Source of the DNA: Clostridiales bacterium
GTDB taxonomy: Bacteria > Bacillota > Clostridia > Saccharofermentanales > DTU023
DNA length: 64,000 nt
Reading direction: 5' to 3'
Assembly: GCA_028724525.1 (NCBI GenBank)
Contig: JAQYCV010000005.1
Coordinates: 90,898 to 154,897, forward strand
The translations under genes and the position numbers were made by a program. How positions within the stretch are numbered: the first letter of the stretch is position 1; every line of letters starts with the position of its first letter. The notes under the pieces are model-generated. The model worked only from the letters and a program-made list of their open reading frames with translations. It did no database searches and was not told the DNA's origin. Shown one piece after another: positions 1 through 64,000 of the stretch.

Positions 1-1
1 A

Positions 2-238
2 TATTCTGCCTATGCGGCAAAGCGAGCAGACGGCAAAGCTGTCCATGAAGTCTTAGCCAAGCACGTGACTGTGGTCGGTCTGGCTTCCGAATATTGTGTT
101 CGAGAATCCATCTTGGCCCTGGCCCAGGCGGGCTTTACTGTGGATGTCTACCTGCCGGGTGTAGGCTATGTTGATGAAGAGGACCATCTGAAGAATATTG
201 CCGACCTCAAGGACCAGGGATTTAGAGTTTTTTCTTAA
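2..238 (+). CDS. Isochorismatase/nicotinamidase-like hydrolase, C-terminal part (5' truncated by window edge)
   Basis: Open frame 2 from window start to TAA at 236-238; translation ...VTVVGLASEYCVRESILALAQAGFTVDVYLPGVGYV... resembles the C-terminal cysteine-hydrolase motif. Confidence 0.75.
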   Translation, partial: YSAYAAKRADGKAVHEVLAKHVTVVGLASEYCVRESILALAQAGFTVDVYLPGVGYVDEEDHLKNIADLKDQGFRVFS

Positions 239-263
239 AACTCAGCAATAAGGAGCAAGAGAA

Positions 264-923
264 ATGGCAAACGAAGCGCCAGCAAATAAGCAAGCCCAGA
301 TTAAAGCTGAACTAAAAGAGACTAAGGTGCGGACTTTTGGCGACCCCCAACAGGCCCCACATAAGCCCAAAGCTAAGAAGGGCCATGGCTCAGGCCGCAA
401 GTCTGGTGACTCTAATCAGAAGCGGCCCAAGGCCGGTGGCCAGGCCAAGACAAAGGCTAAGACCGGGACAGACCGACGTGGCCCCGGACCGGACAAGGCA
501 GGACGGCCTGCGGGGCAAAAGCCTAACCGTAAACGCCAAGCCAGGCCCAAGAAAAGCTATGTAGACAAGACCAAGCAGGCCCCTGCGCCGCTTGCCGACC
601 AGCTAGCCCCCGAGACCTCCCGGCCAGCTTCTCGCCCCTCGCAAGACAAGAGGGAAGACCTGGTCCAGCAAAATCTGCCTCTGCAGAAGGACCAGGTTGC
701 CAAAGCTGATCGCCCTCTAGCCCCGCCCGCCAAGCCCGACCAGCCTGCCCCGTCTACTCCGCCCAGCCAGCCTGTGGAGACAGAGGCCAGTCGCAAAAAA
801 GACCGTCGTTCTAAATCCTGGCTGGAGATGACTGCGGAGGAGCTCCGCCAGGCCAACGAGGACCTGGAAGAGGAGATCTTGCGCAATATTGCTAGCATCT
901 CCCAGATCAAGTTAAATTCATAA
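264..923 (+). CDS. Low-complexity Lys/Pro/Gln/Ala-rich protein, unknown function
   Basis: ORF 219 aa preceded by aaggagcaagag; biased composition, C-terminal WLEMTAEELRQANEDLEEEILRNIASISQIKLNS helix. Confidence 0.6.
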   Translation: MANEAPANKQAQIKAELKETKVRTFGDPQQAPHKPKAKKGHGSGRKSGDSNQKRPKAGGQAKTKAKTGTDRRGPGPDKAGRPAGQKPNRKRQARPKKSYVDKTKQAPAPLADQLAPETSRPASRPSQDKREDLVQQNLPLQKDQVAKADRPLAPPAKPDQPAPSTPPSQPVETEASRKKDRRSKSWLEMTAEELRQANEDLEEEILRNIASISQIKLNS

Positions 924-927
924 ATGT

Positions 928-933
928 TATAAT
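928..933 (+). promoter_or_regulatory. Putative -10 (TATAAT) upstream of tmk operon
   Basis: TATAAT 30 bp upstream of tmk start; -35 not obvious. Confidence 0.35.
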
Positions 934-962
934 TTCTCTAAATTAGTCCAAGGAGGATGCCC

Positions 963-1583
963 ATGTCTCTATTTATTACTTTTGAAGGCATAGATGGTTG
1001 TGGCAAGACCACCCATTTGGCTCTCCTGGAATCTTATTTGCGGCAAAAGGGCTATGATCCCCTGATGCCTAGAGAACCGGGTGGGACCGCTCTGGGTGAG
1101 CAGATCCGCCCCCTCTTACTCAACAAGGCCGATTATGCCATCTGTCCAGAAAGCGAGCTCTTGCTCTTCTTGGCCTCCCGGGCTCAGATTTGCCGGGAGC
1201 TTATCCGACCAGCTTTAGAGGCGGGCCGCATGGTCATTTGTGACCGTTTTTTGGATTCGTCCGTTGCTTACCAGGGCTATGGCCGGGACTTAGGCCCTGA
1301 CCTGGTGAGTCAGTTTAATGACTTTGCCACGGCCGGCCTGCAGCCTGACTTGACCTTCCTCCTGGACCTGGATCCTCAACTGGCCAGCCAGAGGATAGAT
1401 GCTAGAGACCTAGCCGCCAACCGCCTAGATGCAGAAGGCCTAGCCTTCCAAACCAAGGTACGCCAGGGCTTTTTAGACTTAGCTCGCCAATACCCTGACC
1501 GCATTGTGTTGATCGATACGGCGGGCGATAAGGAAGAAGCTCAAAAACAAATTCGCCATGCTATGGGGAGGTTATTAGCATGA
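963..1583 (+). CDS. tmk: Thymidylate kinase
   Basis: FITFEGIDGCGKTTHLALL P-loop and DRFLDSSVAYQGYGR motif; AAGGAGG upstream favours ATG at 963 over 957. Confidence 0.95.
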   Translation: MSLFITFEGIDGCGKTTHLALLESYLRQKGYDPLMPREPGGTALGEQIRPLLLNKADYAICPESELLLFLASRAQICRELIRPALEAGRMVICDRFLDSSVAYQGYGRDLGPDLVSQFNDFATAGLQPDLTFLLDLDPQLASQRIDARDLAANRLDAEGLAFQTKVRQGFLDLARQYPDRIVLIDTAGDKEEAQKQIRHAMGRLLA

Positions 1584-1909
1584 AGTTAGTATTTGCCATT
1601 ATTAGTGATGAAGACAGTTCCCGGCTCTTGTCAGAACTGAACCGCAAGGGTCACCGTGTCACCAAACTTTCTTCAAGTGGTGGCTTCCTCAAATCTGGAA
1701 ATACCACCCTGATGATTGGGACCCAGGACGAGCAACTGGAGGATGTTCTCAGCATTATTAAGAAGTTCTCCTCCAGCCGCAAGGTTTCCATCAATGCCAA
1801 CAATATTCCTACGGGCATGGGGGGCTCCTATATCCCTTACCCCGTAGAAGTACAGGTCGGTGGAGCTACCATTTTCGTCACGAATGTAGAGCATTTTGAG
1901 CAAGCCTAG
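1580..1909 (+). CDS. darA: PII-like cyclic-di-AMP receptor (DarA/YaaQ/PstA family)
   Basis: MKLVFAIISDEDSSRLLSELNRKGHRVTKLSSSGGFLKSGNTTLMIG; ATGA overlap with tmk; tmk-yaaQ-holB synteny. Confidence 0.9.
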   Translation: MKLVFAIISDEDSSRLLSELNRKGHRVTKLSSSGGFLKSGNTTLMIGTQDEQLEDVLSIIKKFSSSRKVSINANNIPTGMGGSYIPYPVEVQVGGATIFVTNVEHFEQA

Positions 1910-2972
1910 TTCCAGCTTTGCCCATTTGTTTGGACGGGAAGACCTGATCCAGACTCTTTTGGACCAAGCGGCTAGTCAGCTCTTGCCCCATGCCTTGGCC
2001 TTTACCGGGCCAGAAGGCTCGGGCCGGTCTAGCCTGGCTAAAGCCTTGGCCCAACTTTTATTGTGTGAAAATCCTCAGGCCCAGGGCGCCTGCGGGGTCT
2101 GCCCCTCCTGCCGGTATTTTGCGGCGGGCACGCACCCGGATTTTAAAGTCTTAGTTCCCGAGGACCAAAAGCTCATCAAGGTGGACCGCCTCCGCAAAGA
2201 ATTAGTGGCAGACCTCCAACTCCTGCCGCAGATTGGGCCCTCCAAGATTTACCTTCTGGCCGCGGATTATTTGAATGAACAGGGCCAGAATGTTCTCTTA
2301 AAATCCCTGGAGGAACCTCCTCCTCATGCCTACTTTATCCTGACTGTTCGGGATCTGGGCCAGCTCTTGCCGACCGTCGTTTCCCGGATACGGGCCTATC
2401 CCTTGGAGCCCCTGGCAGACCGCCAGCTGGTAGAAATCCTGCGTCAGGCCGGCTATAGCCAGCAGCTGGACTTCCTGGCCGCCTATGCCCAGGGCAATCC
2501 TGGCCAGGCCCTGGCTTTAGCCTCCCGCGAGGGCTTTGCCGACCTCCGCCAGTCTATCTTGGACCTCTTGACCAGCCTACCCAGCCAAACCTATCTGGAC
2601 ATGGTCGCAGACAGCCATCGCCTACTCCTGGCAGAAAAGGACAGCTTCTCGGATATCCTAGAGATGATCTTGACGGTCCTGCGTGACCTGGGCCTCCTGC
2701 TCGCGGGCCAGACCCAAGGGCTCATCAATAGTGACCAGGCCGCCAGGCTCCAGCAATTGGCGGGCCAGGTCCTGGCTGGTCAGACTGACCCTGCCAGCCG
2801 GGCCCAGGCTATCCAGCGCCTGCAAGGGGCAGAAGCTTTTATGACCAGCCTAGGTCGGGCCATGCAGGTCAATGTCAATTACGAAATTCTCACTTGGAGC
2901 CTTCTGCAAGAATTGAAAACAGCTTTCAGCCCTGACCAGTCCCAGCCTGGAAGTGGGGTTAGGACTCCTTGA
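1896..2972 (+). CDS. holB: DNA polymerase III delta' subunit
   Basis: HALAFTGPEGSGRSSLAKALAQLLLCEN, CGVCPSCR zinc module, LLKSLEEPPPHAYFIL; TTG start. Confidence 0.9.
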   Translation: MSKPSSSFAHLFGREDLIQTLLDQAASQLLPHALAFTGPEGSGRSSLAKALAQLLLCENPQAQGACGVCPSCRYFAAGTHPDFKVLVPEDQKLIKVDRLRKELVADLQLLPQIGPSKIYLLAADYLNEQGQNVLLKSLEEPPPHAYFILTVRDLGQLLPTVVSRIRAYPLEPLADRQLVEILRQAGYSQQLDFLAAYAQGNPGQALALASREGFADLRQSILDLLTSLPSQTYLDMVADSHRLLLAEKDSFSDILEMILTVLRDLGLLLAGQTQGLINSDQAARLQQLAGQVLAGQTDPASRAQAIQRLQGAEAFMTSLGRAMQVNVNYEILTWSLLQELKTAFSPDQSQPGSGVRTP

Positions 2973-2990
2973 AGATAAGAAAGGATCGAT

Positions 2991-3830
2991 ATGCCTAAAC
3001 TCATTAGTGTCCGCCTGCACGGGCGTGGCAAGATCAGATATTTTGACCCCGGAGCCTATGACCTGAAGTCTGGTTCCGCCGTGATCGTCCAGACCGACCA
3101 GGGCCTAGAATTAGGCCTCTGCACCGGCATGATAACCGAAGTCGGGGAGGACAGCCCGCTCGCTAAGGATCTGCAAGGCATTTTGCGGGAAGCCAGCGAG
3201 GAAGATTGGGCCCAGTACCAGGAAAATCTTGAACTGGAGAAAGAGGCTTTTGCCATCTGTCAGCAGGAAATAGACCGCCACGAATTGCCCATGAAGCTGG
3301 TGGCGGCAGAGTATGTCCTAAACCGGCGGAGGCTGATTTTTTACTTTACCGCCGATGGTCGGGTGGACTTCCGCCTTTTGGTTAAAGACCTGGCCTCTGC
3401 CTTCTGTACCCGGATTGAACTCCGCCAGATCGGGGTTCGGGACGAGGCCTGCCTCAAGGGCGGCTTGGGCATGTGTGGCCGCTGCCTCTGCTGTGCCTCC
3501 TATATGCAGGATTTCTATCCGGTATCCATCAAGATGGCCAAGGAGCAGAACCTGTCTATGAATCCTGCCAAGATTTCAGGAGCCTGCGGCCGTTTGCTCT
3601 GCTGCCTGCGCTATGAAGAAGCGGCCTATGCCGATGCCAATAAGCGCCTGCCCAAACGGGGAGACCTAGTTGATACGCCCAAGGGCAAGGGTGTGGTGCA
3701 AGAAGTCAATCTCTTGAAGGAAAGCCTGCGGGTCCGACTGGAGGCAGAGGGGGAAGAAGGCGAGTCCTTAATCTTCCCTGCGACCGAAGTCAGCCGGATC
3801 AAGCGTCGGTCTAATAAAGAGCGGAAATAA
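2991..3830 (+). CDS. ricT: PSP1 domain protein, RicT/YaaT-like
   Basis: GGLGMCGRCLCCASYMQDFYPVSIKMAKEQNLSMNPAKISGACGRLLCCLRYE typical PSP1 Cys signature. Confidence 0.92.
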   Translation: MPKLISVRLHGRGKIRYFDPGAYDLKSGSAVIVQTDQGLELGLCTGMITEVGEDSPLAKDLQGILREASEEDWAQYQENLELEKEAFAICQQEIDRHELPMKLVAAEYVLNRRRLIFYFTADGRVDFRLLVKDLASAFCTRIELRQIGVRDEACLKGGLGMCGRCLCCASYMQDFYPVSIKMAKEQNLSMNPAKISGACGRLLCCLRYEEAAYADANKRLPKRGDLVDTPKGKGVVQEVNLLKESLRVRLEAEGEEGESLIFPATEVSRIKRRSNKERK

Positions 3831-4711
3831 TGGACATCCTGCCGGGCAAACTTTATCTCGTGCCTACTCCCATCGGCAACCTGGAAGACCTCTCGCCCCG
3901 GGCTACCCAGGCTCTGGCAGAAGCTGACCTCATAGCGGCTGAAGATACCCGGGTGGCGGCCCAGCTCCTGGCTAGGCTCAAGCTACCCTTTAAAGCATTG
4001 CTTTCCTACCATGAGCACAACGAGCAAAGCCGGGTGGACCAGATCTTGGCCAAGTTGGCTGCCGGCCAGACTATCGCCCTCATTTCCGATGCGGGTATGC
4101 CCGCGATTTCGGATCCCGGCCAAATTGTTGTCGCGGCAGCCGTCCAGGCTGGCTACACCGTGTGTGCCCTGCCCGGCCCCAATGCCGCCCTTACCGCCCT
4201 AGCGGCTTCGGGCTTAGACAGCCGGTATTTTCACTTTGAAGGCTTTATCCCGGTCAAGGGCAAGGAGCGAGAAGCCCGGCTCCAAGCCTTAGCGGGCCAA
4301 GCCGAAACAGCCCTCATTTACGAAGCCCCCCACCGCCTCAGCAAAACCCTGGATGACTTAGCTAGCCAGGGCCTGGGTGACCGCCGCCTTTGTCTGGCCC
4401 GCGAATTGACCAAGCCCTACGAAAGCTATCTCTATCTCTGCCTGGATGAGGCCCGGGACCAGCTGAAGGTCCAAGCCCCCCGGGGCGAATATGTTTTAGT
4501 CTTGGAAGGTCGAGAGGCTTATTTGGCACGTTGCCCGGAGGCTGACCTCGCGGATCAGCAAGACCTGGAGGACCAGGTCCGGGAGAAGATCCTCCTCCTG
4601 CGGAAGGCTGGCCTTAAAGATCGGGGTATCCTGGGGGTCCTCCTGGGTCTCTGTGACCTGGGCAAGAATGACCTGTACCAGCTGATCAAGGAGACGGCAG
4701 ACCCTGTTTAG
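3830..4711 (+). CDS. rsmI: 16S rRNA (cytidine1402-2'-O)-methyltransferase
   Basis: GKLYLVPTPIGNLEDLSPRA...AAEDTRV...LISDAGMPAISDPG. Confidence 0.95.
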   Translation: MDILPGKLYLVPTPIGNLEDLSPRATQALAEADLIAAEDTRVAAQLLARLKLPFKALLSYHEHNEQSRVDQILAKLAAGQTIALISDAGMPAISDPGQIVVAAAVQAGYTVCALPGPNAALTALAASGLDSRYFHFEGFIPVKGKEREARLQALAGQAETALIYEAPHRLSKTLDDLASQGLGDRRLCLARELTKPYESYLYLCLDEARDQLKVQAPRGEYVLVLEGREAYLARCPEADLADQQDLEDQVREKILLLRKAGLKDRGILGVLLGLCDLGKNDLYQLIKETADPV

Positions 4712-4738
4712 CCTGTCCTAGTTCCTAGTCCAATCGTG

Positions 4739-4795
4739 TATAATCTAGAAAGATAATAGGAAGACCGGCTAGAGATCTAGCGGGTTTTCTTCAGA
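4739..4795 (+). promoter_or_regulatory. Putative promoter (TATAAT) and short hairpin leader upstream of metG
   Basis: gtgTATAATctag followed by CCGGCTAGAGATCTAGCGGGTTTTC hairpin/T-run before the metG start. Confidence 0.4.
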
Positions 4796-4810
4796 ATAAG
4801 GGAGTTGCGT

Positions 4811-6466
4811 ATGTCGAAAAGATTTTATATTACCACGCCAATATATTACCCCTCAGCCAACATGAGCATTGGCAATGCCTATACCACGGTGATTGCGGAC
4901 AGCCTGGCCCGCTGGCACCGCATGCTGGGTGAGGATGTGGTCTTCCTAACGGGAACAGATGAGCACGGTCAGAAGTTACAGCTGGCGGCAGAGGCTCAGG
5001 GGGTTAGCCCTCAGGCCTATGTTGATTACATGGTCAACCACGATGTGAAACCCCTCTGGGACCTTTACAATATCCGCTATGACCGTTTCATCCGGACTAC
5101 AGACGACTTCCACCAAAAGGCCGTCCAGGCTATTTTCCAAAAACTCTATGACCAGGGAGATATCTACCTGGGCAAGTATTCCGGTCATTATTGTGTGCCC
5201 TGTGAAGCCTATTGGACGGATTCTCAGCTGGTGGACGGCATGTGCCCGGACTGTGGTCGCCCTGTCCAGGAGATGACGGAAGAATGCTATTTCTTTAAGT
5301 TGTCCAATTATGCCGACCGCCTGACCAAATACTACGAAGACCACCCGGATTTTATCCAGCCTGCTGCCCGGATGAAAGAGATGCTCAATAACTTCATCAA
5401 GCCCGGTCTGGAAGACCTGGCCCTATCCCGGACTTCCTTCAGTTGGGGTATCCAGGTCCCCTTTGACCCCAAGCATGTTGTCTATGTCTGGCTGGATGCC
5501 TTGACCAACTATATTACGGCTCTGGGCTATCCGGCAGAGACTGAGGACTTCCAAAAATATTGGCCGGCCGACCTGCATTTAGTCGGCAAGGACATCATCC
5601 GCTTCCATACCATTATTTGGCCAATTGTCCTTATGGCTTTGGGTCTGCCTTTGCCCCAGCAAGTCTTTGGCCACGGTTGGCTCCTGGTGGATGGGGACAA
5701 AATGTCTAAATCCAAGGGCAATGTCCAGGACCCCTATGTTTTGGCAGATATCTTTGGCGTTGATGCAATCCGTTACTTCCTCTTACGGGAAATTCAGTTC
5801 GGCCAAGATGGCAACTTTTCTGGCGCCGCCCTTATTAACCGGATTAACTCTGACCTGGTCAATGACCTAGGTAATCTCTTGTCCCGGTCCCTGGCCATGT
5901 TTGAGCAGAACTTCCCGGAGGGCTTCCCGGAAGAGAGGGAGGCGGGAGACTTTGACCAAGAGCTCTTAGACCAGGCCCAGCTTTCCTTCGACCAGGCCAC
6001 AGCCTATCTCAAGGAACTTAAGATTTCGGCGGCCCTGAACAGCATTTGGGACCTTATCCGCCGGGCCAATAAGTACATTGATGAAACCCAACCCTGGGCC
6101 TTGGCCAAAGATGACAGCAAGAAAGCCCGCCTGGCGGCAGTCCTCTATCACTTGGTGGACCTCCTCCGGCGGATCTCCCTCATGATTGCCCCCTTTATGC
6201 CAGAAACCGCTGCAGCCATTGATCAGCAGCTGAATATTGACCGGCCTGACCGCCAGGCCAATTCCCAGGGCTTGTCCTGGGCAGAGGCGGGGCAAGCGGG
6301 CCTTTACCCTGTCCAACATCTGGCGGCCAGAGGAGACTCCCTCTTCCCCCGCATCAAGATGGAAGAGACCCTGGACCGCATGGAAAAGGCAGCCCGAGCT
6401 AATCAAAAGGCCCGGGACCAGAAAAAGGCTGAGGACTTTGCTGCCTTGGCAAAGGCGGGTGCTTAA
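4811..6466 (+). CDS. metG: Methionyl-tRNA synthetase
   Basis: YITTPIYYPSANMSIGNAYTTVIAD, KMSKSKGN; class I synthetase. Confidence 0.97.
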   Translation: MSKRFYITTPIYYPSANMSIGNAYTTVIADSLARWHRMLGEDVVFLTGTDEHGQKLQLAAEAQGVSPQAYVDYMVNHDVKPLWDLYNIRYDRFIRTTDDFHQKAVQAIFQKLYDQGDIYLGKYSGHYCVPCEAYWTDSQLVDGMCPDCGRPVQEMTEECYFFKLSNYADRLTKYYEDHPDFIQPAARMKEMLNNFIKPGLEDLALSRTSFSWGIQVPFDPKHVVYVWLDALTNYITALGYPAETEDFQKYWPADLHLVGKDIIRFHTIIWPIVLMALGLPLPQQVFGHGWLLVDGDKMSKSKGNVQDPYVLADIFGVDAIRYFLLREIQFGQDGNFSGAALINRINSDLVNDLGNLLSRSLAMFEQNFPEGFPEEREAGDFDQELLDQAQLSFDQATAYLKELKISAALNSIWDLIRRANKYIDETQPWALAKDDSKKARLAAVLYHLVDLLRRISLMIAPFMPETAAAIDQQLNIDRPDRQANSQGLSWAEAGQAGLYPVQHLAARGDSLFPRIKMEETLDRMEKAARANQKARDQKKAEDFAALAKAGA

Positions 6467-6512
6467 AGGCCCTAGCTGATACACCTAAAGTAACCCTGCA
6501 TACATAAAGGTA

Positions 6513-6541
6513 GTTCATGCCCAGCCATGCTGGGCATGAAC
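6513..6541 (+). terminator. Perfect inverted repeat, possible terminator after metG
   Basis: GTTCATGCCCAGC-CAT-GCTGGGCATGAAC (13 bp stem) followed by a weak TTTAT tract. Confidence 0.5.
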
Positions 6542-6559
6542 TTTATGAGGAGAGATAAT

Positions 6560-7402
6560 ATGTACCCTATTTTCGACACCCATGCTCATTTACAAGATCC
6601 GGACTTTGCGGAAGACCTGGACCAGGTCCTGGAAAACTTGCTGGAGGCCGGGGTTGGACGGGTGGTTTTACCCGCTTCAGATCTGGCCGATTCCTACCGG
6701 GCGGCCGACCTGGCTCTGCAACATCCAGGTCTCTACTGTGTCTTAGGCTGCCACCCCCATGAGGCTAAATCTTGGACCGCTGAGTCGCGCCAGGAATTGG
6801 CTGACCTGATTCAAAAGACCCAAGCCCAGGCCCGGGCCCAGGGCCGGGAAAAGGTGGTTGTGGGTATTGGGGAGATTGGTTTGGACTATCACTATGACTT
6901 TAGTCCCCGGCCCATCCAGGCCCAAGTTTACCGAGACCAAATCGAGCTAGCGGCTGAACTTGGCCTGCCAATCGTCGTGCACGAGCGGGAGGCTTTTGAG
7001 GATTCCTATAATATTTTAGCAAGGGCCAAGGCGGATGGCCTCTTAGACTTGCCTTTTGCCTGCCACTGCTTTTCTGGCTCGGTGGAATCGGCCGACCGAC
7101 TCTTGAAACTGGGGGCTTACCTGGGCTTTGATGGTCCCCTGACTTTTAAGAAATCCCGCAAGCCCTTGGAAGTCTTGGCCGCTATGCCGGAAGACCGCTG
7201 GCTCCTAGAGACGGATTCCCCCTACCTGACCCCCGAACCCTTCCGGGGCAAGCGTAATGATCCTAGTAAATTGACTTTTATTGCCCGGAAAGCTGCGGAG
7301 ATTAGGCAGGAGACCTACGAAAGTATCCTAGAGCAAAATTGGCACAATGCCTGCCGCTTCTTTAGCCTGGACCCCGATCCCTCAAAAGATATCCTGGCTT
7401 AA
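6560..7402 (+). CDS. tatD: TatD family DNase
   Basis: FDTHAHLQDPDF, GEIGLDYHYDF, VVHEREA, LLETDSPYLTPEPFRGKRNDP; start set by GGAGAG SD. Confidence 0.95.
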   Translation: MYPIFDTHAHLQDPDFAEDLDQVLENLLEAGVGRVVLPASDLADSYRAADLALQHPGLYCVLGCHPHEAKSWTAESRQELADLIQKTQAQARAQGREKVVVGIGEIGLDYHYDFSPRPIQAQVYRDQIELAAELGLPIVVHEREAFEDSYNILARAKADGLLDLPFACHCFSGSVESADRLLKLGAYLGFDGPLTFKKSRKPLEVLAAMPEDRWLLETDSPYLTPEPFRGKRNDPSKLTFIARKAAEIRQETYESILEQNWHNACRFFSLDPDPSKDILA

Positions 7403-7518
7403 GTGCTAGGCTAGCATCGCTAAGTCTCTTACCGCACGGTTGTGCCGAGCCAGAGTATGCTAAAATTACATCTAAGCACTGGGGCCTAACCCCAAGACCC
7501 AAGAAGGGAGCAAAAAAT

Positions 7519-8136
7519 ATGCTGGACAATCTCTTTAATCGCAGAGCCGATGACGCTAAACAGGACGCGCCAACAGAAAACCTAGATCAAGACCAGGTAG
7601 TAGAGACTGAGCTTGAGAGCACCGAAGCAGACCTAGCTGAGGACGTCAAGCCTGTAGAAGAGCAAACAAATCTCCCGCAAGGGGAGGATAGCGGGTTTGT
7701 CCTGCTAGACCAGGATTCTGCTGAAGAAGTTGACCAAGCAGAAGACTTGGTGGAGGCAGACCAGACCACTGAGGATAGCCAGCTTATGGTCTCACCTGAC
7801 CTGGCAGCTAGCCAACTCTCCTTTGACGAAAAAGTTTTAGAGAAAATTGTGGCAGTAGCCGTCAAAGAGATGCCGGGCGCTCTCTTAGCAGATGGCGGTG
7901 GCGGATTCTTCAATCTTAAAACCAACAAGGGTGTGGAAATCAGTGTGGATGATAATGACGAGGTCAGCCTAGACCTGGACTTGGTCCTGGAATACGGCAA
8001 GTCGGCCCCCGAGATTTATGAACGTCTCAAAGTTATCCTCCATGACCGCATTTTACAAATGACCGGTCTCACCCTGAAAAACATCAATGCCCACGTTGTT
8101 AACATCCTCACGAGTGAGGAATTCGCAGAAAAATAG
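7519..8136 (+). CDS. Asp23/Gls24-family protein with acidic N-terminal extension
   Basis: C-terminal SFDEKVLEKIVAVAVKEMPGALL...VSLDLDLVLEYGKSAPEIYERLKVILHDRILQMTGL. Confidence 0.75.
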   Translation: MLDNLFNRRADDAKQDAPTENLDQDQVVETELESTEADLAEDVKPVEEQTNLPQGEDSGFVLLDQDSAEEVDQAEDLVEADQTTEDSQLMVSPDLAASQLSFDEKVLEKIVAVAVKEMPGALLADGGGGFFNLKTNKGVEISVDDNDEVSLDLDLVLEYGKSAPEIYERLKVILHDRILQMTGLTLKNINAHVVNILTSEEFAEK

Positions 8137-8142
8137 GAAGTC

Positions 8143-10485
8143 TTGAGTAAGCAAGTCAAACAAACTCCCGCTGGGCCTCCTCGGAATCCTCGTCAGCAAG
8201 GCACAGCGAATACTAATGTCAGCCAACAGCGCAAAAAGCTACGTAAGCGTGTAAAGCCCAAGCCTAGCTCGGCCAGCAATTACACCAGCTTTTGGCGCTT
8301 TTTAACCATGTCTTTAGCCCAGGCGGCCAAGGTCCTTATTGTCTTGATTTTACTTGTGGGCTTTGCCCTTATGGGCTTGGGCTCCGGTATGCTGACCGGT
8401 TACATCTCTACCTCACAGGAGGTGGATATTAGCAATATCCAGGCCAACCTCACCAGTGAAGAGACTAAAGTTTTAGACATGAATGGCAAGCTGGTGGCCT
8501 CGCTCAAGGGGGCGGGGTCTACTGCAGAATTTGTCTCCTACAATGAAATCAGAGACACCTATATTGATGATGCCTTCATCTCCATTGAGGACGAACGCTT
8601 TGAAAGTCACCCCGGCATTGATATGCGGCGGATTTTTTCCGCTGTTGTCTCCGCCCTTTTAAATGCCGGAACGCCCACCCACGGGGGTTCGACCATCACC
8701 CAGCAAACCATTAAGATGGTCACGGGGGATGATGATATCTCAGCCCAGAGAAAGATCCAAGAATGGTATAAGGCTATCCAGCTCGAGCGGACCATGTCCA
8801 AGGATGCCATCATGGAGCTCTACCTCAACCTGGTTCCCATGTCTAACAACTACCAGGGGGTCCAAGCCGCGGCGAAAGCCTTCTTTAACAAGGATGCTAA
8901 AGACTTAACTTTGGCAGAATGTGCCCTCTTAGCTGGCATCCCTAACCGGCCCGCTACCTATAACCCCATGACCGAGTTTGGCCGGCGGAATTGCCTCCGC
9001 CGTATGCGCCTAGTCCTGGCCATCATGCTAGAAAATGGCCGGATTAGCGCTGAGCAATACGACGATGCCCTCAATCAAGAGATTGCCTTTGATTTTTCCG
9101 GCCAGGAAAATAAAGAAGAAACGATCCGGTCTTGGTATGTGGAGACGGTTCTCCAGGAAGTCCAGCGCGACCTGGTTCAGCATCGGGGCTATACCCCAGA
9201 GCTAGCCGCCATGGCGGTCTATAACTATGGCCTGACCATTGAAACCTGCCTAGACTCAGAAGCCCAGGCCAAGTTGGAGCGGGTCTTTAAGGATGAAAGT
9301 CTCTTTGTGAAGGACCCGGCCCAATTGCCCAACACCCCAGAACATCCCCAAGCGGGTATAACCGTTATGGACAACCGACCAGGTTCTGAAGGCCTGGTCA
9401 GGGCCCTGGTGGGTGGTTTTGGCGAGAAGAAGGGCAATCTCATGTTTAATATGGCGACGGATGCCAAACGCCAGCCCGGTTCTTCTATCAAGCCCATCCT
9501 GGTTTATACGCCTGCCCTGGAATTGGGTGCTATCAGCCAGGCCTCCCACTTTAAAGATGAGCCCATGTATCTTAACCCGGCGACCCCCAACCAGCCCTGG
9601 CCCCAAAACTACAGTCGGACCTATGAGGGCGATGTGACCCTGGCCCGGGCCCTGCTCATGTCTTTAAATACCATTGCTGTGGATACCTATGTCAATCGAC
9701 TGGGCCCAGAAGCTGGCCTGACCTTCCTGCGGGATTGCGGTATTGACCGCATGAAGGAGCCCTATGCTGCCGGAGCCCTAGGTGGTTTTGAAGAAGGCAT
9801 GTCAACCTGGGAGATGACCGAGGCCTATTCTGTATTGGCTAACCAGGGTACCTTCCATGAGCCCACAACCTATCTCCGAGTCCTCAACAGCGATGGCACC
9901 ATCCTTTTGGATAACACCCAGCGGGAGTCCTACCAGGTTTACCGGCCGGAAACAACCTATATCATGACGACCATGCTCAAAGCGATAGCAGAAGCCCCCT
10001 GGACAGCTGCCAAGCCCAGCAATACCCTGGCTGCGGGTAAAACCGGTACGACTGAGAATTATCGAGATGTCTGGTTCTGCGGCTATACCCCTTATTACAC
10101 GGCCGCCGTCTGGTATGGCTATGCCAATGCTAATGGCCGCAATACCTCCATCCCTCTGGTGGATGGTTATGATGCCTGTCATATTTGGCGAGAGTCCATG
10201 CAGGCTCTCCATGAGAACCTGCCTGCGGCAGACTTCCAAAGGCCAGATGGGGTTATCAATATGACTATCTGCGCTGAAACCCACGATATCGCCAATGAAT
10301 ACTGTGAGGAGACCCTCAATGTGCTCTTGATCAAGGACTCACCTGCCAACCCCACCCAGGTTTGCGAGTTGCATGATGCCAAGTCTAAGCGGAAAAAAGA
10401 TCAAGAGAAGGAGCAAGAAGGTGACCAGCCTATTCGGGTGATTACGCCTGAGGAGGATGAAGAGTCCCGGGGCTTTGGTCCTTAA
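8143..10485 (+). CDS. Class A penicillin-binding protein (transglycosylase/transpeptidase)
   Basis: SIEDERFESHPGID, HGGSTITQQTIKMV glycosyltransferase 51 motifs; RQPGSSIKPILVY and AAGKTGTTENYRDVWFCGYTPYY transpeptidase motifs. Confidence 0.95.
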   Translation: MSKQVKQTPAGPPRNPRQQGTANTNVSQQRKKLRKRVKPKPSSASNYTSFWRFLTMSLAQAAKVLIVLILLVGFALMGLGSGMLTGYISTSQEVDISNIQANLTSEETKVLDMNGKLVASLKGAGSTAEFVSYNEIRDTYIDDAFISIEDERFESHPGIDMRRIFSAVVSALLNAGTPTHGGSTITQQTIKMVTGDDDISAQRKIQEWYKAIQLERTMSKDAIMELYLNLVPMSNNYQGVQAAAKAFFNKDAKDLTLAECALLAGIPNRPATYNPMTEFGRRNCLRRMRLVLAIMLENGRISAEQYDDALNQEIAFDFSGQENKEETIRSWYVETVLQEVQRDLVQHRGYTPELAAMAVYNYGLTIETCLDSEAQAKLERVFKDESLFVKDPAQLPNTPEHPQAGITVMDNRPGSEGLVRALVGGFGEKKGNLMFNMATDAKRQPGSSIKPILVYTPALELGAISQASHFKDEPMYLNPATPNQPWPQNYSRTYEGDVTLARALLMSLNTIAVDTYVNRLGPEAGLTFLRDCGIDRMKEPYAAGALGGFEEGMSTWEMTEAYSVLANQGTFHEPTTYLRVLNSDGTILLDNTQRESYQVYRPETTYIMTTMLKAIAEAPWTAAKPSNTLAAGKTGTTENYRDVWFCGYTPYYTAAVWYGYANANGRNTSIPLVDGYDACHIWRESMQALHENLPAADFQRPDGVINMTICAETHDIANEYCEETLNVLLIKDSPANPTQVCELHDAKSKRKKDQEKEQEGDQPIRVITPEEDEESRGFGP

Positions 10486-10500
10486 AGAAGGGAAGATGCC

Positions 10501-11337
10501 ATGCGTGATCCAGAAAAGCTTTGGGCTGACCTGCAAGAAGCAGCCCACTATATCCAGACTAAGATCCCAGAAAAGCCTGAAGTCGGTCTGATTCTAGGGT
10601 CTGCCTTAGGCCCCTTGGCCGAACAGATTCCTCATCCTGTCCGCCTGGCCTATCAGGATGTTCCCCATATGCTTGTCTCCACAGCCCCTGGTCATGCAGG
10701 GGAATTTGTCTTTGGCCGCCTGGCAGACAAGCCGGTTGTGGTCATGTCTGGCCGCTTTCACTATTACGAAGGCTATGACTTTGAAGACCTGGCCCAGCCG
10801 GTCCGCCTTTTAAAGCTTCTCGGGGTCAAGACCCTGATTCTGACTAATGCTGCCGGTTGCGTCCGGACAGATTGGCAGGCCAACGACATTATGCTTATAA
10901 GCGACCATATTAAATTAATGGGGGCCAGCCCCTTGCGCGGGGCGAATCTCCCCCAATTGGGCGTACGCTTCCCGGATAGTTCGACCATCTACACCCCTCA
11001 GCTTCGGACCCTGGCCCTGGAAACCGCGGCAGAACTGGGCCAAAGCGAGACCACCCATGAGGGCGTGTATTTCTTTATGCCGGGTCCCCAGTATGAGACA
11101 CCCGCAGAGATCCGGGCCATTCAACTTTTAGGTGGCGATGCCGTTGGCATGTCCACGGTAACCGAAGCCATTACTGCAGCCCAGTGTGGCCTACCAGTCC
11201 TGGGACTCTCCCTACTCACCAATATGGCCGCAGGCCTTTCGTCCACAGCCCTTTCTGAAGAAGAAGTGACCCTGTCCGGGCAAGCCTCGGGTGCCCGGAT
11301 GGCAGCCTTGCTCCAGGCAATCTTAGCAAAACTCTAA
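10501..11337 (+). CDS. punA: Purine nucleoside phosphorylase
   Basis: VGLILGSALGPLAE, GRFHYYEGY, GPQYETPAEIRAIQLLGGDAVGMSTVTEAI. Confidence 0.93.
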   Translation: MRDPEKLWADLQEAAHYIQTKIPEKPEVGLILGSALGPLAEQIPHPVRLAYQDVPHMLVSTAPGHAGEFVFGRLADKPVVVMSGRFHYYEGYDFEDLAQPVRLLKLLGVKTLILTNAAGCVRTDWQANDIMLISDHIKLMGASPLRGANLPQLGVRFPDSSTIYTPQLRTLALETAAELGQSETTHEGVYFFMPGPQYETPAEIRAIQLLGGDAVGMSTVTEAITAAQCGLPVLGLSLLTNMAAGLSSTALSEEEVTLSGQASGARMAALLQAILAKL

Positions 11338-11351
11338 AGAGAAACTTTCCT

Positions 11352-12650
11352 ATGTTATTTAAAAATGTTTTATATCTTGACCAGAACTTCCAGGTCCAGG
11401 GTCCCGCCTGCATTTTAGTAGAAGGAGACCGGATCCAGTCGATTAGCCAGGACCCTCCTCCGACCTACCGGGGAGAAGTCTACCAAGCCAAGCGGGCCCT
11501 GCTTTTGCCAGCCTTTGTCAACGCCCACTGCCACATTCCCATGACCCTCTTGCGGGGCTATGGGGAGGGCCTGCCCCTGCAGCGCTGGCTGACCGAGCGC
11601 ATCTTCCCCTTCGAAGCCAAGCTGACGGATGAAGACTGCTATTGGGGAGCCCTCCTGGGCATGGCCGAGCTTTTGGCTTCCGGTTGCGGCGCTTTCACGG
11701 ACATGTACATGCATGAAGCAGGGATTATTAAGGCGGTGGAAGAAGCCGGTCTCCGGGCCAACCTGGCCAATGGCCTGGTAGGGGACGGGGCTTTTAAGGA
11801 TAATTCATCCTACCTCGATACCCAGCTCTTGCTACGACATGCCAAAGATCATCCGAGTAGTTTAATTAAGCCCGAACTCGCCCTCCATGCGGAATACACC
11901 TCCACGGAGGCGGCAGCACGGAGCCTCTTGGAATTTGCTGAGGCCCAGGATCTGGCCGTACAAATTCACCTCTCTGAAACGCAAAAAGAGCATGAGGAGG
12001 CCAAGACCCGGCGGGAGGGCAAGACGCCTTTGGCCTATCTGGCTGACCTGGGTTATTTCCAGGTCCCCCTGATTTTTGCCCATGCCGTATGGCTAGAAGA
12101 TGGGGATTTTGACCTCTTAGCCCAGGCTGTCCAAGACGGCGCACAGATTAGCCTAGTCCACAATCCCAGTTCCAATCTCAAATTAGGCTCTGGTTTTGCC
12201 CAGCTCAAACGTTGGGAGGCCACGGGCGTGAACATCGCTCTGGGTACGGATGGAGCCTCTTCTAACAATAACCTCAACATGCTAGAAGAAGTCCAGCTGG
12301 CTTCTCTTTTACAAAAGGGCGTGAGCCGGGATCCTGACTTTATGGGACCCCAGCAAAGCCTGGAATATGCTACTTGGGGCGGGGCCAAGGCCCAAGGCCG
12401 GACGGATTCGGGCCGGATTTACGAAGGAGGCCCGGCTGACTTGATTCTGGTGGATTTGGACAATTACCAAACGACTCCCCACTTTGACCCTCTGGCCAAT
12501 TTCCTCTATGCGGCGGACCGCCAGCAGATCTTCCTCACCATGGTCGCTGGCAAGGTCCTCTATCGGGCAGGGGAGTTTATGACAATCGATATCGAGCGCG
12601 TGGCCTACCAGGTCGAAAAAATTGCCAAGGCCAAGGCGAATTCCTTATAA
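11352..12650 (+). CDS. Amidohydrolase (SAH/MTA deaminase-like)
   Basis: PAFVNAHCHIPMTLLRGYGEGLPLQRWL...VQIHLSET...IALGTDGASSNNNLNMLEE. Confidence 0.88.
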   Translation: MLFKNVLYLDQNFQVQGPACILVEGDRIQSISQDPPPTYRGEVYQAKRALLLPAFVNAHCHIPMTLLRGYGEGLPLQRWLTERIFPFEAKLTDEDCYWGALLGMAELLASGCGAFTDMYMHEAGIIKAVEEAGLRANLANGLVGDGAFKDNSSYLDTQLLLRHAKDHPSSLIKPELALHAEYTSTEAAARSLLEFAEAQDLAVQIHLSETQKEHEEAKTRREGKTPLAYLADLGYFQVPLIFAHAVWLEDGDFDLLAQAVQDGAQISLVHNPSSNLKLGSGFAQLKRWEATGVNIALGTDGASSNNNLNMLEEVQLASLLQKGVSRDPDFMGPQQSLEYATWGGAKAQGRTDSGRIYEGGPADLILVDLDNYQTTPHFDPLANFLYAADRQQIFLTMVAGKVLYRAGEFMTIDIERVAYQVEKIAKAKANSL

Positions 12651-12681
12651 TAGCAGTCTGTTCTTAGGAGGATATTATTTT

Positions 12682-14637
12682 ATGAATATTTTGTGGCGCG
12701 TGGGGCGGAACATATTGGGTCTTGCCCTCTGTTTTGCCCTCATCATAAGTATTGGGTCCGGGGTCTATGCGACCGAGCTGGCAGAAAGTGAGACAGCAGG
12801 TCCTGAGGAACACCTAGATCCGGCTCAAATCAGTCAGGGTACTCTTGTCGATTTTGACATTGCTGGCACAGCTTATTACGAAGAAGCCCGGAGCCTATTA
12901 GCCATGGTCAATGACCTACGGGCCAGCCTGGGCATTGCCCCCTTGGCCTTCAACATGCAGTTGGAAGACCTGGCCCTCTTGCGGGCTGCCGAAAGCTCTG
13001 TTTACTGGAACCACATGCGGCCGGACGGCAGCTATCTTTATGAAACAGATAAAAATGTGGACGGGGAAAATATTCAGTCGGGGATTGCCCAAGCTGAAAC
13101 GATCTTTAATACCTGGGTCCACTCTCCAGGCCATTACGAGAATATGGTGAATCCAGAATACAAGTCTATTGGGATTGGGGCCTACAGCTCTATACATGGA
13201 GAACCTGCCCGTTGGTGGGCCCAGGTTTTCTCTCGGACTTTGGAGGGGACCACCATGCCAGACCGGCAAAATGGGGCCACCGTCACACAGAGGATCCGAG
13301 TGAATCCAGATTTTCTAGCCATGAAAATTCTCACCGGCGGCCAAATTAATAGCAGCCTGACCAGCGCAGACTTTGGGCAAAAATCCCTCCTCCGCATCAA
13401 GCGGGGAGACCAAGCCCAGCTTTACGGTATGGTCCATTACAAGGTCTCAGAACCTAGTGACTGGCCCGGTTCTGTCCCCCAAGAAGACCTGGTTTGGGAA
13501 AATTCCAGCCCCAGTGTGGTCAAGCTAGAAGCGGGTGGCAAACTGACTGCTATAGGCCTAGGAGAAGCCACCATTACAGTCTCCCACCGGCAGATTCCTG
13601 CTTTGACCATGGATTTGCAAGTTCAAGTCCTTCCTGTGAATCGCTTCCGCCTTACTAGTCTCTTGAACACTGAGGCATCCCAGGCCCTCTTCCAAGAGAT
13701 TCAGACCACTTATGCGGCTAAGCCCTCAGTAGAAAACTTTGAAGGGGAGAGTAGCCCGGAGGCTAATAAAGCCAAGGAAATGGCCTACCGCTTCTATGAC
13801 CAGCTGGGTACCAGTCCGGAACTCGAGAAAACAGCACTCCAACTGGCTCAGCAGTATAGTCTCTTCCTCTTCCCAGACAGCCTCGAGAGCCTGCCTGGCC
13901 TCGGACAACTTGTGGAAAGCTTTGCCGGCAAACAAAGAATTTTCTGGCAATGCTTTAGCGACCTGGATAAGCCAGAAGATCAAGTGCTCCAAGTTCCAGG
14001 CTGGGCCCAGTCTGCCGCCGCCTTGGTCCTGGATTCTGCTGGCCACAAGCTCTACATGCTCCTCTATTCCGACGCCTCTCCTACAGCAAGCGAGCAGAAT
14101 TTTGCTGACCTCTTCGATGATCCCGCCAAACTTGCCATTTCGTCGGTTAATCCCTTCATGTTTACCTATAATGTAGACCTCTTTGCCGACCGTGATGATT
14201 TTGTCCTCAGCTTTTCAGACCATTACCAGGCCCTCCAGCAGTTGGATCTCACCCAGGCTCAGGCTCCGAATCTGGTATTTAATGAACTGGGACAAATCGT
14301 CTACCGACCCCAGCTCTTCTTGGCTCGGACAGAGCCCGGGCCCTTCCCCCCAGTAGAGCCCGATTTTTCAGCCCTGCTCTATGAGGTTGACCAGCCCGAA
14401 CTTGCCAGCTTTGACGAAGAAGGCAACTTGGTGATCAAGGCCGCTGGTAGCTTTAACTTGCGGGTGGACTTGGTAGACCCTAGCAACAACCAGGTCCTGG
14501 CCTCAGCGACCCTGCCGATCAACAACTATATCCCTATTGAGCCTATGGCTGAAGAAAACACCCAGGCCACCCAGGCTGCTCCGGCTGTTACAGAAATTGA
14601 TCCGGAGACTCAGACAGAAGAAACCCCTGCCCCCTAG
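12682..14637 (+). CDS. Secreted CAP (SCP/PR1) domain protein with BIG2-like domain
   Basis: Signal-like N-terminus, MVNDLRASLGIAPLAFNMQLEDLALLRAAE...WVHSPGHYENMVNPEYKSIGIGAY; LVWENSSPSVVKLEAGGKLTAIGLGEATITV; AGGAGG SD before 12682. Confidence 0.85.
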   Translation: MNILWRVGRNILGLALCFALIISIGSGVYATELAESETAGPEEHLDPAQISQGTLVDFDIAGTAYYEEARSLLAMVNDLRASLGIAPLAFNMQLEDLALLRAAESSVYWNHMRPDGSYLYETDKNVDGENIQSGIAQAETIFNTWVHSPGHYENMVNPEYKSIGIGAYSSIHGEPARWWAQVFSRTLEGTTMPDRQNGATVTQRIRVNPDFLAMKILTGGQINSSLTSADFGQKSLLRIKRGDQAQLYGMVHYKVSEPSDWPGSVPQEDLVWENSSPSVVKLEAGGKLTAIGLGEATITVSHRQIPALTMDLQVQVLPVNRFRLTSLLNTEASQALFQEIQTTYAAKPSVENFEGESSPEANKAKEMAYRFYDQLGTSPELEKTALQLAQQYSLFLFPDSLESLPGLGQLVESFAGKQRIFWQCFSDLDKPEDQVLQVPGWAQSAAALVLDSAGHKLYMLLYSDASPTASEQNFADLFDDPAKLAISSVNPFMFTYNVDLFADRDDFVLSFSDHYQALQQLDLTQAQAPNLVFNELGQIVYRPQLFLARTEPGPFPPVEPDFSALLYEVDQPELASFDEEGNLVIKAAGSFNLRVDLVDPSNNQVLASATLPINNYIPIEPMAEENTQATQAAPAVTEIDPETQTEETPAP

Positions 14638-14678
14638 GGTCTAGTCGAAATCCATGCCTCCCTAAAATCCCACAGAAT

Positions 14679-14706
14679 CCCCAAGCACAAGCGCTTGGGG
14701 ATTTTT
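14679..14706 (+). terminator. Rho-independent terminator
   Basis: CCCCAAGCACAAGCGCTTGGGGATTTTTT. Confidence 0.8.
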
Positions 14707-14743
14707 TCATTGACGGCAGAAGGCTCCTGGTAAGAATTTGTTC

Positions 14744-14791
14744 TTGACTCTTGTCCAGTCCGAGTGTATGATGCAGGCTATAACAGTTATA
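14744..14791 (+). promoter_or_regulatory. Promoter and candidate GntR operator
   Basis: TTGACT-17 nt-TATGAT, then perfect 13-nt dyad TATAACAGTTATA at 14779-14791. Confidence 0.65.
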
Positions 14792-14806
14792 TCAGAAGGG
14801 GAAAGT

Positions 14807-15337
14807 ATGGCTATATTTCAAATTGATCAGCAGAGCCGTGTTCCCCTCTATGAGCAGCTCAAGCGTCAGGTTTTGAATCTGGCTGCCCTGGGCCTTTTAG
14901 AGGAAAACGAGCAGATGCCCTCGGTTCGCCAGTTGGCTTCTGATCTAGGCATTAACCCAAACACCGTGCAAAAAGCATATCGAGAGCTGGAAAGAGATGG
15001 GCTGATCTATACCCTGCCTGGCCGGGGTAGCTTCTTGGCTGCTACGGATGCCCATGTAGATGCGATCAAAGAAGGCTTGCACCAACGCCTGGCAGAGACG
15101 ATTGAAATGGCCTTGCGGTCAGGTTTTTCCCAGGCCCTGATTGAAGATCTCTTTGCTAAGGTCCTGGCGGAAAAACTCTTAGAGCACATGTCTCAGGGTC
15201 CGAAACTAGGCCAGGGGACAAGCGCAAGTCACAAAGTCCAAGGCCAGGGAACAAACGCAAGTGCTGAGGACGGAATCAACAAAGCCCAAGATCCAGCCCT
15301 AGCCATTATGACACAAGTGGAAGAAAGTGAAGCGTAA
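14807..15337 (+). CDS. GntR-family regulator, YtrA-like
   Basis: FQIDQQSRVPLYEQLKRQVLNLAALGLLEENEQMPSVRQLASDLGINPNTVQKAYRELERDGLIYTLPGRGSFL. Confidence 0.92.
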   Translation: MAIFQIDQQSRVPLYEQLKRQVLNLAALGLLEENEQMPSVRQLASDLGINPNTVQKAYRELERDGLIYTLPGRGSFLAATDAHVDAIKEGLHQRLAETIEMALRSGFSQALIEDLFAKVLAEKLLEHMSQGPKLGQGTSASHKVQGQGTNASAEDGINKAQDPALAIMTQVEESEA

Positions 15338-15339
15338 AG

Positions 15340-16245
15340 ATGATTAGTAGCCAGAATTTAAGTAAGCATTTCGGAAAAATTATTGCCCTGGACAATTTGT
15401 CTTGCAGCATCGATGCGGGCTCTATCTATGGCTTGATTGGGTCTAACGGGGCTGGCAAGTCAACTTTCCTCCGCCTCATGGCTGGCATATATAAGCCAAG
15501 TGGGGGCAAGCTCTGCTACCACGGCCAAGAAATTTATGGCAACTCTGACTTGAGGCAAGAAATCATCATGGTGCCTGACCAGCCTTGTTTCCTGCCGGGC
15601 GAAAACCTGGCCGGCATGTGCAAGTTTTATAGCCAAATCTACCGGGGCTGGTCCAGTAGTTTTTATGAGGAGCTCACTCAGATTTTTACCCTGGATCCCA
15701 AGCGGCCTTTGGAAAAGATGTCCAAGGGCATGCAGCGTCAGGCCTCTTTACTCTTGGCGCTCGCAGCTAAGCCCAGGCTTTTGCTTATGGATGAAGCCTT
15801 TGATGGCCTGGACCCCGTTATGCGGGAAAATCTCAAGCGGATTCTCGCAAGGGAAGTGGTAGCCAATGGCCTGACGGTGATTATTGCCTCCCATAACTTG
15901 CGGGAGCTTGAGGGCTTTTGTGACCAGATTGGCCTCCTCCACGAAGGCGAGCTGATTTATGAACATGAATTAGAGTCTATGAATTTGGGGGTTTATAAGT
16001 TGCAGCTGGCCTTTAAGGAAATCCCCAGCCAAGCGCAATTAGAAGACCTGGGCCTGGATGTTTTGCACTATGAAAAGCGGGGGTCTATCTTGCAGTTAGT
16101 CCTGAGAAATGACCAAGACTTTATTGAAAGCAAGCTTTCCCAATTGGAACCCCTGATCTTAGATCTCCTGCCCCTCACCCTGGAAGAACTCTTTATCTAT
16201 GAATTGGAGGTCAAGGGCTATGCCGTCCAAAGCCTCATCTCTTAA
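15340..16245 (+). CDS. ABC transporter ATP-binding protein
   Basis: GLIGSNGAGKSTFLRLMAG Walker A, LLLMDEAFDGLDP Walker B. Confidence 0.95.
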   Translation: MISSQNLSKHFGKIIALDNLSCSIDAGSIYGLIGSNGAGKSTFLRLMAGIYKPSGGKLCYHGQEIYGNSDLRQEIIMVPDQPCFLPGENLAGMCKFYSQIYRGWSSSFYEELTQIFTLDPKRPLEKMSKGMQRQASLLLALAAKPRLLLMDEAFDGLDPVMRENLKRILAREVVANGLTVIIASHNLRELEGFCDQIGLLHEGELIYEHELESMNLGVYKLQLAFKEIPSQAQLEDLGLDVLHYEKRGSILQLVLRNDQDFIESKLSQLEPLILDLLPLTLEELFIYELEVKGYAVQSLIS

Positions 16246-18355
16246 TCCGGCCACCGGCCCTAATCCCGCGGCCAATACTTTGTTCTTTAAGCTTGACCTC
16301 AAAGCAAATGGCGTGTGGCTTTTTGCCCTCAGCCTCCTCTTCCTTTTGGCTGAACCCTTTGTCCTCTACCTGACAGGGGCCACATCTGTGGACTTGTCAC
16401 GCAATCCGATTTGGGGTTCTCAGCTTGCCCGTGCCTTCGCCGACTTTTCTAGGGGTGTGCAAAGCTTTGTCTTGGCTAGCCTCATGATATTGGGCCTGAC
16501 TTTTTTAGCCTTCCGGCTTTTTACCTTCCTCTTTAGTGCCGAAGAAAGTCATTTTTTCCTGAGCCTCCCCCTCTCCCGGACCCGTCTCTTTGCCAATCGC
16601 TACCTGGCGGGCATAGTCTTAATCAGCCTGGCCTTCCTCGTGGAATTCCTGGTCATGCTTTTGATCTTTTTCCTGCCGCCAGCGAATTTGGCCCTTTACT
16701 TTCAAGACTGGCTTAGCCTTAGGCTGAACTTTTATTTCGCCAGCCTGGCCTTCTTTAGCAACCTGGTCTTTTGCTTGATCTTAGTGGGCCATTTTACGGA
16801 TGGTCTCTTAGTGGCTGTTGGCCTGAACCTGGCCTTACCTGCCTTGTTATTCCTGCTCTACAACTTTGTCCAGGATTCAGTTGCCGGTTATATGGCATCT
16901 CCCCAGCTGGGCTTTTCTCAACTACTCTACTGGTTTGCGCCGCTCCTTCAACTCTTTGTGCCCCGTCAGGGCTTGATGGATGGCCTCCAGAGCCTGACTT
17001 GCTGGATGATCTGGGGGGGGTTGAGTTTGATCGCCTTCCAAAGGAGGCCTGCTGAGCGAGCGGGCAACCGTCTGTCCAGTCTGCCACATTCCTGCCCTCT
17101 TGCCCTCCTCTATACCTTTTTGGGAGGTGTCCTGGGTGGGATGCTCATGGAGTCTTGGACTGACCAAAGGATTCTATATTTCTTACTGGGCTTCCTGCCT
17201 TTTGCCTGCCTGGCCCACCTGCTCTACCAAGTCCTCGTTCAGAGCCCCCTCAAGGGAACAGGCCGCAAATTTGTCGTCAAGATTTGCGCCTGCCTGGTCC
17301 TCATGGTGGCTTTTGATCTGGCAGTAGAGACCTACCCTGTTGAGGCCCCTCTCTATTGGCAAGCTGAAGATCTTGAAAGTGTGGACCTTGACCTCGACCG
17401 CCTTAGCCGAGTCTGGAATATTCGGGAGGGCGGGGTCAGGCTCCATCTCGACCAAGAGACCGGCCCGGAGGTCTTGGCCAAACTCTTGAAGATTTATCAA
17501 GAGGGTCCTCATTTGGCAACACGACAGGGCTTTATCAATGATTCCCGGTTCGTGACAGAAGGAGATCAGGGTACCCTCGTGATTTCTGGCATTCCCCTGG
17601 AAACGGAATTTACCCGTAAAGGCGGCAGAACAGAGAAGGTCCGCTTGTATTACTCTGATATCGATGAGGTCCTTGAGGCTTTTGCCGGTTCTGAGCTTTA
17701 CCAGCCCCTGACTCAGCTCGGCCAAAAGAACTATCTGCCTGGTGACGAAGTCTACTTGGACTTTAGCCTTTATGACGACGGTTCCCACCAGGAGGACTTT
17801 GACCGCCTGCTTGGCGACCTGGCCGACATGCCCTATTTCCAAAAGGACAGGCGACCGGCCCAGCCCCACTTGCCCCACCATGGAGACAAAGTTGGGGCGA
17901 TCCCGGAAGACTTTTATGATGACCAGCCCAAGGGAGAAAGGAAACAAGGCCAGGCTAGTCTAGCCTTGCGGGACCAGGAGGCCGAGAAGCTAGTCGGCCT
18001 CATCCGAGAAGAGGAACGACAGGCGGATGACCTGTCTCAGCTCATGGGCCAAGCCAAGCTTCAAATGTACAAACATGAGCTAACTGATAGCTTTTATGAT
18101 CACTTAGAGAGCCTGTGGCCCCAGCTTCACATGAGGGTCTCCCTCAAGCAGTACCGGGAACTTAGCCTCCCTGGCCTCAGATTCCACCCACTTTCATTCA
18201 AGGAAGAAAATGATGGGCAGTCTGGCCAGGAGACGGATCCTGACCTGCAACTGGAAAGTCTGCACCTAGAATGCTATTTACCCATCTATGAAGATATCTA
18301 CGCGGAGAGTCAGGCCTATATTCTGCAGCTTTTACAAGGAGAAGCACATGACTAA
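16220..18355 (+). CDS. ABC-2-like permease with large C-terminal soluble domain (1)
   Basis: N-terminal half rich in TM segments, C-terminal ~350 aa soluble; overlaps ATPase gene. Confidence 0.7.
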   Translation: MPSKASSLNPATGPNPAANTLFFKLDLKANGVWLFALSLLFLLAEPFVLYLTGATSVDLSRNPIWGSQLARAFADFSRGVQSFVLASLMILGLTFLAFRLFTFLFSAEESHFFLSLPLSRTRLFANRYLAGIVLISLAFLVEFLVMLLIFFLPPANLALYFQDWLSLRLNFYFASLAFFSNLVFCLILVGHFTDGLLVAVGLNLALPALLFLLYNFVQDSVAGYMASPQLGFSQLLYWFAPLLQLFVPRQGLMDGLQSLTCWMIWGGLSLIAFQRRPAERAGNRLSSLPHSCPLALLYTFLGGVLGGMLMESWTDQRILYFLLGFLPFACLAHLLYQVLVQSPLKGTGRKFVVKICACLVLMVAFDLAVETYPVEAPLYWQAEDLESVDLDLDRLSRVWNIREGGVRLHLDQETGPEVLAKLLKIYQEGPHLATRQGFINDSRFVTEGDQGTLVISGIPLETEFTRKGGRTEKVRLYYSDIDEVLEAFAGSELYQPLTQLGQKNYLPGDEVYLDFSLYDDGSHQEDFDRLLGDLADMPYFQKDRRPAQPHLPHHGDKVGAIPEDFYDDQPKGERKQGQASLALRDQEAEKLVGLIREEERQADDLSQLMGQAKLQMYKHELTDSFYDHLESLWPQLHMRVSLKQYRELSLPGLRFHPLSFKEENDGQSGQETDPDLQLESLHLECYLPIYEDIYAESQAYILQLLQGEAHD

Positions 18356-20432
18356 AGTTTTACCGGAAAAGCATGAGCCCAATAAATCTACTCAGGAGGA
18401 CGAGAACCTGCTTTTGACCCAGCTGGGTCCATCTCCTAAACTCGCGCCTGCCAGGGCTTTAGCGACTTGGTTTTGCAAGAAGTATGCAGTCTTGGCCATC
18501 CTACCTGCCCTGATCCAAGTCTTACTCTATTCCTTGCCTATCTTGATGAGTGGACGTCCCTATAATAGCAATGATGCCTATTTTTTATATGCGGGGGAGA
18601 GCCTGCTCTTTCCTCTAGGACTCATTTTTGGCCTCGTCCTCGTCCACAAGCTCTTTTCCTTCCAGCATAAGGCCCAAGGGGCTAATCTTATTTATGCCCT
18701 GCCCCTGACCAGGGGACAACTCTATCTCACCCTCTTGGCTTCCGCTGCCCTCCTTTTGGGCCTTACGCGTCTGGCCTCTCTCTTGCAAAACAGCCTCTTG
18801 TATTTGGCCAAGGGAGTGGATTTGCCCTTCATAGGCCTGGTCCGTATGGAGGTCTCCCTCTATCTCAAAATTTGGCTAGCCCTGGCCTTATTAATTTTCT
18901 TTTATGCCGAAGGCTTTAATAGCTTTAACGCCCAGCTTTTGGCTATCTTTATTAATATTTTCTGGCCCTTGCTCTTTTTTGTCCTGCAAATCCTGGCCCA
19001 GGCCTGCTTGCCGAGTTGTGCTGGCTTTGACTGGTCTGGTCCGTTACCCTTGCTTCTGGCCCCCTATCTTTCCGGCTTCTGGCCTGGCCCCTGGCAGGGC
19101 TGGACCCTTTGGATCCGCCTTATCACCGGTCTGGGCTTTTTGCTCATAGCCTTTCTGTCCTTCCTCAAGCGGCCAGCAGAAAACCTGGCCCGTTATGATG
19201 TGGAAGCACCTGCTTTCATCTTGCCGCGAGCCGTTATCTCCCTAGCCTCTGGTCTGAGCATGGGCCTGGTCCTTTACTTTATCCGGAAAGAAATTACCCA
19301 AGAGGCACCGGGCTGGTTTATCTTCATTTTAGGTTTAGTCTTGGGGAGTCTTTTAGCCAATCTCCTACAGGACTTGCTCTACAGCCGGGGCGTGGTCAAA
19401 CTAAGTCGCGCCTTAGCCAAGGCCCTGCTTCTGACTTTGCCCGGCCTGATCACCGTGGCCCTGTTGGCTACAGGTTTTTTTGGCTATGACTTCCGGCTCC
19501 CCCAGTCCGAGGAGAAGACCAAGATCCGCTTGGAACATATAAGTGATGCCCGACTGAATTTACCCCTCGTGAGCATTTTTGGAGTCTATCCCCCTTACGA
19601 GGGTGGATGGGCAGGCGACCAAGTCCTCCCTAAAAGCTGGCAGTTAGATGATCCTGCCCAAAAGGCGTTTTTTATCCAGCTTTTAGACAAGGCCTATGAG
19701 GAGGGCCAAGCCGGCTTAACTTTGCCGCGCGATTTGACCTCCTACGACCTCTACTGGGGGCTTTCGGACGAAAACGATATCATGACGACTGAGGGTCTTT
19801 TAGATATTGCTATCACTTGGCAGAATGCGGGATCCCCCTTCCACCATAAGCGGATTTTACCCTTGGCAGACCAAAGTCTGGAAAGTTTGGCTCCCCTCTT
19901 GAAGGACCCTGCTATGGCTGCCTTCTTTTATAAGCTGGCCTATGCCAATCTTGACCAGGTCTATCTCATCCACAATGGGGAGACTGTCAAGCCCCTTGCC
20001 AAGTCTTCTGCTGACCAGACCGCTGAGCCTGCTCCTGCTACTAAGCTCAGCCTTAACAGCAATTGGCAAGAACTCTGGCAAGTCTATGAGCTACATCAAC
20101 AGAAGGCCGAGGAGCTAGACGCCTATCTGCCGGATTTTGCCCGCTATAGCGATCGCCTCCTCTATGCCCTTATGGCGGATTATAGCAAGATGACCCCGGA
20201 AGAAAGAGAAGATTTAGCCGAGCAAGGAGAAATCCAGCTCAGCCTACATTTCCGTGATCGACTTAGCCAAATTATGCGCCAAGGCCCTATGTCCCTCTAT
20301 TCCAACTTGCAGATGGGCCGGGAAAAGACGGAAACACTTAAATTACCGGTGAAGGAGAATTTTACGCTCAGCAAGCAAGTTTTGCTTGACATTTTGCAGG
20401 AACAGGAGCTGGCTCTGACTTTGCGTGATTAA
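18348..20432 (+). CDS. ABC-2-like permease with large C-terminal soluble domain (2)
   Basis: Same architecture and overlapping start as preceding permease. Confidence 0.7.
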   Translation: MTKVLPEKHEPNKSTQEDENLLLTQLGPSPKLAPARALATWFCKKYAVLAILPALIQVLLYSLPILMSGRPYNSNDAYFLYAGESLLFPLGLIFGLVLVHKLFSFQHKAQGANLIYALPLTRGQLYLTLLASAALLLGLTRLASLLQNSLLYLAKGVDLPFIGLVRMEVSLYLKIWLALALLIFFYAEGFNSFNAQLLAIFINIFWPLLFFVLQILAQACLPSCAGFDWSGPLPLLLAPYLSGFWPGPWQGWTLWIRLITGLGFLLIAFLSFLKRPAENLARYDVEAPAFILPRAVISLASGLSMGLVLYFIRKEITQEAPGWFIFILGLVLGSLLANLLQDLLYSRGVVKLSRALAKALLLTLPGLITVALLATGFFGYDFRLPQSEEKTKIRLEHISDARLNLPLVSIFGVYPPYEGGWAGDQVLPKSWQLDDPAQKAFFIQLLDKAYEEGQAGLTLPRDLTSYDLYWGLSDENDIMTTEGLLDIAITWQNAGSPFHHKRILPLADQSLESLAPLLKDPAMAAFFYKLAYANLDQVYLIHNGETVKPLAKSSADQTAEPAPATKLSLNSNWQELWQVYELHQQKAEELDAYLPDFARYSDRLLYALMADYSKMTPEEREDLAEQGEIQLSLHFRDRLSQIMRQGPMSLYSNLQMGREKTETLKLPVKENFTLSKQVLLDILQEQELALTLRD

Positions 20433-20494
20433 GGACCACCGCGTCTGGCTGCTTTCGTGCTAAGATAAGGAAGATTTTTTCTGGGGAGGGTCAG

Positions 20495-21370
20495 ATGTTT
20501 CGTAAATTAGAAGTTTTGCCACCATTCGCACATGATCTTATTGTAGACTTCATAGGGTGTATCTTTACTTCCCTGGGTCTCTACAACTTTGCTTCACAAT
20601 CAGGCTTCTTGCCCGGCGGTATCTCCGGCGTCTCCCTGATTATTCAGCACTACATACCCTCATTATCCCTGGGTGTCTTGAACCTCTTGCTGAATATCCC
20701 CCTGGTGATTTTTGCCTTCTTTTTTCTAGGCCGAAATTTCCTCCTCCGGTCTATGCGGACGGTCGTAGTCCTGAGTATTACCTTGGATCTATTAGCCCCC
20801 CTCATTCCCACTTATTCCAGCAATCCCTTCCTGGCTGCAGTTTTTGGTGGGAGCTTTGTGGGCTTAGGCCTGGGGATCATCTTCTCCAACCACTCTTCTA
20901 CGGGTGGGGCAGACCTCATTGTCATGAGCCTGAAGAAACTCAGACCCCACCTGTCCCTAGGGACCATTACCATGCTGATTGATGGCGTCATTATCCTGGC
21001 GGGTGGTTTTGTCTTTGGCAATATTGAAGCGGTCCTCAATGGGGTCGTTTTCACCTTTTTTGTGACCCGGGCCATGGACAGCTATATGTCAGGCGCCCAG
21101 GCGGGTAAGCTGGCCATGATTATTACTGACCATGGCAAGGGCCTGGGCCGGGAGATTGAAAGCAAGGTCCAAAGAGGAGCTACTCTGATCGATGCCACCG
21201 GCTCTTATACCGGCAATAAAAAAGAGATTGTCATGTGTGCCCTGAGCCGTCAGCAATTGCCCAAGCTCCGCCAAGTGGTGACGGATTTTGATCCGGCCGC
21301 CCTGCTCATTGTTTTAGAGTATAACGAGGTCTTTGGCACGGGCTTCCAGTCTTTTGTAGAAAAGCACTAG
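20495..21370 (+). CDS. YitT family membrane protein (DUF161/DUF2179)
   Basis: LGLYNFASQSGFLPGGISGVSLII...NHSSTGGADLIVMSLKK; C-terminal RGATLIDATGSYTGNKKEIVMCALSRQQLPKL. Confidence 0.93.
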   Translation: MFRKLEVLPPFAHDLIVDFIGCIFTSLGLYNFASQSGFLPGGISGVSLIIQHYIPSLSLGVLNLLLNIPLVIFAFFFLGRNFLLRSMRTVVVLSITLDLLAPLIPTYSSNPFLAAVFGGSFVGLGLGIIFSNHSSTGGADLIVMSLKKLRPHLSLGTITMLIDGVIILAGGFVFGNIEAVLNGVVFTFFVTRAMDSYMSGAQAGKLAMIITDHGKGLGREIESKVQRGATLIDATGSYTGNKKEIVMCALSRQQLPKLRQVVTDFDPAALLIVLEYNEVFGTGFQSFVEKH

Positions 21371-21384
21371 GTCCGCTGATTCCA

Positions 21385-23451
21385 CTAATTTTCCTGACTA
21401 GGTTCCTGCTTGGATTGGGGCAGGGTCCAGTTTTCTGCTCCTAAGAAATAGTAGGGGGCTTGGGGGCTAAAGTTCTCTACCCGCTTAGAGGCAAAGTAGC
21501 AGGCTTGCTGGTAGAGGCTATAGGCAGGCCAAGTCGGAGGGACCATGCTCCGGTCGCCATTCAAGACCAGGCCAGAGGGCTCGAGGGCCAGTTTACTGTT
21601 GAGGTCCTCCTGGCTAATCGTTTGAAAATTAATATCTATACCTGCTTCCATCAAATTAGCATCCCAAGCTAAGACACAATCATGGGTCAAACGGTCATCT
21701 CCTAGATAGAAGATGCTGAGCCCGACTTGGCCTAAGCTTTGTACTTGATTCCCTGCCTTGGCCAGGACTTCTTCAGGCATCTTGGGGGTGGTGTAGCCTG
21801 CCTTGAGTAAAAGTTCCCAAGCGAGATCTCGCCTTTCCTCTGGAGAGCCTGTGGGGCCAGCTGTGGCCGCTGCTATGCGTTGCCCCAGACTTGTTTGGCC
21901 TGTACTGTTGAGGCATTCGCCCTGGGTGGCCAGAATCGGCACCTGGGTGAGTTCTTGCATGGCATTGCCTTGAGGGGCGAGCAGGTAGAGGGCGGCTAAG
22001 ACGTCAGGCTGCGTCAAAGGATTTTCCTCTAGGTCGCTATTGATAGAAAGGGAGACGAGACTACTTGTTGCAAGCTTGTCCAGTTTATAGCCTGCTTGTA
22101 AAATCCGGGCTTGGTCTTCCGGGGTGACCAGGGGGAGCATGGCTAGATCGGCCTCGTAGGTCAGGAGGTCGTCTACAATTTCATAGTTCCGACTGTGCCG
22201 AATGCTGAGTCGGGGGACTTGGGCTTGAGGGAAAGGACTGCCGGGGAGGGCAGGCTTGGCCGTGAAGTTGAGGTCTGGGCTGTCTTCCTGAAAATCAAGG
22301 CAATAAGGGCCAGATCCAGCTGCCGCATAAATGGCCTGGCGGTCCTGGGGACTGAGGACTTCGGCAACAGGATTGTCTTCTGGTGGAATGACCTCGCCTT
22401 CGCCCATCGCTTTACTGTCCTGGTCATACAAGAGGGGTAAGCTGGCCAGTTGCAGCCAGTCCTGTGGGGCGGCGGACCACCAAACCCGAGCGGGAAGGAT
22501 GGGCAGGGCTAGAATATCCTCTAAGTCAGGGCTGATGTTTTCCGTAAAAGAAAGGATCATTTCTTGGTCATTCAGGGCCTCAATGCCCTCCAGCCGGATA
22601 AAGGGCTGGTAGGCACTGGCATTTCCTGCTGCTTCCAGCCCAGTTTCCACTCCCACGATTTTTGCTAGGAAATTATCTCGGGGATAGGCTAGCTGGGCCT
22701 GGATCAGACAGTCGAGGGTAAATTCAATATCTCTAGTCGTCAGGGGCTGCTTGTCTGCCCAGTTAAGCTGGGGCTTAAGTTTCAAGTGGAGACTTTGCCC
22801 ATCTGCGCTTAGGTCGTAAGAATCCAGCAGGCTATAGGCAGCTTGGTCGCCTTCCGCATAAAGGGGGCGGTAGAGGAGGCTGGCCAAGCAGAATAAATAG
22901 GGCGAATTGCTGATCAAGGGGTTGCAGTTGAGGGCCTGAACATAGGCAGGCAGATAATCGGTATAGGGATCCAAAGGCAGGAGGATGCTAATGCGGTCCT
23001 CTTCTGCCTCAAATTTTCCTAGTAGGGGTGGATTGTCTAGGGTCCAGTTTTCCCCCTCTAGATGCTCTTGTTGGTCTAGTACTTCTGGATCTGTAGCCAG
23101 GGGCTGGCCTGGATCCTCTGCCTCTGGCCCCAGGGGCTGGTCTGGGTCAGTCAGGTTTTCTTGCCTTTGGTCTGTTTCTTCAGCCGGGCTAGGACTAGCC
23201 TCTGTTGGAGGGGTCACATGGCCTGCCTGGTTTTCTTCCAGGCCCTTGTCTGGCACGGCAGGGAGGCTGGGCCCTTCTGTCCTGGGCTCGTCTGCTTCTT
23301 CTCCCGCGACTCTGCTGGTTAGCAAGATGGGAAAGGCCAAAATGGAAAATAAGAGGGCCAGGAGGATAACCCAGACAAAAATCAGTTTAAAGTAATCCTG
23401 TTTTTTCTGGGGGGTAGGCTTATTAGACTTTGACGGCATAGAGACCACCAC
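21385..23451 (-). CDS. Membrane-anchored family 5 solute-binding-like protein
   Basis: Single N-terminal TM; LASLLYRPLYAEGDQAAYSLLDSYDLSADGQSLHLKLKPQLNWADKQPLTTRDIEFTLDCL resembles SBP_bac_5. Confidence 0.7.
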   Translation of the reverse strand: MVVSMPSKSNKPTPQKKQDYFKLIFVWVILLALLFSILAFPILLTSRVAGEEADEPRTEGPSLPAVPDKGLEENQAGHVTPPTEASPSPAEETDQRQENLTDPDQPLGPEAEDPGQPLATDPEVLDQQEHLEGENWTLDNPPLLGKFEAEEDRISILLPLDPYTDYLPAYVQALNCNPLISNSPYLFCLASLLYRPLYAEGDQAAYSLLDSYDLSADGQSLHLKLKPQLNWADKQPLTTRDIEFTLDCLIQAQLAYPRDNFLAKIVGVETGLEAAGNASAYQPFIRLEGIEALNDQEMILSFTENISPDLEDILALPILPARVWWSAAPQDWLQLASLPLLYDQDSKAMGEGEVIPPEDNPVAEVLSPQDRQAIYAAAGSGPYCLDFQEDSPDLNFTAKPALPGSPFPQAQVPRLSIRHSRNYEIVDDLLTYEADLAMLPLVTPEDQARILQAGYKLDKLATSSLVSLSINSDLEENPLTQPDVLAALYLLAPQGNAMQELTQVPILATQGECLNSTGQTSLGQRIAAATAGPTGSPEERRDLAWELLLKAGYTTPKMPEEVLAKAGNQVQSLGQVGLSIFYLGDDRLTHDCVLAWDANLMEAGIDINFQTISQEDLNSKLALEPSGLVLNGDRSMVPPTWPAYSLYQQACYFASKRVENFSPQAPYYFLGAENWTLPQSKQEPSQEN

Positions 23452-23481
23452 CTTTCCAGGGAAATCTTACGGCTAGCTAGA

Positions 23482-25155
23482 CTATTGGCCTTCTTCGCTT
23501 GCCGCTTCAGGCTCCACATAGCCGGTCATGTGGTCAAAACCATCCAGCCATTGGGGATTGGATACGGCAAAGGTGTAATTCAAGACCAAGACATCTTGGA
23601 TATCCTTGGCCTCAATAAAGGCCAGGAGGTCATCCGTAAACTGTCTGGGATCTATCACGTAGATGTCTTCATACTGGTCGACTAAATAGGGGATAAAGGC
23701 ATTGCCAAAGGAGTCTTTAATGACCACGATAGACTTGCCATTAGTTAGGCTGGACTTGATATGGCCCAGGGCCACATCGCCGCCCAGATAGAGCATGTAT
23801 TGGTTTTCATTGTAAACCTGGTAGGCCAGGAAGGTGCCAGGATAGCCCTCGGCCATGCTGGCATCCGTATAGTAAGTGTAATCTCCCTCGTGCAGGGGCT
23901 GGAAGATCTCTGCCTGGTCTTCAGAACCCAGGAGGAGGGGAGACTTGTCTGTATATCCATAGAGAGAGCCCAGGAAGGTTCCCTCGGGCCGGGTGAGCTT
24001 GTAGTCTGCCAGGTCAGGGGCCTCCAGGTCTAAGGCCTTGCAGAAGGCCTTGTAGGCGTAATAGGCTCCCCGACCATTCCAGTGGTGGTCGGTGCGGAAA
24101 TAGATATATTCATCCAGATGGGCAGCCAGTTCTGAGTAGGCGTCTACTTTAAAAATATCTGGGTCTTCATGCTTATAGATATTGGTGATGGCCTCAAAGT
24201 TGGAGTAGTTGCCAGACCGAAGCTCATCGGTGCCGTAAAAGGCAACTGCGGTGGGGGCCACCAGGCTGATAACCCGGCGCTTTTCGGGCAGGACCTTGCG
24301 GAGATGGTTGATCCGCTGGGCGTAGTAGGCTGTGTACTCAGGCGAGTAGTAGTGGATCTCCATGGCTTGGCCCTTGATAATCACGATGTTGGAGGTTTCC
24401 AGGTCCAGACGGGCCTGGTTGTTGAGTTGGACAGCCGTCTCCTTGATCTCCCTGTTCGCCTTGGGGCCGGCAGGCTGTGTGGGCGCTGTGACCTCTGGCT
24501 CAGGAGTTTTCTCACCTGTAGCTTGCGGAGCTTTGCTCTCCAGGGGATGTTCGAGGCCGCCTTGGCCGCCCCCATCTTTTTGGGCGCTAATGAGGTGGAC
24601 TTGGTCCTCTCCGCCAGGCGTAAAGGTCAGCATGGCCTTCATGCTGCGGTTGAGATTGAGCAACTGTTCACGGAAGGGGAATTGGTCAGCATAATAGGCG
24701 TCCACTCCTGCGTTGAACTCGCCCTGGTAAAAGTCTGACCAGGAAAAGGCAGGTCTTTGGGCCAGGGTCCGTTGCTCGGCTAGAGACATTTCTTCCGTTG
24801 GCCAAAAGATAAATAGGATGCCCATGATGACCAGGGGGAGGAGAAAGGCCCAAAAGCTCAGACGATCAAATTTGAGGGCCTGGTAGGCAAGGCCTTGGCC
24901 TCTTGGAGCCCTGGGGAGAGTCTGGCGTTTGGGACCTTGGGATCTAGGTCTAGGCGGAGCAGGCGGACGGCGAGAGTCGGTCCGGGGGGGAAGGGCTTGG
25001 CCAGGCCTAGGCTGAGCTTTTTGGGGTCCAGCAGGTCTAGGCTGAGATATTCTAGGCCCAGCGGGTCTGGCCTGGGGCCTTGATTGTGGCATTCGGGGCC
25101 TGGCAGGTCTTGCCTGGCTAGGGTTTTGCGGCTGATAGGGAGAATTGTTTTGCAT
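23482..25155 (-). CDS. DHHW/AlgJ-like SGNH-type protein, Pro/Arg/Gln-rich cytoplasmic N-terminus
   Basis: LVAPTAVAFYGTDEL...YIYFRTDHHWNGRGAYYAYKAFC; neighbour of MBOAT gene. Confidence 0.85.
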   Translation of the reverse strand: MQNNSPYQPQNPSQARPARPRMPQSRPQARPAGPRISQPRPAGPQKAQPRPGQALPPRTDSRRPPAPPRPRSQGPKRQTLPRAPRGQGLAYQALKFDRLSFWAFLLPLVIMGILFIFWPTEEMSLAEQRTLAQRPAFSWSDFYQGEFNAGVDAYYADQFPFREQLLNLNRSMKAMLTFTPGGEDQVHLISAQKDGGGQGGLEHPLESKAPQATGEKTPEPEVTAPTQPAGPKANREIKETAVQLNNQARLDLETSNIVIIKGQAMEIHYYSPEYTAYYAQRINHLRKVLPEKRRVISLVAPTAVAFYGTDELRSGNYSNFEAITNIYKHEDPDIFKVDAYSELAAHLDEYIYFRTDHHWNGRGAYYAYKAFCKALDLEAPDLADYKLTRPEGTFLGSLYGYTDKSPLLLGSEDQAEIFQPLHEGDYTYYTDASMAEGYPGTFLAYQVYNENQYMLYLGGDVALGHIKSSLTNGKSIVVIKDSFGNAFIPYLVDQYEDIYVIDPRQFTDDLLAFIEAKDIQDVLVLNYTFAVSNPQWLDGFDHMTGYVEPEAASEEGQ

Positions 25156-25165
25156 CTTTCAGCTC

Positions 25166-26593
25166 CTAAAAACGGAAGTAGAGGAAGGGGTTGTAGCTGG
25201 CTCCAGCCAGGGAGGCGGTGGAGAGGAGCAAGAGCCCCAGGATTTGGACGAGGTTAGCAGCAAAATAGTAGGGTGAGGCATGGATTTCCAGCTCGGAGTA
25301 TTTGCGGTTGACCAGGTCCTTGAGCTTGGGCAGGAGGGGCAGGCTACCTAAATAGGCCAAGACCAGGAAGAGGAAGTTTTGCCGGAGGAGGACCCTGCCT
25401 TCCAAGTTCATGAAGGGTCCATTGAGGGCAAAGAGCCGGCTCAAGAAGATGCCCAGCTGGCTTAAATCGGTGAAGTAGAAGAGGGCCCAGCCAAAGAGGG
25501 TGATGGGGACCATGTAGAGATGACCTAGAATCCGGGGGGCCCTGTCCAGGGTGGAGAGGAGGAAGGTCTTCTCAAGAATGAGGAAGACTAGATAGTAGAG
25601 CCCCCAGAAAATGAAGTTCCAGGAGGCCCCATGCCAGAAGCCTGTGAGAAACCAGACAATGCAAAGATTGACCAGTTGGTGGCGGCGATTGCCTCCCAAG
25701 GGAATATAGACGTAATCCCGGAAAAAGCTAGACAGGGAGATGTGCCAGCGCCGCCAAAAATCCGTGACAGACCGGGCGATATAGGGGTAGTTAAAGTTTT
25801 CGGGGAAGTGGAAGCCAAAGATTCGGCCCAGGCCAATCGCCATGTCCGAATAGGCGGAAAAGTCATAGTAGATCTGCAAACTATAAGCGATCAAGCCGAT
25901 GAGGGCTTCCAGGCCAGACAGGCGGCTGAGACGGCTGGACTCAATCGTTTGGGCCACCAGACTGCCAGCATAGTTAGCGATTAGACATTTTTTAGCCAGG
26001 CCCGCCACAAAGCGTCTGGCGCCCAAGGCCCGGTCTTTGGCCGAGGGATGGCGGTTGGTCATGGCCTGCTCGATATCTGTGTAGCGGACAATGGGGCCGG
26101 CGATCAGCTGGGGGAAGAAAGACTGGTAGAGGAGAAAGTAGTCCAGGCGCTTTTGGACCTGGCAGTTGCCCCAGTAGAGGTCGACGATATAGGAGATGAT
26201 CTGGAAGGTGTAAAAGGAAATACCAATCGGCAGGGCAAAATTGGGCTGAGCTAGGCTTATACCCAAGACGGCATTGATATTGGCGATAAAGAAGTCGGAA
26301 TACTTGAAGACCAGGAGGGGAATCAGGGCAGACAGGATGCCTAGGATCAAGAAGAGTTTTCGCGACTTTTGCTCGCGGTCGGGCCGGCAGGCTGCCATGA
26401 GCCGGCCAAAGAGATAAACCAAACTACCTGAGATTAAGAGCTGGAGGACCCAGAAGGGTTCGCCCCAAGCGTAAAAAAACAGGGAGAAAACCAGGAGTAC
26501 GGTATTTTTATGCTCAATCTTTTTGACTAAGTGGTAGACAATCAGGCAGAGGGGCAGGTAGGCATAGAGGAAGAAAAGACTAGAAAAAACCAT
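25166..26593 (-). CDS. MBOAT family O-acyltransferase (AlgI-like)
   Basis: PIGISFYTFQIISYIVDLYWG...FPQLIAGPIVRY...FWRRWHISLSSFFRDYVYIPLGGNRR...FWHGASWNFIFWG. Confidence 0.95.
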   Translation of the reverse strand: MVFSSLFFLYAYLPLCLIVYHLVKKIEHKNTVLLVFSLFFYAWGEPFWVLQLLISGSLVYLFGRLMAACRPDREQKSRKLFLILGILSALIPLLVFKYSDFFIANINAVLGISLAQPNFALPIGISFYTFQIISYIVDLYWGNCQVQKRLDYFLLYQSFFPQLIAGPIVRYTDIEQAMTNRHPSAKDRALGARRFVAGLAKKCLIANYAGSLVAQTIESSRLSRLSGLEALIGLIAYSLQIYYDFSAYSDMAIGLGRIFGFHFPENFNYPYIARSVTDFWRRWHISLSSFFRDYVYIPLGGNRRHQLVNLCIVWFLTGFWHGASWNFIFWGLYYLVFLILEKTFLLSTLDRAPRILGHLYMVPITLFGWALFYFTDLSQLGIFLSRLFALNGPFMNLEGRVLLRQNFLFLVLAYLGSLPLLPKLKDLVNRKYSELEIHASPYYFAANLVQILGLLLLSTASLAGASYNPFLYFRF

Positions 26594-26690
26594 AAGCAGC
26601 TCCTTTCAGCTTTAGGTATTTTAAGGGCGGCAAGGGGATTCATCAAGTTAAATCACCATTACCAGCAGCCTTCCCGGGCAGACATTTCCC

Positions 26691-27941
26691 TTACTTTCGC
26701 AATTTGCGATAAAGGCGGAGTCCTCCCAGGGCTAGTTTATAGAGGAAAGGCCGGGCGGCGAAGTCGTACTCACCGGCTGTTTCCTCAATGATGGGGTCAA
26801 AGTGAGACTTAAAGACAGTCAGGCCGTCATCAAAGGTCCCTTCTAGGCCGCCCAAGTTATAGCGGTCGGCCCCATGGGCAAAGGCCCAGCGAATCCCTTC
26901 TGTGTAGAGTTTCCACATGGCGGGTATCCGGGCGAAGCGTTCATCAGAAGCCGCATAGGGCATCTCTGCTGCCCTGCCATAACGGATGGCTAAGATTCCT
27001 GCCTGATATTTCTCCTGGCTCTCTTCAGCAGTCAGACTGGCTTCCAGGTCTTGGTAGAAGGCCAGGTCCTTATCGCGGGATATGACTTGCTCTTCTAGTT
27101 GCTTGACTTTCTTAGGGGCCGAATCGCCAAGGGCTTGAATCTCTTGGACTAGTTCGGTCTTGGCCTTTAAAGTCCTGGCCTTGGCCTGGGGGAGGTCAAA
27201 GGCGGCGAGAGCCAGAAGGGCCTCTTGACCATAGGCATCCAGGATCCTTTGAAAATAGGCCTTATCCCTAAGGCGGATCCCCTGACGGTCTTCGGTTAGT
27301 TTTATGAGGCTGGCGAAGGAGTCTAAGCCTTCTGTGCCCAAGTTTTCAGTCTCCACAAAATATCGGTCGTTCAATTTAAGATTGTAGCGGATCTTGCCCT
27401 TGGGTGGATCTTCCCAACTATCTTTGCGGACCAGAGCCTGAAAGCGGGGCTGGATCGTAGACCCCATGTCCAGACTCAGAGCTTGGTGGACAAAGCCCGC
27501 CTGGGCAAAGCTTTGATTGAGCTTTTCTAAATTGAAAAGCTCTTTGGCCTCGCCATTTTGAAAATCCTTGATCGAACCTTCCCGAATGGGGCAGGGGGGA
27601 TGGACACGGACAAAAAGGGCTCCCTGCTTTTTCGCCAAACTGGCCAGGCCTAGCAAAAAAGCCTGGAGAATATCACTCTGCTGATAATCTAAAAGAGGGC
27701 CATGGGGCAGGTACCAGAAAGTAAGGCCCAAGGCCAGGGGCCGGCAAAGGATTTGGCCGGCAGCCACGAGTTGGCCTTGGCTGTCACGCAGACCCACCCG
27801 GAGGGGTAGCCACTCGGCCTTTACTTCGGCCCAGGGCGTTGACTGGAGGATATTGGCAAGATCATGCTGGCGGGCAAAGTGGTCAAACTCAGCTAGGGAA
27901 AGCTGGTCTACAAAGCGATAATCTGTGATGAGTTCGGACAT
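26691..27941 (-). CDS. FemAB/FemX-family peptidoglycan bridge aminoacyltransferase
   Basis: WLPLRVGLRDSQGQLVAAGQIL, KGKIRYNLKLNDRYFVE, coiled-coil arm, YNLGGLEGTFDDGLTVFKSHFDP. Confidence 0.9.
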   Translation of the reverse strand: MSELITDYRFVDQLSLAEFDHFARQHDLANILQSTPWAEVKAEWLPLRVGLRDSQGQLVAAGQILCRPLALGLTFWYLPHGPLLDYQQSDILQAFLLGLASLAKKQGALFVRVHPPCPIREGSIKDFQNGEAKELFNLEKLNQSFAQAGFVHQALSLDMGSTIQPRFQALVRKDSWEDPPKGKIRYNLKLNDRYFVETENLGTEGLDSFASLIKLTEDRQGIRLRDKAYFQRILDAYGQEALLALAAFDLPQAKARTLKAKTELVQEIQALGDSAPKKVKQLEEQVISRDKDLAFYQDLEASLTAEESQEKYQAGILAIRYGRAAEMPYAASDERFARIPAMWKLYTEGIRWAFAHGADRYNLGGLEGTFDDGLTVFKSHFDPIIEETAGEYDFAARPFLYKLALGGLRLYRKLRK

Positions 27942-28002
27942 ATATTTTCTTTCTATGACTCCAGGCCGAGCCTGTTAGCCTTTAGTCGCTGGTAAGCCTA
28001 TT

Positions 28003-28899
28003 TTACCTGGGCCGGGCCAAACTCTCTACTGCCCAGACTTGGCAGCAGGGAAATTTTTCCTTCAGGCGCTTATAGCAAGTTTTTTGTTCCAGAATGTGAC
28101 CGTAGCTGGCAAAGACGCTAGGACCAGATCCGCTCAAGGCTACTTGCCTAGCGGGGCTTGTTTCTAAAAAGTCAATCAGCTCCCGGATGATGGGGTAACG
28201 ACTGGCTTGTAGGTCCTGGAAGTCATTGATATAGGGGGCAGTCACTGCCCACATCTTTTGCTCAGTCCTGAGGTCTGATTGCTGAGGATGGGCCTCATCC
28301 CAGCTTTGGAAGGCCTGGCGGGTGGAAATATCCAGTTTAGGTTTGGCTAAGATGAAGTAGCTTTTGGCCAGGTCAGGCAAGGGAGTGACTTGATCGCCAT
28401 AGCCGGATACCTGGGCTAGGCCCTGGGTAAGAAAGAAGGGGACATCTGACCCCAGGCTAAAGGCCAGGTCCTGTAAGTCTCCTGCCTCCAGTCGGGCTTG
28501 GGGAAAGAGCTCTTGTAGGGCCAGGAGGCCGGCTGCGGCATCCGAAGAGCCGCCGCCTAGGCCAGCTTGACTAGGAATGTTTTTATCCAAATGGACACGG
28601 AGATGTGGTTTCAAACCTGTTTTGCCCAGCCAAAGGTCCAGGGCTTGATAGAGGAGGTTATCCTGGTCTGTTGGAAGGCGAGGATCGGAGCAAGTGAGCT
28701 GTATCCTGGCCATCTGCTTGCCGGGCTGGGAAGGCAGTACTCTAATGTTGATCTCATCACAGAGGGAAATCGTCTGCATATAAGAAAAAATCTGGTGGAG
28801 GCCAGACGGGCCCTTAGGCCCTAGGCGGAGACTCAAATTGAGCTTAGCTGGAGCCAGGATAGTCATAGCCTGTTCTGCTTTTTGATCCTGTATTTTCAT
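28003..28899 (-). CDS. ispE: 4-diphosphocytidyl-2-C-methyl-D-erythritol kinase
   Basis: APAKLNLSLRLGPKGPSGLHQIFSYMQTI, NIPSQAGLGGGSSDAAAGLLALQ. Confidence 0.95.
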   Translation of the reverse strand: MKIQDQKAEQAMTILAPAKLNLSLRLGPKGPSGLHQIFSYMQTISLCDEINIRVLPSQPGKQMARIQLTCSDPRLPTDQDNLLYQALDLWLGKTGLKPHLRVHLDKNIPSQAGLGGGSSDAAAGLLALQELFPQARLEAGDLQDLAFSLGSDVPFFLTQGLAQVSGYGDQVTPLPDLAKSYFILAKPKLDISTRQAFQSWDEAHPQQSDLRTEQKMWAVTAPYINDFQDLQASRYPIIRELIDFLETSPARQVALSGSGPSVFASYGHILEQKTCYKRLKEKFPCCQVWAVESLARPR

Positions 28900-28918
28900 A
28901 GGATCTATCTTACCATGT

Positions 28919-28951
28919 AAAAAGTGGCTGCCTCACATCTGAGACAGCCAC
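28919..28951 (-). terminator. Terminator downstream of pcp (minus strand)
   Basis: Minus strand: AAGTGGCTGTCTCAGATGTGAGGCAGCCACTTTTT. Confidence 0.8.
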
Positions 28952-28974
28952 TTGATCTCTGCTTGGCAGAAGGC

Positions 28975-29616
28975 TTAGAACTCTTTGCCGCCTGTGACCT
29001 TGAGGTCTTCCTCATGGTCCACAATGGCCTTGAGACCAGCTTCAATGCCCTTGGCAATATCTGTTAAAGCCATGGCCGGAGTATTGTTTCTGGCAACAAC
29101 CTGTTCCGGGATGAAGGGGACATGCATAAAGCCGCCCCGGGCTTCCGGGAACTCTTTCGCGATGGTGTAGAGCACACCATACATGAGGTGGTTGCAGACA
29201 AAGGTGCCAGCCGTATTGGAGACAGAGGCAGGTAGGCCCGCTTCCTTAATGTACTCCACCATGGCCTTGATGGGCAGGTTGGAGAAGTAGGCAGGTGCGC
29301 CGTCTTGGAAGATAGCGACGTCCACAGGCTGGTTGCCCTCGTTGTCTTTGATGCGGGCATCATCCAGATTGATGGCTACCCGCTCGGGAGTGAGGGCAAA
29401 GCGCCCGCCGGCTTGGCCGATGCAGAGTACGACATCTGGCTTGTGCTGGCGCATAGCTGCTTGAACCTTTTCAATAGATTTATGGAAAACAGTAGGGACT
29501 TCCAGCTTGATGACTTCGGCGTCGATCTTACTAGTGTCTACAATTTTGACCGCTTCCAGAGCGGGGTTTACCTTATCTTCTCCAAAGGGATCAAAAGCAG
29601 TTAATAGGATTTTCAT
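28975..29616 (-). CDS. pcp: Pyroglutamyl-peptidase I
   Basis: [64 protein letters not shown]. Confidence 0.97.
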
Positions 29617-29640
29617 GATATTCCTTTCTAGGCTGAGCCG

Positions 29641-30576
29641 TTAGAAAGCCAGGAAGTAAACCAGGAGAATATGAATGATCAACATGCACAGGGCAAAGGG
29701 CGCTTGTGCCTTGATGATGGCATTTTGGTCCTTAGTTTCCAGCAAGGCAGCGGGCATGATGTTGAAGTTAGCAGCCATGGGCGTTACCAGGGTACCGCAA
29801 TAGCCAGCGGTTAAGCCTAGAGCGCCTACGACTGCGGGGTTAGCTCCCTGCATGATCAGGAAGGGGATGCCAATACCAACGGTAATAACGGAGAAGGCGG
29901 CAAAACCGTTACCCATGATGATGGTGAAGAGGGCCATACCGATGCAGTAGACAGCAGATGCCACAAACTTAGAACCTTCGGGAATGACAGAAGAAACGCC
30001 AGAGGAGATGACTTCACCAACGCCAGCGGCGGTAAAGACTGCGCCTAGAGCGGTTAGCAGTTGAGGCAGGATACCAGTGGTGCTGACATTGTCCATGAGG
30101 CGGACACCTTCTGTAGCAGCTTGGCTGATATTCGCTCTGGTAATCAGGAGGGCAACAATTAAGCCAGCCAGACCAGAGAAGCCCAAGACCACAGCACCAG
30201 CCATTTTAGGCAGGAAGCTGGCTAAGAGCACAGCGGATACGGCCAGGGTCAGAGCAGGCAGGAAGATCTTGTAGCCAATCCTGTCGGCATTTTGGCGGGT
30301 TTCTTCTTCTTTGAGGACCTTGCCTTCGCCCCGGACGACGCCCTTAATCCCCGTGAGAATAGCCAAGATAATAATGGCGATACCGGTGATCATGCCATCT
30401 ACATGGGGGCCTACAGCAAAGGTGAAGGCCAAAATCAGCCAGAAGGCCAGGGTGGTTTTCTTCTTGAAAGAATCTGAAATCGTCTTGTAGGCATTGAGGC
30501 CAACCAGGACAAAAATGATGGCGATCAGAACGTAGAAAATTTCGCCAGCAACTAAGTTAAATTGTTTCCAATCCAT
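29641..30576 (-). CDS. DUF979-family membrane protein (putative 5-oxoproline transporter subunit)
   Basis: Multi-TM; adjacent to pcp and DUF969-like gene. Confidence 0.8.
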   Translation of the reverse strand: MDWKQFNLVAGEIFYVLIAIIFVLVGLNAYKTISDSFKKKTTLAFWLILAFTFAVGPHVDGMITGIAIIILAILTGIKGVVRGEGKVLKEEETRQNADRIGYKIFLPALTLAVSAVLLASFLPKMAGAVVLGFSGLAGLIVALLITRANISQAATEGVRLMDNVSTTGILPQLLTALGAVFTAAGVGEVISSGVSSVIPEGSKFVASAVYCIGMALFTIIMGNGFAAFSVITVGIGIPFLIMQGANPAVVGALGLTAGYCGTLVTPMAANFNIMPAALLETKDQNAIIKAQAPFALCMLIIHILLVYFLAF

Positions 30577-30588
30577 GGTCTTTACCTC

Positions 30589-31278
30589 CTAGCGTGCTTT
30601 CTTGCCATTCAACAGGCGGCCGTCCAGTTTCTTGTCGAAAATGGTGTAGTAGATAGCGCCCACGACTACGGACAAGACCGCAATGGGGATAGACCACTTA
30701 GCGATCTCTAAGGCAGTCACAGTGTCATAGCCTTGATCCTGTAGGGTAGTGGCGATGAGCAGGGTACCGGAAGATGCCATGAAGACGTTCTGGCCAAAGA
30801 AGTTACCTGCATTTTCGGCGCCAGCAACAAGGCCCTTGATCTGATCTTCGGTCTTCTCATCCACTTCTCCGTACTTGGTAACCGCAGCAGCTTGAGCCAT
30901 GGGGTTAATCAAGGGACGGACAAATTGCGGGTGACCGCCAATTCTCAGGGAAAGGGCCGCGGACAGGGCGCGAATAGCTTGGTATAACAGGGTGATACGC
31001 CCCACGGTGGCTGCTTTAATCTGACTAATGAAGTCTACAGCCTTATCTTTTAGACCGTAGCGCTCGCACAGTCCAATAACGGGCAGGGTGAGTACAAACA
31101 TGGTGGCCAGACGGTTGGAGAGGAATTTTTCTCCTAAGAGTCTGAGCAGTTCGTCTAAGGGGATACCCGCTACTAAACCTGTAGCGATACCCGCGATAAC
31201 GACGGTTGAGATGGTGTCTAGTTTGATGGCGAAGCCGATCACTACGATCAGGACACCAATCAATTTTACAATTTCCAT
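30589..31278 (-). CDS. DUF969-family membrane protein (putative 5-oxoproline transporter subunit)
   Basis: MEIVKLIGVLIVVIGFAIKLDTISTVVIAGIATGLVAGI; operon with DUF979-pcp. Confidence 0.8.
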   Translation of the reverse strand: MEIVKLIGVLIVVIGFAIKLDTISTVVIAGIATGLVAGIPLDELLRLLGEKFLSNRLATMFVLTLPVIGLCERYGLKDKAVDFISQIKAATVGRITLLYQAIRALSAALSLRIGGHPQFVRPLINPMAQAAAVTKYGEVDEKTEDQIKGLVAGAENAGNFFGQNVFMASSGTLLIATTLQDQGYDTVTALEIAKWSIPIAVLSVVVGAIYYTIFDKKLDGRLLNGKKAR

Positions 31279-31300
31279 ACAAACCTCCTCTAAAAACTAT

Positions 31301-31329
31301 CAAACAAGGGACTTAGAAGTCCTTGTTTG
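31301..31329 (-). promoter_or_regulatory. Leader hairpin upstream of DUF969-DUF979-pcp operon
   Basis: CAAACAAGGACTTCTAAGTCCCTTGTTTG on minus strand, followed by atagtttttag and the SD AGGAGG. Confidence 0.45.
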
Positions 31330-31439
31330 TTCCTTAGCATACGGCAAGTATGTGAAAAAATCTAGTTGCCTGTTCGCAAGTTCTACTTTGGCTAAAGTGA
31401 AAAAGTAAGTTGGGGGTGCGGACAAAATCTTGGACAGCC

Positions 31440-31511
31440 TCATGAGGCAAAGTCCATGGTCCTTCTGTAATCAAGAGGGCTCAAGTCATTGAGTCTTCCG
31501 CGGTCAATCGC
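31440..31511 (-). pseudogene. IS3-like transposase C-terminal remnant
   Basis: Minus-strand translation RAIDRGRLNDLSPLDYRRTMDFAS* resembles the IS3-family C-terminal LxGLSPxEYR motif. Confidence 0.7.
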
Positions 31512-31875
31512 CCGATGGCAGCAAGCAGTTCATCATTGACGGCAGGATTTTACCAACTTTTGGCAAAATAAAAACAGGCAAGGGTCGAAGCCTTGTCCGT
31601 TTTTGAACGCTGTGTTAGCTTTAATAGATTTCTATTGACATCACATTTGAAATCCGTTAAAAAGTTTTTGAGTAGTATAGTACTATTTAACTTTTATGGT
31701 GATTGGAGATGATGGTATCATATTTCGTTTTGATGATAGACAGTTTGGCTTTTAATAAAAACGATTTCGATATAGTCCCCAATTGTGGAGAGGACGATGT
31801 AAATTGTTAATGTAAGTGCGTAAGCCAAACTGTAAAATGTTGGATTGCGCACTTTTTAGTTTGGAGGAATGTGCA

Positions 31876-32148
31876 ATGAAATCAAAACTAAAAAGAAAGT
31901 ATGCATATCTGTGTCTAAGTTTATTTGTTGCAGGTATCGTTTGCGTATGGGTTCCCTTTTTTTTTGTTTCATCAGAAACTGGAAAATATTTCGTTATTGT
32001 TGGCATTATCTTAGTTCTTTGTGCTCTTGGAGCAAAGTATATCTTACTAAAATGCCCTTATTGTGGTTATAGAGGATTAGTACCTCAATGGCATAGCAAT
32101 GGCAATTGCCATTGTCCCCAATGTGGGAACAAAATATTATGGGAATAG
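31876..32148 (+). CDS. Small two-TM membrane protein with C-terminal zinc ribbon (cargo gene)
   Basis: MKSKLKRKYAYLCLSLFVAGIVCVWVPFFFVSSETGKYFVIVGIILVLCALGAKYILLKCPYCGYRGLVPQWHSNGNCHCPQCGNKILWE; GGAGG upstream. Confidence 0.7.
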   Translation: MKSKLKRKYAYLCLSLFVAGIVCVWVPFFFVSSETGKYFVIVGIILVLCALGAKYILLKCPYCGYRGLVPQWHSNGNCHCPQCGNKILWE

Positions 32149-32232
32149 ACACAATTTTTTCATTGATATAGTTAGGAAAAAATCATTTGCTACTCGTTTA
32201 TTTGCTGTTTTACTAATGATTGCAATACTTAT

Positions 32233-32418
32233 GCCTCATCACCTTGTTCGTATAACACGGCCGGCCTTCCTGGCTCACTTTTTCCCCGCTTTTTGCCTCC
32301 GAACCCACACGGCATAGATGGGGATGCTCGGATAGCCTAGTGCCTTGATGGCTTTTCTCAAGCTTCCTTCCCTCTTGCAGACTTCCAAGGCTTTCCTGAT
32401 TTCTTCCTCTGAATACAT
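32233..32418 (-). pseudogene. IS3-like OrfA N-terminal remnant
   Basis: MYSEEEIRKALEVCKREGSLRKAIKALGYPSIPIYAVWVRRQKAGKK resembles the HTH of IS3/IS150-type OrfA; SD ggaagga. Confidence 0.7.
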
Positions 32419-32908
32419 ATTTCCTTCCAGAGTCCAGTTTTTTGTCCGCACCCCCGGGTCTCCATGGACGTGCATATTTGCAAGTAGTGGGTGGCCAGAA
32501 GTCTATGCTACTTTGGATTTCCGGATTCTCTGGCATTATTGCAACTAATGGGTGGGCCTGTCGGGCAAGTTTGCAAGAAGTGGATGATTACGTGAGCAAA
32601 TCTGCAGCTAATGGGTGGTTTGTTCGCAGGACTCCATCCATTACTTGTAAATTTGCCTGAAATCCCAGAAATCCGAAATAATTGGTAAGGCGGGTAGGCG
32701 GCAGAATGGCTAGGATGCTTGATATTTGATCATATCGCTAAGAAAGTAGCATACACGCTAAAGAGAACAAATCTAAATTTAGTCTTACTCTTCAAATCAA
32801 GGAAGAATTAGTTGGAAAATTTAGACGAAAAAATACCACAAGCCTTACCTGAGATATCTTGTAAGACTTATGGCAACTTTTTTAGCTTTTGGTGTGGAAC
32901 TTACTATT

Positions 32909-33643
32909 TTACTTTGGCAAGTTCTGCTTGGGGACTAGGCTAAGCTCCGCCGATCGGCGATATGTCCAGTAGGCGGATAGGCCAGCGAGGATCAGACAGG
33001 TGACTCCCAGGACTAAGAGCCAGACCTGGCGGCTATCTGGCCTCAGCCAGTAAGCGGCTAGGCAAGCTAGGCCTGCCCCCAGCTTTATCAAGATCGCCAG
33101 ACGGTTAAAGTTGGGGCTGGTCACAAAATCCTGGAATTTTTTCTTAGTCCATTTTAAGAACTGGGGCAAGGGCCATACAAAAAGACAGAAGAGGGCGATG
33201 GCTAAAGCGGCTAGACCGGCTAGGGCTCGGCGTAGGAGATAGGCAAAACCGGACTTCACCGGAGACACGAGGGCATCCCAGATACGGCGGTGGAGCCCCC
33301 AGAAACCTAAGACTTCAGGCTCTGCGGCTTGCACGATGGGGGCCTGCTTGTAGACCGGCTGGCCATCTACTTCCACAGACTGCTCAATCACAGTTCTAGG
33401 CTGGCTAGCTAGCTGGAGATCCTGGGGCTTAGATGGGCTAGCTATGCGGGCAGCCAAGGCTGCAGACACCAGCAAGAGGGCAATCTTGTCTTTGTTTTGC
33501 CGCGACCAGGTTCGGAAGCCCTGCAAATAGTCTTGCGGCTTCTGCTCGTTTTTATCTTGAGCCTTACCCTCTATCTCGCTCTCGTCATAAGGCTTGCTCT
33601 TCTTGTCGCTTTCGTCTTGAGACTTACTTCTTATTTCCTTCAT
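32909..33643 (-). CDS. Hypothetical membrane protein with charged Asp/Glu/Lys/Ser N-terminus
   Basis: KSQDESDKKSKPYDESEIEGKAQDKNEQKPQ then several hydrophobic segments. Confidence 0.6.
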   Translation of the reverse strand: MKEIRSKSQDESDKKSKPYDESEIEGKAQDKNEQKPQDYLQGFRTWSRQNKDKIALLLVSAALAARIASPSKPQDLQLASQPRTVIEQSVEVDGQPVYKQAPIVQAAEPEVLGFWGLHRRIWDALVSPVKSGFAYLLRRALAGLAALAIALFCLFVWPLPQFLKWTKKKFQDFVTSPNFNRLAILIKLGAGLACLAAYWLRPDSRQVWLLVLGVTCLILAGLSAYWTYRRSAELSLVPKQNLPK

Positions 33644-33646
33644 CTG

Positions 33647-33697
33647 CTACTTTCTACAACTATCTATTATCTATGACTACCTATTATCTATGGCTAC
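33647..33697 (-). repeat. Three tandem 17-nt repeats immediately upstream of the 33643 start codon
   Basis: Minus strand: GTAGCCATAGATAATAG GTAGTCATAGATAATAG ATAGTTGTAGAAAGTAG (16/17 and 12/17 identity). Confidence 0.75.
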
Positions 33698-33737
33698 TTT
33701 TTATCATTATCATTGGATATGTTCTGTGCTCATTTAT

Positions 33738-33775
33738 GATAAAAAACGCCGCTACACTGACTGAAGCGGCGTTGC
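33738..33775 (-). terminator. Terminator downstream of tRNA-Thr
   Basis: Minus strand: CAACGCCGCTTCAGTCAGTGTAGCGGCGTTTTTTATC. Confidence 0.8.
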
Positions 33776-33777
33776 TG

Positions 33778-33853
33778 TGGAGCCAATTACCAGAATCGAA
33801 CTGGTGACCTCATCCTTACCATGGATGCGCTCTACCTACTGAGCTAAATTGGC
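33778..33853 (-). tRNA. tRNA-Thr (GGT)
   Basis: GCCAATTTAGCTCAGTAGGTAGAGCGCATCCATGGTAAGGATGAGGTCACCAGTTCGATTCTGGTAATTGGCTCCA; anticodon loop ATGGTAA; encoded CCA. Confidence 0.95.
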
Positions 33854-33935
33854 GGATATAACTTGCTGGGCGCAGTTCCTTTACTTAGGCTTTAACTGCG
33901 GAGTTTATGATAGCAAGAGAATATCTTTCTGTCAA

Positions 33936-34094
33936 TTATTTTTGCTTGCGGCGCAAAACGATCATGATAATGAAGAGTACCGCGGCTAAACCCAGGAAGG
34001 CTAAAACCATAGGCAAGGTAGACTGCTCACCGGTAGACGGTAAAGCCAGGGCGGGGATTTGCGCTAGGGCTTTGAGTGGAAAGGCAGAAAACAT
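33936..34094 (-). CDS. 52-aa protein with LPXTG-type sortase sorting signal
   Basis: MFSAFPLKALAQIPALALPSTGEQSTLPMVLAFLGLAAVLFIIMIVLRRKQK*: LPSTG, hydrophobic stretch, RRK tail; GAGG upstream; below ORF track cutoff. Confidence 0.75.
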   Translation of the reverse strand: MFSAFPLKALAQIPALALPSTGEQSTLPMVLAFLGLAAVLFIIMIVLRRKQK

Positions 34095-34264
34095 TTTGCT
34101 AAACCTCACATGTCGGCGGACTTGCTACTGATGACCTTGTCACGAGTGGCCAGGAGCCCACAGAATTTTCGTTATCATAGCATACCCTAGCCTCTGCTGT
34201 TGAGTTGGTCTGCATAGCTTCTGGACGATTATACAAATTTGTAATAATTAAGTAAGAAAAAATG

Positions 34265-34293
34265 TTGACATTCACAAAAACATCCCCTATACT
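34265..34293 (+). promoter_or_regulatory. Sigma-A-type promoter
   Basis: TTGACA (34265-34270), 17-nt spacer, TATACT (34288-34293). Confidence 0.85.
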
Positions 34294-34299
34294 AGGTAC

Positions 34300-34556
34300 A
34301 AGCCAATCGAAAAAGGGCCGCGAGCATAGGACTCAAGGACCGGCATTGAACTTTGAAATCACGACTGTATACTCCGGCGGTTAGCCGATGAACCTTGTTA
34401 TGGATGACACACACAGATTAATTGTTGAGTGAGAAGGACAAGGTCGGGGACCAGGCCAAGTAGATTGGAAGTTACTGAAAGGGGGACTGTAGTTTGAAAG
34501 TACAGCCTCAATGAAACGGGCAAGCATTTTGGATAAAGTGTTTGCCCGTTTCGCTT
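34300..34556 (+). ncRNA. Stand-alone structured noncoding RNA candidate (~250 nt)
   Basis: Begins ~7 nt after TATACT; no plausible ORF; internal stems CCTTGT/ACAAGG, CGGC/GCCG, CTGTA/TACAG; ends in an 11-bp terminator stem. Confidence 0.7.
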
Positions 34557-34558
34557 TT
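34513..34558 (+). terminator. Terminator of the ncRNA candidate
   Basis: GAAACGGGCAA...TTGCCCGTTTC perfect 11-bp stem then GCTTTT. Confidence 0.8.
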
Positions 34559-34639
34559 CCAAGATTCCCTTGCGGGAGTACCAGTGCAGGATCTTGCTCT
34601 CAGAAGACCTGCTTGAGAGTTTAAACGTAGCCTAGAAGC

Positions 34640-35206
34640 CTAGTAGTTTTTAACCAAGTTAGAAATAGCCTTAAACTGGGGAGCTTTGGCATCCTGCAAC
34701 CAGTCAAAGAGGATATTTTCTGTCGTTGTGACATAGGCCCCCATGGCGCGGAAGTTTTCTAAGGCTAAAGCTTTATCATCTGAGAAGCGTGACGATACGG
34801 CATCGGCGGCAAGGACCACTTGATAGCCCTCTCCGAGCAGGTCCCTGACTGTTTGATAGACGCAGACATGGCTTTCCACACCACAGATAATGACCTGTTG
34901 GCGGCCACTCTCCTTGACATGCTTCAAGACTTCGGGGATAGCAGCGGTAAAGCGAGTCTTTTCAAAAGCTGGGTGGCCCGCCTCTTCAAGAGATGCCTTG
35001 AGCTCCGGTAGGGTCTCGCCTAAGCCCTTGGGATATTGCTCGGTATAGGAGCCGGGTATTTCAAAGAGCTTCGCGGCTTCTGCTAGACGATAGCAGCGCT
35101 TGGCGACCCGCTCATGGTCTTGCATAGCTGGCATCAAACGCGCCTGGACATCAATCGTCAAGAGATAGCTCTTCTGAGGGTCTAGATAATATTTTTCTGC
35201 CTTCAT
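34640..35206 (-). CDS. Isochorismatase-family hydrolase
   Basis: SYLLTIDVQARLMPAM...QVIICGVESHVCVYQTVRDLL. Confidence 0.9.
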   Translation of the reverse strand: MKAEKYYLDPQKSYLLTIDVQARLMPAMQDHERVAKRCYRLAEAAKLFEIPGSYTEQYPKGLGETLPELKASLEEAGHPAFEKTRFTAAIPEVLKHVKESGRQQVIICGVESHVCVYQTVRDLLGEGYQVVLAADAVSSRFSDDKALALENFRAMGAYVTTTENILFDWLQDAKAPQFKAISNLVKNY

Positions 35207-35419
35207 ATTCTTATTTAATCCTTTCTACAATCTTTAAAAGGAGGGGACAAAAGCCCAAGCCTAATTATGTTTCGATCTCTATTGTAAACAATATCTTTGC
35301 CCGCATGGCGGGAAGCCCCTGCGCTTTCTTTTCTATTGGAAAGAATGTAAGATATTTTTAAGACATTTAAGTCATTTTTATGGGGATTACTCAAAACAAT
35401 TCGAGGCGGGGTATGTGCC

Positions 35420-35896
35420 ATGCGTAAAGTCAAAAAAGTAGCCTGGATCTTTTGTTTGTTCATTTGTTTCAGTTTATGTTTGACGGCTTGCTCAAACAAA
35501 GGCGGTCAAGCAGGATCCAAGTTTCAGACAGGCTTGAGTCAAGCCCAATGGAAGGCTTTCAGCAAAACGGATAGTTTACTGAACGCCAAGCTGACAGCCC
35601 AGACCGAAGCCAAGGCCAAGGAAAAACAAGGAGCCGATGGCAAGACAAGCTCAGCGGGTGACCAGGCTGACGAAGATTTCTCAGAAAAGAAATTTACAAC
35701 CCTTTATGATGTCAACCTACGGTCCGGCCCTGGCACCAACTACGATGTGGTAGAACTCCTAGCGGCCAATACCTCCTTGGTCCAAACGGGACCAGAAGAA
35801 GATGGTTGGCTACCTGTAGCAGCAGATGAGATGCGTGGTTATATCCGTCAAGATTTGCTGACACCCGCCACAGAGATGCCCGCTTCTGCTCGATAG
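35420..35896 (+). CDS. Lipoprotein with SH3-like domain
   Basis: LFICFSLCLTACSNKG lipobox; LYDVNLRSGPGTNYDVVELL...GYIRQDLL. Confidence 0.85.
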   Translation: MRKVKKVAWIFCLFICFSLCLTACSNKGGQAGSKFQTGLSQAQWKAFSKTDSLLNAKLTAQTEAKAKEKQGADGKTSSAGDQADEDFSEKKFTTLYDVNLRSGPGTNYDVVELLAANTSLVQTGPEEDGWLPVAADEMRGYIRQDLLTPATEMPASAR

Positions 35897-35933
35897 GCAT
35901 CCATCCCTTGCTTGATTTAGGAGGACGTGTTCT

Positions 35934-36794
35934 ATGTATAACAATAATGAAACAGATTATAGAGACAACTATGGTTACCAGGATTCTGGAGAGGCCTACT
36001 CTTATGAGCCTGGCCAGGACCAATATGTAGACTATTATTCTCAAGAAGAGCCTGTCTATTACCCAGAAGAGGATCCTAATGCCTACCAGCCTGGCCAAGA
36101 TCCTTATGCCGACTATTATGGGCAAGAGGATCTTGCCTATTATCCAGAAGAGGCAACCAGTGAACCGTCTAGCCCCACTGCCAGGCAAAAGCAAATGAAG
36201 TTGGTAGGCCTCGTCTTGTTTATCCTCATTGTGCTAGTGATTGCTCTCCTTAAGGGAGCCAGCCCCAAATCCGCAGGCCAGCCTGGTCAAGCTGGTCAGC
36301 AGGCTCATGTGGATAAGCCCAAAGAAGAAGTATCGGAGGAAGCTTTCCATGCCTTCCGTTTCCAACTTCCGGGCAAGTGGAAAGCCTTAGAGGCGGCAAA
36401 TCCTGAACAAGCGGAATTTACCTGTAGCTACATCCCCAATAAATCTTCTAAGAGTGAGACTTTTACGGTCTATACCAAGGACCCCAGCCAGCAAGCGCAA
36501 GCGGCTCTTGCCAGCTTGTCTGAGGAGGAAATCCTGACTTCCTATCTGGAAGCTGTGCAGCAGGATAGCCAGGTCCATGAATTTTCAATCCTGGAGGACC
36601 ATTATCCTCTTGGCCTTGCCCACCGTAGCTTTAGCTATAAGTTCAGTCAGGAGCCTGATCTGGCCTATGTTGTTAATACGGTGCTACTTAAAGATGGCCA
36701 ACTTTACGTCTGGCAAAGCTCTGCTGAAGAAAGTGAAAAAGCCTGGGTTGACAGCACCCATGCGGATATCCTCAATAGTTTGAAGCTAGATTAA
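35934..36794 (+). CDS. Single-pass membrane protein with Tyr-rich repeated cytoplasmic N-tail
   Basis: YEPGQDQYVDYYSQEEPVYYPEEDPNAYQPGQDPYADYYGQEDLAYYPEE duplicated unit, then one TM helix and an extracytoplasmic domain. Confidence 0.75.
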   Translation: MYNNNETDYRDNYGYQDSGEAYSYEPGQDQYVDYYSQEEPVYYPEEDPNAYQPGQDPYADYYGQEDLAYYPEEATSEPSSPTARQKQMKLVGLVLFILIVLVIALLKGASPKSAGQPGQAGQQAHVDKPKEEVSEEAFHAFRFQLPGKWKALEAANPEQAEFTCSYIPNKSSKSETFTVYTKDPSQQAQAALASLSEEEILTSYLEAVQQDSQVHEFSILEDHYPLGLAHRSFSYKFSQEPDLAYVVNTVLLKDGQLYVWQSSAEESEKAWVDSTHADILNSLKLD

Positions 36795-36835
36795 ACTCTT
36801 TATCAGGCGTATGCCTTGGTTGTTAGGAGATATTT

Positions 36836-37666
36836 ATGAGCGAAAAATGCAATCATCATTGTGAGGGCTGCCAGGAGGCGTGCGGCGAATCCCAGGCGGG
36901 CAAACCGCATTTTGCCGCCCCCTTGCACCCCATGTCCCAAGTCAAACAAGTCATCGCTGTCATGTCTGGCAAAGGTGGGGTGGGCAAGTCTTTAGTGAGT
37001 TCCCTGCTAGCCGCCCGCCTACAGGCCCAAGCTAAGCAGACGGCAATCCTGGATGCAGATATCACGGGCCCCTCTATCCCACAAGCCTTTGCTTTGGCCG
37101 ACAAAGCCGTGGGAACAGATCAGGGAATTTTGCCTGTCAAAACCCGGACGGGGATAGATGTGATGTCTATCAACCTGCTCTTGCAGGATCATACCGAGCC
37201 TGTCGTTTGGCGGGGCCCTGTGATTGCCGGTACAGTCAAGCAGTTTTGGTCGGACGTGATCTGGCAAAACGAAGACTATATGATTGTAGATATGCCACCC
37301 GGTACAGGGGATGTGCCCTTGACTGTCTTCCAGTCTCTTCCTGTGGACGGGATTGTGGTGGTGACCTCTCCCCAGGACTTGGTTTCCATGATTGTGACAA
37401 AAGCGGTTAAAATGGCAGAAATCATGCAAATCCCGATCCTTGGTCTGGTGGAAAACTTGTCCTATTTTACATGTCCCGATAATGGCAAAGACTACCAAGT
37501 TTTTGGCGACAGCCACATTGAAGAAATTGCCTTAGCCCACCATCTGCCGGTCCTTGCCCGTATCCCTATCGAGCCGGCTATTTCGCAAGCAGTTGACCAG
37601 GGCAAGATTGAAGACTTAGTTGCCCCTTGGCTGGACCCGTTAGTTGATAGGATCCTTGCCCTTTAA
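36836..37666 (+). CDS. Mrp/NBP35-type P-loop ATPase (Fe-S scaffold family)
   Basis: CNHHCEGCQEACG N-terminus; VIAVMSGKGGVGKSLVSSLLA; DMPPGTGDVPLTVFQSLP. Confidence 0.93.
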   Translation: MSEKCNHHCEGCQEACGESQAGKPHFAAPLHPMSQVKQVIAVMSGKGGVGKSLVSSLLAARLQAQAKQTAILDADITGPSIPQAFALADKAVGTDQGILPVKTRTGIDVMSINLLLQDHTEPVVWRGPVIAGTVKQFWSDVIWQNEDYMIVDMPPGTGDVPLTVFQSLPVDGIVVVTSPQDLVSMIVTKAVKMAEIMQIPILGLVENLSYFTCPDNGKDYQVFGDSHIEEIALAHHLPVLARIPIEPAISQAVDQGKIEDLVAPWLDPLVDRILAL

Positions 37667-37710
37667 TTCAATGAGTTGGGAGTGCCTTGATAGGGCTCTT
37701 TTAGCTTTCT

Positions 37711-37740
37711 GCCCAGGCTTGATGCTTGGGCTTTTTATTT
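37711..37740 (+). terminator. Terminator after Mrp gene
   Basis: GCCCAGGCTTGATGCTTGGGCTTTTTATTT. Confidence 0.8.
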
Positions 37741-38946
37741 GACCAATTCATTCATGAGGATAACCTGGTCATGGACGGCGGAAGCGGAATTGGGATCCTC
37801 GGTGCTAGCTCCCAGGGTGACCAAGATATAACGGCGGCCATTTTTCTCAAAGAGGCTGGCTTGGCATTGTTCTTGGCCTGTATAACCAGATTTGCCTGCC
37901 AAGATACTGGTGGAAAAGTCCGGGTCGGAGTTAAATTTCCACATAAAGGTGGAAAGCATACCTAAACCTTCTGGATAGAAGGCATCTGGGGCCATGGCAT
38001 AGCTGTTAGAGCCAGCAATTTGGACAAAGCGCTTATCCTGGCAGGCGGTCCACAAGAGTTTAGCCATATCCTGGGCGGTTGAATAGAGGTCATCTTCCGG
38101 CAAACCTGTTGGATTGGTGAAATGGCTATGCTTGAGCCCAATTTCTTGGGCTTTTTGATTCATGGCTTGAACGAAGGCTTCCTGGCTGCCAGAAATTTCC
38201 CGGGCCAGGGCATGGGCGGCATCTGCCCCGGAGGGGAGGAGGAGACCATGGATCAGGTCTTCAACCGTCAACTCTTGGCCAGGCTGGAAGCCCGCTGTGC
38301 TGGCACCCGCTTCTGCCAGTCCTGCCACATCTTGCTCTTGGATGACCACGCGCTGATTTAAATCCTGGTAGTGGTCTAGGGCCAAGAGGGCGGTCAATAC
38401 CTTGGTGAGGGAGGCGGGGGCAAAAGCCTGGTCAGCCTTTTCTTGCGCCAAGTCCAGACCGGTTTCCAGATCTAGCAGGCAATAAGTCTGGCTGATCAAT
38501 TGACTGGGGTCAAAGTTAGGCTGGATATGCGCCTGGATGAGGTCTGCCTGGACCTGCTTGTCCGTATTGGCAGATTCCTGCTGAGAGGCCTGGCTACTGG
38601 CTTCCAGACCAGCCTCAGCTGTTTGGGAAACCTCTGCCACTCCTTCTGAGGGACCGGACGTATGTGTCGTGAAACTTTCCCCAGACCCACTGCTATGCGC
38701 TTGGGGATCATCACTTTGAGATGCCTGCCTATTCGTTGCAGAAAAACTAAAGACCGTCTCAGTCTTTTCCTTATCTGCGCTGGGACCTATGTATTTGATG
38801 ACAAAAAGGCCTAAGATTGCCAAGCATAAAATACTGGCCAAACTGACTAGGATAATCATGAGTGGGTCGCGGCGGGATCGGCTTGACGGAAGCTCCTGGG
38901 GCCTCTCTTGATTTTTATGAGATCTTTGGGGTCCTGTCATAGGCAT
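37735..38946 (-). CDS. D-alanyl-D-alanine carboxypeptidase (S11) with N-terminal TM
   Basis: FAPASLTKVLTALLAL (SxxK), LLLPSGADAAHALA, AGKSGYTGQEQ; SD AAGGAG supports start 38946, the longer ORF would run into tRNA-Glu. Confidence 0.88.
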   Translation of the reverse strand: MPMTGPQRSHKNQERPQELPSSRSRRDPLMIILVSLASILCLAILGLFVIKYIGPSADKEKTETVFSFSATNRQASQSDDPQAHSSGSGESFTTHTSGPSEGVAEVSQTAEAGLEASSQASQQESANTDKQVQADLIQAHIQPNFDPSQLISQTYCLLDLETGLDLAQEKADQAFAPASLTKVLTALLALDHYQDLNQRVVIQEQDVAGLAEAGASTAGFQPGQELTVEDLIHGLLLPSGADAAHALAREISGSQEAFVQAMNQKAQEIGLKHSHFTNPTGLPEDDLYSTAQDMAKLLWTACQDKRFVQIAGSNSYAMAPDAFYPEGLGMLSTFMWKFNSDPDFSTSILAGKSGYTGQEQCQASLFEKNGRRYILVTLGASTEDPNSASAVHDQVILMNELVK

Positions 38947-39006
38947 AGGGGAATTCTCCTTCCTGCGTCTGCCGAATATCTTCATGCTAGACCAATAGCA
39001 TTCATA

Positions 39007-39040
39007 AAAAAACTCCGGGACTTCTCCCGGAGCTTTTTTG
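39007..39040 (-). terminator. Bidirectional-looking terminator after tRNA-Glu
   Basis: AAAAAAACTCCGGGACTTCTCCCGGAGCTTTTTT. Confidence 0.85.
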
Positions 39041-39114
39041 GTGACCCGTAGGGGAATCGAACCCCTGACTCCGCCGTGAAAGGGCGGTGTCTTAAACCTC
39101 TTGACCAACGGGCC
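39039..39114 (-). tRNA. tRNA-Glu (TTC)
   Basis: GGCCCGTTGGTCAAGAGGTTTAAGACACCGCCCTTTCACGGCGGAGTCAGGGGTTCGATTCCCCTACGGGTCACCA; anticodon loop CTTTCAC. Confidence 0.95.
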
Positions 39115-39117
39115 GTA

Positions 39118-39194
39118 TGGTAGCGGCGGTAAGATTTGAACTTACGACCGATCGGGTATGAACCGATTGCTCTGGCCAGCTGAGCTACGCCGCC
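39118..39194 (-). tRNA. tRNA with CAT anticodon (Met type)
   Basis: GGCGGCGTAGCTCAGCTGGCCAGAGCAATCGGTTCATACCCGATCGGTCGTAAGTTCAAATCTTACCGCCGCTACCA; loop TTCATAC. Confidence 0.92.
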
Positions 39195-39214
39195 GAACTT
39201 ATCAGCGCTTATGA

Positions 39215-39243
39215 ATACTAACAGAGCTTTTTTCTCTTGTCAA
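39215..39243 (-). promoter_or_regulatory. Promoter of the tRNA-Met/tRNA-Glu unit
   Basis: Minus strand TTGACA-17 nt-TAGTAT. Confidence 0.8.
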
Positions 39244-39264
39244 ATATCTTAAAAAATTTGTTGG

Positions 39265-39587
39265 ATTGGCTAAAGTGAAAAAGTAAGTTCCGCACCAAAG
39301 GGAGCGAAGGTACGGAATGGGTGGCTAGAGAGCTATGCTACTTTGGATTTTCGGATTCTCCGGCATTATTACAACTAATGGGTGAGTCACTGGGCAAATT
39401 TGCAAGAAATGGATGGTAAAGAGGGCAAATCTGCAAGTAATGGGTTGCTAAGGCGCTAAGATCCATCCATTACTTGCAAATATGTCTGAAATCTAAGAAA
39501 TCCGAAATAAGGGGGCTAAATGGCCAAGATGTTTTGGGCCACGAGAACTGGCTCATGGAGCTAAATGTGACCGAAAGTAGCATGTAC
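39265..39587 (+). repeat. Dispersed repeat copy B (most complete)
   Basis: Collinear with A and C; ends ctatgctactttgg (left) and ccgaaagtagcatgt (right) form an imperfect inverted pair. Confidence 0.85.
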
Positions 39588-39623
39588 CCACTAAATTCTT
39601 GTTTTGCCATAAAAGCCTATGCT

Positions 39624-39685
39624 ATCGTTTGATCAATTCGAAGTAATAACATGTATCGTTTAATCAATTTGAGGTAATAACATGC
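39624..39685 (+). repeat. 31-bp tandem duplication spanning the SD/start codon of the thioredoxin-like gene
   Basis: ATCGTTTGATCAATTCGAAGTAATAACATGT / ATCGTTTAATCAATTTGAGGTAATAACATGC, 27/31 identical. Confidence 0.9.
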
Positions 39686-40365
39686 GATATCATCGATTAT
39701 ATTTAGTCCTTATTACGATTCTGCTTCTTGGCCTGGGCCTTGCGGCTTGTAGCCAGCCTGCACAGATCAAAGTTGTTGAAAAAACAGAAACTCAAGCCCA
39801 GAGCCATGAGGAGGCTGGACCTACTGATCTTAGTCAGACAGAAGAAGCTCAATCCGCAGCTAAGGCTAATGGCAAGTCAGAAGATGCCCAAAGTAGCCAA
39901 ACAAGTAGCGGTGAAAGCACCCTGGCAGGCGATCAGGCTGAGAAGGCTGAGTTGGAAAGCCTGGTAGAAGTGCGGAATGAGCTGGATAAGCAGGTGACCT
40001 ATCAAGAGGTCTTGGCTCAGGAGGATGGGAGCTACAGCTTCCACGAGCTGGCTATTTCCGATTTATTTGCTTGGCTGGATGCCCAAGACAAGCCTGTGTT
40101 TTTGGACTTCTGGGCTCCCTGGTGCAAACCCTGCCTGCTTGCCTCTCCTGAGGTGGATGGCCTCGCCTCCCAATATGGGGACAAACTGAGAGTGCTTAAG
40201 GTTAATGTAAGTGACCTAGCTCCAGAAGTTGTAGCCAGCTTTGAAATTTATGGCATTCCCCATTTTGTCTTGCTGAATAAGCAAGATATCCAAGCGGATT
40301 GGGCGGGCTTTGGTCCAGGCCGTATGGATGAGATCCGTCAAAGTATTGATCAGGTCTTGAACTAG
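39682..40365 (+). CDS. Thioredoxin-fold lipoprotein
   Basis: LLGLGLAACSQ lipobox; VFLDFWAPWCKPCLLASPEVDGLA. Confidence 0.9.
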   Translation: MRYHRLYLVLITILLLGLGLAACSQPAQIKVVEKTETQAQSHEEAGPTDLSQTEEAQSAAKANGKSEDAQSSQTSSGESTLAGDQAEKAELESLVEVRNELDKQVTYQEVLAQEDGSYSFHELAISDLFAWLDAQDKPVFLDFWAPWCKPCLLASPEVDGLASQYGDKLRVLKVNVSDLAPEVVASFEIYGIPHFVLLNKQDIQADWAGFGPGRMDEIRQSIDQVLN

Positions 40366-40426
40366 CTGGCCCTGGACGATCCCTTTGACTGGACTAGACC
40401 AGTAAGACATTAAGCTTAAAACGAGA

Positions 40427-40457
40427 AGTGGCCGTCAGCAGACTTGCTGACGGCCAT
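40427..40457 (+). terminator. Strong hairpin terminator between convergent genes
   Basis: TGGCCGTCAGCAGACTTGCTGACGGCCATATTT. Confidence 0.7.
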
Positions 40458-40549
40458 ATTTACATTTTTGGAGCTCAGATATGGGGCCTAGATATCAAGA
40501 CTTAGGTATTAGTATCCAGATATCAAAATCAGGCCTAAAACTGGGCTAG

Positions 40550-42256
40550 TTATTCTTGGGGCTTATAGGATTCCCGGAGGCCAACCGATTGGTTAAAGAC
40601 AGGATGGTCATCTCGGTCGTCCTCTGAGTCTACACAGAAATAGCCCTGGCGCATAAACTGCCAGGAAGCTTCTTTGCGGTGGTCACAGAGCCAGGCTTCC
40701 AGTTTGCATCCTTGGAGGACTTGGACGGAGTCTGGGTTAATGAGTTCGGTGTAGTCCTGGTCGCCTTCATCTGGGTTTTCTACGGTGAAGAGTTTGTCAT
40801 AGAGGCGGAGTTCAGCGTCTTTACAGCTGGTGCTGTCTACCCAGTGGATTGTGCCACGGACTTTTTCGCCCTCCCGAGCTTGGCCTCCACGGGTTTCTGG
40901 ATCATACTCTGCGGTAACATAGAGGATATTGCCTGCTTCATCCTTCACGCAACCGGTGCATTCTACAATGTAAGCACCCCGCAAGCGGACCTTATTGCCG
41001 GGATAGAGGCGGCGGTATTTCTTGGGCGGGACTTCTTCAAAGTCGTCAGCTTCAATCCAGATTTCGCGGGAGAAGCTGGTTTGGTGGGTGCCCAATTCTG
41101 GCTTTTGAGGATGGTTTTCTAATTCTAAATCTTCCACTTGGCCTTCTGGATAGTTAGTAATGACTAGCTTAAGAGGGCGAAGAACAGCCATGCCGCGGAG
41201 GGCTGTTTCGTTTAAGTCCTCACGCAGGCAGTATTCCAGGAAGTCATAAGAGACCACGGAATCCACTTTGGAGACCCCAATGCCGTTGCAGAAGTTAAAG
41301 ATGGACCGGGGGGTGTAGCCCCGGCGGCGGAGGCCAGAAAGGGTGGGCATGCGGGGGTCGTCCCAGCCAGAAACAACGTGGGATTCTACCAGCTGGCGCA
41401 GTTTGCGCTTGGACATGACCGTGTAATCCAGGTTGAGCCGGGCAAATTCAATTTGCCGGGGCTTGTTAGGGCAGGAGATATGCTGGACGACCCAGTCGTA
41501 GAGGGGGCGGTGGTCTTCAAATTCCAGGGAGCAGAGGGAGTGGGTGATCCCCTCGATTGCATCTTCGATGGGGTGGGCAAAGTCGTACATGGGGTAGATG
41601 CACCATTCCGTACCTGTGCGGTGGTGTTCTAGATGGCTGATCCGGTAAATGACGGGATCCCGCATATTCATATTGCCCGAGGCCATATCGATCTTGGCCC
41701 GCAGGGTCATTGAGCCGTCCGGGAATTCTCCAGCCTTCATTCGACTGAAGAGGTCTAAGCTCTCCTCGATGGGGCGGTTGCGCCAAGGCGATTCCTTGCC
41801 TGGCTCGGTCAGGGTGCCGCGATTGAGCCGGATTTCTTCTGCGCTTTCTTCACAGACAAAGGCCAGGCCCTTACGAATCAGTTCCTGGGCATAGGCATAC
41901 ATTTGGTCAAAGTAGTCGGAGGCGTGATAGAAGCGGTCGCCCCAGTCGTAGCCCAGCCACTTGACGTCCTTCTGGATTTGCTCCACAAAATGCTCTTCCT
42001 CTTTGGCGGGGTTGGTGTCGTCCATGCGGAGATTGCAAAGGCCGCCATACTTGAGGGCTGTAGTGAAATTGATATAGACCGCCTTGGCGTGGCCAATGTG
42101 CAGATAGCCGTTGGGTTCCGGTGGGAAGCGCGTGTGGATACGCTGCTCATAGGAACGCTCACCGGGTTTGAGGTCCTCATCAATGAAGTCGTGGATAAAG
42201 TTGTTGCGGGGCTCCATGGCCTCGGGATGGTCTACTAGTGGTTTTTCTGCTGACAT
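40550..42256 (-). CDS. glnS: Glutaminyl-tRNA synthetase
   Basis: NNFIHDFIDEDL, HTRFPPEPNGYLHIGHAKAVYIN, VMSKRKLRQLVE. Confidence 0.95.
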   Translation of the reverse strand: MSAEKPLVDHPEAMEPRNNFIHDFIDEDLKPGERSYEQRIHTRFPPEPNGYLHIGHAKAVYINFTTALKYGGLCNLRMDDTNPAKEEEHFVEQIQKDVKWLGYDWGDRFYHASDYFDQMYAYAQELIRKGLAFVCEESAEEIRLNRGTLTEPGKESPWRNRPIEESLDLFSRMKAGEFPDGSMTLRAKIDMASGNMNMRDPVIYRISHLEHHRTGTEWCIYPMYDFAHPIEDAIEGITHSLCSLEFEDHRPLYDWVVQHISCPNKPRQIEFARLNLDYTVMSKRKLRQLVESHVVSGWDDPRMPTLSGLRRRGYTPRSIFNFCNGIGVSKVDSVVSYDFLEYCLREDLNETALRGMAVLRPLKLVITNYPEGQVEDLELENHPQKPELGTHQTSFSREIWIEADDFEEVPPKKYRRLYPGNKVRLRGAYIVECTGCVKDEAGNILYVTAEYDPETRGGQAREGEKVRGTIHWVDSTSCKDAELRLYDKLFTVENPDEGDQDYTELINPDSVQVLQGCKLEAWLCDHRKEASWQFMRQGYFCVDSEDDRDDHPVFNQSVGLRESYKPQE

Positions 42257-42362
42257 GATTCTTTCCTCGATATTTTAGCTTTGCCACAGCCACAAGAACT
42301 AGCGAGCTGGGGGGGCAGGATGTGTCGAATAAGTTTAGGGCTTATGGGCCCTGTAGGGCTTC

Positions 42363-43847
42363 TTAGGCCTCTAGCTGGGACTGGAGGAAGGCTTGTCCCG
42401 CCTTTAGCCGGCGGAGGCTTTCCTCTCGGCCAAGGATCATCATGATCTCAATGGCTCCGCCGGGTGTGACGGTTTGGCCGGATAGAGCCAAACGGGGAGG
42501 ACCCATGACTTGGCCAGTTTTCCAGCCTTTTTCGGGGCCCAGGCCCATGAGGGCATCGTGGATACTGGCGCGATCAAAGTTGGGCAACTTTTCTAGAAGG
42601 TCAATTTCTGTTGTCAGAATTTCCAGAGAGAAGGCAGGATCAAGCTTTTGCCGTTTATTATAGAAGAGGTCCCCTTCATAGGGTGTTGTTTTCAGGAAAA
42701 AACCTAGCATTTCTGGGAACTGCTGGGGGGTTTCCATCCGGCTTTGCAGGATCTCTGCCAGGACATCCAAGTCGTAGGCCTGGCCAGCAAAAAAGTCATC
42801 TGCAAAGGGCTTGAGCCAGGCTTTAAAGTCTTCTGCTGGCATAGCCTGGAGATACTGGGCGTTGTACCAAGAGAGCTTTTGATAGTCAAAGACTGCGGGG
42901 GATTTGCTGATATTGGCTTCATCAAAAACTTGACGCAATTCTTCCAGACTAAAAATCTCCCGGGTGTCTGAGCCAGGGGCCCAGCCCAAGAAGGCTAGGT
43001 AGTTGACTATGGCCTCTACCAGGTAGCCCTCAGCGACAAGGTCTTGGAAGGAGGTTGCCCCGTGCCGCTTAGAAAGCTTTTTGCCATCGGTCCCCAGGAT
43101 AAGGGGGAGGTGGACATATTCTGGTGGCTCCCAGCCCAGGGCCTCGTAGAGCAGATTGTATTTAGGAGTAGAAGACAGGTATTCAGAGCCCCGGACCACA
43201 TGGGTAATCCCCATTTCATGGTCATCGATGACATTGGCGAAGTTGTAGGTTGGGAAGCCATCGGTCTTCAAGAGAATCTGGTCTTCCAAGTCTTCATTGG
43301 CCACGGTGATCTCCCCGTAAACCATGTCATGAAAAGTCGTCTCGCCCTCCAGAGGCATCTTCTGCCGGATGACATAGGGCTGGCCCGCAGCCAGCTTGGC
43401 CTCTATCTCCTCAGGGCTTAAGTTGCGGCAGTGCCGGTTGTAACCATAGGTCTTTTGCCCATCCGGGCCCTCGGTAGCCTGGGCTTCCAGCTCCTCTTTG
43501 GAGCAGAAGCAACGGTAGGCCTTGCCCTCTGCCAGCAGTTTTTCTGCGTAGGGCTTATAGTGGTCCAGCCTTTCACTTTGGACATAAGGACCAACAGGAC
43601 CACCCACATCAGGGCCTTCGTCATGGGTCAGGCCACAGGCGGCTAAGGTTTGGTAGATCACGTCTACAGCCCCTTCCACCTTGCGCTCTTGGTCCGTATC
43701 TTCGATACGGAGAATAAACTGCCCATCTTTTCTTTTACTGATCAACCAGGTGTAGAGGGCTGACCGCAAATTGCCAATGTGCATGAAGCCTGTGGGGCTG
43801 GGGGCAAAACGAGTTCTACGTGTGGTCATAAGGTCTCCTTCAGGCAC
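42363..43847 (-). CDS. gltX: Glutamyl-tRNA synthetase
   Basis: RTRFAPSPTGFMHIGNLRSALYTWLISKR, DGKKLSKRHGATS. Confidence 0.97.
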   Translation of the reverse strand: MPEGDLMTTRRTRFAPSPTGFMHIGNLRSALYTWLISKRKDGQFILRIEDTDQERKVEGAVDVIYQTLAACGLTHDEGPDVGGPVGPYVQSERLDHYKPYAEKLLAEGKAYRCFCSKEELEAQATEGPDGQKTYGYNRHCRNLSPEEIEAKLAAGQPYVIRQKMPLEGETTFHDMVYGEITVANEDLEDQILLKTDGFPTYNFANVIDDHEMGITHVVRGSEYLSSTPKYNLLYEALGWEPPEYVHLPLILGTDGKKLSKRHGATSFQDLVAEGYLVEAIVNYLAFLGWAPGSDTREIFSLEELRQVFDEANISKSPAVFDYQKLSWYNAQYLQAMPAEDFKAWLKPFADDFFAGQAYDLDVLAEILQSRMETPQQFPEMLGFFLKTTPYEGDLFYNKRQKLDPAFSLEILTTEIDLLEKLPNFDRASIHDALMGLGPEKGWKTGQVMGPPRLALSGQTVTPGGAIEIMMILGREESLRRLKAGQAFLQSQLEA

Positions 43848-43961
43848 TCTTTGAGGAGTGCTATCTTATAGCAACTAGGACAGGGTCGGCCTGTCATGTC
43901 TTTTCTCAAGATTTTACTCTATCATAAGACAAAAAGGGCAAAAAGGGGGGGAGGACCTGGC

Positions 43962-44879
43962 ATGTTAGGTTATATTCGGCCTTGGACAGATGAGCTTTTA
44001 ATGAAAGACTATAAACGCTACCGGGCAGTCTATTGTGGGGTTTGCAAACGCCTGGGCGCATTGCATGGTCAATTTTCCCGCCTAGCCTTGTCCTATGATG
44101 CTTGCTTCCTGGCCTTGTTTTTTCTAGCTTTTGTAGAAGACGAGCCCCCTATGCAAGAAGAGGCTTGCTTATTTCACCCTCTGACCCGGCACCTTACGGC
44201 CCAGGCCCACCCCCTCTTGGATTTTGCGGCAGGCCTGACCTGCTATCTGGGCCTGGCTAAGTTCCAGGATGATCAAAGAGACGGGGAGGTCATGCGGTCC
44301 CTCCTGCCGAGCTTGTTACTGCGGACAGGAGCCAAAAAATTCCGCCAAGCCAACCCCCACTTGGTCCCCCAATTGGAGGCCCAGCTCCAAGCGTCTTGGG
44401 CCTATGAGCAGCTACATGCGGGTCAGTTAGAGGTGAATAGTGTAGACCAGGCAGAGACCTTTGCCCGTGCAATGGCAGACCTCTCCGGCCAACTCTTAGA
44501 CTTGATCTTCCAACAAGCGGCTCAGCTGACTGAAAGCTCAGTTTTTAGCCAAGACAAGAATCTCCATCTCGTGGGCCTTCTAGGCCAATATTTGGGGGCC
44601 TGGATTTATCTCATTGACGCCCTAGATGATAAGGAAGCTGATGAGGCGCGCGGTCGCTTTAATCCCTATCGGGGACTTACTAGGGAGGAGTATCTGCCCT
44701 TGGCTAGCAGACTTTTGGCGGAAGCCCAGGGACAGGCAGATAGCCTGGCAGCTCTCTTTGCTTATTACAAGGATGCCGCTATAATTGAAAACATTGTACA
44801 TTTAAGCCTACCTCACCAGGTAGATCAGATACTCGTTAAGAAGGATAAAGCAGAGCGTGGCCACGAAAGATCCTTATAA
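43962..44879 (+). CDS. DUF5685-like protein
   Basis: [55 protein letters not shown]; paired with DnaJ gene. Confidence 0.7.
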
Positions 44880-45303
44880 AGTTCTAGGAGTAGATCCCAC
44901 CGCCAGTATGGACGAGATTAAGAAAGCCTATCGCGCGATGGCGAAAAAATACCATCCTGATAGGCACAGTGATCCTGTCGCTAAAGAGTTGGCTGAGGAG
45001 AGGATGGCAGAAATCAACGCTGCCTATGAGGCGATTGAGTCTGGGACGGCCCAGCGGCAGTCCAACCAGTCCAGCCAAAATCCCTTTGGGGACTGGCCCT
45101 TTGGTCCTAATTCGACTTCCAGTAGCCGGCCCCAAGGGCAAAACCCCTGGAGCCACCAACAATCTTGGCATGAAGGCCGGACTTACCGGCAAAGCGGACC
45201 GACTAACATGGGAGGGTCCTCTTGCTGTGACCAGCTGTGCTGCTTGTGTTTGGCAGATTCCTGCTGTGAATGTATGGGCGGGGATCTTTGCCGTTGTATG
45301 TAA
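44857..45303 (+). CDS. J-domain protein with Cys-rich C-terminus
   Basis: [36 protein letters not shown]-terminal [28 protein letters not shown]. Confidence 0.9.
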
Positions 45304-45315
45304 ATCAGGCTTGAC

Positions 45316-45900
45316 ATGACCAAGGATAGACCAGACCCCCAGGTCAGTCGAGACCAGTATGAAGCCGCCCGGCAAAAGACCCAGGACTTAGCCCGGGCTA
45401 GTATTTTCACCGGCTTATCCTGGCTTTGTCTCATTCTGGCGGTGGTCCTGCCACACGTTAGTCTTTCCCTGCGCATAGCGGCTAGTTTTCTGCTTTTAGC
45501 GGCTGTTTTGCGGCAAGGTTTAGGGGCGGGAGCTATGGTTTTCCTTGTGAGCAATCTGCTCAATCTTATTTACCCAGGTTTTTGGACCAACCTGCCTTAT
45601 AGTGTGTATTTTGGCCCCTATGTGCTTGTGGCTTTTCTTTTGGCCAAGAGGCAGCAGAGCAAATGGCTGATTCCCGTTCGGATCGCAATAGGAACCCTTC
45701 TTTTCGCCCTTTTAGCCCTCCTTTATGGCCGGTCTCTTTTCCCAACAGAACTCATGAATACTTGGCTGGGGGAAGGAGGAGACCAATACTTTTGGCTCCT
45801 GGTCGTCTTGGCCGGTTTTTTCCTGACCTGCCTCTATGATTATCTTCTTGCCCTCCTGGCCCTCCTTTACCAAGACCGACTCGCCAAGTATGTGCCTTGA
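45316..45900 (+). CDS. Multi-TM hypothetical protein
   Basis: ORF with several hydrophobic segments directly after dnaJ-like gene. Confidence 0.6.
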   Translation: MTKDRPDPQVSRDQYEAARQKTQDLARASIFTGLSWLCLILAVVLPHVSLSLRIAASFLLLAAVLRQGLGAGAMVFLVSNLLNLIYPGFWTNLPYSVYFGPYVLVAFLLAKRQQSKWLIPVRIAIGTLLFALLALLYGRSLFPTELMNTWLGEGGDQYFWLLVVLAGFFLTCLYDYLLALLALLYQDRLAKYVP

Positions 45901-45990
45901 CATTGCAGAAAGAGGGCTTGTATAATCATCAAGCTGAGTTTGCCAAAATTTAGTAAAATACCGAGAAAGGACTCGGGGAGGTGATTAGAG

Positions 45991-46128
45991 ATGAGTAAAC
46001 GTACCTTTCAACCTAAAAAGCGCCAGCGTTCCCGTGAGCATGGTTTCCGCAAGAGAATGGCAACTTCCTCCGGTCGCAAGATTCTTAAAAATCGTCGCCT
46101 GAAGGGCAGAAAAGTCCTGAGCGCTTAA
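45991..46128 (+). CDS. rpmH: Ribosomal protein bL34 (missing from ORF track, 45 aa)
   Basis: [45 protein letters not shown]. Confidence 0.97.
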
Positions 46129-46152
46129 GACCTTGCTTCAAGGTCTTTTTTT
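46129..46152 (+). terminator. Terminator directly after rpmH
   Basis: GACCTTGCTTCAAGGTCTTTTTTT. Confidence 0.85.
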
Positions 46153-46156
46153 GAGG

Positions 46157-46184
46157 AAAGACTACACGTGTTGTAGTCTTTTTT
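46157..46184 (+). promoter_or_regulatory. Second terminator-like hairpin between a GAGG SD-like motif and the rnpA ATG
   Basis: AAAGACTACA-CGTGT-TGTAGTCTTT TTT; rnpA ATG at 46191. Confidence 0.7.
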
Positions 46185-46190
46185 GTCTAG

Positions 46191-46550
46191 ATGAAGAGTT
46201 CCCAGATTATCAAAAAAAATTATGAATTTGACCGCGTTTATCAACGTGGCAAACAATGTCATATGGGACCTCTTTCTATCTTTTATTTGAAGCGGAGAGA
46301 GGGACCTACCCGCTATGGTTATACGGTGTCCCGCAAGGTCCGAGGGGCTGTTCAGCGCAACCGAGTTAAAAGAGTTTTGCGCGAATTGAGCCGTGCAATG
46401 GGGCCTGAGACCAAGGACCGCTATGATATTTTGCTCCTCTCCCGGTCAGAAGCCAGGCCAGGCTCCTATCAGAAGCTAGCCCGGACCTATGAAAAGTTGC
46501 TGGCTAAGGCAGACCTGCTCTGTGATGGCCAAGACTGGGACCAGGACTGA
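46191..46550 (+). CDS. rnpA: Ribonuclease P protein component
   Basis: [26 protein letters not shown]...[24 protein letters not shown]. Confidence 0.95.
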
Positions 46551-46807
46551 TGAACATCTTGCAAAAGTTTGGCCTGGGCCTTATTCGCTTTTATCAGAGG
46601 CGGATTTCTCCGCTCCTGCCTGCTGCCTGCCGCTATTACCCCACTTGCTCCAACTATGCCCTGGAGGCCCTGCAAATCCATGGCTTTTTCAAGGGATCTG
46701 CCCTGGCTATCTGGCGGATTTTGCGGTGTAATCCTTGGAGCAAGGGCGGGGTGGACCCGGTCCCTGGATCCGCCTTAGATAAAGAACGCCGGGCAGGTCA
46801 TCTATAA
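46550..46807 (+). CDS. yidD: Membrane protein insertion efficiency factor
   Basis: [37 protein letters not shown] overlap with rnpA. Confidence 0.95.
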
Positions 46808-46952
46808 GACTGGGCTTGGCCCTCCTCCGTCTTTATTCAACTGTTGAATAAGTTCTGTTTCTTTTGTACACTTACCCTTAATTAATATAGGTTTAGCAGA
46901 AGCTTTTCTGCTAAATCCCCAATTTTACAAGCAAGATTGCTATGGAGAGATT

Positions 46953-49019
46953 ATGAAACAGATGGATTTGATGTTCTTAGTTTTCGCCTGCGGTGTGATT
47001 GCCTTGCTCTACGCCGTGAGCCGGTCTCGTAAAATTACGAGCCAGGAGCTTAAGCACCCAGAGCTCCAAAGAATCGGCGGCTATATCCACGATGGTGCCC
47101 TGGCTTTCATCCGCCGGGAATACACCTTCTTAATGCCCTTTGTCCTTTTTGTTGCCTTGGCCCTTTTACTGGTGAACCAGGGCTTTATGCGCTTTCAGTC
47201 CCTGGCCTTCCTCATGGGAGCGGTGGCTTCTTCCTTGGCCGGCTACTTCGGCATGAAGGTGGCCACACAAGCCAACTCCCGCACCACCCAGGCGGCTCGG
47301 GATGGCGGTCTCAATGCTGCTCTAACTGTTGCCTTCACGGGCGGTTCTGTCATGGGGATGACCGTGGTTGGCCTTGCCCTTGTGGGCCTTTTCCTGGTCT
47401 TTTTCTTCTCTTTAAAATTTGTTCCCAATGTTGATGAAGAAGTCCTGCGGTCCGCTGTTATGCCTATGGGCACAGCCTTTTCGCTTGGCGCTTCCTCTGT
47501 GGCTCTTTTCTCCCGCGTGGGTGGTGGTATCTATACCAAGGCCGCCGACGTGGCAGCAGACCTCGTGGGTAAGGTGGAAGCAGGTATTCCTGAGGATGAT
47601 CCCCGGAACCCGGCCGTTATCGCGGACAACGTAGGCGATAATGTCGGCGATGTTGCCGGCATGGGGGCCGACCTTTTTGAATCCTATGTGGGTTCGATTA
47701 TCGGCTGTATGATTCTGGCCTTGTCCGTACCAGACACGAGCTTTGACCTGAAGATCACCCTCTTAATCCTGCCCCTGGTTGTATCTTCCCTGGGTGTTTT
47801 GGCCTCCATTATTGGAACTAAGTTTGTCCGCGTTTCAGAGAAGGCGAACCCGCAAACCGCCCTCAATCGGGGTAGCTTAACGGCTTCTATCCTCTCTATT
47901 ATCTTTATAGTTATTGCATATGTTCTCCTGATTGGGGACAAGCGATTTGGCCTGGATGGGCATTTTGGCAGCTGGCACTTGGCCGGCGCCACGATTGTTG
48001 GCCTCGCCGCTGGCGTCATTGTCGGCCAGATTACGGAGTACTACACCGGCACCAACCGCAAACCGGTCGATTCTATCGTGCATGCCAGCATGACGGGTTC
48101 TGCTACTAACATCATTGCGGGGATCAGTGTGGGTATGTCTTCCACCTTCCCCATTGTGATCGTGATTGGTCTGGCGGTCTTAGGCTCCTACCTCTGCGCA
48201 GATATGTACGGTATTGGCATTGCCTCCACCGGTATGTTGGTTACCCTGGGCATCCAGCTGGCTGTCGATGCTTATGGCCCTATCGCAGATAATGCGGGCG
48301 GTTTGGCAGAGATGTCTCACTTCCCCGCCCATGTCCGGGAAATTACCGATAGCCTGGACGCCGTAGGTAATACCACCGCAGCAATTGGGAAGGGTTTTGC
48401 GATCGGCTCAGCTGCCCTTACCTCCATTATCCTCTTTGCTTCTTATAAGGAGGCCGCTGGTATTGAGTTCGCAGAAATCACCAATCCCTTTATCTTAGTA
48501 GCCGTCTTTATTGGTGCCGTCATTCCCTTCCTCTTCTCTTCCTTAACCATGGATGCAGTAGGCAAATCGGCTTTTGAAATGATCAACGAAGTCCGCCGTC
48601 AGTTTAGGGAAAAGCCCGGCATCTTAACGGGTGATGAGACCCCTGACTATGGCCGTTGCGTCGATATCTCGACAAGGTCGGCCCTCAAGCAGATGATTAT
48701 GCCTGCGGTTTTGGCCTTACTAGCTCCTGTCGTTACGGGTTCTCTGGGTGGCAAGGAAATGCTCCTAGGCCTCTTGGCCGGTTCTACCATTACAGGCGTA
48801 ACCCTTTCGATTTTCATGTCCAACGCAGGCGGAGCTTGGGATAATGCCAAGAAGACTGTGGAGGGCGATGAGTCCCTACATAACAACACAGAAGTCCACA
48901 ATGCCGCTGTGGTAGGGGATACAGTAGGTGACCCCTTCAAGGATACCTCCGGCCCCTCTTTGAATATCTTGATCAAACTGATGTCTATGGTGGCCCTGGT
49001 TGTGGTGCGCTTCCTTTAG
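46953..49019 (+). CDS. hppA: Membrane-bound ion-translocating pyrophosphatase
   Basis: [75 protein letters not shown]. Confidence 0.97.
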
Positions 49020-49026
49020 ACTCCGC

Positions 49027-49066
49027 TAAGCCTGAGAGGCTCAGATGGGCCTCTCGCTTGGCTTAT
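49027..49066 (+). terminator. Hairpin after hppA
   Basis: AAGCCTGAGAGGCTCAGATGGGCCTCTCGCTTGGCTT; weak T tract. Confidence 0.5.
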
Positions 49067-49137
49067 CACAATATAATTGAAGCAGACTTACAGTCTGCTC
49101 ACAGAACAGCAGGGCCCAGGGCCCTAAAGGAGCAAAT

Positions 49138-49941
49138 ATGATACAGTATCAACCCCACCTCTATATGATTCTCTATCCCAACCAGTCCCTGGTTCTCTCC
49201 CAATTGCCGCCGGCGGAATTCGTTTTACGCTATTCCTATGGTACGACCAGCCATTATGAAGGCAAGATGATCTTTGCCGAGTTGGATATTAACTATCGTG
49301 ACCCTTACTTCCCCTTGGACGAGGCACTGGCAGAGCTGAGGCCTCATGAAGATGGCCGCCCCAAGGCTTCAAAGTATGTCAGCAGCTACCGGATTCTCGA
49401 GCATGTAGAATTGGACGCCATTCAACAGGTCTTCCTCTGCAATGCAGATGGTACTTATATGGCTCTAGAGGCAGGGCCTTATACCCCACCTCCAGAGGGT
49501 CGTGCGGATATTAAAGAGGATTTCAATATCTTTGTTGAAGTCACCCCCTTAACCACCATCGTCTTATCCCGCCTGCATATGAGGGGCTTTGGCAAATGGA
49601 TGACTTCGGGCAATAAGTTCCTCTCCGTCCCCCGGCTCTTTTATTTGGAAATGAACTTTGATTTGAACTCTTTCCTGCATCGTTTCCAGGATAACCCCTT
49701 TGTGCCATCTCCCATTGAGGGCATCCATCCCTCCAAACTCCGGGACGCCATCCTGGATCTGAAGGCCAAACCGGACCAATTTACCAAGGCTTTAACCCTG
49801 CATAATGCCTTAACTAAACAATCCTACCGGTCCATTACGACTGGGCTCATGTTTATGGATAAGGATCATGAAAAATTCTTCCCCATGCCGAGTCTGGAAA
49901 AGATTGAAGCGGAGAACTACCCCTTCTTTAAAGAGATGTAG
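49138..49941 (+). CDS. Conserved-looking hypothetical protein between hppA and yidC
   Basis: ORF 267 aa with good start context (ggagcaaatATG); no recognised domain. Confidence 0.65.
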   Translation: MIQYQPHLYMILYPNQSLVLSQLPPAEFVLRYSYGTTSHYEGKMIFAELDINYRDPYFPLDEALAELRPHEDGRPKASKYVSSYRILEHVELDAIQQVFLCNADGTYMALEAGPYTPPPEGRADIKEDFNIFVEVTPLTTIVLSRLHMRGFGKWMTSGNKFLSVPRLFYLEMNFDLNSFLHRFQDNPFVPSPIEGIHPSKLRDAILDLKAKPDQFTKALTLHNALTKQSYRSITTGLMFMDKDHEKFFPMPSLEKIEAENYPFFKEM

Positions 49942-49971
49942 GTCAGGGAATTTGTTTCAGACAGATGAGTT

Positions 49972-49998
49972 AAGCCCCTCCATCCAGGGGCTTTTCTT
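49972..49998 (+). terminator. Rho-independent terminator
   Basis: AAGCCCCTCCATCCAGGGGCTTTTCTTC. Confidence 0.8.
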
Positions 49999-50130
49999 CT
50001 GAGAAATTTACCTGGTCAAGCGGCCTGACTTTTGCTAAAGTATGAAGACGACCTTCGTATCTGGCAGGGGTTCAGATGAATCAAGATAAGCCCCTGAAAG
50101 ATAAGAGTTGAGAGAGGAAATCGACAACCT

Positions 50131-51156
50131 ATGAATTATATGCTTAGCCTGAGTATCCTAGACCCCCTATATCAGGTCTTTGGCTTACTCATGCGCTTTA
50201 TGTACGGCTGGCTGCAAAACTACGGCCTGGTCATCATTGTGGTCAACTTGGCGATTAAGGCCATCCTGATGCCCGTGAATATGCGGACGAACAAGAATAT
50301 GGCCCGCCAGCTCTTTCTGCAGGATGATATCAATGAGATCAAGCGGGTCTATAGCAATGATCCCCAGAGGGCCCAGGCTGCTCAAATGGACCTCATGAAG
50401 CAGCACAATATCTCTATGACAGGCGGTTGCCTGCCTCAGCTCCTGCAATTTCTTGTCTTGATCGCCATTTGGCGGCCTATCCAACGCCCGCTCTTCTATA
50501 TTGCGGGTGTAGCCCAAGACAGCCTCCAGCAGATTACCCAGCTCCTGGTGGACCAGGGCAGTCTAGGCGCTAATGCTCTCAAAACAGTAGGCTCTTCTGA
50601 TGTTGGGATTTTAGCCGCCTTACGGAGTAATGGTCAGGCCCTAGCCCAAGCGGTAGAGAATGGCTGGATCCAGCTTAGCCAAGTCTTAGACTTGAATTTC
50701 CTAGGCATGGACCTGGGTGTCACCCCTAGTTTCTTACCCGCTAAACTCTTTGGACCAGAAAAGTCTACTTACTTACCCTTATTTATCCTCGTAGTAGTGA
50801 TGATGATCACCATGTTCCTCCAGCTGAAAATTAGCCGTCAGGCCATGCCGCAACAAACGCGGACTAAAGAGGAAAAAGCTAGGGATGCCAGCAACCCAGC
50901 CAAGCATGACCAGGTGCAAGAGCAGTCGGCTACCATGATGAAGTCCATGAATATCTTTATGCCGGCGATGATGATTTGGATGGCCTTCACCTTGCCTGCG
51001 GCCATGGCCCTCTTCTGGCTGACCTCCAATATCATGGGTATTATTCAATCTTTACTGTCCTACAACTTTTATACCAAGCCCGCGCTAGCCTTAGTGGAAG
51101 CCCGCAAAGCAGAAAAACAAGTCCCTAGAAGGAGAAGAAATACAAGTGAACAATAG
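50131..51156 (+). CDS. yidC: YidC/Oxa1 family insertase
   Basis: YGWLQNYGLVIIVVNLAIKAILMPVNMRTNKNMARQ...GGCLPQLLQFLVLIAIWRPI. Confidence 0.93.
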   Translation: MNYMLSLSILDPLYQVFGLLMRFMYGWLQNYGLVIIVVNLAIKAILMPVNMRTNKNMARQLFLQDDINEIKRVYSNDPQRAQAAQMDLMKQHNISMTGGCLPQLLQFLVLIAIWRPIQRPLFYIAGVAQDSLQQITQLLVDQGSLGANALKTVGSSDVGILAALRSNGQALAQAVENGWIQLSQVLDLNFLGMDLGVTPSFLPAKLFGPEKSTYLPLFILVVVMMITMFLQLKISRQAMPQQTRTKEEKARDASNPAKHDQVQEQSATMMKSMNIFMPAMMIWMAFTLPAAMALFWLTSNIMGIIQSLLSYNFYTKPALALVEARKAEKQVPRRRRNTSEQ

Positions 51157-52054
51157 TGTAGAAAAACTCGCCAAAACGGTTGACGACGCCATTGAAGAAG
51201 CTTTGGCAGACCTGGGTATCTCTAGCGAAGATGCCATTATTGAAGTCCTTGATGAAGGAGATCCCGGTGGCCTCCTAGGCTTTGGTCGCCGACCTGCCCG
51301 CGTCCGGGTGAGTTCGGTTTTGGAAGAAGATTTTGTGGAGCCTGCGCCCAGATATCAGGGTTTTTCAGAAACTGATCCTAGCCCTTCTTACCCCTATGAC
51401 GCAGATTTTGAGGATGAGGGCGACGAAAGCTTTGAAGAAGAAAAAACACGTGACTTCTCGCAAGAGGACCTGCCTTACGATCAGGATGAGGAATATGCCT
51501 TAGAGGATGAGGAGGATGCGCCCAGCTCTTCTGCCAGCCGGCAGACAAGTGAAGAGTATAGCCCGGAGGAAAAAGCTGCCCTGGAAGATAAGGCGGTCGA
51601 ATTTGTTGCTAATATCCTCCAAAATCTGGGCATCCATGGCCGGATTTCCTCCTTCTATGCGGATGATGGTAGCCTGCAGATCGATGTTTCAGGTGATGAT
51701 TTGGGCAATGCGATTGGCCGGCGTGGCGAAACCTTGGAGGCTATCCAGTATCTGACGACTCTGGCGATCAACCAAGACCATGACCGCTACCAGAGAGTGT
51801 ATTTGGATATTGACTATTACCGGGACCGCCAGATGAAGCAACTACGGCAAAAGGCTCGCCGGTCTGCAGAAAAAGTCTTGAAGTCTGGCCGGCCCTTTGT
51901 CATGAACCCTATGAGCCCTAGCGAACGCCGGCAAATCCACCTGGCTTTGGCTGACTTCCAAGGTATTACGACTTACAGCGAGGGCCAAGAGCCCCAACGG
52001 TCAGTGGTCATCGCCTTGGATGACGACAGTAAAGCCCGGTCAAAAACCCGCTAA
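51146..52054 (+). CDS. khpB: Jag/KhpB RNA-binding protein with acidic linker
   Basis: Jag_N-like N-terminus, KH GNAIGRRGETLEAIQYLTTLAIN, R3H SERRQIHLALADFQGITTYSEGQEP. Confidence 0.93.
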   Translation: MNNSVEKLAKTVDDAIEEALADLGISSEDAIIEVLDEGDPGGLLGFGRRPARVRVSSVLEEDFVEPAPRYQGFSETDPSPSYPYDADFEDEGDESFEEEKTRDFSQEDLPYDQDEEYALEDEEDAPSSSASRQTSEEYSPEEKAALEDKAVEFVANILQNLGIHGRISSFYADDGSLQIDVSGDDLGNAIGRRGETLEAIQYLTTLAINQDHDRYQRVYLDIDYYRDRQMKQLRQKARRSAEKVLKSGRPFVMNPMSPSERRQIHLALADFQGITTYSEGQEPQRSVVIALDDDSKARSKTR

Positions 52055-53439
52055 TGTCCGATACCATTTGTGCTCTATCTACCCCGCCCGGCCTAGCCGC
52101 TCTGGGGATTATTCGCCTATCTGGGCCTGAGGCCGGGTCAATCTGCGACCTGCGCTTCAGGCCTCGTTCTTCTTTTGGCCTGCCTTCCCATATGAAGGGC
52201 TATACCATGGCATATGGCAGTTGGACGGATGACCAGGGCCAAGTCTTAGACCAGGTTATCTTGGCAGCCTTTAGAGCCCCTCATTCCTATACGGGTGAAG
52301 ACCTGTATGAAATCAGTTTTCATGGGGGAAGCCAAGTCCGCAACTCTATCCTGGAGTCTCTCCTCGCTAGCGGGGCCCGACCGGCTAGCGCGGGTGAGTT
52401 TTCTAAACGCGCTTTCTTGAATGGTAAGCTAGACCTGGCCCAGGCTGAAGCGGTTATGGACCTGATTGAAGCCGAATCCCGCCTCCAGCAAGACCAAGCC
52501 TTGCGAGACCTAAGTGGTTCGCTGTCCCAGGCGGTGGAGGACTTGAAAGATCAAGTCCTAACCCTTATGGCCCATCTAGAAAATATCCTGGAGTTTTCGG
52601 AAGAAAACGCGGAAAGCTCTGATATTGTGGGCCTTAAAGAGGGTCTTAAACCCATCCGGACATCTATCCAACAGGCCTTGGCCCATTGGTCGCAGGGTCG
52701 GATATTAAATGATAAGTTCCGGGTCTGTATCCTGGGCCTGCCCAATGCCGGTAAATCTACCTTACTGAATGCCCTCATGGGCCTAGATCGGGCCATTGTC
52801 TCTGACGTCTCGGGCACGACCCGCGACACCCTGGAGGCAAACCTGCAAGTGGCTGGTATCCCAGTATTGCTGACCGATACCGCTGGCCTTAGGCAGACGG
52901 CAGACCTGGTAGAGCGGGAAGGGGTGGACCGGGCTTTAACGGCGGCCCAGGCGGCAGACTTGGTCTTTTGGCTCCATGATCCCCAGCGGCTCCCAGAAAG
53001 TCAGGAGGCTTTAGCCTCCTATCGGTCTACGGCTCCCGACCAGAAAATCCTGGCCCTGCTAGGCAAACAAGACCTCTACAGCGAGGCGGAGCGGAGGACT
53101 CAAGCTCAGGCTTTAGGCCCAGAACCTGTCCTAGCCTGGTCCCAGGTGCATCCAGAGCTTTTAGATCCCATACGCGATCAGATAAAAGCCGCATACGACA
53201 GTTTGGGATCTGGCCAAGCCGGCAACATCTTTCTGCATAATCTCCGTCACAAGGCCCTCCTGGAAGAGGCTAAACAAGCTCTGGATATGGCGGCTCAAAG
53301 CTTAGATGACCCAGGTGCTTTGGACATGACCGCGGCCATGCTCCGGTCTGCCGAGGAGGCGCTTGCTAGCCTTTCTGGCAGCCAAGTTTCCGATGAATTA
53401 GTCGAGAGTATTTTTTCACGCTTCTGCGTAGGCAAATAA
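52054..53439 (+). CDS. mnmE: tRNA modification GTPase
   Basis: GLPNAGKSTLLNALMG, VSGTTRDTLEA, C-terminal FCVGK. Confidence 0.97.
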   Translation: MSDTICALSTPPGLAALGIIRLSGPEAGSICDLRFRPRSSFGLPSHMKGYTMAYGSWTDDQGQVLDQVILAAFRAPHSYTGEDLYEISFHGGSQVRNSILESLLASGARPASAGEFSKRAFLNGKLDLAQAEAVMDLIEAESRLQQDQALRDLSGSLSQAVEDLKDQVLTLMAHLENILEFSEENAESSDIVGLKEGLKPIRTSIQQALAHWSQGRILNDKFRVCILGLPNAGKSTLLNALMGLDRAIVSDVSGTTRDTLEANLQVAGIPVLLTDTAGLRQTADLVEREGVDRALTAAQAADLVFWLHDPQRLPESQEALASYRSTAPDQKILALLGKQDLYSEAERRTQAQALGPEPVLAWSQVHPELLDPIRDQIKAAYDSLGSGQAGNIFLHNLRHKALLEEAKQALDMAAQSLDDPGALDMTAAMLRSAEEALASLSGSQVSDELVESIFSRFCVGK

Positions 53440-55490
53440 TGAAAAATCAAGTCAAAAATTATCAAGACCATAGCCTGGCGGCCCTCAAAGCGGCCGGCCA
53501 TTATTTTGCCGACTCCTACGATGTGATCGTAGTGGGGGCCGGCCATGCGGGTTGCGAAGCTGCCCTGGCCGCCGCCAAACTTGGCTTCAAGACGGCCCTC
53601 TTTACTTTACATATTGACGCCCTGGCCAATATGCCCTGTAACCCCAATATTGGGGGGACGGCCAAGGGCCAGCTGGTCCGGGAAATTGATGCCTTGGGTG
53701 GCATCATGGGTCTCATGGCGGACCGGAGCACTATTCAATTCCGTATGCTCAACCGTTCCAAAGGACCTGCTGTCCTTTCGCCCCGGGCCCAGCAAGACCG
53801 CTGGAAATACCAAAAAGATATGCGTCACCTTTTGGAGGCAACCCCAGGCCTCTACCTAATTCAAAATGAGGTCACAGACCTGGTTTGGAGGGAAGAGGCA
53901 GGTCTTAAAAAGATTGAAGGAGTTGTCTCAGTTCTAGGCACGGTCTATCCTGCTGCCCGAGTGATTCTAGCCACAGGCACCTTCCTCCGATCTAAGGTGA
54001 TCATAGGGGAGTCCATCCGCGAAGAAGGCCCGGATGGCCTGGCCCCCGCCAAACACCTGTCTGCCTCCCTACAGGCCTTAGGTCTGAAACTGAAGCGCTT
54101 CAAAACAGGTACACCCGGGCGTTTCCACGCGCGTAGTCTAGACTATGCCCACATGGAAGTGCAACCGGCTGATTCTGCCCCCCAGCCCTTTTCCTTTGTG
54201 AATGAAGAAGATGTGACCTGGCAACCCTTGGCCAGCCTCAACTGCTACTTGACCTATACGGGGCCGGAAAGTAAAAAAGTGATCGCGGACAATATTGACA
54301 GATCCCCCCTCTATTCAGGTTTGGTAGAGGGCGTAGGCCCCCGTTATTGCCCGTCCTTTGAAGACAAGGTGGTTAAATTCCCTGACCGCGACCGCCACCA
54401 TGTCTTCCTGGAGCCTTGTGGCTTGGAAAGCAAGGAGGTCTATGCCTCCGGTTTGTCCTCCTCTATGCCGGAAGATGTCCAGCGCCAACTGGTCCAATCT
54501 GTACCGGGCATGGAAAAGGCAGAATTCATGCGCTTTGCCTATGCGATTGACTACGACCTCCTGGATGCTCAAGACCTTGACTTGAGCTTGGAGCTGAAGT
54601 CGGTCAAAGGCCTCTATGGTGCGGGCCAAATCCTCGGGTCTTCAGGCTATGAAGAGGCTGCCGGAACTGGCCTGATTGCAGGGATCAATGCCTGCCGGTC
54701 CCTGGCCGGGCAAGACCCTGTGATCCTCGACCGGTCCCAGGCCTATATAGGGGTCTTGATTGATGACCTGGTAACTAAGGGGACGAACGAACCCTACCGG
54801 ATGATGACCTCCCGAGCGGAATACCGGCTGGTCCTTCGCCAGGATAACGCCGACCAGCGCCTAACCCCTCTGGGCCGGGAAATTGGCCTGATCTCTGACC
54901 AGCGCTGGGCAGCCTTTGAAGCCAAACAAGCCAGGATTAGTAGGGAGCGGGCAAGACTGGCAGAGACCAGACTCAGCCCCAAGGATCCCAAAGTGCAGGC
55001 TTTTTGTCAGGCCAAGGGCTATGGCCTGCCTGAGGGAGGCGTTTCTTTGGCTGACCTGCTCAAGCGTCCGGAAGTGACTTACCAGGACCTGGTCACTTTG
55101 GATCCAGACCCGCCCCGCATTTGCTATCCTAGCCAGGCTAAGCCGGGCGAGACCTTCCTCAGCCCGGTGGACTGCTACGATGTCCAGGTCCAGATAAAAT
55201 ATGAGGGCTATATCAAGTTAGAACTGGCCCGGATCCAACGCTTTCATAAACTTGAAAAACGCTGGATTCCAGAGGACTTTGACTATACGCAGCTCAAGGG
55301 CCTCCGGCTAGAAGCTCGGCAAAAACTGTCCAAACTCCGGCCCCGGTCTGTGGGTCAGGCCGCCCGTATCTCGGGAATTTCTCCCGCAGATGCCTCTATC
55401 TTGCTCTTGGCGGTGTCCCAGAGAGACCAAGGACAGCAAGATGGGCTTCGTTCAGACGAAGAGGAGATCCAGGAGCCTGCCGATGAATAA
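53439..55490 (+). CDS. mnmG: tRNA uridine-5-carboxymethylaminomethyl modification enzyme
   Basis: YDVIVVGAGHAGCEAALAAAKLGFKTALFT, CNPNIGGTAKGQLVREIDALGG. Confidence 0.97.
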   Translation: MKNQVKNYQDHSLAALKAAGHYFADSYDVIVVGAGHAGCEAALAAAKLGFKTALFTLHIDALANMPCNPNIGGTAKGQLVREIDALGGIMGLMADRSTIQFRMLNRSKGPAVLSPRAQQDRWKYQKDMRHLLEATPGLYLIQNEVTDLVWREEAGLKKIEGVVSVLGTVYPAARVILATGTFLRSKVIIGESIREEGPDGLAPAKHLSASLQALGLKLKRFKTGTPGRFHARSLDYAHMEVQPADSAPQPFSFVNEEDVTWQPLASLNCYLTYTGPESKKVIADNIDRSPLYSGLVEGVGPRYCPSFEDKVVKFPDRDRHHVFLEPCGLESKEVYASGLSSSMPEDVQRQLVQSVPGMEKAEFMRFAYAIDYDLLDAQDLDLSLELKSVKGLYGAGQILGSSGYEEAAGTGLIAGINACRSLAGQDPVILDRSQAYIGVLIDDLVTKGTNEPYRMMTSRAEYRLVLRQDNADQRLTPLGREIGLISDQRWAAFEAKQARISRERARLAETRLSPKDPKVQAFCQAKGYGLPEGGVSLADLLKRPEVTYQDLVTLDPDPPRICYPSQAKPGETFLSPVDCYDVQVQIKYEGYIKLELARIQRFHKLEKRWIPEDFDYTQLKGLRLEARQKLSKLRPRSVGQAARISGISPADASILLLAVSQRDQGQQDGLRSDEEEIQEPADE

Positions 55491-56271
55491 AGAACTTTTT
55501 GATGCCTTAAATGCAGCTTACAGGGGAGCCCAGGCTGACCTGGCCCAGGTCTTGCCCGGCTTCAGCATGACTAGCTTGCAAGAAGACCAGGCCCTGGACT
55601 TCTTGGCCCTGATGCTGGAGCAAAATCAAACACTCAACCTTTCTGCCATTAGGGACCCGGAGGAGGCTATCTATCTTCACTTAATCGACTCCTGGACCCT
55701 CCTCCCCCTTATCGATAGAGAAGTTCAGGCGACAAGTGGCGTGCCCACTCCAGAAGCGAGATCCTTCACTTTCTTAGATCTGGGGACAGGGGCGGGCTTC
55801 CCTGGTGTTCCTGTCAAAATTTTGCGGCCGGATTTGGACTTATATCTCGTTGATGCCCTGGCCAAACGTCTGAAATTTTTGGACAGATCCCTAGAAGAGA
55901 TTGGTCTCAGCCAGCCCTGGCAGTGCGTGCACGCCCGGGCTGAAGACCTCGGCCGGCAGGGGGATTTTCGCGATCGCCTGGATTTTGTAACGGCTCGGGC
56001 CTTGGCCAACCTGCCTATCCTCTTGGAGTACGCCCTACCCTTGGTGAAGCCGGGTGGCGTTTTTGTGGCCATGAAGGCCAAATACCAGGATGAACTTGCC
56101 CAGGCCGGCCAAGCTGCGCAGAAGCTGGGGGCAGACCTAGAAGATATTCGCACTTTCACCCTGCCCCGCTTTCAGGCTGACCGTAGCTTCTTAATCTATC
56201 GCAAGCTTCAAGCGACTGCTCGAAAATATCCCCGGTCTAACGCCCAAATCAAAAAAAATCCCCTTTCGTAG
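55483..56271 (+). CDS. rsmG: 16S rRNA (guanine527-N7)-methyltransferase
   Basis: NLSAIRDPEEAIYLHLIDSW, FLDLGTGAGFPGVPVKIL; ATG overlaps mnmG end. Confidence 0.93.
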   Translation: MNKELFDALNAAYRGAQADLAQVLPGFSMTSLQEDQALDFLALMLEQNQTLNLSAIRDPEEAIYLHLIDSWTLLPLIDREVQATSGVPTPEARSFTFLDLGTGAGFPGVPVKILRPDLDLYLVDALAKRLKFLDRSLEEIGLSQPWQCVHARAEDLGRQGDFRDRLDFVTARALANLPILLEYALPLVKPGGVFVAMKAKYQDELAQAGQAAQKLGADLEDIRTFTLPRFQADRSFLIYRKLQATARKYPRSNAQIKKNPLS

Positions 56272-56483
56272 ATTTCAGACATATTTGCAAGTAATGGATG
56301 GATCTCGGCGCCTTAGCCACCCATTACTTGCAGATTTGCCCTCGATACCATCCACTTCTTGCGAACTTGCCCGATGGGCCCACCCATTAGTTGCAATAAT
56401 GCCGGAGAATCCGAAAATCCGAAGTGACATAGCCTCCTGCCACCCATTACTTGCAAATTTGTAGGCGGCCCATGGACAGACCC
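56266..56483 (-). repeat. Dispersed repeat copy C (minus orientation) abutting rsmG stop codon
   Basis: Reverse complement collinear with copies A/B: CATGGGCCGCCTACAAATTTGCAAGTAATGGGTGG ... CCATCCATTACTTGCAAATATGTCTGAAATCTA. Confidence 0.85.
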
Positions 56484-56557
56484 TCAGTGGGTTCGATAAC
56501 TTATTAGCAGGCAGAGACAGAAGGAGGTTTCTGCCTATTTTCTCAGCCTATATATGT

Positions 56558-56563
56558 TATAAT
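56558..56563 (+). promoter_or_regulatory. Putative -10 (TATAAT) of gyrA
   Basis: TATATGTTATAATTTAAAA upstream of a ~120-nt leader. Confidence 0.6.
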
Positions 56564-56618
56564 TTAAAAGTAATGAGTAGCAGAAAAGGCCCGAGTTTTG
56601 TGTTAAGCTTTGCTTCAT

Positions 56619-56677
56619 CCGGGAGGTTATCCTTTGCTGGTCTTGCGCCAGAGCCTTCCTCCCTGCCGGTCTTTTTT
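56619..56677 (+). promoter_or_regulatory. Terminator/attenuator-like structure in gyrA leader
   Basis: CCGGGAGG...CTGG/CCAG...CCTCCCTGCCGG followed by TCTTTTTT, 15 nt before the gyrA ATG. Confidence 0.55.
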
Positions 56678-56691
56678 AGAAAGAGGTTTTA

Positions 56692-59400
56692 ATGGCCATA
56701 GATACACCCCAGTCTGGCGGTGAGGAAAGAGATGGGCTGAGTAGACATAGCCAGCTCCAAGCCAAAGAAGCCGCGGTAGATGCCGCTTTCCAAAACCCAG
56801 ACAATATTATTATCCCCGTAGACTTGGACAAGGAGATGAAGCAGTCCTTCATCACCTATGCCATGTCTGTTATTACGGACCGGGCCCTGCCGGATATCCG
56901 TGATGGTTTAAAACCTGTCCATCGCCGGATCCTCTATTCCATGTTTACCCAGGGCTTTACGCCTGATAAACCCTACCGGAAGTGCGCAACTACGGTAGGT
57001 GATGTTCTCGGCCGATTCCACCCCCATGGGGATGCCTCCGTTTACGATGCCCTGGTGCGTTTGGCCCAGGACTTTTCCATGCGCCATACTCTGGTCGATG
57101 GACACGGTAACTTTGGTTCTCGAGACGGGGATCCGCCGGCGGCCTACCGTTATACAGAGGCCCGCTTGACCAAATTGGCCCAGGATATGATGGCGGATAT
57201 CAATAAGGATACGGTTGATTTCCAGCCCAACTTTGATGAACACGCCATGGAGCCCAATGTTTTGCCGGCTCCTTTCCCCAACCTTCTGGTCAATGGGTCT
57301 TCCGGCATTGCCGTAGGGATGGCGACCAACATTCCTGCCCATAACCTAGGCGAGTGTATTGATGCGACCCTGTACCTCATTGACCACCCTGATGCGACCA
57401 TTGACGACCTCATGGAGATCATTCCTGGTCCTGATTTCCCCACCTATGGGACAATCATGGGCCTGTCCGGTATCCGCAAGGCCTATAAAACAGGCCGGGG
57501 ATCGATTGTGGTCCGGGCTAATTGTGAGATCGTCGAGACCAAAAATAACCGGCATCGGATTATTGTTCACGACCTGCCCTACATGGTTAATAAGGCCCGC
57601 CTGATCGAAAGGATCGCCAGCCTGGTTAAGGACAAGCGGATTGAAGGCATTTCCGACGTCCGGGATGAGTCTGACCGCAATGAGGAAATTCGTATTGTCA
57701 TTGAGCTGAAGCGGGATGCGACCCCGAATGTCGTCCTCAACCAACTCTATAAGAGCACCCAGCTCCAGGATAATTTCTCCGCCAATATGCTGGCCCTGGT
57801 GCCAGATGAGACGGGGCTTTTGGTTCCCAAACTCTTCACCCTCAAAGATGCCCTCCTGGCCTACCTGGATTTCTATCGAGAAATTGTTGTCCGCCGCACC
57901 AAGTTTGACTTAGAGAAAGCAGAAGCCCGCAAGCATATTGTGGCTGGCCTGCAAATGGCTATCGATCACATTGATGAAGTGATCAATATTATCCGGGCCT
58001 CAGCTAATGAAAACGCCGCACGAGAAGCCTTGCGGGAACGCTTTGGCTTTAGTGAAAAGCAGGCCCAGCACGTTGTCGATATGCGTTTAGGCCGCTTATC
58101 TGGCTTAGAGCGCGAAAAGCTGGAGAGTGAATACCAGCAACTGGAAGAAAAGATTGAAGAGTTCCAGGGCATTATTAGCGATGGGGCTAAACGCGATGCG
58201 GTTATCAATACCGAGCTTCTGGAGGCCAAGCGCAAGTATGCAGACCCCCGCCGGACGAGCATTTCTCCCGATTATACGGACATTGATGATGAATCCCTCA
58301 TTGAGGAAGAAGATGTCGTCTTTACCCTGTCAGAAGCAGGTTATGTCAAACGGGTGCCTACTGACACCTACGAAGCCCAGCGCCGGGGCGGCAGGGGCAT
58401 CCAGGGTATGAATACCCGGGACGAAGACCTGGTCAAGACCCTCTTTACGGCCTCCAGCAAGCAGTGGCTCCTAGCCTTCTCAACCCTAGGTAAGGTCTAC
58501 CGGCTCAAGGGCTATCAGATCCCGGAGGCTTCACGACAGAGCCGGGGAACAAATTTTGTCAATATTCTCCAGCTGACCCCTGAGGAGAAGATCTATGGTC
58601 TCCTCCCCATGCCAGAGGACGCCGAGGATCCTGACAAGCCCTATTTCCTGGTCATGGCTACCCGCAAGGGCTTGATCAAGAAAACCAGGCTACAAGAGTA
58701 TGCCAATATCCACAAGGGCGGGATCATCGCCATGCGCTTGCAGGCAGATGACTCTGTTATTGCTGTCGACTTGACCCAAAGCGATCACGACATTTTCTTG
58801 GCTACTAAGAAGGGCTTGGGCATTCGTTTTCATGAATCCTGTGTCCGGGCTACCGGCCGAGCGACCATGGGCGTGCGGGGCATTCGTCTGGGCCCAGACG
58901 ATGAGGTCGTTTCCATGCTGGTAGCAGACGACGATGTCCTGATGACCTCCGTAACTGAGAAGGGCTTGGGCAAACGCACGCCTTTGCAGTCTTTCCGTAG
59001 CCAATATCGCTGTGGGAAGGGCCTTATTGCTCACAAACTCACCGACCGGACGGGGGATGTCGTGCGGGTCATCAAAGGACCAGATGAAGTCGATCTCCTC
59101 CTCATGAATGCAGATGGCCTGGTCATCCGAGTCCATGCTGCTGAAGTGCCTATCCTTGGGCGCAACACCCAGGGCGTAAAGCTGATGCGGGCACGAGAGG
59201 CCTTTATTACTGATGTTACCGTCACTGACCGCAATGATGATGAAGTCAGTGAACGGCCGGAAAGTTTGGCAGAGGCTGAGGCGGCAGACCCTGGCTCAAC
59301 CCAGGAAGACCTGGCTGCAGATGCCCTAGAAGAAGCCCAAGCAGACCAAAATCTAAGTTGTGACCTGGATCCTGTGGATCCTGACGAAATAATGAATTAG
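56692..59400 (+). CDS. gyrA: DNA gyrase subunit A
   Basis: [31 protein letters not shown]; GyrA-box-like QRRGGRG. Confidence 0.96.
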
Positions 59401-59410
59401 CGAGGTAAGT

Positions 59411-61255
59411 ATGAACACATTGATTTTCGGTAAATTTTTTGCCCCTGACTCATCCAATGCCCGCCAAGTGCTCCAGCGCAAGGATGTTGCTGTGGAAAGC
59501 ACTTGGGACCTCAGCCCCCTCTATGCCGATGATGCGGCTTGGGAGGCAGCCTTCAAACAAGCAGAAAAATTCCCTGCGGAGATTGCCACCTTTAAGGACA
59601 ATTTGACTTCCGCAGCAGATAAGCTTCTGGCTTTCTTAGAACTGGAAGATAGGCATGAACGTGAGATTTCGAAGCTTTATGTCTACGCTTCCATGAAGAA
59701 TGATGAAGACACTGCTGTGTCTAAATATACGGGTATGCAGAGCCAAATGGGCCAATTTTTAGCCCAATATATGGCGGCTGCCTCCTTTGCTGAGCCAGCC
59801 CTGGCCCACCTGGAAGATAAGACTCTGGAGGCTTTTTACCAAGCAGAGCCCAAGCTTCGCCACTACAAGCGTAAGATTGATCAGGTCTTGGCTTCCAAAC
59901 CCCATATCCTTAGTCCCTCAGAGGAAGCCCTCTTGGCGGGTGCCTCTCAGGTCTTGGAGGCAGGATCTACTGTCTTTGAAGTGCTCGACAATGCGGACCA
60001 AAAATTCCCCGTGATCCAGGATGACCAGGGGCAAGAGATTGAGTTGACCCATGCCCGCTTTGGCCAGCTCCTGCAAAATCGGGACCGCCGGGTTAGAAAA
60101 GATGCCTTCCAGCAGTATTACACGGTTTATCAACAATATCGCAACACCTATGCCCAGACCCTGTCCACCCAGGTCAAACGAGATAATTTCTTGGCCCAAA
60201 GCCATCACTTTAGGTCTGCCCGTGAAGCGGCCCTCTTCTATAACGAAATTCCAGAGCAGGTCTACGACCAACTGCTCCACACCGTGGATGCTAATCTGTC
60301 CCTGCTCCACCGCTATGTTGGCCTGCGCAAGAAGCTCTTAGGCCTGGACGAGATCCATACTTATGACCTTTACGTGCCGGTGGTGGATGAAGTCGACCTC
60401 ACTTACACAATGGAAGAAGCGCAGCAGATTATCCTGAAAGCCTTAGCGCCTCTGGGTGAGGCTTATCTGGATATTCTCAAGCAAGCCTTCTCCTCCCGCT
60501 GGATTGACTATGCGGAGAATGCTGGCAAGCGGTCCGGGGCCTACTCTGGTGGTTGCTATGATTCTCCTCCCTATATCCTCATGACTTGGAAGGGGACACT
60601 GGACAATCTCTATACCCTGGCCCACGAGTTGGGCCACTCCTGCCATTCCTATCTGACCCGGGAAAATCAATCTCCCACTTATGGGGATTATCCGATTTTC
60701 TTGGCGGAGATTGCCTCGACCTGCAATGAAAACCTCCTCACTTCCTACCTCTTGGATACCATTGAGGATCCGGCTACCCGCCGCTATATCATCATGAATT
60801 ACCTGGATGGCTTTAAGGGAACTGTTTTCCGTCAAACACAGTTTGCGGACTTTGAGCAGAAGATCCACCAGGCCGACCAAGCGGGGATCAGCCTCACGGC
60901 CGACTGGATGACCCAGACCTACGGTGAGTTGAACCAGCATTATTACGGACCAGAATTGGCTAAAGATCCTGAGATCGCTCTGGAGTGGGCCCGGATTCCC
61001 CACTTCTATTATGACTTCTACGTCTACCAATATGCCACGGGATTCTCTGCTGCGACGGCCTTTGCTAAGTTAATTACCGAGGGCGGCCAAGCGGAACGGG
61101 ATGCCTATCTCAAGTTCTTAAGCTCTGGCTCTTCCGCCAAGCCTATTGATACCTTGAAAGCAGCGGGTGTAGACATGTCTTCGGCTAAGCCCATTGAAGA
61201 TGCCATGGCCCGCTTTGACCACTTCCTCAGCCTACTAGAAAGCAATGTAGGCTAG
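59411..61255 (+). CDS. pepF: M3 family oligoendopeptidase F
   Basis: WDLSPLYADDAAWEAAF; LAHELGHSCHSYLT zinc motif; NYLDGFKGTVFRQTQFADFE. Confidence 0.95.
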   Translation: MNTLIFGKFFAPDSSNARQVLQRKDVAVESTWDLSPLYADDAAWEAAFKQAEKFPAEIATFKDNLTSAADKLLAFLELEDRHEREISKLYVYASMKNDEDTAVSKYTGMQSQMGQFLAQYMAAASFAEPALAHLEDKTLEAFYQAEPKLRHYKRKIDQVLASKPHILSPSEEALLAGASQVLEAGSTVFEVLDNADQKFPVIQDDQGQEIELTHARFGQLLQNRDRRVRKDAFQQYYTVYQQYRNTYAQTLSTQVKRDNFLAQSHHFRSAREAALFYNEIPEQVYDQLLHTVDANLSLLHRYVGLRKKLLGLDEIHTYDLYVPVVDEVDLTYTMEEAQQIILKALAPLGEAYLDILKQAFSSRWIDYAENAGKRSGAYSGGCYDSPPYILMTWKGTLDNLYTLAHELGHSCHSYLTRENQSPTYGDYPIFLAEIASTCNENLLTSYLLDTIEDPATRRYIIMNYLDGFKGTVFRQTQFADFEQKIHQADQAGISLTADWMTQTYGELNQHYYGPELAKDPEIALEWARIPHFYYDFYVYQYATGFSAATAFAKLITEGGQAERDAYLKFLSSGSSAKPIDTLKAAGVDMSSAKPIEDAMARFDHFLSLLESNVG

Positions 61256-61350
61256 GTGTAAAATCTTAGACAGACTATTACTTTTCTAGGGTCCAGGGTG
61301 TCTCATCCTGGGCCCTCAACATATCAGATGGATAAGATGGAGTAGCAAGC

Positions 61351-63690
61351 ATGTCAGACAGATTTGATCCAGGATACAATCCTTCAAGACAGCCGGGGCA
61401 AGCCCCCCGTAGGCAAGACCAAGGACGGCCTGCCCCCAGGCCGCAAGCCTATCGGTCCCCCAGACCCATGGGGCCTACCGGGCCAGAAGGACGTCCTGTC
61501 CATTCTGATCCCAGCCATCGGCAAACACCAGTGCCCGATGCCCAGGCGGCCCAGCGTGCGGCACGTTCATCCCTACAGTCTCAAGCATCCTCAGATGCCT
61601 ATGAGTCCTATGGAGATTACGGCAACTACTATGGCCAGGAGGGTGATGCCTACTCGCCCTATGAGGAGGCTGATCAGGACCTGCCCAACTCCTATGCCTA
61701 TTTAGATGACCTCATGGACGATGAAGAAGAGGGGAGACCTCCTCTGCCCCTTCCGGCCAAGATTGGCTTGATTGCCGGAGTGGCTATTGTGGGCTTGCTT
61801 TTGCTCTTTGTCCTGATCCGTGCAGTCTTTATGCGTAATGACAGTGATGTGCGACTGCAAAGGCAAACCCTGCCCAAAAAAGGTGTCATGGAAACTACCC
61901 TCAAGCCCACCAAGCCCAGCAGCACAGAACTGCCTACTTTGCCTGAACATACCCTGCCACCCCTAGGGACTGACCCCTACGATAACGCCCCGGCCTGGAC
62001 GCCTCCTGTAGCACCACCTCCTCCGGTGGTAGACATGCCAGAGGCTACTCCAGAATTGCCCCCGGCCTACATCGAGCCTCAACCGGTCCAGCCGGAGGTC
62101 CCTGAAGCCCCTAGAGAAGCGCCTCAGCCGGAATGGACCAATGATCCTCAGCTACCCGCTGTTACGCCAGCTCCCCAGCCGACCCCTGCAGGTGAAACTA
62201 GCCCGCCGCCTTTGCCAACAGATGCGAATGGCCAGCCTGTTTTGCCTTCTGGTCAGGAAACTTCTCCTCCGCCCATTGCCCCTACAGAGCCTCCTACCCC
62301 CTTGGAAGATCTGCCTATTACCCTGCCCGACCTGGCCTTACCTGGCCAATACAAGCCTCCTTACACCGAGCAGGGAACCAGCATTGCTGGAGAGTCTTCC
62401 CGCTTTTTCATGCGGCCGGATGTTAATGGTCAGCCCAGTTTGGCCAACATTCCAGGCAACTTTATAGATATCTATAATTCGCCCGATAATAGCTACACGG
62501 TGGGCCTCACTGCTGATGGACAATATCGACTTTTCTCCAGCACACAAACGGATCCAGTTGATCTGCCCTTCGGGTCGGCCCAGGGCTTAGAGAAACTTGT
62601 AGGGAACCAGGGCTTGGCTTATCTTTCTTCTAACCAGCTTTATTACTTATCTTATACAGACTTCCAGCCCCGGGTCATCGCGGCTAATGTCACCGATGCC
62701 CTTATGGCAGAAGATTCCGGCAACTTTCTCGTAGTCAGCGAAGCAGGCGTTAAACTTCTAGATTATGCAGGCAATTTAGTGAGTCAGCTCATGGAGCCAT
62801 ACACCAGCCAGGGCAACATTAAGCTGGATAGTCTGACCTCAGATGGCAAGTTGGCGGTCTACCAAGATGATTTCTCGGTCTATATTTATCGGCCGGATGT
62901 CTTAGGGGGCGACCCAGCCCGCCTGACCAAGGCTATACCCGGCAACCCTAGCTATACCCGGGTGAGTCTGGATGGGCAAGAAGTCCTGAGCTACCAGTTG
63001 AACGGCCAAGCCATTGCCCGGATGAAGTCCGATGGCAGTGTAGACCAGGTCACGAACCCCAACTGGTCTTTAAGCGAACAAAGTATTATCCTACCGGTCG
63101 GCTCGACTGATGGGAGCAACTATGGCTCTCTGGCTGTTTGGGACCAAGGCAACCTCTATCTTGCCAATGCCTATGCCTCAGGCGATGGCTCGGGAGTAAG
63201 CCAGGCTTCCCTGGTCTTCCAAGGGGTCAAAGAAGTCTTTGCAGCTGGCTATGGCCTCTACTGGACCGACCAGCAGGGGACCTTCTACGGGATTGATGCA
63301 CGCGCCAACCTGGGCTCTTCCGAAGCCGCGGCTGTACAAATAGCCAATGGTGTTGTAAGCCATATTTCTTCTAATGAAGATGGATCGGCCATTTATTACC
63401 TAAAAAATGGCTCCTTATGGATGCGCCAGTCGGGTAGTGCAGCAGTCAAGCTAGCAGACGGTGTGGCTTCCTACATGTCCAACCCTGAGGGATCTAAATT
63501 CTACCTGGTTACCCAAGAAGGTGGCCTACAGGTATTGGCAGGCGGGGTACTTGGTGAGCTCTTGCCAGCCGGATCTGGTGTAGATGCCTCATCTTTAGAT
63601 ATCAACCCCATGGCCAGCCAAGGCGGCAACACCTGGATAGCGACGCCTAGGATCGCCTGGCTTGCCAACGGCATGGTCTATGAGGAATAG
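61351..63690 (+). CDS. Single-pass membrane protein: Tyr-rich N-tail, TM, Pro-rich stalk, beta-propeller-like domain
   Basis: YESYGDYGNYYGQEGDAYSPYEEADQD tail, one TM, Pro-rich linker, repeated blade-like segments. Confidence 0.7.
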   Translation: MSDRFDPGYNPSRQPGQAPRRQDQGRPAPRPQAYRSPRPMGPTGPEGRPVHSDPSHRQTPVPDAQAAQRAARSSLQSQASSDAYESYGDYGNYYGQEGDAYSPYEEADQDLPNSYAYLDDLMDDEEEGRPPLPLPAKIGLIAGVAIVGLLLLFVLIRAVFMRNDSDVRLQRQTLPKKGVMETTLKPTKPSSTELPTLPEHTLPPLGTDPYDNAPAWTPPVAPPPPVVDMPEATPELPPAYIEPQPVQPEVPEAPREAPQPEWTNDPQLPAVTPAPQPTPAGETSPPPLPTDANGQPVLPSGQETSPPPIAPTEPPTPLEDLPITLPDLALPGQYKPPYTEQGTSIAGESSRFFMRPDVNGQPSLANIPGNFIDIYNSPDNSYTVGLTADGQYRLFSSTQTDPVDLPFGSAQGLEKLVGNQGLAYLSSNQLYYLSYTDFQPRVIAANVTDALMAEDSGNFLVVSEAGVKLLDYAGNLVSQLMEPYTSQGNIKLDSLTSDGKLAVYQDDFSVYIYRPDVLGGDPARLTKAIPGNPSYTRVSLDGQEVLSYQLNGQAIARMKSDGSVDQVTNPNWSLSEQSIILPVGSTDGSNYGSLAVWDQGNLYLANAYASGDGSGVSQASLVFQGVKEVFAAGYGLYWTDQQGTFYGIDARANLGSSEAAAVQIANGVVSHISSNEDGSAIYYLKNGSLWMRQSGSAAVKLADGVASYMSNPEGSKFYLVTQEGGLQVLAGGVLGELLPAGSGVDASSLDINPMASQGGNTWIATPRIAWLANGMVYEE

Positions 63691-63750
63691 CCAAGTAACA
63701 GGAGATCTCTCCGCTAAAAGTTGGGCGGATTAACAAAAGCAAAAAAACAT

Positions 63751-63780
63751 TTGACAGAAAGCGAAATGGCTTGATATTAT
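63751..63780 (+). promoter_or_regulatory. rRNA operon promoter
   Basis: TTGACA-18 nt-TATTAT upstream of the 16S leader. Confidence 0.75.
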
Positions 63781-63931
63781 AGCGGAGCGCCTTTCGGCAG
63801 ACGGAAGGTTTAGGACCTTGAAAATTGAATAGCAGACAAACAAACGAGCCCTTAAGTTGATGCTTTTGAGAGCAAAGTACTTAAGAATGAGTAAGTAATG
63901 AAGAGCCGAATCGGCTCTTAGTTTAAGAATT

Positions 63932-64000
<69 letters not shown>

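Follow-up and report, generated by a model that had tools for sequence, protein, structure and literature searches.

How did a segment with the ends of an IS3-family insertion sequence (IS) come to carry a foreign gene in place of its transposase? The question is raised by a 1044-bp shell in a 64-kb stretch of DNA from a Clostridiales bacterium (64,000 nucleotides, hereafter the window). A preliminary description read this shell as a non-autonomous transposon or transporter IS with a passenger gene, or as the product of recombination inside an IS. The features of the locus are listed in Table 1.

Table 1. Coordinates of the shell, its contents and the host repeat, numbered from the first base of the window.
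Feature	Position	Strand	Sequence or evidence
IS3-family shell, TIR-bounded, foreign interior, 1044 bp	31412–32455		
Left TIR (OrfB end)	31412–31435	+	GGGGGTGCGGACAAAATCTTGGAC; outer 24 bases identical in many IS3-family elements
Right TIR (OrfA end)	32432–32455	-	GTCCAGTTTTTTGTCCGCACCCCC; 25-nt identity to L108, L055, L052 and L157
OrfA remnant, first 47 codons	32275–32418	-	MYSEEEIRKALEVCKREGSLRKAIKALGYPSIPIYAVWVRRQKAGKK followed by a stop, start MYSEEEIRKALEVCKREGSLRKAIKALGYPS..; tblastn to same-TIR elements
OrfB C-terminus remnant	31440–31493	-	LNDLSPLDYRRTMDFAS followed by a stop; 47–53% identity over 17–19 aa to OrfB ends
Left linker with bidirectional terminator-like hairpin (31577–31597)	31494–31682		
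Cargo unit (leader + gene)	31683–32171	+	Second copy at contig C20:1551–2049
Leader inverted repeat	31740–31833	+	ACAGTTTGGCTT / AAGCCAAACTGT; one G-C to G-T change in second copy
Cargo gene, 90-aa two-helix membrane protein	31876–32148	+	C60–C63 / C80–C83 zinc-ribbon motif
Right linker, transition from AT-rich foreign to IS DNA about here	32172–32274		Composition; C20 homology ends
Host-repeat left terminal arm, interrupted by shell	31391–31411	+	GCTAAAGTGAAAAAGTAAGTT
Host-repeat remainder: motif cluster and right terminal arm (32896–32918)	32456–32918		Cluster TTGCAAGTAGTGGGTGG..

Ends of the shell

The terminal inverted repeats (TIRs) of the shell were 24 nt each and 88% complementary, with an outer part identical at 16 of 16 positions. 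In the 64-kb window, they were the only inverted pair of exact 16-mers no more than 3 kb apart. All that was left of the transposase between them, on the minus strand, was 47 codons of OrfA and about 17 of OrfB. The OrfA remnant started with an ATG 37 nt inward of the right shell end and was open for 47 codons. Its best tblastn match among the roughly 120 TIR loci fetched was L130, with 55% identity over 31 aa (E = 5.6e-6). The best match of the OrfB remnant among the same loci was L136, with 47% over 19 aa (E = 0.003). The OrfB match is weak alone, and the argument is carried by its position just inside the TIR: its stop codon lay 4 nt inward of the left 24-nt TIR, and the stops of the relatives were placed likewise. 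OrfB itself was not found in the shell by tblastn, and the pair of OrfA and OrfB (DDE) that marks the IS3 family was incomplete. The shell was flanked by TAAGTT and GGGTCT, without a 3-bp target-site duplication (TSD).

These results bore out what the preliminary description had said of the ends. The inverted ends bounding 1044 bp were the TIRs of full-length IS3-family elements, the OrfA-like N-terminus inside the right end was recovered by tblastn, and the C-terminus inside the left end matched the OrfB ends of same-TIR elements. One correction was needed, in that the OrfA reading frame stops at codon 47. Judged by the TIRs common to both, the shell derives from an IS3-family element. Little decay was visible in the TIRs or in the 47 remaining OrfA codons, and the shell may therefore be recent.

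IS3-family elements with the same TIRs

The TIR pattern GGGGGTGCGGACAAAANNNTGGAC was scanned over 85,462 species genomes, and at least 119 stretches matched. Among the matches listed, they came from Clostridia, Coriobacteriia, Betaproteobacteria and others, and many were located at the ends of contigs, where repeats tend to fall. Elements with both TIRs in one stretch were mostly 1.43–1.63 kb long, with exceptions of 1112, 1304 and 3221 bp. OrfB sequence was kept in all 18 other TIR-bounded elements among the matches listed, whereas the shell was without it. Exact 3-bp TSDs were present in 5 of 15 TIR-bounded relatives, compared with 0.23 expected by chance. The element of Mageeibacillus sp. 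UBA5747 (L025, contig DIFN01000027, 1542 bp) came from the same order as the source genome, and its OrfB was an IS3-family transposase (NF033516, 2.2e-96; Pfam rve and HTH_21). Same-TIR elements also occurred in Eubacterium sp. 14-2 and Polaromonas. The related full-length IS and the transposase homology of the ends, on which the preliminary description depended, were thus both found, with intact relatives in many genomes and one in the same order. AAAA-type TIRs were also seen at the OrfB ends of relatives, so both shell ends fall within the range of the family.

The ends of this IS3 type begin with GGGGGTGCGGAC and not with TG..CA, and the type was seen in at least three phyla among the matches listed. 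IS3-family ends are usually TG (PMC6211511), whereas the type found here starts with GG. The string GGGGGTGCGGAC was not met in the literature searched. In Oribacterium sp. oral taxon 078 (L088:2946–6166, 3221 bp), a same-TIR IS3 element was split by another transposase gene. This nested insertion shows that invasion of the interior happens in same-TIR IS3 elements.

Interior of the shell and the cargo gene

The interior (31506–32235, 730 bp) had a GC content of 34.7%, compared with 53% and 51% in the two IS ends and 52% in the window. The AT-richer interior of the preliminary description was thus confirmed, as was its two-TM zinc-ribbon protein encoded on the strand opposite to the transposase remnants. 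The cargo protein combined a pair of hydrophobic helices with two CxxC motifs (CPYC and CPQC), the features of a membrane zinc ribbon. Two helices were also obtained in a single-sequence structure model with a mean pLDDT of 63. No Pfam or NCBIfam model scored above cut-off.

A second copy of the cargo unit was found outside any IS shell, on contig C20, with 82% nucleotide identity (E = 1.1e-141). The two cargo proteins were 79% identical, and the coding differences numbered 11, 10 and 25 at the three codon positions. The dN was 0.11 and the dS was 0.55; the resulting dN/dS of about 0.21 indicates a history as a functional gene. The two copies therefore separated long ago as working genes, and did not arise because the shell jumped recently. 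The cargo was under purifying selection in its past and, with a leader and ribosome-binding site of its own, may still be expressed.

The C20 copy was without IS ends. On one side of it was a peptidase gene and on the other a truncated ORF carrying DUF4368 (7.8e-22), a domain that forms the C-terminus of many large serine recombinases. At L022:1577–2413 on this contig, the cargo copy adjoined the truncated serine-recombinase C-terminus, with peptidase and GNAT-type genes flanking. The neighbourhood is a remnant of another mobile element.

The leader was 193 nt long and common to both cargo copies, and its inverted repeat overlapped a terminator-like hairpin at 31814–31857; both structures were conserved in the C20 copy. 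The leader folded better than shuffled sequences in the shell copy (z -2.3), whereas the C20 copy showed no such excess (z -0.1). The leader is a possible attenuator, with a folding signal in one copy and too few sequences, two, for a firmer assignment.

Apart from the C20 copy and distant zinc-ribbon proteins, no cargo relative was found in plasmids, phages, viral contigs, the 85,462 species genomes or the class and phylum samples. The three foreign matches, two in one search and one in another, were such distant proteins of the same build. The left linker had no blastn relative in plasmids or 291 class genomes, with just chance-level matches of 22–33 nt. Those clustered in one part of the linker proved on inspection to be unrelated sequences and were attributed to chance. 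A peptide-derived linker pattern and a leader pattern gave no match in viral contigs. The Rfam search gave nothing significant, and PADLOC gave no defence family.

Insertion into a dispersed repeat

Comparison with other loci in this genome showed that the DNA on either side of the shell is not ordinary intergenic sequence but two parts of one dispersed-repeat copy. The left arm GCTAAAGTGAAAAAGTAAGTT occurred without error in L175, L185, L186 and L190, and with at most 4 errors in 13 of the 24 repeat loci fetched. The right flank (32456–32740) had blastn matches at 35 or more places in the genome, the best at 80–86%. About 40 full or partial matches to the repeat were present in its own genome. 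Complete copies were about 0.5 kb long and TIR-bounded, with GCTAAAGTGAAAAAGTAAGTTCC at the start and its inverse at the end. Among 118 genomes searched, the repeat was absent from all 117 relatives, including two of the same genus. It was short, non-coding, multicopy and TIR-bounded, as MITEs are. Further matches to it lay in the window at 39269–39479 and 56285–56456. An internal motif, TTGCAAGTARTGGGTGG, recurred at spacings of 31, 32 and 61 nt, with an inverted copy at the end, and one copy in the window was flanked by AGTTCTRCTT, a possible 10-bp target duplication.

When the flanks were joined, they aligned with L175 at 83% over 376 columns; the alignment began ahead of the left arm and continued far beyond the junction. 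Identity with L185 and L186 was 72.5%, and these alignments reached the right arm. The left border of the shell was exact to the base against the host repeat, and at the junction the repeat was 14 nt shorter than L175 and about 100 nt shorter than L176, L183 and L184. The flanks are one copy of the host repeat, which is restored when the shell is removed; this observation is new. The shell is thus a real insertion in one repeat copy.

An empty site in relatives, which the preliminary description had proposed to look for, was obtained in another form. The same locus in two relatives of the genus had 69–75% identity on the left side only and gave no empty site directly. In one of them (G001; L030 against window 31400–32900), a C69-type dipeptidase gene lay between a DUF969-type gene and a gene encoding LGFWGL.., where the window has the repeat and the shell. 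The empty site was supplied instead by paralogues of the host repeat in the same genome. As a point of method, such within-genome paralogues can replace a missing empty site and prove a bounded insertion.

Origin of the shell

The shell is probably what remains of a dead IS3 element, nested in the repeat, whose interior was replaced and which now holds a captured gene. An IS3-family element would have entered a copy of the species-specific, high-copy, MITE-like repeat by ordinary IS3 transposition, as suggested by TIRs that mark its borders exactly within the repeat. About 1.1–1.2 kb of the transposase interior would subsequently have been lost, and about 0.7 kb of AT-rich DNA, comprising the leader and the cargo gene, would have taken its place. 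The replacement may have occurred by insertion, or by recombination with deletion. Repeat DNA beside the element would also have been lost, which could explain the missing TSD. This would have left a shell that has no transposase and can no longer move on its own. Points against this origin are the little-decayed TIRs and OrfA codons and the draft state of the assembly; neither the interior breakpoints nor a source of the linkers came to light.

The main alternative is a mobile insertion cassette (MIC), in which a related IS3 transposase, supplied in trans, would have moved IS3 ends and a passenger gene as a unit into the repeat. Both TIRs are intact, the left border of the insertion falls exactly at a TIR, and the cargo gene is intact with its own leader. 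Transposase-less IS cassettes mobilised by a cognate IS are also a recognised class (PMC3129680). Nevertheless, this origin is unlikely. The signs of movement of MICs, several sites or a TSD, were not found for the shell, and its TIR pair had no second copy in its own genome. The assembly gave neither an OrfB homologue nor an IS3-family hit that passed the cut-off (best E 0.11; control genomes matched). As a draft of 47 contigs and 93.9% completeness, it may lack an intact partner IS, since such copies readily drop out of draft assemblies. The shell was absent from the related genomes, plasmids, phages and viral contigs searched, and close cargo relatives were likewise missing from the other genomes and collections sampled. 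Transposase sequence was present in all 18 other elements of the type, and the second cargo copy lay outside any shell. Cassette scenarios need the replacement of the interior and an extra transposition, whereas a dead remnant needs the replacement alone. For its single copy and missing TSD, the dead remnant was preferred to the cassette. It is rather doubtful that the shell is a trans-active IS3-type cassette with an attenuator-controlled membrane zinc-ribbon gene, landing in a species-specific MITE.

A composite transposon, with two direct IS3 copies around the cargo and internal deletions that left the outer ends, fits the orientation: with both remnants on the minus strand, OrfB sequence lies at the left outer end and OrfA sequence at the right. 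It is improbable, as a pair of independent IS copies would be needed along with two deletions, and no inner TIR is left within 31412–32455. A chance inverted repeat or an assembly artefact with an accidental resemblance to an IS had no point in its favour and was refuted. The 16-mer pair was the only one of its kind in the window, exact TIR matches occurred at about 120 loci, the flanks rejoined into a repeat, and the feature lay inside a 154,897-bp contig; an origin of this kind would be extremely improbable.

Of the preliminary interpretation, the IS3-family ends around foreign DNA stood, but the mobile element with a passenger was not supported: the non-autonomous transposon or transporter IS had no sign of movement, and the proposed search of the genome for a full-length same-TIR IS or for other shells gave none in the draft assembly. 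Recombination inside an IS, its third option, fitted best.

Comparison with known systems and significance

The shell resembles the IS3-family elements with GGGGGTGCGGAC ends in the TIR core (16/16), the OrfA start and the OrfB C-terminus with its stop, but it is 1044 bp long, without a DDE core and with foreign DNA on the opposite strand. It shares IS ends and a passenger without transposase with MICs such as MIC231 of Bacillus cereus (cited in PMC6542083). It differs from them in being single-copy, without a TSD and without a cognate IS in the assembly. It was not classified as a MIC, because it has the architecture of one but no tested sign of movement. Transporter ISs (PMC3129680) carry passenger genes together with a functional transposase; the shell likewise has a passenger within IS ends, but is without the transposase core. 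Partial and intercalated IS copies have been described by ISsaga (PMC3129680). Like such partial or nested remnants, the shell is a truncated IS inside another repeat with adjacent sequence lost, but it keeps both TIRs and an intact, unrelated gene between them.

A mobile shell would represent a cassette with a passenger from an IS3 subgroup in which the 18 other TIR-bounded members examined all retain transposase sequence. An immobile one would clearly exemplify how a gene that was functional in its past can shelter in a dead IS.
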